From assembly GCF_002797495.1 (NCBI RefSeq), contig NZ_PGEZ01000001.1, positions 186,001 through 250,000 on the forward strand: a stretch of 64,000 nt of DNA, given 5' to 3'. Positions within the stretch are counted from its first letter, which is position 1. The number at the start of each line of letters is the position of its first letter. The translations under genes were made by a program, and so were the position numbers. The notes under the pieces were generated by a model. The model was not told the origin of the DNA, did no database searches, and saw nothing but the letters and a program-made list of their open reading frames with translations. This stretch comes from Mumia flava. GTDB lineage: Bacteria > Actinomycetota > Actinomycetes > Propionibacteriales > Nocardioidaceae. This document shows positions 1 through 64,000 of the stretch, piece by piece.

Positions 1-767
1 GCCTCCTGCTCTCGGTGATCCTCGCGCTGCTGCTGGGCATCCCGACCCTGCGGCTGCGAGCCGACTACCTCGCGATCGCCACGATCGCCACCGCCGAAGC
101 GATCCGACTCTTCGTCGGCGCCGCGTACAAGGACGTCTTCCGGGGCCGTGACGGCCTGTCGGGCTTCACCCAGGCGTTCGTCGACCGCAACCCCTACACC
201 GACTCGTTCCTCGGCTTCCGTCCGAACGACCTCTGGGTGATGACGATCGGGTGGATCCTGATCGCGATCACGTCGCTGTTCGTGTGGCTGCTGATGCGTT
301 CCCCGTGGGGCCGCGTGCTCAAGGCGATCCGCGAGGACGAGGAAGCGGTGCGCAGCCTCGGCAAGAACGTCTACGCCTACAAGATGCAGGCGCTGGTGCT
401 CGGCGGTGTGATCGGCTGCCTCGGCGGCTTCATCCTTGCCCTCGGCCAGAACAGCGTGCAGCCGGACAACTTCAACTCCGACCTCACCTTCATCGTCTAC
501 ACGATCCTGATCCTCGGCGGCGCCGCGCGGGTGATCGGCCCGATCTTCGGAGCCGTCGCCTTCTGGGGCGTCTACAGCCTGGGCGGATCGATCCTGCGCG
601 AGCTGACCCGCGGCGTCGACCCGGTGATCCCGCGCAGCATCATGGAGTCCAACGACGTCGGCAACGTCCAGTTCATGCTGACCGGTCTCGCACTGATGCT
701 GCTGATCGTGTACCGCCCGCAAGGCGTCTTCGGAGACCGGAAGGAGATCGCGCTCGATGCCCGATAA
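1..767 (+). CDS. livM: Branched-chain amino-acid ABC transporter permease, LivM type (5' end outside window)
   Basis: The reading frame is open from the first complete codon at position 3, so only the C-terminal ~255 residues are present. The protein is very hydrophobic with several membrane segments. The motif VLKAIREDEEAVRSLGKNV is the cytoplasmic EAA-like loop of LivM permeases that docks the ATPases, and the end VYRPQGVFGDR is typical of the family. It would form the translocation channel with a LivH partner that must lie left of the window. It overlaps the next ATPase gene by 11 bp, so translation is coupled. The family is clear; the substrate (Leu/Ile/Val, urea or amide) cannot be read from the sequence. 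Confidence 0.9.
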   Translation, partial: LLLSVILALLLGIPTLRLRADYLAIATIATAEAIRLFVGAAYKDVFRGRDGLSGFTQAFVDRNPYTDSFLGFRPNDLWVMTIGWILIAITSLFVWLLMRSPWGRVLKAIREDEEAVRSLGKNVYAYKMQALVLGGVIGCLGGFILALGQNSVQPDNFNSDLTFIVYTILILGGAARVIGPIFGAVAFWGVYSLGGSILRELTRGVDPVIPRSIMESNDVGNVQFMLTGLALMLLIVYRPQGVFGDRKEIALDAR

Positions 768-1668
768 CACCACCCAGGCCCCAGGGCCCGCCGCGTCGGA
801 CAGCACGTCCGGCGAGACCGACGCGATCCTGGTCGCCGAGAACATCACCCGCACGTTCGGCGGCCTGACCGCCGTCGACGTCGACCGGGTCGAGGTGCCG
901 CGGCACAAGATCACGGCGCTGATCGGCCCGAACGGCGCCGGCAAGACGACCTTCTTCAACCTGCTCACCGGGTTCGACCAGCCCGACAGCGGCGACTGGT
1001 GGTTCAACGGCCGGTCGCTCAAGGGCGTCGGCGCGCACAAGGTCGCGCGGATGGGGATGGTCCGTACCTTCCAGCTCACGAAGGTCCTCTCGAAGCTCAC
1101 GGTCCTCGAGAACATGCGTCTCGGCGCCACCGACCAGGTGGGCGAGCGGTTCTGGGCGGCGGCGATCCGCGCGATCTGGCGCGGGCAGGAGGACGCCGTC
1201 ACGGTCCGTGCTCGCGAGCTGCTCGCGCGGTTCAAGCTCGATCACATGGAGGACGAGTTCGCCGGCGCTCTGTCGGGCGGGCAGCGCAAGCTGCTCGAGA
1301 TGTCCCGCGCGCTCATGGTCGGGCCCGAGCTCGTGATGCTCGACGAGCCGATGGCCGGCGTCAACCCGGCGTTGAAGCAGTCGCTGCTCGACCACGTCAA
1401 GCAGCTCCGCGAGGAAGGCATGACCGTGCTCTTCGTCGAGCACGACATGGACATGGTCCGGAACATCTCCGACCACGTCATCGTGATGGCGGCCGGCAAG
1501 GTCGTCACCGAGGGCACTCCCGACGAGGTGATGTCGGACCAGCGTGTGATCGACGCCTACCTCGGCGCACACCACGAGACCGACCTCACCGAGGATCACG
1601 AGGTCGAGCGGATGGCCGAGGAGCTGGCCGCCGGCTCGACGCGCAAGGCCGAGGAGGACGACGCATGA
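757..1668 (+). CDS. livG: Branched-chain amino-acid ABC transporter ATP-binding protein, LivG type
   Basis: A 303-residue cytoplasmic ATPase energising the Liv-type importer. Walker A GPNGAGKT is at residues 57-64, the signature LSGGQ at 172-176, and Walker B ends in LDEPMAGVNP near 195-204. The GVNP after Walker B marks the LivG rather than the LivF branch. About 25 residues rich in Ser, Thr and Pro precede the domain, longer than usual. The ATG at 757 lies inside the end of livM, and the gene ends in an ATGA overlap with livF, so the three genes form one tight operon. The C-terminal ~40 residues are acidic and probably flexible. Confidence 0.93.
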   Translation: MPDNTTQAPGPAASDSTSGETDAILVAENITRTFGGLTAVDVDRVEVPRHKITALIGPNGAGKTTFFNLLTGFDQPDSGDWWFNGRSLKGVGAHKVARMGMVRTFQLTKVLSKLTVLENMRLGATDQVGERFWAAAIRAIWRGQEDAVTVRARELLARFKLDHMEDEFAGALSGGQRKLLEMSRALMVGPELVMLDEPMAGVNPALKQSLLDHVKQLREEGMTVLFVEHDMDMVRNISDHVIVMAAGKVVTEGTPDEVMSDQRVIDAYLGAHHETDLTEDHEVERMAEELAAGSTRKAEEDDA

Positions 1669-2450
1669 GCACCCAGGAGACACCCGCGAAGGACGACGGC
1701 CGCGAGGCTCACCTCGCCGCCTCCTCGAACGCGATCCTGCGCGCGGACAACCTGGTCGCCGGATACATCCCCGGCGTCAACATCCTCGACGGCACCGACC
1801 TCTACTGCAACGAGGGCGAGCTCGTCGGCATCATCGGCCCGAACGGCGCCGGCAAGTCGACGCTTCTCAAGGCCATGTTCGGCCTGGTGAAGATCCACGA
1901 GGGTGCGGTGACGCTGCGCGGCGACGACATCACCAACGAACGGGCCGACGTGCTCGTCCGCAAGGGGATCGGATTCGTGCCGCAGACGGAGAACGTCTTC
2001 CCGAGCCTCACCATCGAGGAGAACCTCCAGATGGGGTGCTATCAAGCCCCGAAGAAGTTCAGCTCCCGCCTCAAGGTCGTCGGAGACATCTTCCCGGCGC
2101 TCATCGAGCGGCGTCACCAGCGCGCCGGGTCGCTGTCCGGTGGCGAGCGCCAGATGGTGGCGATGGGACGGGCCCTGATGATGGACCCGTCGGTCCTGCT
2201 GCTCGACGAGCCGTCCGCGGGCCTGTCCCCCGCTCTCCAGGACGAGGTGTTCGTCCAGACGCGGGCCATCAACAAGGCCGGTGTCTCGGTCGTGATGGTC
2301 GAGCAGAACGCCCATCGCTGTCTGCAGATCTGCGATCGCGGCTACGTCCTCGACCAGGGCCGCAACGCCTACACCGGTGCCGGCCGGGATCTGATCAAGG
2401 ACCCGAAGGTGATCGAGCTGTACCTCGGGACGCTCGAGCGCCGCGCCTGA
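1665..2450 (+). CDS. livF: Branched-chain amino-acid ABC transporter ATP-binding protein, LivF type
   Basis: The second ATPase of the importer, 261 residues. Walker A GPNGAGKS is at residues 58-65, the signature LSGGE at 157-161 and Walker B LLLDEPSAGLSP at 178-189; LSP in place of LNP is usual for LivF. I chose the ATG at 1665 because it makes the ATGA overlap with livG, although a much longer frame runs upstream in the shadow of livG. A GC-rich hairpin follows 55 bp after the stop. The binding protein livK lies next to it but on the opposite strand, convergent, so the transporter is split over two transcription units. Confidence 0.93.
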   Translation: MSTQETPAKDDGREAHLAASSNAILRADNLVAGYIPGVNILDGTDLYCNEGELVGIIGPNGAGKSTLLKAMFGLVKIHEGAVTLRGDDITNERADVLVRKGIGFVPQTENVFPSLTIEENLQMGCYQAPKKFSSRLKVVGDIFPALIERRHQRAGSLSGGERQMVAMGRALMMDPSVLLLDEPSAGLSPALQDEVFVQTRAINKAGVSVVMVEQNAHRCLQICDRGYVLDQGRNAYTGAGRDLIKDPKVIELYLGTLERRA

Positions 2451-2505
2451 CGCGCCTGACGCGTCGGACGCCTCGGCGCCTCCGCAGCGCCACGCACGAA
2501 CCCGT

Positions 2506-2547
2506 ACGACGGCCCCGCCGCCCGCTCCCGGGCAGCGGGGCCGTCGT
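2506..2547 (+). terminator. Rho-independent-type hairpin after livMGF
   Basis: Perfect 13-bp inverted repeat (2506-2518 with 2535-2547) with a 16-nt loop, 55 bp downstream of the livF stop. There is no clear T-tract, as is common in high-GC actinobacteria. Confidence 0.7.
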
Positions 2548-2600
2548 CGTCCCGACACCCCACCACCCCGCGTACGGGCTCCCACCTGCTCCCGACCGGC

Positions 2601-2722
2601 GGTGAGCTGGTTCCCATCACCGCCGACCGCCTGGGAACTCACCCACCACCCCGCGTACGAGGTGGGCACTCACCCACCACCCGGGTACGACGTGGGAACT
2701 CACCCACCACCCGCGTACGACG
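2601..2722. repeat. Intergenic repeat cluster, family A, locus 1
   Basis: Starts with a head GGTGAGCTGGTTCCCA (2601-2616) followed by three direct units of 30-31 bp at 2632-2662, 2663-2692 and 2693-2722. Each unit begins TGGGAACTCACCCACC (GGGCACT in the second) and ends in a CGTACGA-type tail; a decayed unit is visible at 2557-2580. The head is partly complementary to the start of the units, so hairpins are possible. The same head and period occur at 14663-14862. Function unknown. No gene lies in 2451-2862. Confidence 0.75.
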
Positions 2723-2793
2723 TCCTGCCTGCGCCGTGACCGTGCGCGCGTACCGAACGCAGGCATCTCCGCACCGCCGCCCCGCACATGCGA

Positions 2794-2833
2794 ACGGCGG
2801 GTGACCCGACCCGGAGGTCGAGCCACCCGCCGT
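2794..2833 (-). terminator. Hairpin after livK
   Basis: Perfect 10-bp stem (2794-2803 with 2824-2833) located 30 bp past the livK stop on the minus strand. It may also serve as a second stop for read-through from livF. Confidence 0.6.
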
Positions 2834-2862
2834 CAGCGGATGATGCTGAGTCGATCAGCCGA

Positions 2863-4179
2863 TCAGTTGGGACCGATCCCGGCGCTGATCATCTCGGGCA
2901 TGATCTTCTTCGTCTCGTCGAACGCGATCACGACGGTGGCGTCGGGGTCCTCACCCGCGATGCCGTCGACCTCCGCCGTGAAGTTCGGCGCGTCCGGCTG
3001 GTAGAGCGTCTTCGCGACGATCGTGCCGCCGGACTCGGTGAAGAACTGCTCGACCTGGTCGGCCAGCGCCTCGCCGTAGGAGTCCTGGCGAGCCAGGATC
3101 GCGACGTTCTGGTGACCGTCCTGCAGGAGCAGGTCAGCCATCACGCGGCCCTGGAGCACGTCGGACGGAGCCGTACGGAAGTACAGGCCCTTGTCCTTGT
3201 AGGTGTCGAACGCCGTCGAGGTGTTCGCCGGCGAGAAGTGGACGACACCCGCGTTCGTGATCTTGTCGATCACGGACAGCGAGACGCTCGAGGACGCCGC
3301 GCCGATGACCGCGTCGACGTTCGCGTTGAGCAGACGGTCGGTCTCACCCGGGGCGATGTTCGGCGTGCCGTCACCCGAGTCGGCCTGGGTGAAGGCCACA
3401 TCCTTGCCCTGGACTCCGCCGGCCTCGTTCATCTCGTTGACCGCGAGCTGGACGCCCGCGACCTCCGGGGGGCCGAGGAAGGCGAGGTCACCCGACTCCG
3501 GCAGCAGCGAACCGATGGTCAGCGTGCCGTCGCCGTTGGGGACGTTGCCCGTGATCTCCTGGCCGGCCTGCGCGTCGGTCGGAGCGATCTCACCGGTCAG
3601 GAAGTCGACCGGGGAGAAGGTGTTGTCCGCGCCGTACTCGAAGATGCCGATCGTGGCGGCCGTCGGGCTGCCGGTCGGGCCGAAGTTGATCGGGCCGCTG
3701 ACGCCCTCGTAGTCGATCTCCTCGCCCGACTCGATCAGGTCGGCGCACTCCGAGAAGCCGGAGCACTGGGTGCCCGGGGCGTTCGAGACGCCGGAGAGCT
3801 CCGAGCCGATCGCCTTGCCGCTGTCCTTGCCGGCCTGGAGGGCGGCGAGGCCGACGAGGATGGTCGCGTCGTACGACTCGGGACCGTAGGTGAAGCTGTC
3901 GAGGTCGGGATCGACCTCGAGCAGGCGGTCGCGGAAGTCGTCACCGATGTCGGCGCCCGGGTAGGTCGCCTTGACGCCCTCGAGCGTGCCCTCGTCGAAG
4001 TCCTCGCTGTAGTCGGCGGTGTTGCCGTCGACGAAGTAGACGTTCGCGGCGCTGCTTTCGCTGCCAGAGTCCGAGCTGGTGTCGTCACCGCCGTCGTCGT
4101 CGCTGCCGCACGCGCTGAGCGCGAGGGCAGCGGCGGCCGCGGCGGCAGCCAGCCGGAGCGCCCGTGAAGGACGTGTCAT
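2863..4179 (-). CDS. livK: Branched-chain amino-acid type solute-binding lipoprotein
   Basis: A 438-residue extracytoplasmic receptor of the periplasmic-binding-protein type 1 class. It has a lipoprotein signal: a basic N-terminus, an alanine-rich hydrophobic stretch, and a lipobox LSAC with the modified cysteine near residue 23, followed by an acidic Ser/Gly/Asp linker. The frame extends upstream to 4305, but a GGAGG site sits 7 nt before the ATG at 4179 and would be inside the coding region of any longer start, so 4179 is preferred. It should deliver substrate to the LivMGF complex next door, with which it is convergent. The 234 bp upstream (4180-4413) hold no gene; I see no confident promoter there. 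Confidence 0.9.
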   Translation of the reverse strand: MTRPSRALRLAAAAAAAALALSACGSDDDGGDDTSSDSGSESSAANVYFVDGNTADYSEDFDEGTLEGVKATYPGADIGDDFRDRLLEVDPDLDSFTYGPESYDATILVGLAALQAGKDSGKAIGSELSGVSNAPGTQCSGFSECADLIESGEEIDYEGVSGPINFGPTGSPTAATIGIFEYGADNTFSPVDFLTGEIAPTDAQAGQEITGNVPNGDGTLTIGSLLPESGDLAFLGPPEVAGVQLAVNEMNEAGGVQGKDVAFTQADSGDGTPNIAPGETDRLLNANVDAVIGAASSSVSLSVIDKITNAGVVHFSPANTSTAFDTYKDKGLYFRTAPSDVLQGRVMADLLLQDGHQNVAILARQDSYGEALADQVEQFFTESGGTIVAKTLYQPDAPNFTAEVDGIAGEDPDATVVIAFDETKKIMPEMISAGIGPN

Positions 4180-4382
4180 GGATCCTCCGTTAGTAGTCAT
4201 GTAGGGGTTGCCCGAACACGTTCGAGGCTCTGTGACCGGTCGCTGCCCGCGGCGGGTACGCCGACTGAGAGACCGGTGCCACTGAACGTAACGCTCGAAT
4301 GTCACGGAGACGTGTCGTTCGCACCGATGGGCGACGTTGTTGCACAGTTGTGACCTGCTCCACCGCGCCGACGGGCACCGGC

Positions 4383-4404
4383 GGACCCCGCCGTACGGGG
4401 TTCC
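4383..4404 (-). terminator. Short hairpin after the ANTAR regulator gene
   Basis: ACCCCG (4385-4390) pairs with CGGGGT (4396-4401) around a 5-nt loop, just past the stop of the response-regulator gene on the minus strand. Weak, no T-tract. Confidence 0.35.
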
Positions 4405-4413
4405 GAACGCCGC

Positions 4414-5049
4414 TCAGACGTCGGGCGTGGCGTCCTGACCGAGTCCGGGACCGTGCTGGACCACGCCCTCGGCGACCGCCCGCATCGGCATCCGCAGGTC
4501 CATCGCCGTCTTCTGGATCCACCGGAACGCCTGCGGCTCGGTGATCCCCAGCGCCTCCTGGAGCAGCCCCTTCGCCCGCTCGACGGCGCGGCGGGTCTCC
4601 AGCCGCTCCGCGAGGTCCGCGACCTCCGACTCGAGCGCGGCGATCTCGGCGAACCGGCTGACCGCCATCTCGATCGCCGGCACGAGATCCCCCTTCGTGA
4701 ACGGCTTCACGAGGTACGCCATCGCGCCGGCGTCGCGTGCCCGCTCGACGAGCTCCCGCTGGCTGAACGCGGTCAGCATGACGACCGGCGCGATCCGCTC
4801 CGACGCGATCTGCTGCGCTGCCGAGATCCCGTCGAGCTTCGGCATCTTGACGTCCATCACCACCAGGTCCGGCCGCAGCTCCTGGGCCAGTGCGACCGCC
4901 TGCTCGCCGTCACCGGCCTGGCCGACCACGTCGATGCCCTCCTCCGCGAGCATCTCGGCGAGGTCCAGGCGGATCAGGGCTTCGTCCTCGGCGATCACGA
5001 CACGGCGGACGGGAGCGGTCGTACCGGGGGTGCTGTCTGCGGAAGTCAC
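4414..5049 (-). CDS. pdtaR: ANTAR-domain response regulator (PdtaR-like)
   Basis: A 211-residue two-domain protein. The receiver domain (about residues 14-130) has the acidic pair E21-D22, the phosphoacceptor D66 in VVMDVKMP, and the conserved K115 in LVKPF. The C-terminal ~70 residues are an ANTAR domain, with a coiled coil followed by RAKGLLQEALGITEPQAF. ANTAR domains bind paired RNA hairpins and cause antitermination; in mycobacteria the homologue works with kinase PdtaS. No kinase gene is adjacent. The start is GTG at 5049. No Shine-Dalgarno sequence is seen, but a TAACCT box lies 6 nt upstream, suggesting a leaderless mRNA. It is divergent from the tRNA-Leu gene. Confidence 0.9.
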   Translation of the reverse strand: MTSADSTPGTTAPVRRVVIAEDEALIRLDLAEMLAEEGIDVVGQAGDGEQAVALAQELRPDLVVMDVKMPKLDGISAAQQIASERIAPVVMLTAFSQRELVERARDAGAMAYLVKPFTKGDLVPAIEMAVSRFAEIAALESEVADLAERLETRRAVERAKGLLQEALGITEPQAFRWIQKTAMDLRMPMRAVAEGVVQHGPGLGQDATPDV

Positions 5050-5055
5050 GTGAGA

Positions 5056-5061
5056 AGGTTA
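5056..5061 (-). promoter_or_regulatory. Candidate -10 box for leaderless pdtaR
   Basis: TAACCT on the minus strand, 6 nt before the GTG at 5049. The spacing would put transcription start at or next to the start codon. Confidence 0.45.
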
Positions 5062-5087
5062 TCCCGCGGCGCCCCCGGTGCGTCTGC

Positions 5088-5170
5088 GCCGGGTTGGCGG
5101 AACGGTAGACGCGGTGGTCTCAAACACCACTGTCCGAGAGGACGTGCGGGTTCGAATCCCGCACCCGGCA
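5088..5170 (+). tRNA. tRNA-Leu, anticodon CAA
   Basis: An 83-nt class II tRNA. The acceptor arms GCCGGGT (5088-5094) and ACCCGGC (5163-5169) pair perfectly, and the discriminator A is at 5170. The anticodon arm is GTGGT-CTCAAAC-ACCAC, giving anticodon CAA (reads UUG). There is a long variable arm, and the T-arm is GCGGG-TTCGAAT-CCCGC. CCA is not encoded. UUG is rare in high-GC genomes, so this may be a minor tRNA. No integrase gene or att-like duplicate is seen nearby. Confidence 0.96.
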
Positions 5171-5330
5171 CCTCCGCCGCGCACCCGCGGGACCGCACGG
5201 CGGCCGCCCGCCGTCCGGCGCGGCCCGACCGCCCTCGCGCCGCAGGAGCCGCCGGCCCTCAGGGTGACGTGCTAGAACCGAAGGCGTCCGGTCCTGCGTA
5301 CGGGGACGAGGTCGCCGGGAGGGGTTCACG

Positions 5331-6539
5331 ATGCGCCGAACGATCCGCGCAGCGCTCGTGGCCGCGCTCGCGGGGACGCTCCTCGCCTGCTCCGGCTCCC
5401 CCACGGACGACGATCCCACCGCGATGCCGGAGCTGACCCGGATCACACCGCCCGACGGCGCGGTCACAGCCGCCGGCGACGGCTCCGCCCGCTGCCCCGC
5501 CGGGACCGCGATCGCCTACGTCGGGGCGGAGACCGGACCGAACGCCCAGCTCGGGATCGACATCGTCAACGGCGTTCGGGTCGCCGTCGCCGAGCACAAC
5601 GACGCGAACGACGGGTGCCAGGTCACGCTGCGCCGCTTCGACACCGCCGGCAGCCCGGCCACGGCCCCCGCCGCGACCGCGCGCGCGATCGCCGATGCCG
5701 GCGTCCTCGGCGTCGTCGGGCTGCCGTTCAGCGACGAGTCCCAGGTGACCGGGACCCGCTTCGAGCGGGCCGGGCTGGTCCACGTCTCGCCGTCCGCGAC
5801 GAACCCGCTGCTCACCACGAACGGCTGGACGACCTTCTTCCGCGGCACCAGCAACGACAACCTCCAGGCCCAGGCCGTCGCATCGCTGGCGGCACGCCTC
5901 GAAGCCGCGTCGGTCGCCGTGGTCTCCGACGGCACGGACTACGGCATCGGGCTGTCCGACGCGGTCGCCCGCGCTCTCGGGTACGCGGCGCAGGCGACCT
6001 CCGAGGAGACCGTACGACGCCTCCCGAGGGCACCGGACGCGATCAGGCAGCTGGCGGTGACGATCGCCGACGAACGGCCGGACGCGGTCTTCTTCGCCGG
6101 CTACGCGACCCAGGCGGGTGCCCTCGACCGGGCGCTGGCCGACGCCGGGTACGACGGGGTCTTCCTGGCACCCGACGCCGCGATGGACAGCACCTACCTG
6201 CGCGCCGCCGGCGACGCGGCCGACACCACGTACTTCACCTGCGCGTGCGTTCCGGGCGAGCTCTACGAAGACTTCGCCGACGCGTACGCCGAGGTGGCCG
6301 ACGGCGCGGACCCGGGGACGTACTCCGTGGAGGCCTACGACGCCGCCACGGTGCTCCTGGCCGGCATCGACGCGGGCGCGACCACCCGTGCCGACCTCAA
6401 GGACTGGGTCCGCGACTACGACGCTCCGGGGCTCGCGCGCCACTACCGCTGGGACGAGATCGGGGAGCTGGAGTCCGGACGGGTCCAGGCGTACGCGGTC
6501 CGCGACGGCGAGATCGTCCCACTCGGGCCGCTGGGCTGA
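5331..6539 (+). CDS. Amino-acid type ABC transporter solute-binding lipoprotein
   Basis: A 402-residue protein with a lipoprotein signal: RR near the N-terminus, then a hydrophobic stretch to LLAC, lipid cysteine near residue 20. It resembles the periplasmic-binding-protein type 1 (LivK-like) fold, with GLPFSDESQVTG and HVSPSATNP where such proteins bind ligand. A GGGAGGGG site lies just ahead of the ATG at 5331. It is only distantly like livK at 2863-4179, and no permease or ATPase gene flanks it. It is either an alternative receptor for the Liv transporter or an orphan sensor. It converges with pyk, with 13 bp between the stops. Confidence 0.82.
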   Translation: MRRTIRAALVAALAGTLLACSGSPTDDDPTAMPELTRITPPDGAVTAAGDGSARCPAGTAIAYVGAETGPNAQLGIDIVNGVRVAVAEHNDANDGCQVTLRRFDTAGSPATAPAATARAIADAGVLGVVGLPFSDESQVTGTRFERAGLVHVSPSATNPLLTTNGWTTFFRGTSNDNLQAQAVASLAARLEAASVAVVSDGTDYGIGLSDAVARALGYAAQATSEETVRRLPRAPDAIRQLAVTIADERPDAVFFAGYATQAGALDRALADAGYDGVFLAPDAAMDSTYLRAAGDAADTTYFTCACVPGELYEDFADAYAEVADGADPGTYSVEAYDAATVLLAGIDAGATTRADLKDWVRDYDAPGLARHYRWDEIGELESGRVQAYAVRDGEIVPLGPLG

Positions 6540-6552
6540 TCCCGGGTGCGGG

Positions 6553-8010
6553 TCAGTCGCGGACGAGCGGCGTGGTGTACGCCGGGGAGACGCCCTTGAT
6601 CGCGTCGCCCATCCGGTGGATCCGCAGCGCGTTGGTCGAGCCGGCGATCCCGGGCGGGCTGCCGGCCACGATCACGACCTCGTCCCCCTCGGCGCACTGC
6701 TGGGTCTCCAGGAGCGCACGATCGACCTGGAGCACCATCATGTCGGTGTGCTCGACCTCGGGGACGAGGAAGGTCTGGACGCCCCACGACAGCGACAGCT
6801 GGTTGCGTACGACCGGGTCGGGGGTGAACGCCAGCACGGGCACGGGCGAGCGGTAGCGGCCCATCCGCCGCGCGGTGTCGCCGGAGGTCGTGAACGCCGC
6901 GAGGTACTTCGCACCCAGGCTCGCCGCGAGCTCGGACGCGGCGCGGCCGATCAGGCCGCTGCGGGTGCGCGGCTCCCAGCGGTAGGCCGCCATCCGGGGC
7001 AGCCCGTGCTCCTCGGTGCTCTCGACGATCCGCGCCATCGTCTCGACGGTCTCGATCGCGTACTCCCCCACGCTGGTCTCACCGGACAGCATCACGGCGT
7101 CGGCACCGTCGAGCACGGCGTTGGCGACGTCGGAGGCCTCGGCGCGCGTCGGGCGCGGAGCGGAGATCATCGACTCGAGCATCTGCGTCGCGACGATCAC
7201 CGGCCGCGCGTTGCGGCGGGCCTTCTCGACGACGAGCTTCTGGACGATCGGCACGTCCTCGAGCGGCAGCTCGACACCGAGGTCGCCGCGGGCGACCATC
7301 ACGCCGTCGAAGGCGTCCATGATCTCGTCGAGGTTGTCGACCGCCTGCGGCTTCTCGATCTTCGCGATCACCGGGCGACGGACCCCCTCCTCGTCCATGA
7401 TCGCGTGGACGTCGGTGATGTCCGAGCCGCTGCGGACGAACGACAGCGCGATGAAGTCGACGCCGGTCCGCAGGGCCCAGCGCAGGTCGTCCTTGTCCTT
7501 CTCCGACATCGCCGGGACGCTGACGTTGACCCCGGGCAGGTTGATGCCCTTGTGGTTGCTCAACGCTCCGCCGATCTCGCACTCGGTCACGACGTCCGTC
7601 TCGGTCACGTCGACCGCACGCAGCCGGACCCGGCCGTCGTCGAGCAGGATCGCGTCGCCCGCCTGCACGTCGCCGGGAAGCCCGCCGTACGTCGTCGAGC
7701 ACTCCGAGGCGTCGCCCGGGACGTCCCGCACCGTGATCGTGAACCGGTCACCGGGCGCCAGCGCGATCGGCCCGTCCGCGAACGAGCCGAGGCGGATCTT
7801 CGGACCCTGGAGGTCGGCGAGCACCGCGATCGGCGTCCCGAGGTCCTCCGAGGCGGCGCGGACCCAGGCGTACGACTTCTCGTGGGTGGCGTGGTCTCCG
7901 TGGCTGCAGTTCAGCCGGGCGACGTTCATGCCGGCCTGGGCGAGCTCGAGGATCTTCTCCCTCGACCAGACGGCGGGACCGATGGTGCAGACAATCTTCG
8001 CTCTACGCAC
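6553..8010 (-). CDS. pyk: Pyruvate kinase
   Basis: A 485-residue glycolytic enzyme converting phosphoenolpyruvate and ADP to pyruvate and ATP. It begins RRAKIVCTIGPA, followed by MNVARLNCSHGDH. The catalytic lysine lies in VIAKIEKPQAV, the metal-binding stretch is VMVARGDLGVELP, and MLSGETSVGEYA is also present. The C-terminal ~130 residues form the regulatory domain. Length is normal. The start is GTG at 8010: a TAGGGT box lies 6 nt upstream, and the GGAGGG between them is too close to act as a Shine-Dalgarno sequence, so the mRNA may be leaderless. The position next to gltBD and the trp/lgt block matches other actinobacteria. Confidence 0.96.
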   Translation of the reverse strand: MRRAKIVCTIGPAVWSREKILELAQAGMNVARLNCSHGDHATHEKSYAWVRAASEDLGTPIAVLADLQGPKIRLGSFADGPIALAPGDRFTITVRDVPGDASECSTTYGGLPGDVQAGDAILLDDGRVRLRAVDVTETDVVTECEIGGALSNHKGINLPGVNVSVPAMSEKDKDDLRWALRTGVDFIALSFVRSGSDITDVHAIMDEEGVRRPVIAKIEKPQAVDNLDEIMDAFDGVMVARGDLGVELPLEDVPIVQKLVVEKARRNARPVIVATQMLESMISAPRPTRAEASDVANAVLDGADAVMLSGETSVGEYAIETVETMARIVESTEEHGLPRMAAYRWEPRTRSGLIGRAASELAASLGAKYLAAFTTSGDTARRMGRYRSPVPVLAFTPDPVVRNQLSLSWGVQTFLVPEVEHTDMMVLQVDRALLETQQCAEGDEVVIVAGSPPGIAGSTNALRIHRMGDAIKGVSPAYTTPLVRD

Positions 8011-8016
8011 CCCTCC

Positions 8017-8022
8017 ACCCTA
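8017..8022 (-). promoter_or_regulatory. Candidate -10 box for leaderless pyk
   Basis: TAGGGT on the minus strand, 6 nt ahead of the pyk GTG. A small inverted repeat, TCCCGA-AATA-TCGGGA, lies further upstream at 8073-8088 in an AT-richer stretch and could be an operator. Confidence 0.4.
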
Positions 8023-8156
8023 GGGGCGTTCCGCCCGGTCCGGAACGTGACCCACCGATTTTGTTGTGAGAATCCCGAAATATCGGGAGCAGGGCCGCGT
8101 GAGCGGTCGGGCACGGGCGCGAACGCGAGACGCCCACTCGGCAACACAGACCCGCA

Positions 8157-8218
8157 CCTGGCTACGGAAACCTCCCGCGCCAGGTGACGGACTCCCCAGC
8201 CGGCTGGGGAGACCACCA
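8157..8218. repeat. Intergenic 62-bp repeat, family B, copy 1
   Basis: Starts CCTGGCTACGGAAACC and contains the perfect 20-bp palindrome CTCCCCAGCCGGCTGGGGAG near its end. The CACCTGGC spanning its left edge is complementary to GCCAGGTG inside the unit. It is about 80% identical by eye to the b-type units of the array at 49206-49386. The gene-free gap 8011-8372 holds only this copy, copy 2, a hairpin and the pyk upstream signals. Confidence 0.75.
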
Positions 8219-8223
8219 CGGCG

Positions 8224-8267
8224 CCGTACGGGCCCGGAGCCGATCGCTCGGTTCCGGGCCCGTACGG
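8224..8267 (-). terminator. Strong hairpin after gltBD
   Basis: Perfect 14-bp stem (8224-8237 with 8254-8267) that extends inward by six more pairs, one a G-T, leaving a 4-nt loop. It lies about 105 bp past the gltD stop, between two copies of the 62-bp repeat. Confidence 0.7.
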
Positions 8268-8301
8268 GTGGTGCTGGGCCGGCTGGCAACGCAGACCTGC
8301 A

Positions 8302-8359
8302 CCTGGCTACGGAAACCTCCCGCGCCAGGTGACGGTCTCCCCAGCCGGCTACGGAGACC
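8302..8359. repeat. Intergenic 62-bp repeat, family B, copy 2
   Basis: Second copy, 145 bp from the first and in the same orientation. The repeat similarity actually begins earlier in both copies, at GGCAAC (8140 and 8285). Here the terminal palindrome is changed to CTCCCCAGCCGGCTACGGAG. Confidence 0.75.
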
Positions 8360-8372
8360 GTCCGGCGCTGCC

Positions 8373-9831
8373 TCAGACGACGAGGGGGCGCGCCGTCGGC
8401 GGGATCGGCGCCGGCAGCGTGGTCGAGCCGTTGAGGTACGCGTCCACGCCCGCGGCGCACGCGCGCCCCTCGGCGATCGCCCACACGATCAGCGACTGAC
8501 CGCGACCGGCGTCACCCGCGGCGAAGACGCCGGGCACATCGGTCATGTACGCGTCGTCGCGCGCCACGTTGCCGCGCTCGTCCAACGACACGCCGAGCTG
8601 TTCGACGACACCCTCGCGCTCCGGCCCGGTGAAGCCCATCGCCAGCAGGACCAGCTGCGCCGGGATCTCGCGCTCGGTCCCCTCGACCTCGGTCAGCTTC
8701 CCGTCGGCCATCTCGACCTCGACCAGGCGCAGCGACGCGACGTTGCCGTCGGCATCGCCGACGAACTGCTTCGTCGAGACCGAGTAGACCCGGTCGCCGC
8801 CCTCCTCGTGGGCGGAGGCGACGCGGTAGATCATCGGGTACGTCGGCCAGGGCTGGTGACCCGGACGGTCCTCGCCCGGCCGCGGCATGATCTCCAGCTG
8901 CACGATCGAGCGTGCCTGCTGGCGGATCGCGGTGCCGAGGCAGTCCGCGCCGGTGTCGCCGCCGCCGATGATGATGACGTCCTTGCCCTCGGCCGTGATC
9001 TGGTCGAGCACGGACTCGCCGAGCGCGACGCGGTTGGCCTGCGGAAGGTACTCCATCGCCTGGTGGATCCCACCGAGCTCGCGGCCCTCGGCAGGCAGGT
9101 CGCGCCGCACGGTCGAGCCCGTCGCGATCACCACCGCGTCGTAGCGGTCACGCAGGTCCGAGCCCGTCAGCGTCTCGCCGGCGGCCGACCCGCAGCGGAA
9201 CACCGTCCCCTCGGCCTCCATCTGCGCGACCCGGCGGTCCAGGACGGACTTCTCCATCTTGAACTCCGGGATGCCGTAGCGGAGCAGCCCGCCGGGCTTG
9301 TCGTCACGCTCGTACACCGCGACGGTGTGACCGGCACGGGTGAGCTGCTGCGCGACCGCGAGGCCCGCGGGCCCGGACCCGATCACGGCGACCGTCTTGC
9401 CGGTCAGCCACTCGGGCGGCTCCGGCACGACGCCGCCGTCGTCCCAGGCACGGTCGATGATCGCGACCTCGACGTTCTTGATCGTGACCGGGTCACGGTT
9501 GATGCCGACCACGCACGCCGTCTCGCACGGCGCCGGGCACAGCCTCCCGGTGAACTCGGGGAAGTTGTTGGTCGCGTGCAGCCGCGCCATCGCCTCCGAC
9601 CAGTCGTCGCGCCAGACCAGGTCGTTCCACTCCGGGATCAGGTTGCCCAGCGGGCAGCCGGAGTGGCAGAACGGGATCCCGCAGTCCATGCACCGCCCGG
9701 CCTGCTCGGTGATGATCGGCAGCAGCGCGCGCCCCGGGCCGCCGGGGTAGACCTCGTTCCAGTCGTGGATGCGCTCGGTGACCGGACGACGCTTCGCCAC
9801 CTCGCGCGGCGTCTTCATGAAACCCTTCGGA

Positions 9832-9839
<8 letters not shown>
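8373..9839 (-). CDS. gltD: Glutamate synthase (NADPH) small subunit
   Basis: A 488-residue flavoprotein that passes electrons from NADPH to the large subunit. The N-terminal Cys clusters [13 protein letters not shown] (from C50) and CPAPCETAC are the [4Fe-4S] ligands. The FAD motif [14 protein letters not shown] and the NADPH motif [14 protein letters not shown] follow, and the C-terminal [19 protein letters not shown] closes the FAD site. Length is typical. The GTG start at 9839 makes an 8-bp overlap with the end of gltB, so synthesis is coupled. It is the last gene of the gltBD operon; repeats and a strong hairpin follow. Confidence 0.95.
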
Positions 9840-14355
<4,516 letters not shown>

Positions 14356-14662
14356 GCAGCCCTTCTCCCGTCGTCTTCGCGTTGGCGCTGTACGGACTCC
14401 GGGCACGCGCACATGCGGGGCTCCGGAGTCCGGCAGCAAGACAAAGCAACCAAAGGGACGACCTTGGCCCTCAACATGCTGTGCCCAGGTTACATGATTG
14501 TTGCGGGCTCCCCGCCACCGGCGGCCCTGTTCAGACGATCACACCGGGGATGCGGCCGGGTCAACCGTCGCGGAGGTCCGCGGCGGCCACGTCGCGCCGT
14601 ACGGCCGGTGCGGGGCGAGTCGTACGCGTGCCCGGCGGCGGGGGTCCGGCGCCCGGGCGGTC

Positions 14663-14862
14663 GGTGAGCTGGTTCCCACCACCGTCGCTCGCGTGGGAAC
14701 CACCTCACCGCCACCCGTACGCCACCGCCCCTCCCCCGAGCCGCCGGTGAGCTGGTTCCCACCAACGGCGCTCGCGTGGGAACTCATCCACCACCCGACG
14801 GAACGCGTGGGAACCTGCTCACCGCCGCCCGGATGACGTGGGAACCACCTCACCGACGAACC
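14663..14862. repeat. Intergenic repeat cluster, family A, locus 2
   Basis: Two heads GGTGAGCTGGTTCCCAC (14663-14679 and 14746-14762) each face TGGGAAC units. Head 1 pairs with 14693-14709 at 16 of 17 positions over a 13-nt loop. Further direct TGGGAAC units start at 14777, 14808 and 14839, exactly 31 bp apart, and the one at 14777 matches the units at 2632-2722. This lies in the 668-bp gap between gltB and lgt, which holds nothing else I can recognise. Confidence 0.75.
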
Positions 14863-15023
14863 ACGGTGGGTCCGAGCCAGACGGACGTGCCGGCGAACGC
14901 GACCACGGCGACGACCGTTCGCAGGCACGATCCGGCTGACGGGACCAAGGCGGCTCGGGTGCAGGCACGTACGGGAGGGCGCGACGCCGCGCTGCGACGC
15001 CGTCGGTCGACGCGGGAGCGAGG

Positions 15024-16115
15024 TCAGGCGTCGTCGCGGCGATCGCGGTCCGACGGGGCGACCGCGGACTCCGTGCCCGACTCACCCGTGCCCGACTCGC
15101 CCGTGCCCGACTCGCCCGACTCCACGTCGTCGGTCGCGGCATCGCCTCGGGATGCGTCGTCCGGGTCGGCGACGCCGTCGACCGCGTCCCCGTCGCCGTC
15201 GGGCGTGTCCGCAGCGTCACCGCCGGCCGCACCGCCGGCTGCATCGCCTGCACCGCCGGCGGGGCCCTCGCCCTGCGGCGGCCAGCCCTCGGTCACCTGG
15301 ACGACCTTCTCCCGCTCGCCGGTCCCGGTGCGCGTGCGCCACACGAAGTAACCGATCGCGAGCGCGAACAGCACCAGCGAGGTCCACTGGTTGAGGCGCA
15401 GCCCGAGGAACTCGTGCGCGGTGTCGATCCGCACACCTTCGACGAAGAATCGTCCGAGCGTGTAGACCGCGACGTACAGCGCGGCGACCCGGCCACCGCC
15501 CAGGCGCCAGCGCCGGTCGGCCCAGATCAGGACGAAGAAGCCGACCAGGCTCCAGATCGACTCGTAGAGGAAGGTCGGGTGGAACGTCGCCTGGTCGATG
15601 TATTCGGCCGGCCGGTGCGCGGGGTCGATCTCGAGTCCCCACGGGCGGTCCGTCGGCCCTCCGTACAGCTCCTGGTTGAACCAGTTGCCCCAGCGCCCGA
15701 TCGCCTGTCCGAGCAGGATCCCGGGCGCGAGCGCATCGGCGAGCGGCAGGAACCTCACGCCGTGGCGGCGCGCACCGATGTACGCGCCGAGAGCGCCGAG
15801 CGAGATCGCGCCCCAGATCCCGAGGCCGCCCTCCCAGATGTAGAGCGCCCGGATCGGGTCGCGCCCGTCGGCGAAGTACAGCTCCGGACTCGTCAGCACG
15901 TGGTACAGCCGAGCGCCGACCAGACCGAACGGGATCGCCCAGATGGCGATGTCGGCGACCGCCCCGGGCTTGCCGCCCCGCGCCTGGAATCGCCGGTCGC
16001 CGACCCAGATCGCCGCGACGACGCCGGCGATGATGCACAGGGCGTACGCACGCAGCGGGAACGGACCGATGTGCCAGACCGACTCGGCCGGGCTGGGGAT
16101 GGACGCGACGATCAT
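15024..16115 (-). CDS. lgt: Prolipoprotein diacylglyceryl transferase
   Basis: A 363-residue membrane enzyme that attaches diacylglycerol to the lipobox cysteine of prolipoproteins. About seven membrane segments span residues 15-265. The signature IGRWGNWFNQELYGGPTD contains the family's essential Arg and Asn, and HPTFLYESIWSL is also conserved. The C-terminal ~90 residues are an unusual disordered tail rich in Gly, Ala and Asp that ends in tandem ESGTG units encoded by a 15-bp repeat near 15073-15117. The ATG at 16115 gives an ATGA overlap with trpA. Its likely substrates in this window include the two binding lipoproteins. Confidence 0.95.
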   Translation of the reverse strand: MIVASIPSPAESVWHIGPFPLRAYALCIIAGVVAAIWVGDRRFQARGGKPGAVADIAIWAIPFGLVGARLYHVLTSPELYFADGRDPIRALYIWEGGLGIWGAISLGALGAYIGARRHGVRFLPLADALAPGILLGQAIGRWGNWFNQELYGGPTDRPWGLEIDPAHRPAEYIDQATFHPTFLYESIWSLVGFFVLIWADRRWRLGGGRVAALYVAVYTLGRFFVEGVRIDTAHEFLGLRLNQWTSLVLFALAIGYFVWRTRTGTGEREKVVQVTEGWPPQGEGPAGGAGDAAGGAAGGDAADTPDGDGDAVDGVADPDDASRGDAATDDVESGESGTGESGTGESGTESAVAPSDRDRRDDA

Positions 16116-16930
16116 CGCAGCTGCTCCGTCCGTGCACGCTCGACGCCGCTGCGCAGGTCCTCGGCGAGCAGCCGGACGGCTGCCACGCCGGCGACCGGGT
16201 CGTCCGGGTGGTCCAGCAGACAGCCGACCAGCGCCGAACCGACGATCACGAGGTCGGCGAACGCGCCGATCTCCGCCGCCTGGTCGCCGTTGCTGACACC
16301 GAGCCCGATCCCGACCGGCAGGTCGGACAGCCCGCGGACCCGCTCGACGAGGCGCGGCGCCGCATCGCTGGTCGCGCCGCGGGCGCCGGTCACGCCCATC
16401 ACCGAGGTCGCGTAGAGGAAGCCCGACGAGGCCTTCGCGGTCATCGCGATCCGCTCGTCGGTCGAGGACGGCGCGACCAGGAACACGCGGTCCAGGCCGT
16501 GCGCGTCCGACGCGGCGACCCACTCCTCGGCCTCGTCCGGGATCAGGTCCGGCGTGATCAGTCCGGCACCGCCCGCCTCGGCCATCCGAGCCGAGAACCG
16601 GTCGACGCCGAGCCGCTCGACCGGGTTCCAGTAGGTCATCACCAGCGTCGGGGCGCCGGTCGCGGCGACCGCTTCCACGGTCTCGAAGAGGTCGTCGACG
16701 CGGAAGCCGTGGCGCAGGGCCGCGTCGGCGGCCTTCTGGATCGTCGGCCCGTCCATCACGGGGTCGGAGTACGGCAGGCCGATCTCGACCACGTCGACGC
16801 CGCCGTCGACCATCGCGACGATCGCGTCGATCGCGGTCTGCTTGTCCGGGAAGCCTGCGGGCAGGTAGCCGACCAGCGCCGGGCGCCCCTCGGCCCGGGT
16901 CGCCGCCAGGACGTCGTCGAGCCGGCTCAC
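16112..16930 (-). CDS. trpA: Tryptophan synthase alpha chain
   Basis: A 272-residue TIM barrel that cleaves indole-3-glycerol phosphate and channels indole to TrpB. The motifs [30 protein letters not shown] (catalytic Glu and Asp) and [10 protein letters not shown] are all present. The start is GTG at 16930, with a GGGGGAGAGGC site immediately upstream and a GTGA overlap with trpB. The longer frame upstream is a shadow of trpB. Confidence 0.96.
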
Positions 16931-18162
16931 GCCTCTCCCCCTCCGAGCAGGCCGAAGTACTCGGCAGCCGTGTGGACGTCCTTGTCGCCGCGCCCGGACA
17001 GGTTGACCACGATCGTGGCGTCCGGCCCGAGGTCCGCGGCGACCTTGAGGGCGCCGGCGATCGCGTGCGCCGACTCGATCGCCGGGATGATCCCCTCGGT
17101 CTTGCACAACAGGTCGAACGCCGCCATCGCCTCGTCGTCGGTGATCGGGGCGTACGTCGCGCGCCCGGTCTCGGCGAGCCACGCGTGCTCCGGCCCGACG
17201 CCCGGGTAGTCCAGTCCGGCGGAGATCGAGTGCGACTCGATCGTCTGGCCGTCGGCGTCCTGGAGGAGGTACGAGCGGGTGCCGTGCAGGACACCGACGT
17301 CGCCCGCGGTGATCGTCGCCGCGTGCCGTCCGGTCTCGAACCCGTCTCCGCCCGCCTCGAACCCGTACAGCCGCACCGATGGGTCGTCGACGAACCCGGC
17401 GAACAGGCCGATCGCGTTCGAGCCGCCGCCCACGCAGGCGACCGCGGCGTCCGGGAGCGCGCCGGTCAGCTCGAGGCACTGCGCACGGGCCTCGTCGCCG
17501 ATCCCGCGGGTCAGGTCGCGGACCAGCGTCGGGAACGGGTGCGCGCCCGCCGCCGTACCGAGCAGGTAGTGGGTGGACTCGACGTTCGCGACCCAGTCGC
17601 GCAGCGCCTCGTTGATCGCGTCCTTGAGCGTACGGCTGCCCGTGGTGACCGGCACGACCGTCGCGCCCAGCATCTGCATCCGGGCGACGTTCAGCGCCTG
17701 GCGCTCGGTGTCGACCTCGCCCATGTAGACGATGCACTCGAGGTCGAGGTAGGCGCACGCGGTCGCGGTGGCGACGCCGTGCTGGCCGGCGCCGGTCTCC
17801 GCGATCACCCGGTGCTTGCCCATCCGCTTGGTGAGCAGCGCCTGGCCGAGCACGTTGCGGACCTTGTGGGCGCCGGTGTGGTTCAGGTCCTCGCGCTTGA
17901 GCAGGATCCGTGCCCCGGCACGCTGCGACAGCCGCGTCGCGTCGTACAGCAGGCTCGGGACCCCGGCGTACTCGTGCATCATCCGCTCGAGCTCACCGGT
18001 GAACGTCGGGTCGGCCTGCGCCTCGCGCCAGGATCGCTCGAGCTCGTCGAGAGGCGCGATCAGCGCCTCCGGCATGAACCGGCCGCCGAAGCGGCCGAAG
18101 TGCCCACGTGCGTCGGGCACCGAGGACGGCGAGGCCTCGACCGAGGCCGATGAGGTGCTCAT
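16927..18162 (-). CDS. trpB: Tryptophan synthase beta chain
   Basis: A 411-residue PLP enzyme joining indole and serine. It opens with [12 protein letters not shown] after a short Ser-rich leader. The PLP lysine is K100 in [10 protein letters not shown], the phosphate loop is GGGSNAIG, and [13 protein letters not shown] is conserved. A GGGAGG site precedes the ATG at 18162. It lies 51 bp after trpC and overlaps trpA by 4 bp. Confidence 0.97.
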
Positions 18163-18213
18163 GCCCCGATCCTCCCAGACCGCCTCAACGCCACGAGGCC
18201 GGGGCGGCGCTGC

Positions 18214-19020
18214 TCAGCCGCGGTGCTGGAGCGCGGGGTGGGACCCCGCCGCCACCAGGTCGGCGACCGTCGAGCGCGGGTTGCCGCCGGTGACCAGCGT
18301 CTCGCCGACGAGGACCACCTCGGCACCGGCGCGGGCGTACTCGATCACGTCCTTGGTGTCCCGGACGCCGGACTCGGCGACCTTCACGACGCCGTCGGGG
18401 ATCCGGGGCGCGAGCCGGGAGAACGTCGTGCGGTCGACCTCGAGGGTCTTGAGGTTGCGGGCGTTGACCCCGACGAGCGCGGCACCGGCGTCGATCGCGC
18501 GCTCGACCTCCTCCTCGTCGTGCACCTCGACCAGCGGGGTCAGACCGATCGAGCGAGCCCGCTCGATCAGCGACACGAGCACGGTCTGCTCGAGCGCGGC
18601 GACGATCAGCAGCGCCATGTCGGCACCGGCGGCGCGGGCCTCCCACAGCTGGTACGACGTCGTGATGAAGTCCTTGCGCAGCACCGGGCACGCCACGCGG
18701 GCGCGGACGGCCCTGAGGTCGTCCAGGCTCCCGGAGAATCGGCGCTGCTCGGTCAGCACCGAGATCGCGGCCGCGCCGCCCGCGGCGTAGTCGACCGCGA
18801 GGGCCGCGGGGTCCTTGATCTCGGCCAGCGCTCCCTTCGAGGGGCTCGCCCGCTTGACCTCCGCGATGACCGAAACCCCGTCCGCCCGGAACGTCGGCAT
18901 CGGGTCGAGCGCGGGATCCTGCCGGGCCGCGACCTGCTTGAGGTCGTCGAGTGGAAGAGCCGTCATGCGTGCCTCGAGATCCTCCTGGACCCCGGCGATG
19001 ATCTCGTCGAGCACCGACAT
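18214..19020 (-). CDS. trpC: Indole-3-glycerol phosphate synthase
   Basis: A 268-residue TIM barrel that closes the indole ring in tryptophan synthesis. [14 protein letters not shown] (catalytic Glu and Lys), CPVLRKDFI and [11 protein letters not shown] are diagnostic. The frame runs up to 19224, but the ATG at 19020 has a good GGGAGG site and gives the usual length. A TACCCT box at 19082-19087 (minus strand) is a possible -10 for the trpCBA-lgt operon. It is a single-function TrpC, not a TrpCF fusion; no trpF is seen in the window. Confidence 0.96.
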
Positions 19021-19260
19021 CGCGGACCTCCCTTCCACCCGTGTGACCGACGCCCCGTCCCCGGGCCCCGGTGATGCATCCAGGGTAACGAGGCGCGGAT
19101 CACGGTCGGCGGCGGGTGGGTGTCCGTGCCCGATCGACACCGGTCGTACGGCGGTGCGTCGATGTACGCACGCACGGCTCCACCCTGTGGGCAGGGGCTC
19201 GCGGCGACAGGCCGCGACCGCCACAATGGTCGCGCCACGACACCTGCAGAAAGGGATCCC

Positions 19261-19545
19261 ATGAGCTACCCGCCTCAGCCGCCGCCCGACCCGGGTGGAG
19301 GCCCCGCGCAGCCGCGCACGTCGCAGAAGGCGGTCTGGGGTCTCGTCCTCGGCGTCCTCGGACTGCTGTGCGGCCCCCTCAGCATCGTCGGGCTCATCCT
19401 GGGTCGCCAGGCGAGGACCGAGATCGACCAGAGCGGCGGCATCGTCGGTGGACGGGGCATCGCTCAGGCAGCGGTGATCGTGAGCACCGTGGTCCTGGTC
19501 ATCTGGGTCGTCGGAACCGTGCTGCGGCTCACCGTCTGGAGCTGA
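19261..19545 (+). CDS. DUF4190-type small membrane protein
   Basis: 94 residues: a Pro/Gly-rich N-terminus (about 20 residues) followed by two hydrophobic hairpin segments, [14 protein letters not shown] and [13 protein letters not shown], joined by a loop with GRQARTEI. The layout matches DUF4190 proteins, which have no known function. An AAAGGG site lies 5 nt before the ATG at 19261; the longer frame from 19120 lacks the family start. It is divergent from trpC and converges on the RDD gene with a shared hairpin. Confidence 0.75.
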
Positions 19546-19553
19546 GACCCGCC

Positions 19554-19601
19554 GGCCTGACGTGCCGGTCCCGCCGCGCCTGCGAGACCGGCCGTCAGGC
19601 C
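19554..19601. terminator. Bidirectional hairpin between convergent genes
   Basis: Outer arms GGCCTGACG (19554-19562) and CGTCAGGCC (19593-19601) pair perfectly, and inner CCGGTC/GACCGG adds six pairs. It covers the stop codon of the RDD gene and follows the DUF4190 gene by 9 bp. Confidence 0.6.
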
Positions 19602-20146
19602 CGGACGACGACGGAGCCGACGATCATGTCGTGCCAGGTCTGCTTCTTCTTGTCCCACAACGGCCACAGCACGTCCAGGAAGCACAGGCCGTAGAGGACG
19701 ACGAGCAGGATCCAGCGCAGCACGCCCCTGCCCGCGCCGAGCGGCTGTCCGGTCGCCATCTCGATCACCCTGATGCCGAGCACACCCTTGCCGATGCTCT
19801 GGCCCCGCGAACCCTGCCGGATGCCCTGGTTCCAGAGCTGGAAGAGCAGGGCGAGCAGCCACGCGAGGACGAGGAGCACGATCCCGAGTGCGACGAGACC
19901 ACCGTTCTCGACGTCCCCCTCGGCATCGGTGCCTCCCCCGGCCGCCAGCAGCACGCCCCCGACGACCGCCGGGATCAGCGCGATGACCGCCCCGATCAAC
20001 CCGTCGATCAGGTAGGCCCCGACACGCGACCACCAGCCGGCGTACGGGCTGGGCGGGACGTAGTCGGGCGTGGTGTAGCCGGTGCCCGGTGGCGCCGGCT
20101 GGCCGTACGGCTGCTCACCGTACGGCGGCTCCTGCTGGTGCGACAC
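19595..20146 (-). CDS. RDD family membrane protein (copy 1)
   Basis: 183 residues. A Pro/Gly/Tyr/Gln-rich N-terminus (~35 residues) leads into an RDD domain, where the arginine and aspartates lie in [13 protein letters not shown], with three hydrophobic segments and a conserved [15 protein letters not shown]. The end [16 protein letters not shown] is conserved in RDD proteins. Role unknown; some family members have been proposed as ion exchangers. A 57-bp stretch of its 3' end (19619-19675) is identical to the second copy at 20753-20809, indicating a local duplication or gene conversion. Confidence 0.85.
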
Positions 20147-20282
20147 GGCTCCCCCGATCGCGCGGTCCGGGCGGTCCCCCGATCCGCCCTCGCCGCTCGC
20201 GTGAGCGTACTGCGGCCGCGTCGCCCCGGCACGGGGGTTTCACCGACGGGGCACGATGGTGTCACCGACGGCGGACGGCGTG

Positions 20283-20732
20283 TCAGGCTGCGAGCCACGC
20301 CCCCCAGGGGGTGTTGCGGACGACCGTGAACACCGCGAGCACCGCGAGGATCACCAACCCCGTCCGGGACGAGATCACGATCATCCGCGCGGACGGGTCG
20401 GCGAGGCGTCGCGGGATCCAGGCGACGAACGCCACCGCCAGCACCCCCACGAGCAGGACGGCGAACACGTTGCTCGACAGCGCGGCACCGAGATCGAGGT
20501 CGGTCAGGGCGTGCACGGCCCGCAGACCGCCGCACCCGGGGCAGTCCCACCCGGTCACCGTCTCGAACGGGCAGAACCCCCAGCTGCCGGGACTGTTGGG
20601 ATCACGGACGTGCAGGAGGAGCGCGGCGGTCAGGCCGGCGACGCCGACCAGCGCCGGGGCGCGGAGAGCCTGCCGACGCGACCCCAGCTCCGGCGCTGCC
20701 GGGTCGGGCGACTGCGTCGGCGGCACGGTCAC
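20283..20732 (-). CDS. DUF2752 family membrane protein
   Basis: 149 residues with about three membrane segments. The diagnostic CPF-11-CPGCGGLRA cysteine motif lies in the first third; these cysteines may bind metal or form disulfides, but no function is established. The start is GTG at 20732, chosen for the GTGA overlap with the upstream RDD gene; a second GTG two codons later is possible. The longer frame upstream is a shadow. Confidence 0.82.
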   Translation of the reverse strand: MTVPPTQSPDPAAPELGSRRQALRAPALVGVAGLTAALLLHVRDPNSPGSWGFCPFETVTGWDCPGCGGLRAVHALTDLDLGAALSSNVFAVLLVGVLAVAFVAWIPRRLADPSARMIVISSRTGLVILAVLAVFTVVRNTPWGAWLAA

Positions 20733-21406
20733 GCCTGGACCACCACCGAGCTGACGATCATGTCGTGCCAGGTCTGCTTCTTCTTGTCCCACAACGGCCA
20801 CAGCACGTCGAGGAAGCACGCGTTGAACAGGATCACCAGGAGCAGCCAGCGCAGGAAACCCTTGCCGGCACCCTGCGGCTGCGCGGTCGCGATCTCGATG
20901 ACGCGGATGCCGACGACCTGCTTGCCGAGGCTCTGCCCCTTCGTCCCCTGACGGATCCCCTGGTTCCACAGATCGAAGCCGATCGCCACGATCCCGGACA
21001 GCACGAGCAGCATCATCCCGAAGGCGAAGAGGCCGGCGTTGGTGACCTCGCTCTGCGCGGTCGTGCTCGTGCTCGTGCTCTCGGTCGTCGTCGTCACCGA
21101 GACCGCGACGAGGACGACCCCGATCACCGCCGGGATCAGGGCGAGCACCAGGACGATCAGGTAGTCGAGGAGGTACGCGCCGACCCGGGCGATCCAGCTC
21201 GCGTACGGGGTCGGCGGGACGTACTCCGGCTGCACGTAGGCAGACCCGTCCCCGCCGTACTGGCCGTACTGCGGAGGCTGCGGCGGCTGACCGTACTGCG
21301 GCTGCTGGCCGTAGCCCGAAGGAGGCTGCTGGCCGTAGCCCGGCGGCGGCTGCTGGCCCGTGCCCGGCTCGTCCCCGTGCGGTGGTGGCTGCTGCTGGTC
21401 CGACAT
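20729..21406 (-). CDS. RDD family membrane protein (copy 2)
   Basis: 225 residues. The N-terminal ~65 residues are very rich in Gln, Pro, Gly and Tyr (repeated GYGQQP), an extended low-complexity arm. The RDD domain follows, with IARVGAYLLDYLIV, a Thr/Ser-rich extracytoplasmic loop, GQSLGKQVVGIRVI and the same [12 protein letters not shown] end as copy 1. A GGGAGGGGG site precedes the ATG at 21406. It is coupled by a 4-bp overlap to the DUF2752 gene. Confidence 0.85.
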   Translation of the reverse strand: MSDQQQPPPHGDEPGTGQQPPPGYGQQPPSGYGQQPQYGQPPQPPQYGQYGGDGSAYVQPEYVPPTPYASWIARVGAYLLDYLIVLVLALIPAVIGVVLVAVSVTTTTESTSTSTTAQSEVTNAGLFAFGMMLLVLSGIVAIGFDLWNQGIRQGTKGQSLGKQVVGIRVIEIATAQPQGAGKGFLRWLLLVILFNACFLDVLWPLWDKKKQTWHDMIVSSVVVQA

Positions 21407-21426
21407 GCTTCCCCCTCCCGCCGTGC

Positions 21427-21615
21427 TCAGTGTGCCTTGGCGCCCATGCCTGCGGCGGACATGATCTTGCCGACGACCGCGGAGCCGAGCGTCAGCGCGA
21501 CACCGACCCAGAACATCACCCAGGCCGGGCCGAGCAGGAGTGCGATCCCCCCGACGGTGAAGCCGACCAGGCAGATGATGACCGCGGTCCACGCGGCCGG
21601 GGAGGAACCGTGCAT
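21427..21615 (-). CDS. HGxxPAAW family small membrane protein
   Basis: 62 residues, starting with HGSSPAAW, the motif that names this actinobacterial family. Two membrane segments follow (residues ~10-28 and 30-50), with a short basic tail. The ATG at 21615 places the motif right after the initiator Met. Family function is unknown; it is commonly found by trp genes and a Trp-operon membrane protein, as here. Confidence 0.85.
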   Translation of the reverse strand: MHGSSPAAWTAVIICLVGFTVGGIALLLGPAWVMFWVGVALTLGSAVVGKIMSAAGMGAKAH

Positions 21616-21659
21616 CGTCGAAGAGCCTCTCGTTGAGCATCGTGTCGTCGCACGACAGC

Positions 21660-22238
21660 CTAGACGGTCGGGTCCTCCCCGCGGTCCAGCGCCTTCCAGG
21701 GATCGTCGTCCGCGTCGGCGCGCTGCTGACCGATCGAGTCGTAGCGGCGGCCCATCGACGGCCAGGCCGCCCCGAGCCAGACGGTCGCCAGACCGGCCAC
21801 CGCCCCGACCGTGAGGCCGGCCGCGGCGCCCCACCGCCACCAGGTCGCCGTGGCCGCATCGGCGAGGCGCTCCTGCATCGCGGCGTCGCCGGCCATGGCG
21901 GGAGAGTCGGCGAGCGCACGCGCAAGCGCGTCGTGGACGCCGCCGGGCGCGCTCAGGACCGCGACCAGACCGACGACCGCCGCGAGCGCGACGACCGCGC
22001 CGACCGCTCGACGGACCCAGCCCGAGGACGCGAGGACCGCCACCGACCCGGCCGCGACGACCAGGCCGGTGCCGCCGACGATCCCGACGGCGTCGTTGCC
22101 GCTGACCGAGACCACGTCGCGAGCCAGCCCCTGGGTCTCGACGGTCACCCGGGCCCAGGGCTGCGACGCGCAGAACACCGCTGCGGCGCCCCCCGCCGTC
22201 CCGGCGAGGACCGTCAGCCCGTAGCCCCGCGCGCTCAC
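21660..22238 (-). CDS. Trp biosynthesis-associated membrane protein (Rv1610-like)
   Basis: 192 residues with about four membrane segments: an N-terminal one, two in the middle ([20 protein letters not shown] and [19 protein letters not shown]) and one before the tail. The extracytoplasmic [11 protein letters not shown] after the first segment is typical of the family. The C-terminus is soluble, with an [11 protein letters not shown] motif and [13 protein letters not shown]. The GTG start at 22238 gives a GTGA overlap with hisI. In mycobacteria the homologue sits between trpE and trpC; here trpE is absent and hisI takes its place. Function unknown. Confidence 0.8.
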
Positions 22239-22597
22239 GCGGACGACCCGAGCGGGAGCAGCCCGTCGTCGAAGCACGTGGTGGCTCCGGTGTGGCACGA
22301 CGGGCCGGTCTGGGACACCTTCACGAGCAGCGTGTCCCCGTCGCAGTCCAGCCGGACCTCGCGGACGTGCTGGACGTGGCCGGAGGTCTCGCCCTTCACC
22401 CAGTACTCGCCGCGGCTGCGGCTCCAGAACGTCGAGCGGCCGGTGGTCAGCGTGCGGCGCAGCGCCTCGTCGTCCATCCAGCCGACCATGAGCACGGCCA
22501 ACGTGTCGGCCTCCTGCACGACCGCAGGGACGAGCCCGGCCTGGTCACGCTTGAGCCGGTCGGCCACGGCCGGGTCCAGTCGAGGTGCGTCAGTCAC
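22235..22597 (-). CDS. hisI: Phosphoribosyl-AMP cyclohydrolase
   Basis: About 120 residues, catalysing the third step of histidine synthesis. [33 protein letters not shown] and the metal ligands (Asp/Cys in LDCDGD, then [11 protein letters not shown]) are all present. Three in-frame starts exist: ATG 22606, GTG 22603 and GTG 22597. The GGGAGG site abuts the ATG, so GTG 22597 has the best spacing (9 nt). It overlaps the ABC exporter gene upstream by 8 bp and the next gene by 4 bp. The pyrophosphohydrolase partner hisE is not in the window. Confidence 0.95.
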
Positions 22598-24515
22598 GCT
22601 CACCATCCTCCCAAACCAGTCCAGGAGCCTCGTTCTCCCACGGGTCCTCCGACGGCTCCTCGCCGGCCTCGTCGAGGCCGCGGCGCTCCTCCCCCGACCG
22701 GTCGTGCGCCGAGCGGTCGAGGCCGAGGTGCGTCTGGGCGACCCACGACGCGTACAGCCGTGCGTACACGCCGTCGGCCTCGACGAGCCCCTGGTGCGCG
22801 CCGTCCTCGACCAGGACGCCGTGGTCGAACACCAGCACCCGCTCGGCGGCCTGCGCGGTCGACAGCCGGTGGGCGATCACGATCGACGTCCGGCCGGCGA
22901 GCAGCCGCTCCAACGCCCGCGACGCGCGCATCTCGGTCTGCGGGTCGACCGCGCTCGTGGCCTCGTCGAGCACGAGCAGGTCCGGGTCGGCGAGGTACGC
23001 GCGGGCGAGCGCGACGAGCTGCCGCTCCCCCGCCGACAGCGACTCGCCGCGCTGACCGACCTGCGTGTCCAGGCCGTCGGGCAGCCCGGCGAACCAGTCG
23101 CCGATCCCGAGCGACTCGAACGCCGCGACCATCTGCTCACGCGTCGCACCGAGGTCGCCGTACCGCAGGTTGTCGGCCAGCGTCGCGTCGAAGAGGAAAC
23201 CCTCCTGCGGCACCATCACGACGCGCGAGCGCAGCGTCGCGAACGGCACGTCGCGCAGGTCGACACCCCCGATCCGGACCACGCCGTCGCCGGGATCCAC
23301 GAGACGCGTGACGAGCTTCGCGAACGTCGACTTGCCCGAACCGGTCTCCCCGACGACGGCGACGCGCTGCCGCGGCTGCACGGTCACGTCGAGGTCGCGC
23401 AGCACGTCCGGGCCGCCCGGATAGGCGTAGCGCACCTTCTCCAGGGCCACCTCGAGCGCCTCGTCGGGCAGCGGGCTGCCGGCCGGTCCGGGATCCGGGA
23501 CGTCCGCGGGCGTGTCGAGGATCTCGATCACCCGGCGCCACGACGAGATCGCGTTCTGGGCCTCGGTCAGCACCTGGGTGGCCTGCTGCACCGGGCCCAC
23601 GAACAGCCCGACGAGGAAGGCGAACGCGATCACCCCACCGACCGTGAGGCCGCCGGCGAGGCCCAGCAGCACGCCGACCACGATCACCGCGGCGTTCGCG
23701 AGCCCGGCGGCCATCCCGGCCGAGGCGAACGTGACGGCGACGAGACGCTGCGCGCGCAGGTTGGCCCGCAGGTTGGTGTCGATCGCGTCGTCGATGCGGT
23801 CCTGGGTGCGGCGCTCGATCCCGTACGAGCGGACCACGGCGGCCCCGACGACCGGCTCGGCGATCACGGCGAGCATCGTGCCGACCGTCGCGCGCGCCCG
23901 GTCGTACGCCCGGGAGAGCCGGCCCTGGAAGAACCAGAGACTCCCGATCAGTGGCAGGAAGCACAGCCACACGACCACCGTCAGGGGCACGCTGTAGAAC
24001 GCCATGATGATGGTCGCGACCAGGACCTGGCCGAGGCTGACCACGATCATGATCCCGTTGAACTGGAGGAACAGCGAGACCTGGTCGATGTCGGAGGTGA
24101 CCCTCGAGACGAGGGCGCCGCGGCGCTCGCGGTCCTGGGTCAGCACCGACAGGTCGTGCACGTGACGGAACGCGCGCTCGCGCAGCTGTGCGAGCCCGCG
24201 CTCGCTGGCGGTGAACAGCCGGACCTTCATCCAGGCTGCGCAGACCGCGGTGAGCAGGACGATCCCGGTCGCGACCACGACCCAGCGCACGACGGCACCC
24301 TCGTCGGGCCCGGCGTCCGAGGCCAGCCCGTCGTCGATCGCCACCTGGATGACGATCGGCACCACCGCCGCACCGACGGTGGACAGCGCGGCGAGCAGCA
24401 GCGTCAGGCCGAGGCCGTCGGCCAGGGCCGGCGACAGCGCGAATCCGCGCCGCAGGACGGCGAGGCCGCTGATCCGCTGCTCGGACGACCCGACGGTGCT
24501 CGTCTGCGTGCTCAC
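22590..24515 (-). CDS. ABC exporter half-transporter, catalytically complete partner
   Basis: 641 residues: six membrane segments (~30-320) fused to an ATPase. Walker A GETGSGKS is at 389-396, Walker B LVLDE at 514-518 with the catalytic Glu, and the H-loop His is H549 (IAHRLST). The signature reads LSAGE (493-497) in place of LSGGQ. A long acidic Arg-rich tail (~50 residues) follows the ATPase. It is coupled by a GTGA overlap to the upstream half-transporter and by 8 bp to hisI. Together they look like a heterodimeric multidrug or peptide-type exporter; substrate unknown. The family is certain, the pairing inferred. Confidence 0.9.
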
Positions 24516-26350
24516 GTCGCCGCCTCCGTGTCGTAGGCCTGCACGATCTCGGCGTACTCAGGTGAGCGCGCGACGAGGTCCGTGTGAGGACCGCGGTCGA
24601 CGATCCGGCCGTCGGCCAGGAACAGCACCTCGTCGGCCAGCGCGATCGTCGCCTTGCGGTAGGCGACCACGAACACCGTCGGGCCCGCCCCGGCCGCGGT
24701 GGTCGCCGCGAGCGAGCGCAGGATCCGCTGCTCGACGTCGGCGTCCAGCGCACTCGTCGCATCGTCCAGCACGAGCAGCCGCGGCTCACGGACGAGCGCA
24801 CGCGCCAGCGCGACCCGCTGCCGCTGCCCGCCCGACAGCGACGTCCCGCGCTCACCGAGCCGGGTGTCGAGCCCCTCGGGGAGCGTGGACACGAACTCCG
24901 CGGCCTGCGCGACCTCGAGCGCGGACCAGACCCGCTCGTCGTCCGCACCAGCACCGAGCGCCACGTTGTCGCGCACCGTGTCGTCGAAGACGAACGTGTG
25001 CTGCGGGACCAGGGCGACAGCGCGCGCCAGCGCCTCGTGACTCAGGTCGCGGACGTCGGTCCCGTCGAGCCGGACCGCACCGGCGTCCGGGTCGACGAGC
25101 CGGTCCACGAGGGACGCCAGCGTCGACTTCCCGGCGCCCGTCAGACCGACCACCGCGGTGACCGACCCCGGCTCCACCGTGAACGTCAGGTCGTCCAGGA
25201 CCGGGCGTGCCGGGTCGTACCCGAAGCGCAGCCCGTCGACCTCCAGCCGCGCACCCCGACCCCGGTTCGTCGAGTTGCGGCGCGAATCGGCGTCGCCGTT
25301 CACGCCGGAAGTCGACGAATCGTGGTCGGAAGGGGCCGGGAGGTCGCGGTCGCCGTACGGCATGTCGCCGCGGGCCTGCAGCACGGAGTCGACGCGGTCC
25401 CAGCCGACGACCGTACGGGGGAGCTCGCCGAGCACCCAGCCGAACGCGCGCAACGGGAACCCGACCACGGTGAAGAGATAGGCGACCTGGACGACCGCTC
25501 CGGCCTCGATGTCGCCCGCGAGCACACGCTCGACGCCGATCACGACGACGAGCAGGACCGCGATGTTCGGGAGCGCCTCGATCACGGGGTCGAAGACCGA
25601 GCGGATCCGGCCCGCGGCGATGTTCGCGTCGCGCAGGTCCTCGGCCGAGGTGGCGAAGCGTGCGGTCTCCTCGGACTCGCGCCCCAGGGTCTTGACGACC
25701 TGCGCACCGTCGAACGACTCGTGCGCGATCGCACTGACCGTCGCACGCAGCTCCTGGGCCCGTGTGACGCGCGGCGACAGCAGTCGCTGGTAGCCGACGT
25801 TCACGGCGAAGAGCAGCGGGAAGACCACGAGACCGACCAGCGTCAGCACGACGTCGGCCATGAGCATCGCGCCCACCGCAGCCACCAGCATCGCGGCGAC
25901 GCCGACCGCCATCGGCAGCGGCATCATCACCGCCCAGGTGGCCTCGACGTCGGCGTTGGCGTTCGAGAGCAGCCGCCCGGTCGGGTGCGCGGCGTGCCAT
26001 CGCATCGGCAGCGCAAGGTAGCGGCGCGTCACCCGGCGGCGGTACGAGGCGAGCAGCCGGTAGAACACCGCACCGCCGACCAGCCTGCGGACGATCACGC
26101 CCCAGGCACGCAGGATCGCGACCGTCACGAACAGCAGCGACGCCACCACGGCCGCCCCGGTCGCCAGCTCGCCGTCCCGGAACGACGGCGTCACGACGTG
26201 ATCGGTGGCCCAGCCGAGCACCCAGGCGTCCGCGACCGTCATCGCGCCGTAGACGACCGAGCCGAACACCGCCAGCGAGAACCGGCGGCGCTCCTCGCGG
26301 ACCCCGGTCGCGACGATCCCGAAGCCCCGCCGGGTCGTCGAGGCGGTCAT
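24512..26350 (-). CDS. ABC exporter half-transporter with degenerate ATPase residues
   Basis: 612 residues: membrane part (~20-310) and ATPase. Walker A GLTGAGKS is at 402-409, and the signature LSGGQ at 505-509 is canonical. However, Walker B ends LVLDD (D530 for the catalytic Glu) and the H-loop has Y564 (VAYRKAT) for His. These changes mark the non-hydrolysing half of heterodimeric exporters, complementary to the LSAGE change in the partner gene. The linker between domains (residues ~330-366) is long and hydrophilic and includes a 54-bp palindrome. The ATG at 26350 overlaps the hisF stop by 4 bp. Confidence 0.9.
25266..25319. repeat. 54-bp palindromic insertion inside a coding sequence
   Basis: Left arm 25266-25286 and right arm 25299-25319 are 21 nt each and pair at 18 positions. 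The 12-nt centre contains CGGCG-T-CGCCG. The length is exactly 18 codons, so the exporter frame is kept; it encodes roughly residues 344-362 (Ser/Asn/Arg/Gly-rich), in the flexible linker between membrane and ATPase domains. No second copy was found by eye in the window. Confidence 0.7.
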
Positions 26351-27108
26351 CGGACGGTGTGCCCGGACGTCCGCAGCGCGTCCTTGACGTCGCCGATCGT
26401 CAGAACCCCGAAGTGGAACACGCTCGCCGCGAGCAGCGCGTCCGCGCCGGCGTCGGCGGCGTCGCAGAAGTGCTCGGTGGTCCCCGCTCCGCCCGAGGCG
26501 ATCAGCGGTACGTGGGTCGCCTGGCGGGCCGCCGCGATCATCTCCAGGTCGAACCCGTCGCGGGTGCCGTCGGCGTCCATGGAGTTCAGGAGGACCTCGC
26601 CGATCCCCAGGTCGGTCGCCACGCGGACCCACGCGATCGCATCCTGGCCGGCGGACCGGCGCCCCCCGTGGGTGGTCACCTCGAAGCCCGAGGGCTGATC
26701 GGACGACCGGCGCGCGTCGACGCTGAGCACGAGGACCTGGTTGCCGAAGCGGTGCGCGATCTCGGCGATCAGCTCGGGCCTGGCCAGCGCCGCGGTGTTG
26801 ACCCCCACCTTGTCGGCACCGGCGCGCAGCAGCCGGTCCACGTCGTCCGCGGACCGGACCCCGCCCCCGACGGTGAGCGGGATGAAGACCTGCTCCGCCG
26901 TCGTCCCGACCACGTCGTAGGTCGTGGAGCGCTCGTCCGAGGACGCCGTGATGTCGAGGAAGGTCAGCTCGTCGGCTCCCTCCGCGTCGTACACCCGTGC
27001 CATCTCGACCGGGTCGCCCGCGTCACGCAGGTCGACGAAGTTGACCCCCTTGACCACGCGACCCGCGTCGACGTCGAGGCACGGGATCACCCGGACGGCC
27101 AGGCTCAC
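26347..27108 (-). CDS. hisF: Imidazole glycerol phosphate synthase cyclase subunit
   Basis: A 253-residue TIM barrel that, with HisH, makes imidazole glycerol phosphate and AICAR. The catalytic aspartates are D12 ([16 protein letters not shown]) and the Asp in [20 protein letters not shown] and IASGGAGT bind phosphates. The start is GTG at 27108, with an AGGAGG site and a GTGA overlap with hisA. Its partner hisH is not adjacent but 2.2 kb away, beyond an inserted gene. Confidence 0.96.
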
Positions 27109-27851
27109 GGTGCCTCCTGCGGCTCGACCGCCGCGACCGCGTCCAGCGCCTCGGGCAGCGTGAAGTTGCCGGCGTACAGCGCCGTGCCGACGATCGCGCC
27201 CTCGACCCCGATCGGCGTCAGACCGGCCAGGGTCCGCAGGTCGTCGAGCGTGGTGATCCCGCCCGACGCGACCACGGGACGGTCGGTGGCCGCGCAGACG
27301 TCGCGGAGGAGCTGGACGTTCGGACCCTGGAGCATGCCGTCCTTGGTCACGTCGGTCACCACGTATCGTGCGCAGCCCTCGGCGTCGAGGCGCGCGAGCA
27401 CGTCGTACAGGTCGCCGCCCTCGCGGGTCCAGCCGCGGGCGGCGAGGGTGCGTCCGCGGACGTCGAGCCCGACCGCGACACGGTCGCCGTACGTCGCGAT
27501 CGCCCGGGCGCACCACTCGGGCTGCTCCAGCGCGGCGGTGCCGATGTTGACCCGACGGCAGCCGGTCGCCATCGCGCGCTCGAGCGACGCGTCGTCGCGG
27601 ATCCCGCCGGACATCTCGACCTTCAGGTCGACGGCGTCGACGATCCGGGCCAGCAGCTCGGCGTTGGAACCGCGCCCGAACGCCGCGTCGAGGTCGACCA
27701 GGTGGAGCCACTCGGCGCCCCCGGACTGCCAGCGCATCGCCGCCTCGATCGGGTCGCCGAAGACCTTCTCGCTGCCGGCCACCCCCTGAACCAGCTGGAC
27801 GGCCTGTCCTTCGATGACGTCGACGGCGGGAAGAAGCTCGAGCGTGGACAC
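27105..27851 (-). CDS. hisA: Phosphoribosyl isomerase A (HisA, probably also TrpF)
   Basis: A 248-residue TIM barrel that isomerises ProFAR in histidine synthesis. [18 protein letters not shown] carries the N-terminal catalytic Asp (D11), and [16 protein letters not shown] the second (Asp of the DVTKDG stretch). In actinobacteria without trpF this enzyme (PriA) also performs the TrpF step. The window has trpC, trpB and trpA but no trpF, so a dual role is likely, though inferred. The start is GTG at 27851 with a TAGCCT box 6 nt upstream, suggesting a leaderless mRNA that begins the hisA-hisF-ABC-ABC-hisI unit. Confidence 0.93.
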
Positions 27852-27857
27852 CCGGCA

Positions 27858-27863
27858 AGGCTA
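27858..27863 (-). promoter_or_regulatory. Candidate -10 box for leaderless hisA
   Basis: TAGCCT on the minus strand, 6 nt before the hisA GTG. This would be the promoter of the second his block. Confidence 0.4.
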
Positions 27864-27982
27864 CCCGCGCCCACGGACAGGCCCAGCGGCCGTCCTTCGT
27901 TCGGACGGCGTTCACCCGAGCGCCGCCTGCGAACCCTACGTTGACACCGACCGTGACCGAGAACCGAGCCTCGAGGAGTCCC

Positions 27983-29260
27983 ATGATTCGCCGCATCGCC
28001 GTCGCGACCGCCGTGGCGCTGGCCCTGGTCGGGCCGAGCGCCGCCGCCGCGTCCGAGCCGCAGGCCACCACCCAGCCCGACCGGATCGTCCTCAACCCGA
28101 CCGCCCACCCCGCGACCAGCCAGTCGATCACCTGGCGCACCTCCACCGGGGCTGCCGGCGGGCAGGTGCAGTACCGCGTCGCCGGTGCCACCGCCGCCAC
28201 GCAGATCGCCGCGCAGGAGCGCACGCGCCCCTGGATGATCGGGGTCGAGCCCGCGGCGCACCACAGCGCACGCCTGACCGGACTGACCCCGGGAACGACC
28301 TACGAGTACCGGGTCGGCAACGGTGCGGGATGGTCGTCGTGGAGCCGCTTCACCACCCCCGGCGCCAGCGACGAGCCCTGGGACCTGCTCGCCTTCGGCG
28401 ACGTGCAGAACGGCATCGACACCGTCTGGCCGCAGGTCGCGGGAGCCGCGTACGGCGCGCACCCCGACGCCGAGGTCTCGGTCTTCGGCGGCGACCAGAT
28501 CAACAACGCCGACGAGTCGCAGGAGTGGACCGACTTCTTCGACGGGCTCGGCGAGCAGGCCCGCAGCCACCAGGTCGTCACCACGCCGGGCAACCACGAG
28601 TACAGCGGCGACGTGCTGATCCAGCAGTACCGCGCGCACTTCGCGTACCCCTCCAACGGGCCGGCGGTCCGCGGCGAGGACGTCTGGTACACCGACTACA
28701 AGAACGTCCGGATCGTCTCCCTCAACGGCAACGCGCCCCTCGGCGGGCTCGACCAGGCCCTGTGGCTCGACCGGATCCTGTCCGACAACCCGCAGCGATG
28801 GACGATCGTGACCTTCCACTACCCGATGTTCAGCTTCACCCCGGGCCGCGACAACATCGCCACCCGCGCGATGTGGCTGCCGGTCCTCGAGCGTCACGGC
28901 GTCGACCTCGTCCTGCAGGGCCACGACCACGGGTACGCTCGCGGTCACCTGGTCGAGAACGAGACCGCCGCCGGCGTCGTCGGACCGACCTACGTGGTGT
29001 CCGTCGCCGGCAGCAAGTACTACGAGATGGCACCCGCGGACGACAACAACTGGACCCGCAACGGCGCCCGGCGTGCCGTCGCGCTCGAGCAGGCGTCGAC
29101 GTACCAGGCCATCCGCGTCAGCGAGGACGCGCTGGTCTACCGGTCCGTGGTCGCGGCCACCGGCGACGACCCGACCGGCGGCGTCCGCCCGGGCGACGAG
29201 GTGGACGCGTTCACCATCACCAAGACCGCCGACGGGCAGCCGCTGCTGCGCGAGGACTGA
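27983..29260 (+). CDS. Secreted purple-acid-phosphatase-like metallophosphoesterase
   Basis: 425 residues with a Sec signal (RR, then a hydrophobic stretch to SAAAAS, cleavage near residue 24). An Ig/fibronectin-like domain (residues ~33-125, ending [10 protein letters not shown]) leads into a calcineurin-type phosphoesterase. The metal ligands are seen in [35 protein letters not shown] and [11 protein letters not shown], so the site looks complete. A GAGGAG site precedes the ATG at 27983. The protein probably releases phosphate outside the cell. It sits alone and opposite in direction between hisH and hisA, splitting the his genes, and so looks like an insertion. Confidence 0.88.
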
Positions 29261-29293
29261 GTCACCCGCGGCGTCGGAGGGCGGCCGGCGCGG

Positions 29294-29935
29294 TCAGAGC
29301 GAGCGGACCCAGTTCCGCAGCAGGGCCGCGCCGGCGTCGCCGGACTTCTCCGGGTGGAACTGGGTCGCGGACAGCGGGCCGTTCTCCGCGGCGGCCACGA
29401 ACCGGTCCCCCTCGTACTCCGTCCAGGTCACCATCGGGGACGGCAGCGGCGGCTGCACGTCGAGGTCCCACCGGCGGACGCCGTAGGAGTGCACGAAGTA
29501 GAAGCGCTCGTCTCCGACGCCCTCGAACAGCGTCGACTTCTCCGGCGCGGCCACCGTGTTCCAGCCCATGTGCGGGACGATCGGCGCCTCGAGCCGCTCC
29601 ACCGTGCCCGGCCACTCGCCGCAGCCCTCGGTGGTCACGCCGTGCTCGATCCCGGTCTCGAACAGGATCTGCATCCCGACGCAGATCCCCAGCACAGGCC
29701 GGCCCCCCGCCAGCCGTCGCCCGATCACCTGCTCGCCGCGGACCGAGCGCAGCCCGGCCATGCACGCGGCGAACGCACCGACCCCGGGGACGACCAGCCC
29801 GTCGGTGTCCAGCGCGGCGTCGAAGTCGCCGGTCAGCGTCACCTCCGCGCCGGCCCGCTCGACCGCACGGACGGCCGAGCGCAGGTTGCCCGAGCCGTAG
29901 TCGAGGATCACGACCCCCGGCTTCCCACTGCTCAC
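29294..29935 (-). CDS. hisH: Imidazole glycerol phosphate synthase glutaminase subunit
   Basis: A 213-residue class I amidotransferase that supplies ammonia to HisF. The catalytic triad is C85 (GICVGMQ), H194 and E196 (TQFHPEKS); [10 protein letters not shown] and PHMGWN are also conserved. The GTG start at 29935 gives a GTGA overlap with hisB. It is the last gene of the hisDCBH unit. Confidence 0.96.
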
Positions 29936-30552
29936 AGGGCGCCCTTCGTGCTCGGCACCCCGGTCTCGCGGGGGTCGCGCTCGACGGCCTGCCGCAGCGC
30001 CCGGGCGACCGCCTTGTACTGCGCCTCGGCGATGTGGTGCGGGTCGCGCCCGCCGACCAGACGCACGTGCATCGTGATCCCGGCGTGGTGCGCGATCGAC
30101 TCGAGCACGTGCTGGGTCAGCGAGCCGGAGTACTGCCCGCCGATCACGACCGTGACCTGGCCGTCGGGCTCGCCGGTGTGCACGAAGTACGGCCGGCCGG
30201 ACACGTCGACCACGGCCTGGGCCAGCGCCTCGTCGAGCGGCACCAGCGCGTCGCCGTACCGCCGGATGCCTGCCTTGTCGCCGAGCGCCGCGCCGATCGC
30301 CTCGCCGATGCAGATCGCGGTGTCCTCGACGGTGTGGTGGGCGTCGATGTGCAGGTCGCCCTCCGACTGCACGGTCAGGTCGATCAGGGAGTGCCGCGAC
30401 AGTGCCGTCAGCATGTGGTCGTAGAACCCGACGCCGGTGCTGATCTCGTGACGGCCCGTGCCGTCGAGGTCCACCTCGACGACGACGTGCGACTCCGACG
30501 TCTTGCGCTCGACGCGCGCCCGCCGCTCGCCGGTGATCTCGATCGTGGTCAT
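29932..30552 (-). CDS. hisB: Imidazoleglycerol-phosphate dehydratase
   Basis: 206 residues, the monofunctional dehydratase without a phosphatase domain. Metal-binding motifs are [42 protein letters not shown] and [14 protein letters not shown]. The ATG at 30552 gives an ATGA overlap with hisC. Confidence 0.97.
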
Positions 30553-31622
30553 GCCAGCACCTCCACCAGTGCGTCGCGGAACGCCGCGGTCTCCTCCGGC
30601 GTCCCGATGCTCACCCGCAGCCAGCCCTGCGGCCCGGTCTCCCGGATCAGGACGCCACGGTCCAACAGCCCCTGCCAGACGGCGTGCCGGTCGTCGAAGG
30701 TGCCGAACAGCACGAAGTTCGCGTCCGAGTCCACCACGTCCAGCCCCTGCGCGCGCAGCCACCCCGCGGTCTCGTCGCGGGTCGCCCGGAGCTCGTCGAC
30801 CCGGGCGAGCGACTCCTCGACATGGCGCAGAGCCGCCCGCGCGACCGCCTGGGTCACGGCCGACAGGTGGTACGGCAGGCGCACGATCCGCAGAGCGTCC
30901 ACGATCGCGGGGTCCGCCGCGAGGTAGCCCACCCGGCCGCCGGCGAACGCGAACGCCTTGCTCATCGTGCGGGTGACCACGAGCCGCGGGTACTCCGCCA
31001 GCACCTCGAGCGCACTGGGCGTCGACGCGCGACGGAACTCCGCGTACGCCTCGTCGAGCACCACCAGGCCGGGCGCCGCCTCGCAGACCGCGCGGACCGA
31101 CTCGAGCGTCAGGGACTCGCCGGTCGGGTTGTTCGGGGAGGCCAGCAGGACCACGTCCGGCTGCTCGGCGGCGATCAGGCGCAGCGCCTCGTCCAGGTCG
31201 AACGTGAAGTCCTCGGCGCGGCGCCCGGTCACCCAGCGGGTGTGGGTGTTGCGGGCGTACTCCGGGTACATCGAGTACGTCGGGGTGAACGACACGGCCG
31301 TACGGCCCGGTCCGCCGAACGCCTGGAGGATCTGCTGCATCAGCTCGTTCGAGCCGTTCGCGGCCCACACGCCGGCAGGGTCGGCGACCCCGAGGTACGC
31401 GGCCAGGTCCGTCCGCAGCGCCCACGCCTCGCGGTCGGGGTAGCGGTTCAGGTCCGAGGCGATCTCACGGACCGACTCGGCCAGGTCGTCGGCGGTCGCC
31501 TTCGACGGGCCGTACGGGTTCTCGTTGACGTTCAGCAGGACGGGGACGTCGAGCTGCGGCGCGCCGTACGGCTCGAACGCACGCAGGTCCTCGCGGACCG
31601 GCACCCAGTCGGGCAGGGTCAT
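30549..31622 (-). CDS. hisC: Histidinol-phosphate aminotransferase
   Basis: A 357-residue fold-type I PLP enzyme. [38 protein letters not shown] and [17 protein letters not shown] (PLP lysine in SKA) are present. Length is normal. The ATG at 31622 overlaps the hisD stop by 4 bp. Confidence 0.96.
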
Positions 31623-32953
31623 GACCCGGCCTCCCGGCCGCCGGCGATGGCATCGAGGCGGACCGCGACCGCCGCACCGTGGGACGGCAGGTCCTCGGCC
31701 TCGGCGAGCGTCACGACCTGCGGGCCGATCTCGGCGAGCGCGCCCGCGTCGTAGTGCACGACCTGCATCGTCTTGGCGAACGAACGCACCGACAACCCGG
31801 AGGAGTGGCAGGCGCAGCCGGCGGTGGGGAGGACGTGGTTGGACCCGGCGGCGTAGTCGCCCAGCGAGACCGGCGCGAACCCCCCGACGAACACCGCTCC
31901 GGCGTTGCGGACCTGCGCCGCGACCGACGCGGCGTCGCGGGTCTGGATCTCCAGGTGCTCAGCGGCGTAGGCGTTCACGACGTCGAGGCCCTGGTCCACG
32001 TCGCGCACGAGCACGGCCCCGGACTGCTCCGACGTCAGGGACGTACGGATCCGGTCGGCGTGCTTCGCTGCGGGCACCTGGCGCTCCAGCTCGTGACCGA
32101 CCGCGGTCACGAGGCGCTGCGACTCCGTGACGAGCACCGCCGCGGCGAGCGGGTCGTGCTCGGCCTGGCTGATCAGGTCCGCGGCGACGAACGCGGGGTC
32201 GGCGGTGTCGTCGGCCAGGATCGCGATCTCGGTCGGACCGGCCTCGGCGTCGATCCCGACGGTCCCTTTCACCAGGCGCTTCGCGGCCACCACGTAGATG
32301 TTGCCCGGTCCGGTCACGAGGTCGACGGGGTCGCACGGGCCCGCGCCGTAGGCGAACATCGCGACCGCCTGCGCCCCTCCGACCGCGTAGACCTCGTCGA
32401 TCCCCAGCAGCGCACAGGCCGCCAGCACCGTCGGGTGCACGGCACCGCCGAGATCGCGCTGCGGCGGCGATGCCAGCGCCAGGGATCCGACCCCGGCGAC
32501 CTGCGCCGGCACGGCGTTCATCACCACGCTGGAGACCAGCGGCGCGAGTCCGCCCGGGACGTACAGCCCCACCCGGTCGACCGGGACGACGCGACGCTCG
32601 ACCTGCGCCCCGGGGGCCGGCTCGGTCGTCACGTCCCGCTCCAGCTCCGCCTCGCACGTCAGCCGCAGTCGACGGATCGACTCGACCAGTGCGTGGTGCA
32701 CGGCCGGGTCCAGGCTCTCCAGCGCCGCGGCGATCTCGTCGCGCGGCACCGCGATCCGGTCGCGCTCGACCCCGTCGAATCGAGCAGTCGCCTCCAGCAC
32801 CGCGGCCTCGCCACGATGACGCACGTCCTCGCACACCGGTCGTACGGTCTCCAGCGCTGCCTCGACGTCGAACGGCGCCCGCGGCACCAGCGCGCGGTAG
32901 CGCGCCGCCGAGGTCGCGGCCGGGGTGTCCCGGAGGTCGATGAGACGGATCAT
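31619..32953 (-). CDS. hisD: Histidinol dehydrogenase
   Basis: A 444-residue enzyme for the last two steps of histidine synthesis. The Zn/catalytic regions [40 protein letters not shown] (catalytic Glu-His) and [11 protein letters not shown] are intact. The frame is open upstream, but the ATG at 32953 starts at the family's usual place. A TAGACT box lies 7 nt before it, so the mRNA may be leaderless. It heads the hisD-hisC-hisB-hisH operon, all joined by 4-bp overlaps. Confidence 0.96.
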
Positions 32954-32960
32954 GGTCCCA

Positions 32961-32966
32961 AGTCTA
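32961..32966 (-). promoter_or_regulatory. Candidate -10 box for leaderless hisD
   Basis: TAGACT on the minus strand with 7 nt to the hisD ATG. It faces a similar box for the divergent LON-domain gene. Confidence 0.45.
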
Positions 32967-33022
32967 CGGAGACGCGCCTGTGCGACCGGCCACGTCCGCG
33001 CTCCGGGCACGGTGCGGATCGC

Positions 33023-33028
33023 TAGTGT
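33023..33028 (+). promoter_or_regulatory. Candidate -10 box for leaderless LON-domain gene
   Basis: TAGTGT on the plus strand with 7 nt to the GTG at 33036; no Shine-Dalgarno sequence is visible. Confidence 0.45.
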
Positions 33029-33035
33029 GGCTCGC

Positions 33036-33698
33036 GTGGAGCGAGAGATCCCGATGTTTCCCTTGAGCAGCGTCGTGCTGCCCGGGCAGACGATCGCGCT
33101 GCACATCTTCGAGGACCGCTACCGCGAGCTCGTGACCCATCTGCTGAGGCTGCCCGAGACCCAGCGGCGCTTCGGGATCGTCTCGATCCGGGAGGGGTAC
33201 GAGGTCGGCGACGCCGGCGTCCAGTCGATCCACCGGGTCGGTGTCGAGGTCCGGCTGACCGACGTCACCGAGCACGAGGACGGGCGCTACGACGTCACGG
33301 TCGAGGCCGGGTCGCGGATCCGCCTCGACGCCGGCGTGACCAGCGAGTCGTTCATGTGGGGTCACGTCACCGAGCTCGACGAGCCGGTCGGCGACGACGC
33401 CGACCTCGAGGCCGACCGGGCGCACGCGATCTTCGACGCCTACCGCACCGAGCTGAACCGCTTCCGCCTCGACGCGTCGGTGGAGGCACTCCCGAACGAC
33501 CCCGTCGAGCTCTCGTACGTGCTCGCGTCGAGCGCGGTGCTCACCCTCCCCGACCGCCAGGAGCTGCTCGAGGCCGACGACGCCGCCTCGAGGCTGCGCT
33601 CCTACCGCGCCCTGGTGCGCGACGAGATCGCCGCGATGCGGGCGGTCCCGAGCCTGCCGGCCGTCGACGTCGCCCGGACGTCCTGGTCACCGAACTGA
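33036..33698 (+). CDS. LON substrate-binding domain protein
   Basis: 220 residues resembling the N-terminal domain of Lon protease without the ATPase or protease parts. [24 protein letters not shown]-type start, FGIVSIREG and the helical C-terminal half ending in repeated Asp/Ala/Arg are typical. GTG 33036 is preferred over ATG 33054 because it keeps the IPMFPL strand of the family. Stand-alone LON domains are thought to act as adaptors, but no function is established. It is divergent from hisD and 26 bp ahead of the ybaK-like gene. Confidence 0.85.
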
Positions 33699-33724
33699 CC
33701 CCGAACCCGACCGGACGGACACCG

Positions 33725-34222
33725 ATGGCGAAGCGCAAGAACCGGGGCGCCGGCACGGGTACGCCCGCGACGGCCCTGCTCGAGTCGTCCGGGGCGACGT
33801 GGACCGCGCACCCCTACGAGCACGACCCGCGGGCGGCGTCGTACGGGCTGGAGGCGGCGCAGGCGCTGGGCGTCGCGGTGTCCCGGGTCTACAAGACGCT
33901 GCTCGCCGACTGCGACGGCGAGCTGACGGTCGCGGTCGTGCCCGTCGACCGCCAGCTCGACCTCAAGGCCCTCGCACGCGCCGTCGGCGCGAAACGGGCC
34001 GCGATGGCCGAGCCGGCGCGGGCCGAGCGCTCCACGGGCTACGTCGTCGGCGGCATCAGCCCGCTCGGCCAGCGCACCGCGTTACGGACCGTGGTCGACG
34101 ACTCCGTGGGGGCGTGGCCGACGATCTTCGTCTCCGGCGGCCGCCGCGGTCTCGACATCGAGCTGACGCCGCAGGTGCTGATCGAGCTCACCGCGGCGGG
34201 GTCCGCACCGATCGCCCGCTGA
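33725..34222 (+). CDS. ybaK: YbaK/EbsC-type aminoacyl-tRNA deacylase
   Basis: 165 residues. YGLEAAQALGV, VYKTLLADCDGELTVAVVPVDRQLDLKALARAVGAK and GYVVGGISPLGQR match the Cys-tRNA(Pro) deacylase YbaK, which clears tRNA-Pro mischarged with cysteine. The lysine in VYKTL corresponds to the functionally important residue of the family. A short Lys/Arg/Thr N-terminal arm precedes the domain. Likely co-transcribed with the LON-domain gene. Confidence 0.88.
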   Translation: MAKRKNRGAGTGTPATALLESSGATWTAHPYEHDPRAASYGLEAAQALGVAVSRVYKTLLADCDGELTVAVVPVDRQLDLKALARAVGAKRAAMAEPARAERSTGYVVGGISPLGQRTALRTVVDDSVGAWPTIFVSGGRRGLDIELTPQVLIELTAAGSAPIAR

Positions 34223-34224
34223 CG

Positions 34225-34251
34225 GCCGGCCGAGTCCGCTGCACGGCCGGC
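34225..34251. terminator. Hairpin after the ybaK-like gene
   Basis: GCCGGCC (34225-34231) pairs with GGCCGGC (34245-34251), starting 3 bp past the stop. It lies between convergent genes; only seven pairs. Confidence 0.4.
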
Positions 34252-34292
34252 ACCGGTCGTACGGCGGGCTCGGGCCGGGTCAGCCGGCACGC

Positions 34293-35462
34293 TCAGCCGG
34301 GCTGAGCCTCGGTCAGACCCGACGGCTTCGCCGGGTCCCAGCGGAGCACGGCGCCGACCCCGTCGAGCAGCGCCTCGGCGCCGTCGTAGGCGATCGTGAT
34401 GCCGGCGTCCTGCGCCGCGGCGGCCGTACCGAGCGCGAGGTCGGCGCGGCGCGCGTGCGCGTCGCCCGACGACAGCTGTCGGATCTCGTCACGGTGCATC
34501 GACAGCTCCAGGGGCTTCTCCCCCATCCACAGCTTGATCTCGGCGAGCGTGCTCACGGGACCGATCGCCTCGTCGGACACCACGAGCTCCTCGACCTGCG
34601 CCTTGCGCAGCGCATCGACCACCCGTGCGAGGCCGGTCACCGCCAGCCCGTTGCGGCCGACCTCGGCGGAGAAACGATCGAGCACCAGGCCTCTCCGCCG
34701 CTCGCGGAAGGCCTCGAGGACCTCGTCGACCCGCGCCTCGAACGTGCCGTTGACGTCGTTGTTGCGCGCCCCGCCCGGAACCTGCTCGGCCACCTCGCGG
34801 GCAGCCGCGCCCAGCGCACCCTGGACCAGGGCGACCGCACGGACGTCGCCGGTCAGCACCAGCAGGTCGGGGCGACGCTCGAGGACGATCCGGTCGAGAT
34901 CGGCCGCGACCGTCTCGGCGTTGCGCTCCCACGAGTCCTCGACCCGGCTCTCGATCCGCTTGTGCGACAGCCCGCCACCGCGGATCTTGTTCAGGACGTC
35001 GTGCGCACCGTCCACGCTCTCACGGTGGGGAGACCCGCCCACGGCGCCGGAGGTCGAGTCGTACAGCACCAGGTCCGCGCCGGTCCGGTCGATCTCGGCG
35101 AGGAGATACCGGACGGTGTCGTCGGCCTCGCGAGCGAGGGCGAACACGTCGGGGCCCATCGTCAGCACGGCCTCGTCCTTGCGCGGCGGGGCCAGAAGCA
35201 GCCGGTCCATGAGGACCTCGTCCTCGGATGCCACCACCAGGCGGCCGTGCGGCCCGCCGGCCCGCGTCGGGCGCAGCACCTGTTCCTCCAGGACACCGGA
35301 GAACGCGGCCCCCGGCCCCTGGTCGTCGAGCGACCGCCGCAGCTCCGACCATCGCATCGCGACGGCCCGGTCACCGCTCTCGGTGTCCCGACTGGCGTCC
35401 ATCACCACGGTTGCGAGCATTCGATCCGTCGGAAGCTGCTCGGTGAGCCACTGAAAGTGCAC
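34293..35462 (-). CDS. Vms1/baeRF-like protein (Rv2629 family)
   Basis: 389 residues. The domain order matches bacterial relatives of the release-factor eRF1 and Vms1: an N-terminal domain up to ~120, a middle domain with RTGADLVLYDSTSG and SHKRIESRVEDSWERNAE, and a C-terminal domain with ELVVSDEAIG and AGITIAYDGAEALLDGVGAVLRW. Relatives are proposed peptidyl-tRNA hydrolases or ribosome-associated factors; the mycobacterial homologue belongs to a hypoxia-linked regulon. The start is GTG at 35462. Assignment by fold motifs only; activity not shown. Confidence 0.75.
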   Translation of the reverse strand: MHFQWLTEQLPTDRMLATVVMDASRDTESGDRAVAMRWSELRRSLDDQGPGAAFSGVLEEQVLRPTRAGGPHGRLVVASEDEVLMDRLLLAPPRKDEAVLTMGPDVFALAREADDTVRYLLAEIDRTGADLVLYDSTSGAVGGSPHRESVDGAHDVLNKIRGGGLSHKRIESRVEDSWERNAETVAADLDRIVLERRPDLLVLTGDVRAVALVQGALGAAAREVAEQVPGGARNNDVNGTFEARVDEVLEAFRERRRGLVLDRFSAEVGRNGLAVTGLARVVDALRKAQVEELVVSDEAIGPVSTLAEIKLWMGEKPLELSMHRDEIRQLSSGDAHARRADLALGTAAAAQDAGITIAYDGAEALLDGVGAVLRWDPAKPSGLTEAQPG

Positions 35463-35604
35463 GCTCCGCCCCTCTCTCCACGGTTGCAGACCACGGCCGC
35501 GGCCGGTCGAGGTTCACGGGCACGAGCGCCCCCGCGTCCTCGTCACTCCGGCGCTGCCCATGGTCCAGCGTGCCTCAGCCTCGGCCCGGATGCCACCGGC
35601 GGCG

Positions 35605-36219
35605 TCAGCGCGGGAGCGGCGGGTCGGTCTCCGTGGGAGCACCGCTCCCCTGCGGCGCACGACCGGGCCCCTGGGCCTCGGCCGACGCGGCCGGATCGAC
35701 CGGCTCGTCGCGGGGCAGCAGGAAGGTCCAGACCACCATCGCGACCGCGAGTGCCGCCACCGGCCAGACCAGCAGCACGCCCCAGGCATCGACGGCGAGC
35801 CGGTCGGCGACGGTGTCGCCGACCGCCGCCGACGTCGCCGCTGCCTCCGGGTCACCCGGGCCCAGCGCGATCCCGGTCAGGGCCGAGACGGCCGCACCCA
35901 CGGTGCCCGCGACCGCGAGCCACACCACGGTGGCGGCCCCCGCGCGGGGCCCGGTCCGCAGGCACACCACCGACGCGGTCAGCGCAGACGCCACGACAGC
36001 GACCGCCGCGTACGTGACGACGACGCCGAAGCGCGCCGAGGCCGCCTCCTCGCCCGCCTGGAGACCGGTGGGGCCGTCGTCGCCGCCGACGACGGTGAAC
36101 TGGACCGGGTCGGCCAGCCAGGCCCACAGCACGCCCGCGAGAATCCCCGCGAGGACGTAGGCCAGCAACACGGCGGCGACACGTCGTCCTGCGCGTGAGT
36201 CGTCCGGTCGGTCGGCCAT
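35605..36219 (-). CDS. Four-segment membrane protein of unknown function
   Basis: 204 residues with four clear membrane segments (about residues 14-37, 68-95, 103-130 and 145-172). A hydrophilic extracytoplasmic loop after the first contains DPVQFTVVGGDDGPTGLQAGEEAASARFG, and the C-terminal ~35 residues are Pro/Ala/Glu-rich. The layout resembles DUF2567-like actinobacterial proteins, but I do not assign it firmly. The start at ATG 36219 removes an unlikely N-terminal extension of the open frame. It follows dnaE by 53 bp on the same strand. Confidence 0.6.
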   Translation of the reverse strand: MADRPDDSRAGRRVAAVLLAYVLAGILAGVLWAWLADPVQFTVVGGDDGPTGLQAGEEAASARFGVVVTYAAVAVVASALTASVVCLRTGPRAGAATVVWLAVAGTVGAAVSALTGIALGPGDPEAAATSAAVGDTVADRLAVDAWGVLLVWPVAALAVAMVVWTFLLPRDEPVDPAASAEAQGPGRAPQGSGAPTETDPPLPR

Positions 36220-36272
36220 CGCACCATCATCGCGCGCGTCACCCGGCGCGAACACCGCGCCCCCGACCGACG

Positions 36273-39200
36273 TCACGACGCGAGGCAGCCCGGCCCCAGG
36301 AGCGCCTTGAGATCGGCGATCAGCGAGGACGACGGGCTCACCCGCAGGCGGGCGTCCAACCGCATCACCTTGGTGCTGCGGTTGCCGACCAGCCGCAGGT
36401 GCACCTCGGTCGCACCGGGATGGCTCGCCAGCACGTCACGCAGCTGCTCGACGACACCGGCGGTGCAGCGCGACGTCGGCACCGAGATCACGACCGGCCC
36501 CTCCGTCCCGACGGACAGGTCGGCGGCGCTCACCTCGGTCGCACTGATCTCAGGGGTGTCCTCCTTGCGGCGCAACCGGCCCTTCACGACGACCACGGCG
36601 TCCTCGACCAGCAGATGGCCCGACAACGTGTAGACCGACGGGAAGAGCATCACGTTGATCGCACCCTCGAGGTCCTCGACGGTCACGATCGCCCACGGAT
36701 CACCCTTCTTCGTCAGCTTGCGCTGGATCCCCGTGACCAGCCCGGCCACGGTCACGTTGCTGTTGTCCGGGCGCTCCTCGTCGGCGATCACCTCGCCGAT
36801 CGTGCAGTCGCTGACCGCACGCAGCACGTGCTCGAGTCCGAACAACGGGTGGTCGGAGACGTACAGACCGAGCATCTCGCGCTCGTGCGCCAGCAGCGTC
36901 GTCTTGTCCCACTCCTCGACGTCGGGCACCGCGACGCTCGCGCCGGCGAAGCCCGCAGCCTGGTCGTCGAGACCCGCGAACAGCGAGTCCTGACCGATCG
37001 CTGCGTTGCGCTTGATGTCGACGTACTGGTCGACGGCGTCCTCGTGGACCGTCACCAGCGCGCGCCGGAAGTGCTTCAGCGAGTCGAAGGCGCCGGCCTT
37101 GATCAGGGACTCGATCACCCGCTTGTTGCAGACGACCGGCGGCACCTTCTCCATGAAGTCGGAGAAGTCGGCGTAGGCGCCCTCGGCCTCGCGGGCGGCC
37201 GTGATGGCATCGACGACGTTGTGGCCGACGTTGCGGATCGCCGACAGGCCGAACCGGATGTCGTTGTCGACCGCGGTGAAGTTGGCCTCCGAGTCGTTGA
37301 CGTCGGGCGGGAGCACCTTGATGCCCATCCGGCGGCACTCGTTCAGGTAGATCGCGGACTTGTCCTTGTCGCCGCGGACGCTGGTCAGGAGGGCCGCCAT
37401 GTACTCGGCCGGGTAGTGCGCCTTGAGGTAGGCCGTCCAGTAGGACACCACGCCGTACGCCGCCGAGTGCGCCTTGTTGAACGCGTAGTCGGAGAACGGC
37501 AGCAGGATGTCCCACAGCGTCTTCACGGCCGCGGGCGAGTAGCCGTTCGCCTTCATCCCGGCTTCGAAGTTCTCGTACTCGGCGTCGAGAACCTCCTTCT
37601 TCTTCTTGCCCATCGCGCGCCGGAGCAGGTCGGCTTGGCCGAGGGAGTAGCCGGCGAGCTTCTGCGCGATCGCCATGACCTGCTCCTGATAGATGATCAG
37701 GCCGTAGCTGGTCGACAGGATCTCCTCGAGCGGCTCGGCCAGCTCGGGGTGGATCGGCGTGATCTCCTGGCGGCCGATCTTGCGCAGGGCGTAGTTCGTG
37801 TGGGAGTCCGCGCCCATCGGGCCCGGGCGGTACAGGGCGATCAGCGCCGAGATGTCCTCGAAGTTGTCGGGCTTCATCAGGCGCAGCAGCGCCCGCATCG
37901 GCCCGCCGTCGAGCTGGAACACCCCGAGTGAGTCGCCGCGCGACAGCAAGGCGTACGCGTCCGGGTCGTCCAGACCCAGGTCCTCCAGGACGACCTGCTC
38001 GCCGCGGTTGTTCGCGATGTTCTCGAGCGCGTCGTCGAGCACGGTGAGGTTGCGAAGCCCCAGGAAGTCCATCTTGACCAGCCCGAGCGTCTCGCACGTC
38101 GGGTAGTCGAACTGGGTGATGATCGCGCCGTCCTGCTCGCGCTTCATCACCGGGACGATGTCGAGCAGCGGCTCGCTCGACATGATGATCCCGGCCGCGT
38201 GCACCCCCCACTGCCGCTTCAGGCCCTCCAGGCCCTCGGCGGTGTCGACGACCTTCTTCGCGTCCGGGTCGGAGTCGTACAGCGCACGGAACTCGCCGCC
38301 CTCGCTGTAGCGGTTGTGGGTCTCGTCGAAGATCTGCTTGAGCGGGACGTCCTTGCCCATCACCGCCGGCGGCATCGCCTTGGTGATCCGCTCCCCCATG
38401 GAGAACGGGTATCCCAGCACGCGGGAGGCGTCCTTGACGGCCTGCTTGGCCTTGATCGTGCCGTAGGTGACGATCATCGCCACCCGGTCGTCGCCGTACT
38501 TCTCGGTGACGTAGCGGATCACCTCACCGCGCCGGCGCTCGTCGAAGTCGACGTCGAAGTCCGGCATCGACTTGCGCTCGGGGTTGAGGAACCGCTCGAA
38601 GATCAGGCCGTGCGGGATCGGGTCCAGGTCGGTGATCCGCATCGCGTACGCGCACATCGAGCCTGCACCGGACCCGCGCCCCGGGCCGACCCGGATGCCC
38701 TGCTCCTTGGCCCAGTTGATGAAGTCGGCGACGACCAGGAAGTAGCCCGGGTAGCCCTTGCCGATGATGACCTCGGTCTCGTACTCGGCCTGCTTGCGGG
38801 CGTAGTCCGGGACCCCCTCGGGGTAGCGGGCCTGGAGTCCGCGCTCGACCTCCTTGATGAACCAGGAGGTCTCGCTCTCGCCCTCGGGCACCGGGTACCG
38901 GGGCATGAAGCGGCCCTCGCCCTCGGTGAACTCGACGTTGCACCGCTCGGCGATCAGCAGCGTGCTGTCGCACGCCTCCCGCAGGCCCGCCTGGTCCTCC
39001 CAGATCGCCCGCATCTCCTGCGGCGACTTGATGTAGTAGCCGTCCCCGTCGAACTTGAAGCGCGTCGGGTCCTGCAGCGTCTTGCCCGACTGGACGCACA
39101 GCAGCGCGCCGTGCGCGGTCGCGTCCTCAGGGTGGGTGTAGTGCGAGTCGTTGGTCGCGACGAGCCTCAGATCGAGGTCCTTGGCGAGGCGGAGCAGGCC

Positions 39201-39809
39201 GTCGCGGACGCGATTCTCGATCGACAGGCCGTGGTCCATCAGCTCGACGAAGAAGTTGTCCTTGCCGAAGATGTCGCGGAACTCCGCGGCCGACGCACGC
39301 GCCTTGTCGTAGTCGCCGATCCGTAGCCAGGTCTGCACCTCGCCGGACGGGCAGCCCGTGGTCGCGATCAGGCCCTCGGCGTACTCGGCCAGCAGCTCGC
39401 GGTCCGCACGAGGCTTGTAGAAGAACCCCTCCAGCGACGAGCGCGACGACAGCCGGAAGAGGTTGTGCATCCCCGTGGTCGACTCGGCCAGCAGCGTCAT
39501 GTGGGTGAACGCGCCGCCGCCGGAGACGTCGTCGTCGCCCCCCTTGTTCCACTGGACGCGCTTGCGCTCGCCGCGGTGGGTGTCGGGCGTGAGGTACGCC
39601 TCCATCCCGATGATCGGCTTCACCCCGGCGGCCCGTGCCTTGCTGTAGAAGTCGTACGCGCCGAAGACGTTGCCGTGGTCGGTCATGGCGATCGCGTCCA
39701 TGCCGAGGTCGGCCGTCCGGGCGAACATGTCCGACAGCCGCGCTGCACCGTCGAGCATCGAGTACTCCGTGTGGACGTGCAGGTGCACGAACGAGTCTCG
39801 GCTCGACAT
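36273..39809 (-). CDS. dnaE: DNA polymerase III alpha subunit
   Basis: 1178 residues, the replicative polymerase. The PHP domain at the N-terminus keeps its metal motif (HLHVH at 9-13, TDHGN at 43-47), so proofreading by this domain, as known for mycobacterial DnaE1, is plausible. GPGRGSGAGS (~375-384) and PDFDVDFDERR (416-426) form the catalytic palm; fingers, tandem helix-hairpin-helix and an OB fold (NVTVAGLVTGIQRKLTKKG, near 1000) follow. Length fits DnaE1 rather than DnaE2. A GAGGAGG site precedes the ATG at 39809. Confidence 0.97.
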   Translation of the reverse strand: MSSRDSFVHLHVHTEYSMLDGAARLSDMFARTADLGMDAIAMTDHGNVFGAYDFYSKARAAGVKPIIGMEAYLTPDTHRGERKRVQWNKGGDDDVSGGGAFTHMTLLAESTTGMHNLFRLSSRSSLEGFFYKPRADRELLAEYAEGLIATTGCPSGEVQTWLRIGDYDKARASAAEFRDIFGKDNFFVELMDHGLSIENRVRDGLLRLAKDLDLRLVATNDSHYTHPEDATAHGALLCVQSGKTLQDPTRFKFDGDGYYIKSPQEMRAIWEDQAGLREACDSTLLIAERCNVEFTEGEGRFMPRYPVPEGESETSWFIKEVERGLQARYPEGVPDYARKQAEYETEVIIGKGYPGYFLVVADFINWAKEQGIRVGPGRGSGAGSMCAYAMRITDLDPIPHGLIFERFLNPERKSMPDFDVDFDERRRGEVIRYVTEKYGDDRVAMIVTYGTIKAKQAVKDASRVLGYPFSMGERITKAMPPAVMGKDVPLKQIFDETHNRYSEGGEFRALYDSDPDAKKVVDTAEGLEGLKRQWGVHAAGIIMSSEPLLDIVPVMKREQDGAIITQFDYPTCETLGLVKMDFLGLRNLTVLDDALENIANNRGEQVVLEDLGLDDPDAYALLSRGDSLGVFQLDGGPMRALLRLMKPDNFEDISALIALYRPGPMGADSHTNYALRKIGRQEITPIHPELAEPLEEILSTSYGLIIYQEQVMAIAQKLAGYSLGQADLLRRAMGKKKKEVLDAEYENFEAGMKANGYSPAAVKTLWDILLPFSDYAFNKAHSAAYGVVSYWTAYLKAHYPAEYMAALLTSVRGDKDKSAIYLNECRRMGIKVLPPDVNDSEANFTAVDNDIRFGLSAIRNVGHNVVDAITAAREAEGAYADFSDFMEKVPPVVCNKRVIESLIKAGAFDSLKHFRRALVTVHEDAVDQYVDIKRNAAIGQDSLFAGLDDQAAGFAGASVAVPDVEEWDKTTLLAHEREMLGLYVSDHPLFGLEHVLRAVSDCTIGEVIADEERPDNSNVTVAGLVTGIQRKLTKKGDPWAIVTVEDLEGAINVMLFPSVYTLSGHLLVEDAVVVVKGRLRRKEDTPEISATEVSAADLSVGTEGPVVISVPTSRCTAGVVEQLRDVLASHPGATEVHLRLVGNRSTKVMRLDARLRVSPSSSLIADLKALLGPGCLAS

Positions 39810-39855
39810 CAGGCAGGGGCCTCCTCAAGACGATGCGGACCGGGGAAGGACTCAT

Positions 39856-39861
39856 ACTCTA
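39856..39861 (-). promoter_or_regulatory. Candidate -10 box for dnaE
   Basis: TAGAGT on the minus strand, 46 nt before the dnaE ATG, in an AT-richer patch. No convincing -35 is seen. Confidence 0.35.
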
Positions 39862-39912
39862 GTCGCGCCCACCGACGGGATTCGGGCGGCACGCGGAGCC
39901 GCTCGGGAAAGG

Positions 39913-40734
39913 TCATCGAGACGCCTCGGTCGGCGCCCCCGGAACCGGTGCGGGAACCCGACCGCGGTAGCCCAGGGCCTCCTCGATGGCCCGGGCAGCG
40001 TCACGGACCAGCGGTGCGATCTCGGCCCGCCGCGACGCCGTCATGCGCGCCGCCGGACCCGAGACGCTGATCGCGGCGACCGGGCGCGAGCGCCTGTCGA
40101 CGACGGCCGCTCCCACACAGCAGACCCCGAGCTCGTTCTCCTCCGCATCCATCGACACGCCCGACGCCCGGATGCGCGCCAGCTCGGCGAGCAGCTCGTC
40201 TCGTCCCGTCAGGGTGTGCGCGGTGACGGCAGGGCGGGGCGAGGCCAGGACGGCGTCGAGATCCTCCGGCGGTAGCCGGGACAGCACGGCCTTGCCCATC
40301 GACGTGCAGTACAGGGCGATCTGGTGCCCGATGCCTGAGACGAGGCGGACGGAGTGCGAGCTCTCGACCTTGTCGATGTAGGTGATCTGTCCGCCGGTCG
40401 GCACGCCGAGGTGCACGGTCTCACCGGTCTCCGCTCCCAGGGTCGCCAGGATGGGCTTGGCGACCGACCGGAGGATGTCGCCGTCGAGCAGCTCGGTCGC
40501 GAGGGCGAGCAGACGGGCCCCGAGGTGCAGACGGCCACCGTCGTCGCGGCAGAGGACACCCAGCTGCAGCAGCGTCGTCACGTAGCGGTGGGTCGTGCTT
40601 CTCGCCTTGCTGGCTCCACCGGAGAGCGCGGCGAGCGTGATGCCCTCGGACCCGGCCGCGGCGACCTGGTCGAGGATCTCGAACGCGTGCACGACGCTGG
40701 TGGAGACGCCGCGGCCGCTCGGTTCGTTCCCCAT
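39913..40734 (-). CDS. IclR family transcriptional regulator
   Basis: 273 residues. The winged helix-turn-helix at the N-terminus (residues ~10-75) has STSVVHAFEILDQV, SKARSTTHRYVTTLLQLG. The effector domain (85-260) has KPILATLGAETGETVHLGV, YCTSMGKAVLS and ENELGVCCVGAAVVD, as in IclR proteins that bind small carboxylates or sugar acids. A TACACT box lies 10 nt upstream of the ATG at 40734, so the leader is very short. The secreted-protein gene 40844-42757 lies upstream in the same direction and is a plausible target. Confidence 0.9.
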   Translation of the reverse strand: MGNEPSGRGVSTSVVHAFEILDQVAAAGSEGITLAALSGGASKARSTTHRYVTTLLQLGVLCRDDGGRLHLGARLLALATELLDGDILRSVAKPILATLGAETGETVHLGVPTGGQITYIDKVESSHSVRLVSGIGHQIALYCTSMGKAVLSRLPPEDLDAVLASPRPAVTAHTLTGRDELLAELARIRASGVSMDAEENELGVCCVGAAVVDRRSRPVAAISVSGPAARMTASRRAEIAPLVRDAARAIEEALGYRGRVPAPVPGAPTEASR

Positions 40735-40744
40735 ATTGCGCTTC

Positions 40745-40750
40745 AGTGTA
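40745..40750 (-). promoter_or_regulatory. Candidate -10 box for the IclR-type gene
   Basis: TACACT on the minus strand, 10 nt before the ATG; it implies a leader of only a few nucleotides. Confidence 0.4.
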
Positions 40751-40779
40751 GGGGGATCGAGTGCCCCGGGAAGCCCCGA

Positions 40780-40809
40780 GCGCCCGCCCGGTCGGATCCG
40801 GACGGGCGC
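40780..40809 (-). terminator. Hairpin after the secreted-protein gene
   Basis: GCGCCCG (40780-40786) pairs with CGGGCGC (40803-40809). After one mismatch, CCGG/CCGG extends the stem around a 6-nt loop. It lies 34 bp past the stop and separates the gene from the IclR gene. Confidence 0.6.
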
Positions 40810-40843
40810 CCGCGGGGGGAACTCCGGGCGACGGGGTCGCAGC

Positions 40844-42757
40844 TCAGTTCTTCTTCGGCACCATCAGCTTGATCGAATCGATCGTGGCACTCCCTTCACC
40901 TGCGTCGGTGTACGGGTCGCCGATGACGGGGAAGTCCGGGTACGCCGAGTCGGACGGCCACTGGTGCTCCCACTCCTGCTGCGCGAACACTCCGTTCTGG
41001 ACCAGCGAGCGGTCGTAGCGGCCGTCGTACTGGTCGGGGGTGTTGTTGTAGTGCCAGATCGGTGTGGCACCGCCGATGAACGGCGAGTAGAACCGCAGGG
41101 TGCGGTACCCGCCGCGCAGGAAGTCACCGGTGACCTCGAGCGTGTAGCCGGTGTCGCTGCGCTCGACCGCGAAGACGTAGTCGGAGTTCGGCATCAGCTC
41201 GGGCTGCATCTCCGCCGCGGCGTACGGGGAGATCGGGACCGGCAGCCCGCGCGTGCACGTCGTGGAGAACCATTGCGAGTTGCCGGTGATGCCGCCGGTG
41301 CCGGGCGTGAAGTTGGGCAGGCCGTTGAACCACATGTCGATCACGTTGTACGTGCTGTCCCGGTAGGCGTACGACGAGTTGTCGCTCGGGTCGCACACCC
41401 GGCCGCCGCTCCCGCTCCCGATCCGGTCCGGGTGCTGGGCGAAGGAGTCCATGAGGATCTTGCGGCGGTAGTGCCAGAAGTGCAGGTTGGCCGGCTTCGG
41501 GTCGGCGAAGTCGACGATCCCGAGCAGGTGGAAGGCGTTGTAGCCGAACGGGCCGTCGACCACGCTCTGCCAGCTGCAGGGGTCCGGGTCGGTGGGGTCG
41601 TTGTCCCAGCCCGGCGTGCCGATTCCCTCGGCGTACGGGAACTGGGTCTTGCACTGCTCGTCCTCCGGCGTGTACCCGTTCTCCTTGCCGTCGTACAGGA
41701 TGCTGCCGTTGCGCTGGCCGCCGAAGTCGAGCGTCTTCAGGTGGTACTCGAGCCGGTACTCCGGCGGCAGCTTCTCGCTGGTGGTGACGAACGCACCGCC
41801 GTAGGAGTCCGGCGAGTCGATCCGGAGCGCCTTCTCGCTCGTGGGGAGCCTCGTGGTCGAGATCCGCGGCGGGTTCTGCGGCGCGCCCGAGCCGTCCCAG
41901 TCGCGCGCGGACAGCGTCGCGGTCAGCCAGTCGTCCTTGCCGAACCTCACCTCCTTGCGGTAGGTCGTGAAGGTCTTGAGGACGTCGTCCTCCCAGGTCG
42001 GCCCGTAGTCGTTCTTCCACCAGTCGCCGGCGTCGTCCATGATCGTGTCGAACGGCTCGTCGTAGTCGTAGCGGACCCACGGCGCGCTGTCGGTGTCGAC
42101 CGCCCGGCTCTGCGCCTGGAAGTTCTCCGAGTGGAGCACCTTCCACTTCGTCGACGGCGCCGCCTCGCCCGCCGCGCACGGCAGCGTCACACCGTCGTCG
42201 TCCTCGATGATCGTCAGCGAGATGCTGTGGATGGCCACGCCGGCCGAACCGGCCGCCAGCCGGAAGTCGGTCCCGCCGTTCTCCCGGTTGGCGAAGCGCC
42301 CGTCGACGACGTTGAAGGCTGCGGTCTGCCACTCCTGGGTGTCGGCACGGACCACGGTTCCCGCCGACGCGTACGCACCGGCCTGCGAGTCGTACTGCAG
42401 GCTCAGCCCGTCCTTCCCCTCGTCGTAGTACTCCGCGCGGATGCAGGCGACGTACGGGCTGTCGTACGCGATCGCGTCGTCGATGTCCACGTACAGGTAC
42501 TTGGCGCCGGTCCCGACCGTACGGCGCGCGCTCTGCCCGCCGATCACGACCGGTGTCGTCTGCCCGTCCCCTTGCTCGACCTGGGTGAGCCCGGCCGGCT
42601 CGTTCGTCTCGCCCAGGACGATCGATGCGTCCGGCTCGTCCACGGCGGCTGCGGTCGACGTGCTCGCGACCCCGGGCGGGGCGGCGAACGCGCCGACGCA
42701 CAGGGCGGCCGCGGCTGCGGAGGCCGCAAGAGTCGCGCTCTTGTGCCCAGTCCTCAT
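40844..42757 (-). CDS. Large secreted protein of unknown function, possibly carbohydrate-active
   Basis: 637 residues with a Sec signal (MRTGHKS, Ala-rich core, cleavage near residue 31). Residues ~40-195 look like a beta-sandwich module (KYLYVDIDDAIAYDSPYV, FRLAAGSAGVAIHSISLTI) of the kind that accompanies glycoside hydrolases. The C-terminal ~420 residues are rich in Trp, Tyr, Asp and Gly (WKVLHSENFQAQSRAV, YRLEYHLKTLDFGGQRNGSILYD, HYRRKILMDSF) and resemble a jelly-roll lectin or lyase fold. I do not recognise a named family. An AAGGAG site precedes the ATG at 42757. An IclR-type regulator follows downstream, as is common for polysaccharide or aromatic catabolism genes; that link is inference. 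Confidence 0.7.
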   Translation of the reverse strand: MRTGHKSATLAASAAAAALCVGAFAAPPGVASTSTAAAVDEPDASIVLGETNEPAGLTQVEQGDGQTTPVVIGGQSARRTVGTGAKYLYVDIDDAIAYDSPYVACIRAEYYDEGKDGLSLQYDSQAGAYASAGTVVRADTQEWQTAAFNVVDGRFANRENGGTDFRLAAGSAGVAIHSISLTIIEDDDGVTLPCAAGEAAPSTKWKVLHSENFQAQSRAVDTDSAPWVRYDYDEPFDTIMDDAGDWWKNDYGPTWEDDVLKTFTTYRKEVRFGKDDWLTATLSARDWDGSGAPQNPPRISTTRLPTSEKALRIDSPDSYGGAFVTTSEKLPPEYRLEYHLKTLDFGGQRNGSILYDGKENGYTPEDEQCKTQFPYAEGIGTPGWDNDPTDPDPCSWQSVVDGPFGYNAFHLLGIVDFADPKPANLHFWHYRRKILMDSFAQHPDRIGSGSGGRVCDPSDNSSYAYRDSTYNVIDMWFNGLPNFTPGTGGITGNSQWFSTTCTRGLPVPISPYAAAEMQPELMPNSDYVFAVERSDTGYTLEVTGDFLRGGYRTLRFYSPFIGGATPIWHYNNTPDQYDGRYDRSLVQNGVFAQQEWEHQWPSDSAYPDFPVIGDPYTDAGEGSATIDSIKLMVPKKN

Positions 42758-42804
42758 GGCGTGCTCCTTCGTGCAGGTCGGTTCGGAGTGTCGACCCGAG
42801 AGCG

Positions 42805-42838
42805 TTCGACATATCCGAACAGATGTCGAATATTTCGA
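42805..42838 (-). promoter_or_regulatory. Candidate operator upstream of the secreted-protein gene
   Basis: TTCGACAT (42805-42812) and ATGTCGAA (42823-42830) form a perfect 8-bp inverted repeat with a 10-nt spacer. It overlaps a second one, TCGAA-TAT-TTCGA (42826-42838). The stretch is AT-rich against its surroundings and lies 48-81 bp before the ATG. It suits a dimeric regulator such as the adjacent IclR protein. The rest of 42758-42991 shows nothing else. Confidence 0.5.
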
Positions 42839-42991
42839 GACGCAGAGACCGTAGAGCCACGATGTGACGGAGTCAACACAGGACGCGCACGAAAACGTGA
42901 GGGTTGGACGGGGGCATGACGGCATCGCGACAGGTCGGTCCGTCGCTCAGCCCTCGCCGCCGCCCGTGCCCCGAACGGGCCGTCCGGGACG

Positions 42992-43942
42992 TCAGTCGGC
43001 GCCGCGGATGACCTCGAGCGCGTGCTCGAGATCCTGCGGGTACGGGCTGGAGAACTCCATCCAGTCGCGCGTCCGCGGATGCTCGAGACCCAGCCGTACG
43101 GCGTGGAGCCACTGCCGGTCCAGCCGCACACGACGCGCGAGCGTCGGGTCCGAGCCGTACAGCGGGTCACCGACGCACGGATGCTTGAGCGCAGCCATGT
43201 GGACACGGATCTGGTGCGTCCGACCGGTCTCCAGCTTGATCGTCAGCAGGCTGGCGAAGCGGTGCGCCTCGAGCGTCTCGTAGTGCGTCAGGCTGGCACG
43301 GCCGTCGGCCATCACCGCGAACTTCCAGTCGTGCTTGGGATGCCGGCCGATCGGGGCGTCGATCGTGCCCTCGAGCGGGTCCGGGTGGCCCTGGACGAGC
43401 GCGTGGTACGTCTTGTCGACCGTGCGGTCGCGGAACGCCTGCTTGAGCACGGTGTAGGCGTGCTCTGACTTCGCCACGACCATCAGGCCGCTCGTCCCGA
43501 CGTCGAGCCGTTGCACGATGCCCTGCCGCTCGGGGGCACCGGACGTGCTGATCCGGAACCCCGCGCCGGCGAGATGGCCGACGACGGTCGGGCCCGTCCA
43601 GCCCACGCTCGGGTGGGCGGCGACGCCCGCCGGCTTGTCGACGACCACGATCTCCTCGTCGTCGTGCACGATCCGCACACCCTCGACGACCTCGGGGACC
43701 ACCGCGGTGTGGTCGCGCTCCCGCGGGATGGTGACCTCGAGGAACGCCCCGGGCTCGACGCGATCGGACTTGCCGGCGGCGTGATGGTCCACCTGGACGT
43801 GGCCGGCAGCGACGAGCTCGGCCACCCGGGTGCGAGACAGCCCCAGCAGACGAGCGAGCGCGGCGTCCAGCCGCTGCCCGGCGAGCCCGTCGGGCACGAA
43901 GTACACGCGGTGCTCGGCGCCCGAGAGATCGGGGCCGGTCAT
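42992..43942 (-). CDS. rluD: Ribosomal large-subunit pseudouridine synthase, RluD type
   Basis: 316 residues: an S4 RNA-binding domain (~15-75, [22 protein letters not shown]) and a pseudouridine synthase domain. The catalytic Asp is in [16 protein letters not shown], where most bacteria have HRLD; Q is common in actinobacteria. [18 protein letters not shown] is also diagnostic. The target is expected to be 23S rRNA helix 69. The ATG at 43942 overlaps the lspA stop by 4 bp. Confidence 0.94.
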
Positions 43943-44577
43943 CGCTGGTCGGGCTCGTCGGGCTCGTCGACCTCCCCGCGAGCACCCGACGGGTCGGGGT
44001 CCGACGACGGCTCCGCCTCGTGCCGTCCGGCTCGCGTACCGTCCAGCCCGACACCGCGGACGGTCTGGATCACGATGATGACGGCCGCCAGGTTGATCAT
44101 CACGTCGGCGATGTTGAACACCGGCCAGCTCGGCGGCCAGTCCGGGAACTGGAGGAAGTCCACGACGTGGCCCCGCAACGGCGCCGGGTCCCGGAAGATC
44201 CGGTCGGTCAGGTTGCCCAGCGCCCCGGCGAGCAGCAGACCGAGCCCGACCGCCCAGCCCGGGTCCCGCAGGCGCGGCGCCATCCGGATGACGACGACGC
44301 AGACCGTGGCGGCGATGAGCGTGAGCACGATCGTGAAACCCGTGGCCATCCCGAACGCCGCCCCGGGATTGCGGACGAACGTGAGGTGCAGGACGTGGGG
44401 GATCACGACGACGGAGTCGGCGCCCTCGAGCCGGGCGACCGCGATGATCTTGGTGATGACGTCGGTGAGGTACCCGATCACCGCGACCGCCACGAAGAGG
44501 CCGAGCCGCCGTCGGCGGCTCGGCGTGGTGGGGTCGTCGTTCGACGGGGTCAGCGACGTTCCTCGCGTTGCTTGCAT
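43939..44577 (-). CDS. lspA: Signal peptidase II (lipoprotein signal peptidase)
   Basis: About 212 residues with four membrane segments. The two catalytic aspartates are in [14 protein letters not shown] and [13 protein letters not shown], and [14 protein letters not shown] is conserved. It removes signal peptides of lipoproteins after Lgt has acted. A soluble Asp/Glu-rich C-terminal tail of ~40 residues is extra. ATG 44577 overlaps the end of the DksA-like gene by 28 bp; a GTG at 44586 is an alternative. No strong ribosome site is seen, so translation is likely coupled. Confidence 0.93.
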
Positions 44578-45488
44578 GTCATGCACAGTGTCGCACGCGG
44601 GAACGCCATCAGCCGCATCTTCCCGATCGGCTGCCCGCAGCTCTCGCAGATGCCGTACGTCCCGGCGTCGATCCGCTTGATCGCCTTCTCGACCTGGACG
44701 AGGAGCTCCCGGTGGTTCGCGGCGAGGGACATCTCGGCGTCACGCTCCAGGGAGTTCGAGCCGACGTCCGCCTGATCGTTGCCCGCTCCGTCCACTCCCC
44801 CGCTCAGCAGATCGGCGAGACCGCGCTCGGCGATGCCGATCTCGTCGTACAGCCGCGAGCGCTCGCTCGTCAGCACGTCCAGCACCTCGGCGAGCTCCGC
44901 CTGGGTCCACGGTGACTCGTCCGCCTTGACGGCGAGCGCCGCGGCCTTGGCGGAGGTCTTCTTCGCGGCAGTCTTCTTCACGGGCGCTCTCTTCGCGGTC
45001 GTCTTCTTCGCTGGTGCCTTCGTGGCGGTCTTCTTCGCTGGTGCCTTCGTGGCGGTCTTCTTCGCCGCGGTCTTCTTCGCGGCCGTCTTCTTCGCCGCTG
45101 TTTTCTTCGCCGCGGTCTTCTTCGCGGCCGTCTTCTTCGCCGCGGTCTTCTTCGCGGCCGTCTTCTTCGCCGCGGTCTTCTTCGCTGCGGTCTTCTTCGC
45201 GGCCGTCTTCTTCGCGGCCGTTTTCTTCGCCGCGGTCTTCTTCGCGGCCGTCTTCTTCGCGGCCGTCTTCTTCGCGGCCGTCTTCTTCGCCGCGGTTTTC
45301 TTCGCCGCGGTCTTCTTCGCCGCGGTTTTCTTCGCCGCGGTTTTCTTCGCCGCGGTCTTCTTCGCGGCCGTCTTCTTCGCGGCCGTCTTCTTCGCGGCCG
45401 TCTTCTTCGCCGCGGTCTTCTTCGCCGCGGTCTTCTTCGACGGACCCGCGCGCGTCGCGGCCTTCGTGGTCGTTGCTGCGCCTGCCAT
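44550..45488 (-). CDS. DksA/TraR zinc-finger protein with long AAKKT repeat tail
   Basis: 312 residues. After a short start ([16 protein letters not shown]), about 25 perfect AAKKT pentapeptides run to residue ~145. They are followed by variants with TKAPAKK and KRAPVKK to ~185, a histone-H1-like, strongly basic region. The C-terminal ~120 residues are a DksA/TraR domain: a coiled coil ([18 protein letters not shown]) and a C4 zinc finger (CESCGQ then CMTCKQ). Such proteins bind RNA polymerase; the tail probably binds DNA or RNA non-specifically, by inference. ATG 45488 is preferred over upstream extension because GAGGGGG precedes it. Confidence 0.88.
45061..45435. repeat. Tandem 15-bp repeat inside the DksA-like gene
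   Basis: Twenty-five consecutive 15-bp units (four per 60 bases, no slips), each coding AAKKT on the minus strand. The units vary silently at the Ala and Thr codons (GCCGCGGTC, GCGGCCGTC, GCCGCTGTT and so on). Variation is at third positions, so selection keeps the peptide while the DNA drifts. Changes in copy number would stay in frame. Confidence 0.92.
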
Positions 45489-45654
45489 TGCTCGGCCCCC
45501 TCGGTCGTGCACACGACTCGCACACCGCCGAGCGCCGGGTGCGTTCGCGATGTGCAACAGTGCCGGAAGAGTAGGCCCGCCCGGGGTCGCAGACAAGCCG
45601 AGATGCACGTGTCGCCCGGGGCAGCCGCTCCGATCGCCCCTTCACCGGCTGCAC

Positions 45655-45928
45655 TACACTCGGAGAAGCCGCAGGTGACGACGGGGACAGGGACGTCGCG
45701 ATCCGCGCGCCAGAAGCGACCCGGGGACGGTGGGAGCCCGGGGGCACGCCGCGTCGTTCATCACCCCTGAGCCGCCGGAGGAACGACCCTCGGGTCCAGT
45801 AGAACCGTGCAGCGGCGAGCAAGAGAGGGTGTGCCCGACGGCACGCCAAGAAGGGTGGTACCGCGGGGCCCGACGCCTCGTCCCTTCGTCAGCAAGCACC
45901 AACCAGGTCTTTCTGTCGGAGGAGTCAC
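45655..45928 (+). promoter_or_regulatory. T-box riboswitch leader of ileS (with promoter)
   Basis: A TACACT -10 box at 45655-45660 precedes the leader. A short stem I, GTCGC (45695-45699) with GCGAC (45716-45720), has an AUC isoleucine codon in its loop (45701-45703), the likely specifier. The T-box core AAGGGTGGTACCGCG is at 45851-45865, with TGGT (45855-45858) to pair with the uncharged tRNA end. GAAGGG (45850-45855) can pair with CCCTTC (45882-45887). The SD GGAGGAG lies 5 nt before the ileS GTG and no terminator is seen, so control is probably of translation, as known for actinobacterial ileS leaders with very short stem I. The rest of 45489-45654 shows nothing. Confidence 0.88.
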
Positions 45929-48900
45929 GTGACCGCCGCCTACCGCCCCGTCCCAGCCCACGTCGACCTGCCCGCGCTCGAGCGTGAGGTGATCGAGCTG
46001 TGGCAGCGCGACGACACGTTCGCCCGCTCGCTGGCACAGCGTGACGGCGCACCCCGCTGGACGTTCTACGAGGGCCCGCCGACGGCCAACGGCACGCCGG
46101 GCGTGCACCACGTCGAGGCGCGCGTCTTCAAGGACGTCTTCCCACGCTTCCGGACCATGCAGGGCTACCAGGTCGACCGGAAGGCCGGCTGGGACTGTCA
46201 CGGGCTGCCGGTCGAGATCGCGGTCGAGAAGGAGCTCGGGTTCAACGGCAAGCCTGACATCGAGGCCTTCGGGATCGCGGAGTTCAACGCGCGGTGCCGT
46301 GAGGCGGTGCTCCGCAACGTCGATCTCTTCGAGGAGATGACGGACCGGATGGGCTACTGGGTCGACATGTCCGACCCGTACCGCACGATGGACACCCCGT
46401 ACGTCGAGAGCGTCTGGTGGGCGCTGAAGCAGATCTACGACAAGGGTCTGCTGAACGAGGACCACCGCGTCGCCCCGTACTGCCCGCGCTGCGGCACCGG
46501 CCTGTCCGACCACGAGGTCGCCCAGGGCTACGAGACCGTGGTCGACCCGTCGGTCTTCGTCCGCTTCCCGCTGACCTCCGGGCCGCTCGCGGGCCGGGCC
46601 GCCCTGCTGGTGTGGACGACCACACCGTGGACGCTGGTCTCGAACGCGCTCGTCGCCGCGCGCGCCGACGTCTCGTACGTCGCCGCGACCAACGGCGAGG
46701 AGACCTTGGTCGTCGCGGAACCGCTGCTGGAGCAGGCACTCGGCGAGGGCTGGGACATCACCGACCGCTTGACCGGATCCGAGCTGGAGGGGTGGCGCTA
46801 CGAACGACCGTTCGATCTCGTGGCCTGGCCGGACGACAACGCGCACTACGTCGTCACCGAGGACTACGTGACGACCGAGGACGGCTCCGGCCTCGTCCAC
46901 CAGGCCCCGGCCTTCGGTGCGGACGACTTCGCGTCCGGGCGACGCCACGGGATCGCGATGGTCAACCCCGTCGACGGCACCGGGCACTTCGCGGCCGACC
47001 TCGACCTGATCGGCGGTGCGTTCTTCAAGAAGGCCGATGCGGCCCTCGTCGAGGACCTCACGGCACGAGGCCTCCTCTACAAGCACGTCCCGTACGAGCA
47101 CGCCTACCCGCACTGCTGGCGCTGCCACACCCCGCTGATGTACTACGCCTCCCCTGCCTGGTACGTCCGCACGACGGCCGCCAAGGACGCGCTGCTGCGG
47201 GAGAACGAGGACACGAACTGGTTCCCCGAGACCATCCAGTGGGGCCGCTACGGCGACTGGCTGCGCAACAACGTCGACTGGGCGCTGTCCCGGAACCGCT
47301 TCTGGGGCACGCCCCTGCCGATCTGGCGCAACGACGCCGACCCCACCCGTACGGTCTGCGTCGCGTCGCTCGCCGAGCTGTCCGAGCTCACCGGCCGGGA
47401 CCTGTCCGAGCTCGACCCGCACCGCCCGTACATCGACGACGTCACCTTCACGATCGACGGCGAGGAGGGGACGTACCGCCGGGTGCCGGAGGTGATCGAC
47501 GCCTGGTTCGACTCGGGCTCCATGCCGTTCGCGCAGTGGGGCTACCCGCACGTCGAAGGGTCGGCCGAGAGGTTCGACCGCGCCTTCCCCGCGCAGTACA
47601 TCTGCGAGGCGATCGACCAGACCCGCGGCTGGTTCTACTCGCTGATGGCGGTCTCGACGCTGGTCTTCGACCGCAACTCCTACGAGAACGTCGTCTGCCT
47701 CGGCCACATCCTCGCCGAGGACGGTCGCAAGATGTCCAAGCACCTCGGCAACATCCTGCTGCCCGTCCCGCTGATGGACACCCACGGCGCGGACGCGGTC
47801 CGCTGGTTCATGGCCGCGTCCGGCTCACCGTGGCAGGCACGACGTGTGGGTCACACCGCCCTCCAGGAGATCGTCCGCAAGGTCCTGCTGACGTACTGGA
47901 ACACCGTCGCCTTCCACGTCCTGTACGCGCGCAGCGCCGGCTGGTCTCCCGCCGACGGCGCTCCGCAGGTCGCCGACCGGCCGGTGCTCGACCGCTGGCT
48001 CGCCTCGCAGACGCAACGACTCGTCGCCGACGTGACCGCCAGCCTGGAGCGCTTCGACACCCAGCGTGCCGGCACCGCGATCTCGACCTTCGTCGACGAC
48101 CTGTCCAACTGGTACGTCCGGCGGTCCCGCCGCCGGTTCTGGGACGGGGACCCCGCCGCGCTCGCCACCCTGCACGACACCCTCGACGTCCTCACCCGGC
48201 TGATGGCGCCGCTGACACCGTTCGTCACCGAGCAGGTCTGGCAGGACGTCGTACGCCCGGCCGATCCTGCGGCCGCCGACTCCGTGCACCTGGCCGACTG
48301 GCCGGTCGCCGATCCCGCGCTCGAGGTCGCGGGCCTCGACGATCAGGTGGCGCTCGCCCGCCGGATCACCGAGCTCGGACGGGCGGCGCGCGCCGAGGCG
48401 AAGGTCCGCACCCGCCAGCCCTTGCGCCGTGCGCTGGTGCCGTCCCGTGCCTGGTCCGGACTCGGCGACGAGCTCCGTACGGAGGTGTGCGACGAGCTCA
48501 ACGTCACCGCGCTCGAGTCCCTCGCCGACGTCGGGGGCGATCTGGTCGAGCACAGCGCGAAGGGCAACTTCCGTACGCTCGGCAAGCGGTTCGGCAAGCA
48601 GACCCCGGCTGTCGCTGCCGCGATCGCCGAGGCGGACGCCGCAGCGCTGGCCGGTGCACTCGCCGCGGGCGAGACGTTCACCGTCGACGTGGCCGGTGAG
48701 AAGGTCGCGGTGGGGGCGGACGAGGTGATCGTCTCCGAGCGCCCCCGTGAAGGCTGGGCCGTCGTGAACGACCAGGGTGAGACCGTCGCGCTCGACCTCG
48801 AGCTCGACGACGAGCTGCGTCGCGCCGGTGTCGCGCGGGAGGTCGTGCGCCTCCTCCAGGACACGCGCAAGAACGCCGGTCTCGAGGTCACCGACCGGAT

Positions 48901-49072
48901 CCGTGTCACCTGGAGTGCCGACGGTCAGGTCGGCGACGCCGTACGCGCCCATGCCGACGCGATCGCCGGCGAGGTGCTGGCGCTGGAGTTCGCCGAGTCC
49001 GCGGCCCCCGACGGTGCAACCGTCGCCGCGGACGACGACCTCGGTCTCACCGTCTCCGTCGTCCGCGCCTGA
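45929..49072 (+). CDS. ileS: Isoleucyl-tRNA synthetase, type 2, with GVHH in place of HIGH
   Basis: 1047 residues. The class I signature follows PPTANGTP and reads G58-V59-H60-H61 where HxGH is expected. The second signature is DGRKMSKHLGN. The editing domain (TTPWTLVSNALV) and the anticodon-binding half are complete, and zinc-type cysteines occur in CPRCG and CWRCH. The length and KMSKHLGN fit the eukaryote-like type 2 IleRS. In published work GXHH versions of IleRS2 are highly mupirocin-resistant. The start is GTG at 45929, behind GGAGGAG and a T-box leader. It is the only gene here in + orientation among the minus-strand cell-division region. Confidence 0.95.
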   Translation: MTAAYRPVPAHVDLPALEREVIELWQRDDTFARSLAQRDGAPRWTFYEGPPTANGTPGVHHVEARVFKDVFPRFRTMQGYQVDRKAGWDCHGLPVEIAVEKELGFNGKPDIEAFGIAEFNARCREAVLRNVDLFEEMTDRMGYWVDMSDPYRTMDTPYVESVWWALKQIYDKGLLNEDHRVAPYCPRCGTGLSDHEVAQGYETVVDPSVFVRFPLTSGPLAGRAALLVWTTTPWTLVSNALVAARADVSYVAATNGEETLVVAEPLLEQALGEGWDITDRLTGSELEGWRYERPFDLVAWPDDNAHYVVTEDYVTTEDGSGLVHQAPAFGADDFASGRRHGIAMVNPVDGTGHFAADLDLIGGAFFKKADAALVEDLTARGLLYKHVPYEHAYPHCWRCHTPLMYYASPAWYVRTTAAKDALLRENEDTNWFPETIQWGRYGDWLRNNVDWALSRNRFWGTPLPIWRNDADPTRTVCVASLAELSELTGRDLSELDPHRPYIDDVTFTIDGEEGTYRRVPEVIDAWFDSGSMPFAQWGYPHVEGSAERFDRAFPAQYICEAIDQTRGWFYSLMAVSTLVFDRNSYENVVCLGHILAEDGRKMSKHLGNILLPVPLMDTHGADAVRWFMAASGSPWQARRVGHTALQEIVRKVLLTYWNTVAFHVLYARSAGWSPADGAPQVADRPVLDRWLASQTQRLVADVTASLERFDTQRAGTAISTFVDDLSNWYVRRSRRRFWDGDPAALATLHDTLDVLTRLMAPLTPFVTEQVWQDVVRPADPAAADSVHLADWPVADPALEVAGLDDQVALARRITELGRAARAEAKVRTRQPLRRALVPSRAWSGLGDELRTEVCDELNVTALESLADVGGDLVEHSAKGNFRTLGKRFGKQTPAVAAAIAEADAAALAGALAAGETFTVDVAGEKVAVGADEVIVSERPREGWAVVNDQGETVALDLELDDELRRAGVAREVVRLLQDTRKNAGLEVTDRIRVTWSADGQVGDAVRAHADAIAGEVLALEFAESAAPDGATVAADDDLGLTVSVVRA

Positions 49073-49083
49073 GTCCCGCCGCC

Positions 49084-49386
49084 CCGGCCGCGCCAGCGCA
49101 CGGCCGGGGCCCGGAGACTCCGTAGCCAACTGGGGAGACCCCCACCGGCCGCGCCACCGCACGGCCGGGGCCCGGAGACTCCGTAGCCAACTGGGGAGAC
49201 CCCCACCTGGCTCGGAGAACCATCCGCGCCCGGTGCGGGACTGCCCAGCCAACTGGGGAGACCCCCACCGGCCGCGCCACCGAACGGCCGGGGCCCGGAG
49301 ACTCCGTAGCCAACTGGGGAGACCCCCACCTGGCTCGGAGAACCATCCGCGCCCAGTGCGGCACTGCCCAGTTGGCTACGGAGACC
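49084..49386. repeat. Intergenic tandem array of two 61-62-bp units (family B)
   Basis: Order: a (49084-49144), a (49145-49205), b (49206-49267), a (49268-49328), b' (49329-49386). Unit a starts CCGGCCGCGCCA; unit b starts CCTGGCTCGGAGAACC. Both share the tail with AGCCAACTGGGGAGAC. The last copy ends with the inverted core CCCAGTTGGCTACGGAG, the reverse complement of CTCCGTAGCCAACTGGG in unit a, so long hairpins can form. Unit b resembles the repeats at 8157-8359. It lies between the ends of the convergent ileS and divIVA genes and holds no gene. Confidence 0.85.
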
Positions 49387-49421
49387 GTCAGGCCGGGAGC
49401 GGCGGGCCGGGATGCGGGTGA

Positions 49422-49469
49422 ACACGCGAAAGGGCCCGCCGAGCTGGTGCTCGGCGGGCCCTCGCGTGT
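49422..49469. terminator. Strong hairpin between divIVA and ileS
   Basis: GGGCCCGCCGAG (49432-49443) pairs with CTCGGCGGGCCC (49450-49461) around a 6-nt loop. Outside an AA bulge, ACACGCGA (49422-49429) pairs with TCGCGTGT (49462-49469). It lies 11 bp after the divIVA stop and can serve both convergent genes. Confidence 0.75.
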
Positions 49470-49479
49470 GTCCTGAGGA

Positions 49480-50244
49480 TCAGCGACCGTCGTCGTCGCC
49501 GAACAGCGACTTCAGGCGGCGCGGCGCGTGCTCCGGCGGTGCGCTGTGCACGGCGGCCGGGGCCGGCGCGGACTGCTGCGTCGGCAGGGCCGCGGCCACC
49601 GACTGCTCGCCCTCGAGGTGGGAGAGCTGGGCCTGGAAGTAGCTCTTGAGGCGGCTGCGGTACTCGCGCTCGAAGGTGCGGAGGTGCTCGATCTCGCGGT
49701 TGAGGTCGTCGCGCTCCTTCTCGATGTTGCCGAACGCCTGCTGGCGGCGCTCCGCGGTCTCCTGGTCGAGCTTCTGCGCGCGCATCCGAGCCTCGGACTC
49801 CATCCGCTCGGCCTTGCCGCGCGCTTCGTTCTCGACGCGGTCGGCCTTGGTCCGGGCCTCACCGAGGATGCGGTCGGCCTCGTTCTTGGCGTTCTCGACG
49901 AGCTCGTCCGCGTTGTTGGTCGCGATCTCGAGCAGGCGAGCCGCAGCGCTCGACGCGTCGCCGACGGAGGTCGGCGCGGGCACCGGGGCCGGCGTGGGCG
50001 CCGGAGGCGGCGCCACCGGCATCGGGGCCGGCGCAGGCGGCTGGAAGGTGTCGAAGGACGACGTCGACGGACCGGACGACGCAGCGGCAAGCTTGGAGCG
50101 CAGATCCTCGTTCTCCAGCGTCAGGCGCTCGAGCTCGGCCTCGACCTCGTCGAGGAACTGGTCGACCTCCCCCATGTCGTAGCCCTCACGGAGCCGGACG
50201 GGGGTGAATCGCTTGTTCCGCACGTCCTCTGGCGTCAACGGCAT
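49480..50244 (-). CDS. divIVA: Polar growth protein DivIVA (Wag31)
   Basis: 254 residues. The N-terminal lipid-binding domain LTPEDVRNKRFTPVRLREGYDMGEVDQFLDEVE is typical. Two coiled coils (~25-55 and ~95-210) flank a Pro/Ala-rich spacer (~65-92). The second coil is rich in Glu, Ala and Arg and the tail ends RRLKSLFGDDDGR. In actinobacteria the protein marks cell poles and directs wall synthesis. A GAGGTG site lies ahead of the ATG at 50244. The 123-bp gap from yggT may hold its own promoter (TTGTCA at 50281-50286, minus strand, but no good -10). Confidence 0.94.
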   Translation of the reverse strand: MPLTPEDVRNKRFTPVRLREGYDMGEVDQFLDEVEAELERLTLENEDLRSKLAAASSGPSTSSFDTFQPPAPAPMPVAPPPAPTPAPVPAPTSVGDASSAAARLLEIATNNADELVENAKNEADRILGEARTKADRVENEARGKAERMESEARMRAQKLDQETAERRQQAFGNIEKERDDLNREIEHLRTFEREYRSRLKSYFQAQLSHLEGEQSVAAALPTQQSAPAPAAVHSAPPEHAPRRLKSLFGDDDGR

Positions 50245-50367
50245 GGTTTCACCTCGGAGTCATGATTCTCGGACACTTGCTGACAACCGTACTCGGTCAC
50301 AGGGAGGCGCCGACCGGCGCCCCGAGACCACCATAGGCGAGAGGTGGTCGTGGGTAGAAGATCCCCG

Positions 50368-50661
50368 TCATCTGAAGAAGATGTTCAGGTTGACGATCTG
50401 CAGGAGGTACAGGCCGATCAGGAGCACCATCGGCGACAGGTCCAGCGCCATCCCCCCGAACCGTACGGGCGGGATCACGCGACGGACCGCCCGCAGGGGC
50501 GGGTCGGTCACCGAGTAGATGGCCTCGCAGAGCACCAGCACGAAGCCCTTGGGCTGCCAGGAGCGAGCCAGGAGCTGGACCCAGTCGAGGATGAAGCGGG
50601 CCAGCAGCAGAAGGATGCAAGCCCACAGGACGAAGTTGATGATCTCACCGACAGCTCGCAT
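50368..50661 (-). CDS. yggT: YggT family membrane protein
   Basis: 97 residues with two membrane segments, INFVLWACILLLLARFILDW and MVLLIGLYLLQIVNLNIFF, separated by a loop with TDPPLRAVRRVIPPVRFGGMALDLSP, the family signature. It lies between sepF and divIVA as in most Gram-positives; the role is linked to division or membrane organisation but is unproven. It starts 1 bp after the sepF stop. Confidence 0.9.
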   Translation of the reverse strand: MRAVGEIINFVLWACILLLLARFILDWVQLLARSWQPKGFVLVLCEAIYSVTDPPLRAVRRVIPPVRFGGMALDLSPMVLLIGLYLLQIVNLNIFFR

Positions 50662-50662
50662 A

Positions 50663-51145
50663 TCAGCTCTGGTTGAAGAACCCGCCCTGGACGAGCCGCT
50701 GACGGTCCTCGGCCGTGACCGTGACGTTCGGCGGCGACAGCAGGAAGACCTTGTTCGTGACCCGCTCGATGGTGCCGTGGACCGCGAAGATCAACCCGGC
50801 TGCGAAGTCCACGAGCCGCTTGGCGTCGTCGTCGTCCATCTCCGTGAGGTTCATGATCACGGGGATCCCCTCGCGGAACTGCTCGCCGATCGTGCGGGCC
50901 TCGTTGTACGTCCGCGGGTGCAGCGTCACGATCCGCGAGAACTCGGCGACCGGAGCCGGCACCGGCGTCGGTCGCCGGCGCTCGTCGAGGCGCGCGACCG
51001 TGCGCACCTCGGACTCGCGGGGCGCCGGGCGCGCCGAACGGCGCGACGAGTCCTGCTCGGCGTAGTCGTCGTCGTAGTCGTCGAACTCGTCGACCTGCTC
51101 GACGAGGCCGAGGTACTCACCCATCTTGCGCATCGCGCCAGCCAT
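50663..51145 (-). CDS. sepF: Cell division protein SepF
   Basis: 160 residues. The N-terminal amphipathic helix [16 protein letters not shown] binds membrane. A disordered Asp/Arg/Pro linker (~17-75) leads to the SepF core with [43 protein letters not shown]. SepF anchors FtsZ to the membrane in actinobacteria, which lack FtsA. It is placed in the ftsZ cluster. Confidence 0.95.
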
Positions 51146-51198
51146 CGCCTGACCTCCCTGGAACTGCTGCGAATCCCCTGCTCGCTGTCGTTGCGACC

Positions 51199-51915
51199 CT
51201 ACCCGAGCGCAGGGCGCTCACCGAGCACCGAACGCCCGATCCGCACGTGTGTCGCGCCGTGCGCCACGGCCTGCTCGAGATCACCGCTCATCCCGGCGGA
51301 GATCGCGACCGCGCCGGGGTGCTCCGCACGAACCTCGGCGGCCACCTCGGACAGCCGGGCGAACGCGTCGTCCGGGTCCGCGTCCAGCGGAGCGACGGTC
51401 ATCACACCGGCGAGGCGCAGGTGCTCGGCGGATGCGATCGCGTCGGCGACGGACCGTACGTCCGCCGGTGCCGCACCCGCCCGACCGGCGGGCTCGTCGT
51501 CGCGTCCCTCGAGGTTCACCTGCACGTACGCGTCGATCCGCCGACCCGCCGCGGCCGCGCCGGACTCCAGCGCCGTGACGAGGCGGAGCCGGTCCACGGA
51601 GTGCACGGCGTCGGCGTAGCGGGTGACGGCGTTGGCCTTGTTGGTCTGGAGTCCGCCGACGAAGTGCCAGCGCAGTCGCGCCCCCGCCTCGGCGGCCTCG
51701 TCTCGTTTGCGCCCGGCCTCGGGATGGCGGTTCTCGCCGACATCGGTGACCCCGAGCTCGGCGAGCAGGGCGACGTCGGAGGCCGGGTACGTCTTGGTCA
51801 CGACCACGAGCGTGAGCTCCGCCGGGTCGCGCCCGGCCGCCTCGGCGGCGGCGGTGATGCGGCCGCGCACCCGCTCGAGGTTGGCTGCCAGCTCGCTCCT
51901 GCGCTCGTCGCTCAC
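51199..51915 (-). CDS. YggS family PLP-binding homeostasis protein
   Basis: 238 residues, an alanine-racemase-like barrel without a second domain. The PLP lysine is in [25 protein letters not shown] and [15 protein letters not shown] are diagnostic, although the usual Q of WHFIGxLQ-NK is followed here by [29 protein letters not shown] binds the phosphate. It maintains PLP and amino-acid balance. The GTG start at 51915 gives a GTGA overlap with the next upstream gene. Confidence 0.92.
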
Positions 51916-52646
51916 GGTCGCAACCGTACGATCCCGCCGAGCCGGCCGGACCGTACGCCCTGGCGCCGGTAGGAGAAGTAGTCCTCGTGCTCGATCGTGC
52001 AGGCGGGGTGGTGGTCGGCGAGATCGTGCACCAGCACCCCGTCGCGGCGCAGCTGTGCCCCGACGCCGGCCGCGAGATCGAGCGCGGGGGTCCCCCACGA
52101 CGTCTCCGACCACGTCGCGGGCTCGAGGTCCGCGACCTCGTCGCGCATGCCCTCGGGCACCTCGTAGCAGCGCCCGCAGGCACGCGGACCGATCCACGCC
52201 TCCGGTGCCCGGGCACCGAGCTCCCGCATCGCTGCCACCGCGGCGCCGCAGACGTCGAGCTCGACGCCACGGCGCCCGGCGTGCACCGCCGCGACCACGC
52301 CCGCCTCGTCGTCGGCGATCAGCACCGGGACGCAGTCGGCGACCCGGACCAGCAGAGCCACGTCCGGCCGGTCGGTGACCAGGGCGTCGGCGTCCGGCGG
52401 CGCATCCACGTCCTCGGCTCCGACGACCGCGACGTGGGCGCTGTGGTGCTGGCGCATCAGCACGAGCCGGGGACGGTCGGTGTCGAGAGCGGCGGCCAGG
52501 ACGGCGAGGTTGCGCTCGACGACCTCGCCGTCGTCGCCGTTGCTGGAGCCGAGGTTGAGGCTCGCCCACGGTCCGCTGCTCGCGCCGCCGTGGCGGTCGG
52601 TGAAGGCGAGGTCGGCCCGCTGCGTCCGATGGTGGAAGGCGAGCAC
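51912..52646 (-). CDS. pgeF: Purine nucleoside phosphorylase / laccase-domain protein (PgeF, YfiH)
   Basis: 244 residues. The conserved metal/active-site residues are in LMRQHHSAHV, RVADCVPVLI, AVHAGRRGVELDV and IGPRACGRCYEVPE. Homologues act as purine nucleoside phosphorylases, and some edit cell-wall precursors (PgeF). The HAGRRG here replaces the more usual HAGWRG, a change at one active-site residue. GTG 52646 overlaps the ftsZ stop by 1 bp (TAGTG). Confidence 0.9.
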   Translation of the reverse strand: MLAFHHRTQRADLAFTDRHGGASSGPWASLNLGSSNGDDGEVVERNLAVLAAALDTDRPRLVLMRQHHSAHVAVVGAEDVDAPPDADALVTDRPDVALLVRVADCVPVLIADDEAGVVAAVHAGRRGVELDVCGAAVAAMRELGARAPEAWIGPRACGRCYEVPEGMRDEVADLEPATWSETSWGTPALDLAAGVGAQLRRDGVLVHDLADHHPACTIEHEDYFSYRRQGVRSGRLGGIVRLRP

Positions 52647-53920
52647 TACTTGAGGAAGTCGGGGATGTCGAGGTCGTCGTCGAACGCGTCGGGCTGCCGC
52701 TTGGCGGTCGAGCCGTCCCTGCGCCGGACCACCTCGGTCTCGCCGTCCGGGCGCTCCTCGCGCGGGCGGTCGGGCTCGGTCCGCGAGCTCGCGGCCGTCG
52801 TGCGCTCCGACGGCGCGGGGCCGCCCGTGCTGCCGTTCGTCTTCGCGGCGGCGCCCACCGGCTGCGGGTCGCGCTCGCGCTCGACCGACGGCGAGGACGG
52901 CGTCTCGCGCTGAGTCGGGCGGGCCGGAGCGGCGTCACGGCGCAGCGCGGGCCGCGACGCGTCGCGTCGCTTGGGCATACCGCCGTCGAACCCGGCGGCG
53001 ATCACGGTGACCCGCACCTCGTCGCCCAGTGCGTCGTCGATCACGGCGCCGAAGATGATGTTGGCTTCGGCGTGCGCGGCCTCGCTCACCAGCGCGGCCG
53101 CCTCGTTGATCTCGAACAGCCCGAGGTCCGAGCCGCCGGCGATCGACAGCAGCACGCCGTGCGCCCCGTCGATCGACGCCTCGAGCAGCGGACTCGAGAC
53201 CGCCATCTCCGCGGCGGCCACCGCGCGGTCGTCCCCGCGCGCCGAGCCGATCCCCATCAGTGCGGAACCGGCGTCGGACATCACGGACTTCACGTCGGCG
53301 AAGTCGAGGTTGATCAGTCCCGGGGTGGTGATCAGGTCGGTGATGCCGGAGACGCCTTGCAGCAGCACCTGGTCGGCCTGCTTGAACGCGTCGATCATCG
53401 TGACCCCGCGGTCGCTGATCGACAGCAGCCGGTCGTTCGGGATCACGATCAGCGTGTCGACCTCCTCGCGCAGCGACTCGATCCCGTCGTCGGCCTGGTT
53501 GGCGCGGCGGCGGCCCTCGAAGGAGAACGGACGCGTGACCACGCCGATCGTCAGGGCACCGAGCGAGCGGGCGATCCGGGCGACGACGGGCGCGCCGCCC
53601 GTGCCGGTCCCGCCGCCCTCGCCGGCCGTGACGAAGACCATGTCGGCCCCCTTGAGGACCTCCTCGATGTCGTCGGCGTGGTCCTCGGCCGCCTGGCGGC
53701 CGGTGCCGGGGTTGGCGCCCGCGCCGAGTCCGCGGGTCAGCTCACGCCCGATGTCGAGCTTGACGTCGGCGTCGCTCATCAGGAGGGCCTGCGCGTCGGT
53801 GTTGATCGCGATGAACTCGACGCCCTTGAGACCGGCCTCGATCATCCGGTTGACGGCGTTCACGCCGCCGCCGCCGATGCCGACCACCTTGATCACGGCC
53901 AGGTAGTTCTGCGCTGCCAC
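52646..53920 (-). CDS. ftsZ: Cell division GTPase FtsZ
   Basis: 424 residues. Tubulin signature [22 protein letters not shown] and the T7 loop [11 protein letters not shown] are present. The variable linker is ~95 residues, rich in Arg, Pro and Ser, and the C-terminal peptide [11 protein letters not shown] is the SepF/FtsW-binding tail. GTG 53920 gives the usual [19 protein letters not shown] start and has GAGGGG at good spacing; the frame is open 5 codons further. It has its own promoter region at 53993-54028. Confidence 0.97.
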
Positions 53921-53992
53921 GATGGTGCCCCTCACGTGCTTGGGTGTGCTTCGAGTTCTGCGGGAAACCGCTCTCCCCGGCGAGCCGACGAA

Positions 53993-54028
53993 CCTTAACC
54001 CTCTACTTGAGGGTTATAGTTATGTCAA
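53993..54028 (-). promoter_or_regulatory. ftsZ promoter with overlapping inverted repeat
   Basis: On the minus strand TTGACA (54023-54028) and TAGAGG (54000-54005) are separated by exactly 17 nt, in an AT-rich island. The inverted repeat AACCCTC-TACTT-GAGGGTT (53997-54015) covers the -10 box and spacer and could be an operator. The predicted start near 53993 gives a leader of ~70 nt. Confidence 0.7.
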
Positions 54029-54095
54029 CCCCTGCCATGGGAAGAAACTACGTGGCCGGGCACGCCGATCCGCGACGACACGCCGCCACGGCGTG

Positions 54096-54815
54096 TCACG
54101 GGACGATCGTGGGCCGCCCCGGCGTGCTCACGTCGTAGCGGGCGGCCTTCTGCGCGAGCAGGACGCCCAGCACCTCGGCCTTGAGCTCGGGCTGGTCCGC
54201 GCTCCCCCACTCGACGACCGCCCCGTCGCGCAAGGACAGCGTGATGCCGTCACGGCTGCGGACCTGGACCTCGCTCACCCGGCGTGCCACCGACTCCTCC
54301 ATCGCCGAGATCGCTGCGGCGACCTCGCTCAGCGCGGCGTCACGGTCGCGCACGCGATCCGCCACCTCGACCGCCGGCAGCCGCCCGGGAACCCGCCCCG
54401 CCGGGGGATAGACGACGCCGTCGTCGGCCAGCAGCAGCGTCTCGCCCGCGATCGTCACCTCGGCGACCGGGGTCCGTTCGACGACGGTGACCACGACCGT
54501 TCCGGGCAGCCGCCGCCGTACCTCGACGGAGGCCACCTGCGGCACCGTGGCCACCCGCTCCCGGATCGCGTCGGTGTCGAGCCGGACCAGCGGCGTGCCG
54601 GTCACGACCTCCGCGGCGTCCACGACGACCTGGGCGTCCACGGTGCGGTTTCCGTCGACCTCGACGTCGTCGACCCCGAGGACCGACGTGCCGGCGACCA
54701 CCCAGACGGCCACGGCGACGAGACCGAGGCCGAGCAGGGCGAGCAGCCACGGCCGCGCCCGCACGAGCCGCGCCCGCCATCGCCGGGCGGCGAACCGGTC
54801 CGTGGTGGTCGTCAC
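54096..54815 (-). CDS. ftsQ: Cell division protein FtsQ
   Basis: 239 residues: a short basic cytoplasmic part, one membrane segment (~24-42), a POTRA domain starting VLGVDDVEVDGNRTVDAQVVVDAA and an FtsQ beta domain (RRRLPGTVVVTVVERTPVAEV). It links the divisome across the membrane with FtsL and FtsB. GTG 54815 overlaps murC by 4 bp. 175 bp separate it from ftsZ. Confidence 0.94.
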   Translation of the reverse strand: MTTTTDRFAARRWRARLVRARPWLLALLGLGLVAVAVWVVAGTSVLGVDDVEVDGNRTVDAQVVVDAAEVVTGTPLVRLDTDAIRERVATVPQVASVEVRRRLPGTVVVTVVERTPVAEVTIAGETLLLADDGVVYPPAGRVPGRLPAVEVADRVRDRDAALSEVAAAISAMEESVARRVSEVQVRSRDGITLSLRDGAVVEWGSADQPELKAEVLGVLLAQKAARYDVSTPGRPTIVP

Positions 54816-56233
54816 GGCTGCGGGTGCTCCTCGAGCGTGTGCAGCAGACGCGGACCGACCGAGGTGATGTCGCCGGCGCCCAGCAGCAGGACGAGGTCGC
54901 CGGGCCGCGCGAGCGCCGCCAGCTGGCGGTCGAGCTCGTCGAGCGGGACGCCCGCGTGCACCGCCTCCGGGGGCAGCGTCACGGCCGAGCGTACGAGCGC
55001 GCCCGTCACCGCGGGATCGGGCTCCTCACGCGCGAGGTAGACGTCGGTCACCACCACCTCGTCGGCTGCCGACAGCGCGGCACCCATGGCTGCGGCGAAG
55101 ATCCGCGTCCGGCTCACCAGGTGCGGCTGGAACGCGACCACGACCCGGCCGTCGCCGGCCAGCCCGCGGGCCGCCTCGAGGTCGCCGGCGATCTCCGTCG
55201 GGTGGTGGGCGTACGAGTCGTAGACGCGGATCCCCCCGACCTCGCCGAGACGCTCCATCCGCCGGCTCGCCCCGCCGTACGACGCCAGTCCGGTGGCGGC
55301 GTCGGCGAAGCTCGCACCGGCCTCCAGGGCCGCCGCGAGCGCAGCGAGCGCGTCCAGCACGTAGTGGCGCCCGGGCACCTGCAGCCGGACCCGGCCGAGG
55401 TCGGACTCCCCGCGCAGCACACGGAACGTCGTCCCCCCGTCCTCGACCCGCAGGTCCACCGCCCTCAGGTCGGCGCCGTCGGCCGTGCCGACGCGGATCA
55501 CCCTCAGGCCCCGCTGCCGCGCGGGCGACCCGAGCGCGTCGGCGCCGGGGTCGTCGGCGCACAGCACGACGAACCCGTCCGGGTCGATCCGGTCGACGAA
55601 CCGGACGAACGCGTCGCGGTAGGCCCCCTCGGTCTCCCAGATGTCCAGGTGGTCGGCCTCGACGTTCGTCACCACCGCGCCGTAGGGGCGGTAGACGAGG
55701 AACGCGCCGTCGCTCTCGTCCGCCTCGGCGACGAACCACCGGTCCGTGCCGGCGTGCGCGTTCGTGCCGAGCGCCGCGACGGTGGCACCGATCGCGTACG
55801 AGGGGTCGAGGCCGGCGGCCAGCAGCGCCACCGTGAGCATCGAGGTCGTGGTCGTCTTGCCGTGCGTGCCTGCCACCGCGAGCACCGAGCGGCCCGCCAT
55901 CACCGACTGGAGCCCGGCCGAGCGCGGGTACAGCCTCAGGCCGCGCCGCTGCGCCTCGACGACCTCGGGATTGTCCTCGCGGACGGCGGTCGAGACCACC
56001 AGCGTGTCGGCATCGCCGAGGTTGTGTGCTGCATGGCCGACGAAGACCGACGCGCCCTCGTTGCGCAGCGCGGTCAGCGTCGCCGAGTCCCGCCCGTCGC
56101 TGCCCTGCACGGCGATCCCCCGCTGCGCCATGATCCGCGCGATCGCCGACAGGCCGGCACCGCCGATCCCCACGAAGTGCACACGGCCGAGATCCTCCGC
56201 GGCCTCGATCCGCTCCGGGACGTCGAGCCTCAC
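54812..56233 (-). CDS. murC: UDP-N-acetylmuramate-L-alanine ligase
   Basis: 473 residues. HFVGIGGAGLSAIARIM binds UDP-MurNAc; the ATP loop is AVAGTHGKTTTTSML; EADESDGAFL, TNVEADHLDIW and YDSYAHHPTEI follow. It adds the first L-Ala of the stem peptide. The GTG start at 56233 makes a GTGA overlap with murG. The longer open frame upstream is a shadow of murG and ftsW. Confidence 0.96.
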   Translation of the reverse strand: MRLDVPERIEAAEDLGRVHFVGIGGAGLSAIARIMAQRGIAVQGSDGRDSATLTALRNEGASVFVGHAAHNLGDADTLVVSTAVREDNPEVVEAQRRGLRLYPRSAGLQSVMAGRSVLAVAGTHGKTTTTSMLTVALLAAGLDPSYAIGATVAALGTNAHAGTDRWFVAEADESDGAFLVYRPYGAVVTNVEADHLDIWETEGAYRDAFVRFVDRIDPDGFVVLCADDPGADALGSPARQRGLRVIRVGTADGADLRAVDLRVEDGGTTFRVLRGESDLGRVRLQVPGRHYVLDALAALAAALEAGASFADAATGLASYGGASRRMERLGEVGGIRVYDSYAHHPTEIAGDLEAARGLAGDGRVVVAFQPHLVSRTRIFAAAMGAALSAADEVVVTDVYLAREEPDPAVTGALVRSAVTLPPEAVHAGVPLDELDRQLAALARPGDLVLLLGAGDITSVGPRLLHTLEEHPQP

Positions 56234-57321
56234 CGTGCGACCGCCTCGAGCACGGCCGACGCCAGGACCGCGTCGGCGTCGCGCGGCATCAGCCCGGCGG
56301 CCGCCCGCGACATCGCCCGCAGCCCGTCGCGGTCGCGCAGCAGACCGACGACGTGGTCGGCCATCCAGGTCGCGGTGGCCGACTCGTCCTCGAGCAGGAT
56401 GCCGCCCCCGGCCGTCACGACCGGGTGCGCGTTGAGCGCCTGCTCGCCGTTGCCGATCGGCAGCGGCACGAAGATCGCGGGCAGCCCGACCGCCGCCACC
56501 TCCGAGACCGTCCCGGCACCCGCGCGGCACACGATGAGGTCGGCGGCGGCGTAGGCCAGGTCGATCCGCTCGATGTACGGCACCGTGACGTAGGGCGGCT
56601 CGCCGTCGGCGCGCTCGACCGTGGCCTCCTCGACCCGGCCGGCGGCGTGGAGCACCTGCACCCCCGCCTCGGCGAACGCGTCGGCGGCCCCGGAGACCGC
56701 CTGGTTGATCCGCCGCGCGCCCTGCGAGCCGCCGGTGACGAGCAGCGTCGGACGGTCCGGGTCGAGACCGAAGTGCGCCCGCGCCTCGGTCCGGGTCGCA
56801 TCGCGGTCGAGCCCGGCGATCGAGGTGCGCATGGGCAGACCGATGTAGCGACCGTGGGCGATCGGCGTGTCGGGGAAGCTGGTGAACACCCGCTCGGTGA
56901 AGCGGGCGCCGAGCTTGTTCGCGATCCCCGGGAGGGCGTTCTGCTCGTGGACGACGATCGGGACGTGGCGCTTGCGCGCCACCAGGTACGCGGGAACCGA
57001 CACGTACCCGCCGAAGCCCACGACGACGTCGGGGCGGACGCGGTCGAAGACCTCGCCCGTCGCACGGACCGTGCCGGCGAGCCGCCCGGGCACCTTGAGG
57101 AGGTCCGCGCTGACGCGGCGCGGGAGCGGCACCGCGGGGACCTGCTCGAGCGGGTAGCCCGCCTGCGGCACCAGCGTGACCTCGAGCCCTTTCGGGGTGC
57201 CCAGGGCCGTGACCTCGACGTCGCCCTCGGCGCGGCGCAGCGCCGCCGCCGTCGCGAGCAGGGGCGAGACGTGACCGGCGGTTCCTCCGCCGGCGAGCAG
57301 GACGCGTCGCGTCACCGTCAT
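56230..57321 (-). CDS. murG: Lipid II-forming N-acetylglucosaminyltransferase
   Basis: A 363-residue GT-B enzyme at the inner membrane face that adds GlcNAc to lipid I. The first G-loop is LLAGGGTAGHVSPLLA, the second VTGGSQGARRINQ. VVGFGGYVS, VVHEQNALPGIANK and CRAGAGTVSEVAAVGLPAIFVPLP complete the family pattern. ATG 57321 overlaps ftsW by 4 bp. Confidence 0.96.
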   Translation of the reverse strand: MTVTRRVLLAGGGTAGHVSPLLATAAALRRAEGDVEVTALGTPKGLEVTLVPQAGYPLEQVPAVPLPRRVSADLLKVPGRLAGTVRATGEVFDRVRPDVVVGFGGYVSVPAYLVARKRHVPIVVHEQNALPGIANKLGARFTERVFTSFPDTPIAHGRYIGLPMRTSIAGLDRDATRTEARAHFGLDPDRPTLLVTGGSQGARRINQAVSGAADAFAEAGVQVLHAAGRVEEATVERADGEPPYVTVPYIERIDLAYAAADLIVCRAGAGTVSEVAAVGLPAIFVPLPIGNGEQALNAHPVVTAGGGILLEDESATATWMADHVVGLLRDRDGLRAMSRAAAGLMPRDADAVLASAVLEAVAR

Positions 57322-58667
57322 CCTTCCTCTCCGGCGGGCACCCCACCGGTCCGTGGTCTGGGATCGGCGACCCGCCGTACGGCCGGTCGCCGGGTCGCCG
57401 CACCCGTCGGGGGTGCGACGGCGTCGTGGGAACGGCGCCGCTGACGCCGCTCGCGCTGGGCTCGCAGCGCCGCCGCCGCTCCCGGCTCGGTGCGCGCGAA
57501 GTTCGCGAGCAGCGCGAGCGCGACGACCGTCGGTGCGAGCGCAGACCCACCGTAGGAGATCAGTGGGAGCGGGATGCCGATGACCGGGGCGACACCGATC
57601 ACCATCCCGACGTTGATCAGGGTCTGGACCAGGATCCACACGGTGATCCCGGCGGCCGCGAACCGGGCGAACGGGTCGCCGGCGCGGCGCGCGATCCGGA
57701 ACCCGGCGTAGGCCAGCAGGCCGTAGAGCACGAGGACGCCGAGCGCGCCGATCAGGCCGAGCTCCTCCCCGATCACGGCGAAGACGAAGTCGGTGTGCGC
57801 CTCGGGCAGGGCGCCCCACTTCTGCCGGCTCCCGCCCAGCCCGACGCCCCACAGGCCGCCGGTCGCCAACCCCATCAGTCCGTGCGCCGCCTGGTAGCCG
57901 GCCCCGGTGGGGTCCGCGAACGGGTCGGTGAACGAGGTCAGCCGACTGATCCGCTCCTCGTCGGCGCGGACGAACGCCAGCGCGACCGCGGCGAGCAGCA
58001 GGAAGGCCACCAGGAAGTGCCGCCCGGGCAGCCCGGCCGCGAACAGCATGCCGAGGATGATCGCGAACAGCACCACGGCCGTGCCGAGGTCGCGCTGCAG
58101 GACGACCACCATCGCCACGCCGAAGGTGACCGGCATCATCGGGATCCACACGTGCTTGGGCCGGTCGAGCAGCCGGAGCTTGCGGGCGAAGAGGTCCGCG
58201 CTCCAGACCACGACCGCGAGCTTCGCGATCTCCGACGGCTGGATGAGGAACGGCGCCCCGACGTCGATCCAGTTGCGGTTGCCGTTCACGTCCGACCCGA
58301 GCGGGGTGAACGTCGCGGCCAGCAGGGCCAGCGCCACGAGCAACAGCGGGTACGCGAACGCGCGGATCACCCGGATCGGGAGGCGCCACACCACGACCGA
58401 CGCGAGCAGCGCGACCACCAGGAAGATCGCCTGCCGGCTCGCGATGGTGTACGGGCTGCCGTGCAGGTCGTACGACGTGACCGAGCTCGAGCTCAGCACC
58501 ATCACCATCCCGAAGCCCACCAGCAGGGCCGAGACGGCGAGCACCAGGTAGTACGACGTCAGGGGGTGCGTCCCGAGGCGGGGCACGGAGTCGGACGGGC
58601 GCGTACGGTCTGCGGCTCGAGCCACCTCGCGCCTCCCGCCCTGGTCGATTCCGAGGGCGGTCCTCAC
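57318..58667 (-). CDS. ftsW: Septal peptidoglycan glycosyltransferase FtsW
   Basis: 449 residues, SEDS family with about ten membrane segments (~45-420). GNRNWIDVGAPFLIQPSEIAKLAVV, GVGLGGSRQKWGALPEAHTDFVFAVIGEELG and GIPLPLISYGGSA are diagnostic. The C-terminal ~55 cytoplasmic residues are Arg/Pro-rich. GTG 58667 is chosen for its GTGA overlap with murD; the frame runs further upstream as a shadow. Confidence 0.95.
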   Translation of the reverse strand: MRTALGIDQGGRREVARAADRTRPSDSVPRLGTHPLTSYYLVLAVSALLVGFGMVMVLSSSSVTSYDLHGSPYTIASRQAIFLVVALLASVVVWRLPIRVIRAFAYPLLLVALALLAATFTPLGSDVNGNRNWIDVGAPFLIQPSEIAKLAVVVWSADLFARKLRLLDRPKHVWIPMMPVTFGVAMVVVLQRDLGTAVVLFAIILGMLFAAGLPGRHFLVAFLLLAAVALAFVRADEERISRLTSFTDPFADPTGAGYQAAHGLMGLATGGLWGVGLGGSRQKWGALPEAHTDFVFAVIGEELGLIGALGVLVLYGLLAYAGFRIARRAGDPFARFAAAGITVWILVQTLINVGMVIGVAPVIGIPLPLISYGGSALAPTVVALALLANFARTEPGAAAALRAQRERRQRRRSHDAVAPPTGAATRRPAVRRVADPRPRTGGVPAGEEG

Positions 58668-60130
58668 CGCCCGGACGCCGCGTACCGGGCGACCGCGGCG
58701 GCGAAGGCATCCCCACGCGCCGCGTAGCCCGAGAACTGGTCCATGGATGCGCACCCCGGCGCGAGCAGGACGGTGTCGCCCGGCTGGGCGAACCCGGCTG
58801 CCGCGTCGACGACGCGATCCATGGGGTCATCGTGGCCCGAGTCGACCTCGACCACCGGCACATCCGGAGCGTGTCGCCGCAATGCGTCGGCGATCACGGC
58901 CCGGTCGCGACCGATCAGCACCGCTGCCCGCAGCCGGTGGCGGGCCGTACGCACCAGGTCGTCGAAGGTCGTTCCCTTCGCGAGCCCGCCCGCGACCCAG
59001 ACCACCGACGGGTACGCCCCGAGCGAGGACAGGGCGGCGTGCGGGTTGGTCGCCTTGGAGTCGTCGACGTACGCGACGCCGCCGACCTCGTCGACCTGCT
59101 GGATCCGGTGCGCGCCCGGTCGGTAGGCGCGCAGCCCGTCACGGACCGCGCGCGGCTCGACGCCGTGTGCGCGTGCGAGCGCGGCCGCCGCGAGAGCGTT
59201 CGCGACGAGGTGCGGGGCGGGCGGCTCGCCGGCCGGGCCGGCGAGATCGGCCGTGGTCGCCAGCTCCGCCGCGCTCGTGGCGCGCTCGGCGACGAACGCC
59301 CGGTCGGCGAGCGCGTCCTCCACGACGCCGACCTGGCCCGGACCGGGGATGCCCAGGGTGAACCCGATCGCCCGCGCACCCTCGACCACGTCGGCCTCGC
59401 GGACCAGCGCCTCGGTCGCCGGGTCGGCCACGTTGTAGACGCACGCGCGCTCGACCCGCTCGTAGACCCGGCCCTTGTCACGACCGTAGTCCTGCGGGTC
59501 GTCGTACCAGTCCAGGTGGTCCGGCGCGACGTTCAGCACGGCGGCCGACTCGCACGCGATCGAGGCGTCGAAGTGGAGCTGGAAGCTCGAGAGCTCCACG
59601 GCGAGCACGTCGAAGCCGGTCGGGTCCATCACCGCCTCGGTCACCGGGACGCCGATGTTGCCGACCGCGGCGCTGCGCAGCCCGCCCGCGCGCAGGATCC
59701 CGTCGAGCATCTGGGTGGTGGTGGTCTTGCCGTTCGTGCCGGTGACGGCGATCCACGGTGCGGCGTCGTCGGCGCGCAGCCGCCACCCGAGCTCCGGCTC
59801 GGACCAGACGGCGGTGTCCGCAGCGAGCGCCTCGGCGACGATCGGGGTGCGTGGCGGCAGCCCCGGGTACGGGACGAGGAGGTCGGCGCCGTCGGGCAGG
59901 GAGGCGGTCGCTCCCGGGCCGAGGCGCACCTGCGCCCCCAGCACCTCGAGGATCTGCGCCCGCTCGCGCACCGTCTCGGAGTCGGCGTCGTCCAGGATCG
60001 TGACGGACGCGCCCATCTGGACGAGGGCGTCCGCGGCTGCGTACCCGCTGACGCCGAGGCCCGCGACGACCGCCCGGACCCCCTCCCAGGAGTCGCCGCG
60101 GCCCAGGAGTGCGAGGTCGGGCCGCGTCAT
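58664..60130 (-). CDS. murD: UDP-N-acetylmuramoylalanine-D-glutamate ligase
   Basis: 488 residues. ATP loop [54 protein letters not shown] and [22 protein letters not shown] are all present. It adds D-Glu. The N-terminal domain reads [17 protein letters not shown] 60130 overlaps mraY by 4 bp. Confidence 0.96.
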
Positions 60131-61191
60131 GCGCCGCTGACCCACTCGGCGTAGAAGATGCCGAGCCCGAGCGCGACGCACAGCCCCGAGATGATCCAGA
60201 AGCGGACGACGATCGTGATCTCCGCCCACCCGAGCAGCTCGAAGTGGTGCTGCAGCGGTGCCATCCGGAAGAGCCGTTTGCCGCCGGAGAGCTTGAACCA
60301 GCCGACCTGGAGGATCACCGACAGCGTGATCAGCACGAACAGGCCGCCGATCGCGAGCAGCAGGAGCTCGGTGCGGGTCATGATCGCGAACCCGGCGATC
60401 GCGCCGCCGAGGGACAGCGAGCCGGTGTCGCCCATGAAGATCTTCGCCGGCGAGGTGTTCCACCAGAGGAACCCGAAGCACGCCCCCGTCAGCGCCGCCG
60501 CGACCACGGCCAGGTCCAGCGGGTCGCGCACGTCGTAGCACTTCGGTCCGGGGTTGATCGCGCACGACTGGTTGGACTGCCAGATGTTGATCAGCATGTA
60601 GGCGCCGAAGACCATCACCGAGGCGCCCGTCGCGAGCCCGTCGAGCCCGTCGGTGAGGTTCACGCCGTTGCTCGTGCCCCAGACCATCAGCAGCACCCAC
60701 ACCACGATCACGGCGGCCGGCAGACCCCAGGAGGGCAGGTCACGGATGAAGGAGATGGACTCCGAGATCGGGGTCCGGCCGTTCGCATCGGGGAAGTTCA
60801 GGGCGAGCAGGGCGAAGGTGAGCGCGACGATGGCCTGGCCCGCCAGCTTCGCCTTCGAGCGCAGGCCGAGGCTGCGCTGCTTGACGATCTTGATGTAGTC
60901 GTCGAGGAACCCCACGAGCCCGAGGCCGACGAACAGGAACAGCAGCAGCAGCGCGGAGGCCGACGGCTCGTTGCCCGTGATCAGCTCGGCCAGGAAGTAC
61001 GCGACGACGACCGAGATCATGATCACCAGACCGCCCATCGTGGGCGTGCCGCGCTTGGTGTGGTGGGAGGTCGGCCCGTCGTCGCGGATCAGCTGTCCGT
61101 AGCCCTTGCTGACGAGCAGGCGGATCGCCAGCGGTGTGCCGAGCAGCGTGCCCAGCAGGCCGAAGCCGCCTGCCATCAGAATGGCCCTCAT
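60127..61191 (-). CDS. mraY: Phospho-MurNAc-pentapeptide transferase
   Basis: 354 residues, about ten membrane segments, forming lipid I. The catalytic motifs [17 protein letters not shown] (Asp pair), [15 protein letters not shown] and [13 protein letters not shown], and the HHFELLGW loop are intact. A CxxxxxCYDVRD extracytoplasmic loop is typical of actinobacterial MraY. ATG 61191 overlaps murF by 4 bp. Confidence 0.96.
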
Positions 61192-62588
61192 CGAGCGTCG
61201 TCCCCTTCGTCGAAGTCCCGCGGTTCCAGGAGCGCGGCCGCCACCCGGTCCAGCCCGCTGGCCCGGGACGCCTTGACCAGGACGACGTCGCCGGGCCGGA
61301 TGCGCGTGCGCAGCCAGCCGACCGCCTCGGTCACGTCCGCGACGGCGACGGACGCTGCCCCGGCCGCCCGCGCCGCGTCGTGCACGCCGTGGGCTCCGGC
61401 GCCGACCGCGACGACGTGGGTGAGTCCGAGTTCCGCGGCGAGACTACCAACGTCGGCGTGCGCGCGCGCTGCCGCACCGCCGAGCTCGAGCATCTCTCCC
61501 AGCACCGCGTACGAGGCGGCGTCGGTGGGCGTCATCGCGGCGAGCGTCCGCAGGGCGGACGCCGTCGACTCCGGGTTGGCGTTGTAGGCGTCGTTCACGA
61601 CCACGACACCGTCCGGGGTCACCGCACGCTCCATCCGCCAGGCCGACCGCGGCGAGGCGGCGCCGAGCTCGCGGACGATCACGTCCGGGGTGATCCCGAC
61701 CGCGAGCGCCGCCGCGGCCGCGGCCGCGGCGTTGGTGGCCTGGTGCGCCCCGAGCAGACCGAGCCGCAGACGCGACCACCGCCCGGCCAGGCGCAGGTCG
61801 GCCTCGACCGTGCCGTCGCGGCGCAGCACGACGTCGCGCACGGCCACGTCGGCCTCCTCGTCGGCACCGAACGTGCTCACGCGGGCGGCCGTCCGGCTCC
61901 GCATCGCCACCACGGCCTCGTCGGAGGCGTTCAGCACCGCGGTGCCGTCGGCGGACAGGGCCTCGACCAGCTCGCCCTTGGCCTGCGCGATCGCCTCGCG
62001 GGACCCGAACTCCCCCACGTGGGCCGACCCGACGTTCAGCACCACGCCGACGTCGGGACGAGCGAGCGCGCACAGCTCGGCGATGTTGCCGACGTGCCGG
62101 GCGCCCATCTCGACCACGAGGTAGCGGGTCGAGGCGTCCGCCCGCAGCAGGGTCAGCGGGACACCGATCTCGTTGTTGAAGTTGCCGGCGGTCGCGACCG
62201 TCGCCCCCTGTGCCGCCAACACCTGCGCGAGGAGGTCCTTGACGCTGGTCTTGCCCTGGGACCCGGTGATCCCGATCACCGCGCAGCCCCGGAGTCGTCG
62301 CCGCACCTCGGCCGCGAGCAGCGACAGCGCAGCCGCCGGGTCGTCGACGAGGACGTACGGTGCGCCGACGGGCCGGGCCGCGAGGACCGCCGCGGCACCC
62401 CGGTCGGCCGCGGCGCCCACGAACGCGTGCCCGTCGGTGTGCTCGCCCGCCAGCGCGACGAAGAGCCCGCCGGGCTCCACGACGCGCGAGTCGATCGCTG
62501 CCGGCGCCACCACCTCCACACCGGCGTGCTCCGGCTCGACGCGACCCCCGACCACGGCGGCGATCTCGGCCAGGCGCATCGGGATCAC
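61188..62588 (-). CDS. murF: UDP-MurNAc-tripeptide D-alanyl-D-alanine ligase
   Basis: About 466 residues. [25 protein letters not shown] binds the nucleotide sugar; [14 protein letters not shown] is the ATP loop, with S-Q replacing the more usual [17 protein letters not shown] and [16 protein letters not shown] are conserved. It adds D-Ala-D-Ala. The start is GTG 62588 with a GTGA overlap with murE; an ATG lies at 62579. Confidence 0.95.
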
Positions 62589-64000
62589 CGGCCACCCCCG
62601 AGGCGGTCCTCGATCGCGGCGGCGAGGACGTCGCGGTCGTCGAACGCGAGCACCGAGTCCCCCACGATCTGCCCGCGCTCGTGGCCCTTGCCCGCCACCA
62701 CCACGACGTCGTCGTCACCGGCCAGCGCCACCGCACGCGCGATCGCCTCGGCGCGGTCACCGATCTCGACCACCTCCGTACCGGCGTCCTGCGCGGCCGC
62801 CCCGGCGAGGACGGCGGCACGGATCGTGGCGGGATCCTCCGTACGGGGGTTGTCGTCGGTGACCACGAGCACGTCGGCGAGCTCGGCTCCGACCGCCCCC
62901 ATCAGCGGACGCTTGCCGGGGTCGCGGTCGCCGCCCGCCCCGATCACGAGGACGAGGCGGCCGGGGCTCAGCCCGCGCAGCGAGTCGAGGACGGCCCGCA
63001 GCGCGTCCGGCTTGTGGGCGTAGTCCACGATCGCGGTGAACCGCTGCCCGGCCTCGACCCGCTCCATCCGTCCGGGGACCCCCGCGCAGGCAGCGATGCC
63101 CGCGGCCAGCGCCTCCGGGTCGTAGCCGACCTCGGCGAGCGAGGCGAGCACGACCAGGGCGTTCGCGACGTTGAACCGTCCGGGCAGGTTGACGACGAGG
63201 TCCAGCTCGCGGCCCCCCGGCGCGACGACCCGTGCCGTCGATCCGCGCGGGCCCTCATCGAGGGTGCGCACGCTCCACTGCGCGCTTCCCGCCAGGTCGA
63301 CCGTCCGCACCGGCAGCGTGGTCTGCTCGACCAGCCGGCGCCCGTACGGGTCGTCGACGTCGACGACCGCCCGCGCGGCGTGCTCGGGGGTGAACAGCGA
63401 CGCCTTCGCGGCGAAGTAGTCCTCGAGGTCCGTGTGGAAGTCGAGGTGGTCGCGCCCCAGGTTGAGGAACGCGGCGACGTCGAAGACCACCCCGTCGGCG
63501 CGGTGCAGCGCGAGCGCATGGCTCGAGACCTCCATCGCGACCGCGCCGACCCCCCGCTCGGCCATCACGGCGAGCAGCGCGTGCAGCGCCGGGGCCTCCG
63601 GTGTGGTGAGCGCGGAGGCCACCGGCGTGCCGTCGACGAGCGTCCCGGTGGTGCCGATCAGTCCGACCCGCTCCCCTGCTCCCGCCAGGGCGGAGGCCGC
63701 GAGATAGGTGCAGGTGGTCTTGCCCTGGGTCCCGGTGACCCCGAACGTCGTGAGTCGCTCCGCCGGGTCGCCGTACACCTGGGCCGCGAGCGCACCCAGC
63801 CGCGATCGCGGATCGTCGACGGTCACGACGGCCACGCGGTCCGCCCCGGTGTCTGCCGTCTCGGCGAGGATCGCGGCCCCGGCGGCGTCGGTCAGGACCG
63901 CGACCGCGCCGCGCGCGATCGCGTCCGCGGCGAAGCGGGCGCCGTGCGTACGGGCCCCCGGCAGCGCGGCGTACAGGTCGCCCGGGCGGACGTCGGCCGA
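62585..64000 (-). CDS. murE: UDP-MurNAc-dipeptide diaminopimelate ligase (N-terminus outside window)
   Basis: 472 codons are present; the frame stays open to the window edge, where it reads SADVRPGDLYAALPGARTHG, the start of the MurE N-terminal domain, so only ~30-60 residues are missing. The ATP loop is FGVTGTQGKTTCTYL; TPEAPALHALLA, MEVSSHALALHR and FLNLGRDHLDFH follow. The DNPRTEDP motif has the Arg that selects diaminopimelic acid, so the wall peptide carries DAP (meso or LL cannot be told). It leads the division cluster seen here. Confidence 0.95.
   Translation of the reverse strand, partial: SADVRPGDLYAALPGARTHGARFAADAIARGAVAVLTDAAGAAILAETADTGADRVAVVTVDDPRSRLGALAAQVYGDPAERLTTFGVTGTQGKTTCTYLAASALAGAGERVGLIGTTGTLVDGTPVASALTTPEAPALHALLAVMAERGVGAVAMEVSSHALALHRADGVVFDVAAFLNLGRDHLDFHTDLEDYFAAKASLFTPEHAARAVVDVDDPYGRRLVEQTTLPVRTVDLAGSAQWSVRTLDEGPRGSTARVVAPGGRELDLVVNLPGRFNVANALVVLASLAEVGYDPEALAAGIAACAGVPGRMERVEAGQRFTAIVDYAHKPDALRAVLDSLRGLSPGRLVLVIGAGGDRDPGKRPLMGAVGAELADVLVVTDDNPRTEDPATIRAAVLAGAAAQDAGTEVVEIGDRAEAIARAVALAGDDDVVVVAGKGHERGQIVGDSVLAFDDRDVLAAAIEDRLGGGR

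Follow-up and report, generated by a model that had tools for sequence, protein, structure and literature searches.

A type 2 isoleucyl-tRNA synthetase with a GVHH signature as the probable housekeeping enzyme of Mumia flava, and an apparent exchange of synthetase forms in the Nocardioidaceae

In the 64,000-nucleotide stretch of the Mumia flava genome analyzed here (the window), ileS encodes a type 2 isoleucyl-tRNA synthetase (IleRS) whose HIGH signature is changed to GVHH. This enzyme would be the single housekeeping IleRS of this Mumia-like Nocardioidaceae bacterium. Its third histidine would stand in for the first in catalysis, and the same side chain would clash with mupirocin, leaving the cell intrinsically and strongly resistant. 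A tRNA-Ile-sensing T-box probably sets the expression of the gene, through an effect on translation. In the wider family, the GXHH gene appears to have been repeatedly replaced by a distant type 2 HYGH enzyme, with the slot retained in some genomes. In Aeromicrobium-like genomes, the HYGH gene seems to arrive together with a T-box leader. We assign a probability of roughly 0.9 to the explanation as a whole (a housekeeping GVHH enzyme, intrinsic mupirocin resistance, a T-box, and an exchangeable form).

Class I synthetases carry HxGH at the position of the window GVHH. The codons GGC GTG CAC CAC were in frame with the ileS ORF and encode G58-V59-H60-H61 within EGPPTANGTPGVHHVEAR, so the replacement of HIGH named in the original prediction was borne out. 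The NCBIfam ileS equivalog TIGR00392 scored 862.6 bits on the protein (cut-off 621.4), and Pfam recognized tRNA-synt_1, Anticodon_1, and DUF5915. The coordinates are collected in Table 1.

Table 1. Features around ileS in the window, with the evidence for each.
Feature	Position	Strand	Evidence or remark
RluD-like pseudouridine synthase	42992..43942	-	Pfam PF00849; kept beside lspA in relatives
lspA	43939..44586	-	Pfam PF01252
DksA/TraR-type protein (traR)	44550..45608	-	Pfam PF01258, C-terminal part; ORF limits from mechanical list
5' leader, T-box-like structure	45729..45928	+	18-leader alignment, fold, pair counts with controls
T-box discriminator part, core GGTGGTACCGCG at 45854-45865	45821..45885	+	Rfam RF00230, 32.1 bits
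ileS, type 2 isoleucyl-tRNA synthetase, 1047 aa, GTG start (ORF list)	45929..49072	+	ORF, NCBIfam, Pfam, PDB matches
Swapped HIGH motif, codons of G58-V59-H60-H61	46100..46111	+	Sequence; GXHH in 80/80 related loci kept
KMSKH codons (residues 601-605), second class I signature	47729..47743	+	Sequence, alignment
divIVA, downstream neighbor	49480..50244	-	Pfam PF05103
yggT, sepF, alanine-racemase-fold (YlmE-like) gene, yfiH-like gene, ftsZ	50368..53935	-	Pfam

The four best PDB matches of the window IleRS were P. megaterium IleRS2 chains (863.5–876.5 bits), led by 8c8w, a laboratory GVHH mutant of that enzyme. They were followed by 1ile (853.4 bits), which we take to be T. thermophilus IleRS, and then by eukaryotic-type chains. 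The P. megaterium IleRS1 chains and 1ffy, presumably S. aureus IleRS1, scored 322.3–333.3 bits. DUF5915 covers residues 853-1044, and Pfam detected no zinc-binding family in the protein at E 0.001; a zinc-binding C-terminal motif separates IleRS1 from IleRS2 and is absent in type 2 (PMC10485003). The type 2 assignment was borne out by the scores of the IleRS2 chains, far above those of the IleRS1 chains, and by the C-terminal DUF5915. The same PDB and Pfam matches ruled out the reading as a type 1 enzyme whose motif is damaged.

Motifs were read by alignment in all counts given here. From at least 591 related loci in named genomes we kept the best 80, all with GXHH and KMSKH (GAHH 54, GTHH 23, GVHH 3). 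The closest of these 80 was from Mumia xiangluensis (84% identity), and two loci of S. griseus were included. All five other genomes searched from the window genus carried GVHH. On this comparison, GVHH can be taken as neither chance nor a base error, because all 80 kept loci share G-x-H-H with KMSKH and all five congeners have GVHH. GXHH is ordinary for the lineage and makes the enzyme a known kind of IleRS. KMSKH as an obligatory partner of GXHH was rejected, since 12 of 16 GXHH loci outside the window class in a phylum sample had KMSKS or KMSKR.

Brkic et al. (2023) named the G/AXHH motif in IleRS2, found it in 86 of 163 IleRS2 sequences placed in a tree (HXGH in the other 77), and tied it to very high mupirocin Ki values (PMC10485003). 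The window GVHH has the G (or A) first and the H third that define this motif, and the enzyme resembles the published group in being type 2 with a swapped HIGH motif; the motifs themselves differ (GVHH in the window, GAHH in S. griseus, ALHH in D. radiodurans). Changing ALHH to HVGH in the D. radiodurans enzyme lowered the Ki from 6600 to 8.1 µM, and the Ki rose from 0.20 to 35 µM in T. thermophilus and from 1.08 to 460 µM in P. megaterium when HVGH was turned into GVHH (PMC10485003). The ratios from the published table are about 815-, 175-, and 426-fold, respectively; the text of that paper gives "around 200-fold" for two of them and 823-fold. The replacement of the first histidine by the third in catalysis was shown with a P. 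megaterium IleRS2 mutant, and the third histidine was modelled as clashing with mupirocin (PMC10485003). The claim that GXHH type 2 enzymes are strongly mupirocin-resistant agrees with this work. Since motif and Ki are linked in this published work, we infer that the window enzyme is resistant. Two points weigh against the full explanation here. The Ki of the window enzyme is predicted from the motif, and the nearest enzyme that we met with a published millimolar Ki, that of S. griseus, has GAHH and is about 66% identical. Furthermore, the laboratory GVHH mutants stayed short of the millimolar range.

The leader upstream of ileS matched Rfam RF00230 over its discriminator part with an E-value of 1.9e-5 in a 521-base search. 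The score was under the gathering cut-off of 93, which also counts against the explanation, and no T-box was found at the curated threshold across the window. We aligned 18 of the 47 family leaders holding the core; they were chosen for having it. Their consensus fold contained 33 pairs, and in 22 of them both partners had changed at least once. Pairing cells amounted to 92.8%, as compared to 73.0% in shuffles and 40.3–49.4% in slid controls. The covariation score was 0.506 versus 0.163 for shuffles (0 of 500 as high) and 0.076–0.118 for slid controls, with a bias in favor of the structure because it was derived from the alignment that tested it. The core and the compensated, strongly covarying stems support the predicted T-box leader, in spite of the sub-threshold Rfam score. 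ATC at 45760-45762 is a possible Ile specifier. In its core, paired stems, and place before ileS, the leader resembles the translational ileS T-boxes of Actinobacteria reviewed in PMC7583486; apart from its score under the general Rfam cut-off, we saw no difference from them. A translational action of actinobacterial ileS T-boxes was proposed as probable in PMC1262725, and the window leader would act in the same manner.

The gene lies where it had been placed originally, beside the division cluster. The pseudouridine synthase–lspA–traR group flanks it on one side and divIVA–yggT–sepF through ftsZ on the other, according to Pfam, and ileS runs opposite to the neighbors on both sides. The two S. 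griseus loci (L092 and L093) have the same neighbor genes and a T-box core as well. We searched the organism's own assembly (4.40 Mb in 7 contigs, 99.75% complete) in three ways for a second ileS, the check proposed with the original prediction, and found one IleRS and no second. The next best match to the ileS model reached 202 bits. The other class Ia matches checked were ValRS, LeuRS (a single gene, matched in two pieces), MetRS, and MshC of mycothiol synthesis, and a weak 20-bit match fell in a 514-aa frame. The window ileS is very probably the housekeeping gene, because it is the sole IleRS found, is of type 2, has a normal chromosomal place, and follows a T-box-like leader; this supports the view that it is no extra resistance copy. 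The DksA/TraR-type neighbor has an apparent long KKTAA-repeat, histone-H1-like N-terminal part (window 45000-45450, - strand). A link to anti-phage defence was dropped, as PADLOC gave no match.

An IleRS match was present in all 120 family genomes searched. Identity to the window IleRS fell into two sets with a gap between them, 64–100% in 77 genomes and 38–41% in 43. In the first set we read the window enzyme and 49 others: GTHH in 39, GVHH in seven and the window, and GAHH, GVHS, and GTHT in one each, all with KMSKH. In the second set, each of the 20 enzymes read had HYGH and KMSKS. This canonical, type 2-like HYGH form occurs in other Actinomycetota, including part of the Nocardioidaceae. 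It performs the same reaction in the same host family and shares the T-box core and sometimes the slot with the window gene, while the signature pair and the low identity set it apart. It is expected to be far less mupirocin-resistant than the GXHH form, judging from published HXGH enzymes. Among 22 genera, 16 had the first form only, four the second only, and two both: g122 (second form in 3 of 23 genomes) and g134 (5 of 31). We call g134 Aeromicrobium-like and g1 Mumia-like, since named loci attach to their members with a branch length of zero or close to it; to equate g124 with Nocardioides would be guesswork. One genome (G196) held a second-form fragment beside the first form. It was excluded as a true double because its assembly is 90% complete with 3% contamination. 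The GVHS and GTHT enzymes (L198 in G159 and L199 in G150) keep a single histidine in the motif and have KMSKH and a T-box core; no such form was found in the available part of PMC10485003. In a class survey of 246 genomes, IleRS was sorted by score only, among the matches listed. On this basis, family f49 of the same order looked mixed among the matches listed, G417 and G462 giving one distant and one near match.

Distances in the traR|divIVA slot were taken between tblastn match ends. The HYGH gene occupied this slot in 8 of the 20 HYGH loci fetched; the other 12 had none of the slot neighbors in the ~4 kb flanks fetched. The GXHH gene of g134 lay 110–141 bases from traR in all six loci measured. 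The HYGH gene of g134 lay 348–351 bases from traR in five of five, each with an exact T-box core. Both genes pointed the same way, and divIVA lay beyond each of them. The upstream 500 bases were free of the core in 20 of 20 g134 GXHH loci read (L099, L100, L103–L109, L111–L115, and L117–L122) and likewise in one g131 locus (L116); one of these showed a two-mismatch resemblance to the core near the start. L014–L016 and L018–L024, also Aeromicrobium-like GXHH ileS loci, had no core within 500 bases upstream either. Outside g134 and g131, the core was present in all 28 family GXHH loci read, and 19 of 20 HYGH loci had it. The g134 HYGH leaders were on average 77% identical to the g124 leaders, which were 76% identical among themselves, and both were 65–67% identical to the leaders of GXHH genes. 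In L125 and L141 (g122) and L131 (g130), the HYGH gene was inside the slot but inverted. In L219 (g124) and L224 and L227 (g132), the traR and divIVA matches were 191–279 bases apart with no ileS between them.

We compared an IleRS tree with a tree of neighbor proteins. The former (LG+G4 without a mixture model) covered 20 of the 43 HYGH genomes and gave long-branch warnings. The latter, a quick tree, had 80 rows with 25 of the 43 HYGH hosts and four GXHH outgroup rows; 14 rows had about half of the columns or fewer, RluD and LspA supplied most of the data for the g124 hosts, and this tree gave long-branch warnings as well. The two forms were deeply split in the IleRS tree (support 100). The other HYGH copies of the family formed an 18-row clade that excluded G155, the g125 copy, and G231, one of the g122 copies. 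On the neighbor tree, seven form changes were needed, at least six of them forced by starred branches. The groups for the topology tests were defined by IleRS form after inspection of the tree. The neighbor genes rejected a single origin of the family HYGH hosts (one clade of 25 hosts, p-AU 2.5e-57) and one clade of the five g134 HYGH hosts (p-AU 2.7e-13), but not one clade of the three g122 hosts (p-AU 0.072). The IleRS of the five g134 hosts nevertheless formed one clade (SH-aLRT 100) beside the g124 copies. We read this as transfer because the IleRS and neighbor trees conflict. The GXHH form thus seems to be exchangeable rather than fixed; the pattern is observed, and its direction and cause are our reading of it. 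We consider repeated exchange of GXHH and HYGH ileS in the Nocardioidaceae highly likely. Repeated replacement of a GXHH ancestor would be the simplest direction, because GXHH is found in the outgroup rows from Streptomyces and Kribbella.

The two forms could instead descend from an ancestral gene pair with differential loss and no transfer. Both are type 2 and mostly have T-box cores, and the counts of form changes cannot separate gain from loss. However, only the doubtful G196 assembly, one genome in 120, carried a trace of both forms, and the g134 HYGH copies cluster beside g124 in spite of the neighbor-gene test, with leaders as close to those of g124 as the latter are to one another. This makes the gene pair improbable. 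Even less can be said for an additional, mupA-like acquired copy with the housekeeping ileS elsewhere. GXHH does accompany hyper-resistance (PMC10485003), and similar IleRS genes matched 256 plasmid records. MupA and MupB, plasmid-borne in staphylococci, likewise tie an IleRS to mupirocin resistance, but the window gene is chromosomal and the NCBIfam MupA/MupB exception models scored 718.2 and 722.1 bits on its protein, far under their cut-off of 1900. The slot is also conserved among relatives, and the single ileS found in the nearly complete genome rules the extra copy out for practical purposes.

The weight of mupirocin itself is a closer question. GXHH may have no present role against it and may reflect lineage history, or selection by mimics of Ile-adenylate other than mupirocin (the Streptomyces sulfonamides SB-203207/8, for instance), with mupirocin resistance as a by-product. 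The motif is uniform across large groups, a Streptomyces produces IleRS inhibitors (PMC6331615), and a Rhodococcus opacus plasmid carries a GTHH/KMSKH copy next to genes for condensation domains and carrier proteins. The large Ki shifts caused by the published motif swaps speak against this alternative, which we regard as quite possible but do not favor. For the exchange, the driving force is the uncertain part. Tentatively, and with considerable doubt, we suggest that the essential ileS slot of the Nocardioidaceae repeatedly exchanges hyper-resistant GXHH and far less resistant HYGH housekeeping synthetases (in Aeromicrobium-like genomes, at least, as a T-box-plus-gene cassette), driven by a trade-off between catalytic efficiency and exposure to natural Ile-adenylate mimics.

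With the housekeeping reading of the GVHH enzyme, M. flava can be added to the organisms with predicted intrinsic mupirocin resistance, in this case through its sole IleRS. The exchange pattern is more useful than the window gene itself and raises its interest somewhat over a known kind. Related species that share the slot and differ in the motif offer natural matched pairs for studying what hyper-resistance costs in growth and which natural agent selects for it. The transfer of ileS as such is not new, because Cvetesic et al. (2016) already raised the speculation of an extensive horizontal spread of ileS2 driven by resistance (PMC4861432). The G/AXHH motif and its mupirocin link are also known. 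What appears to be new is the in-slot exchange between motif forms, of which we found no description in the literature searched (mostly titles and abstracts).

Some minor observations concern other loci. The Rhodococcus plasmid copy (L228, NZ_CP095404.2, typed mobilizable) also adjoins an AMP-binding gene; it possibly serves self-resistance, or is an enzyme like SbzA of SB-203208 (PMC6331615). For L168, L169, and L171 (Actinomycetota), with GVHH, GVHH, and AVHT, pairwise alignment gave a degenerate-looking KMSKS region (DMHYS, EFSKS, and EMHGS). In the phylum sample, five of nine type 1-looking IleRS (L173, L175, L179, L181, and L182) had HxGT, with the fourth histidine lost; every IleRS1 of the published set has HXGH (PMC10485003). 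Just 3' of the window ileS, direct repeats with 61/123-nt spacing (49055-49361) gave 33 matches in the organism's own genome, the window copies included.
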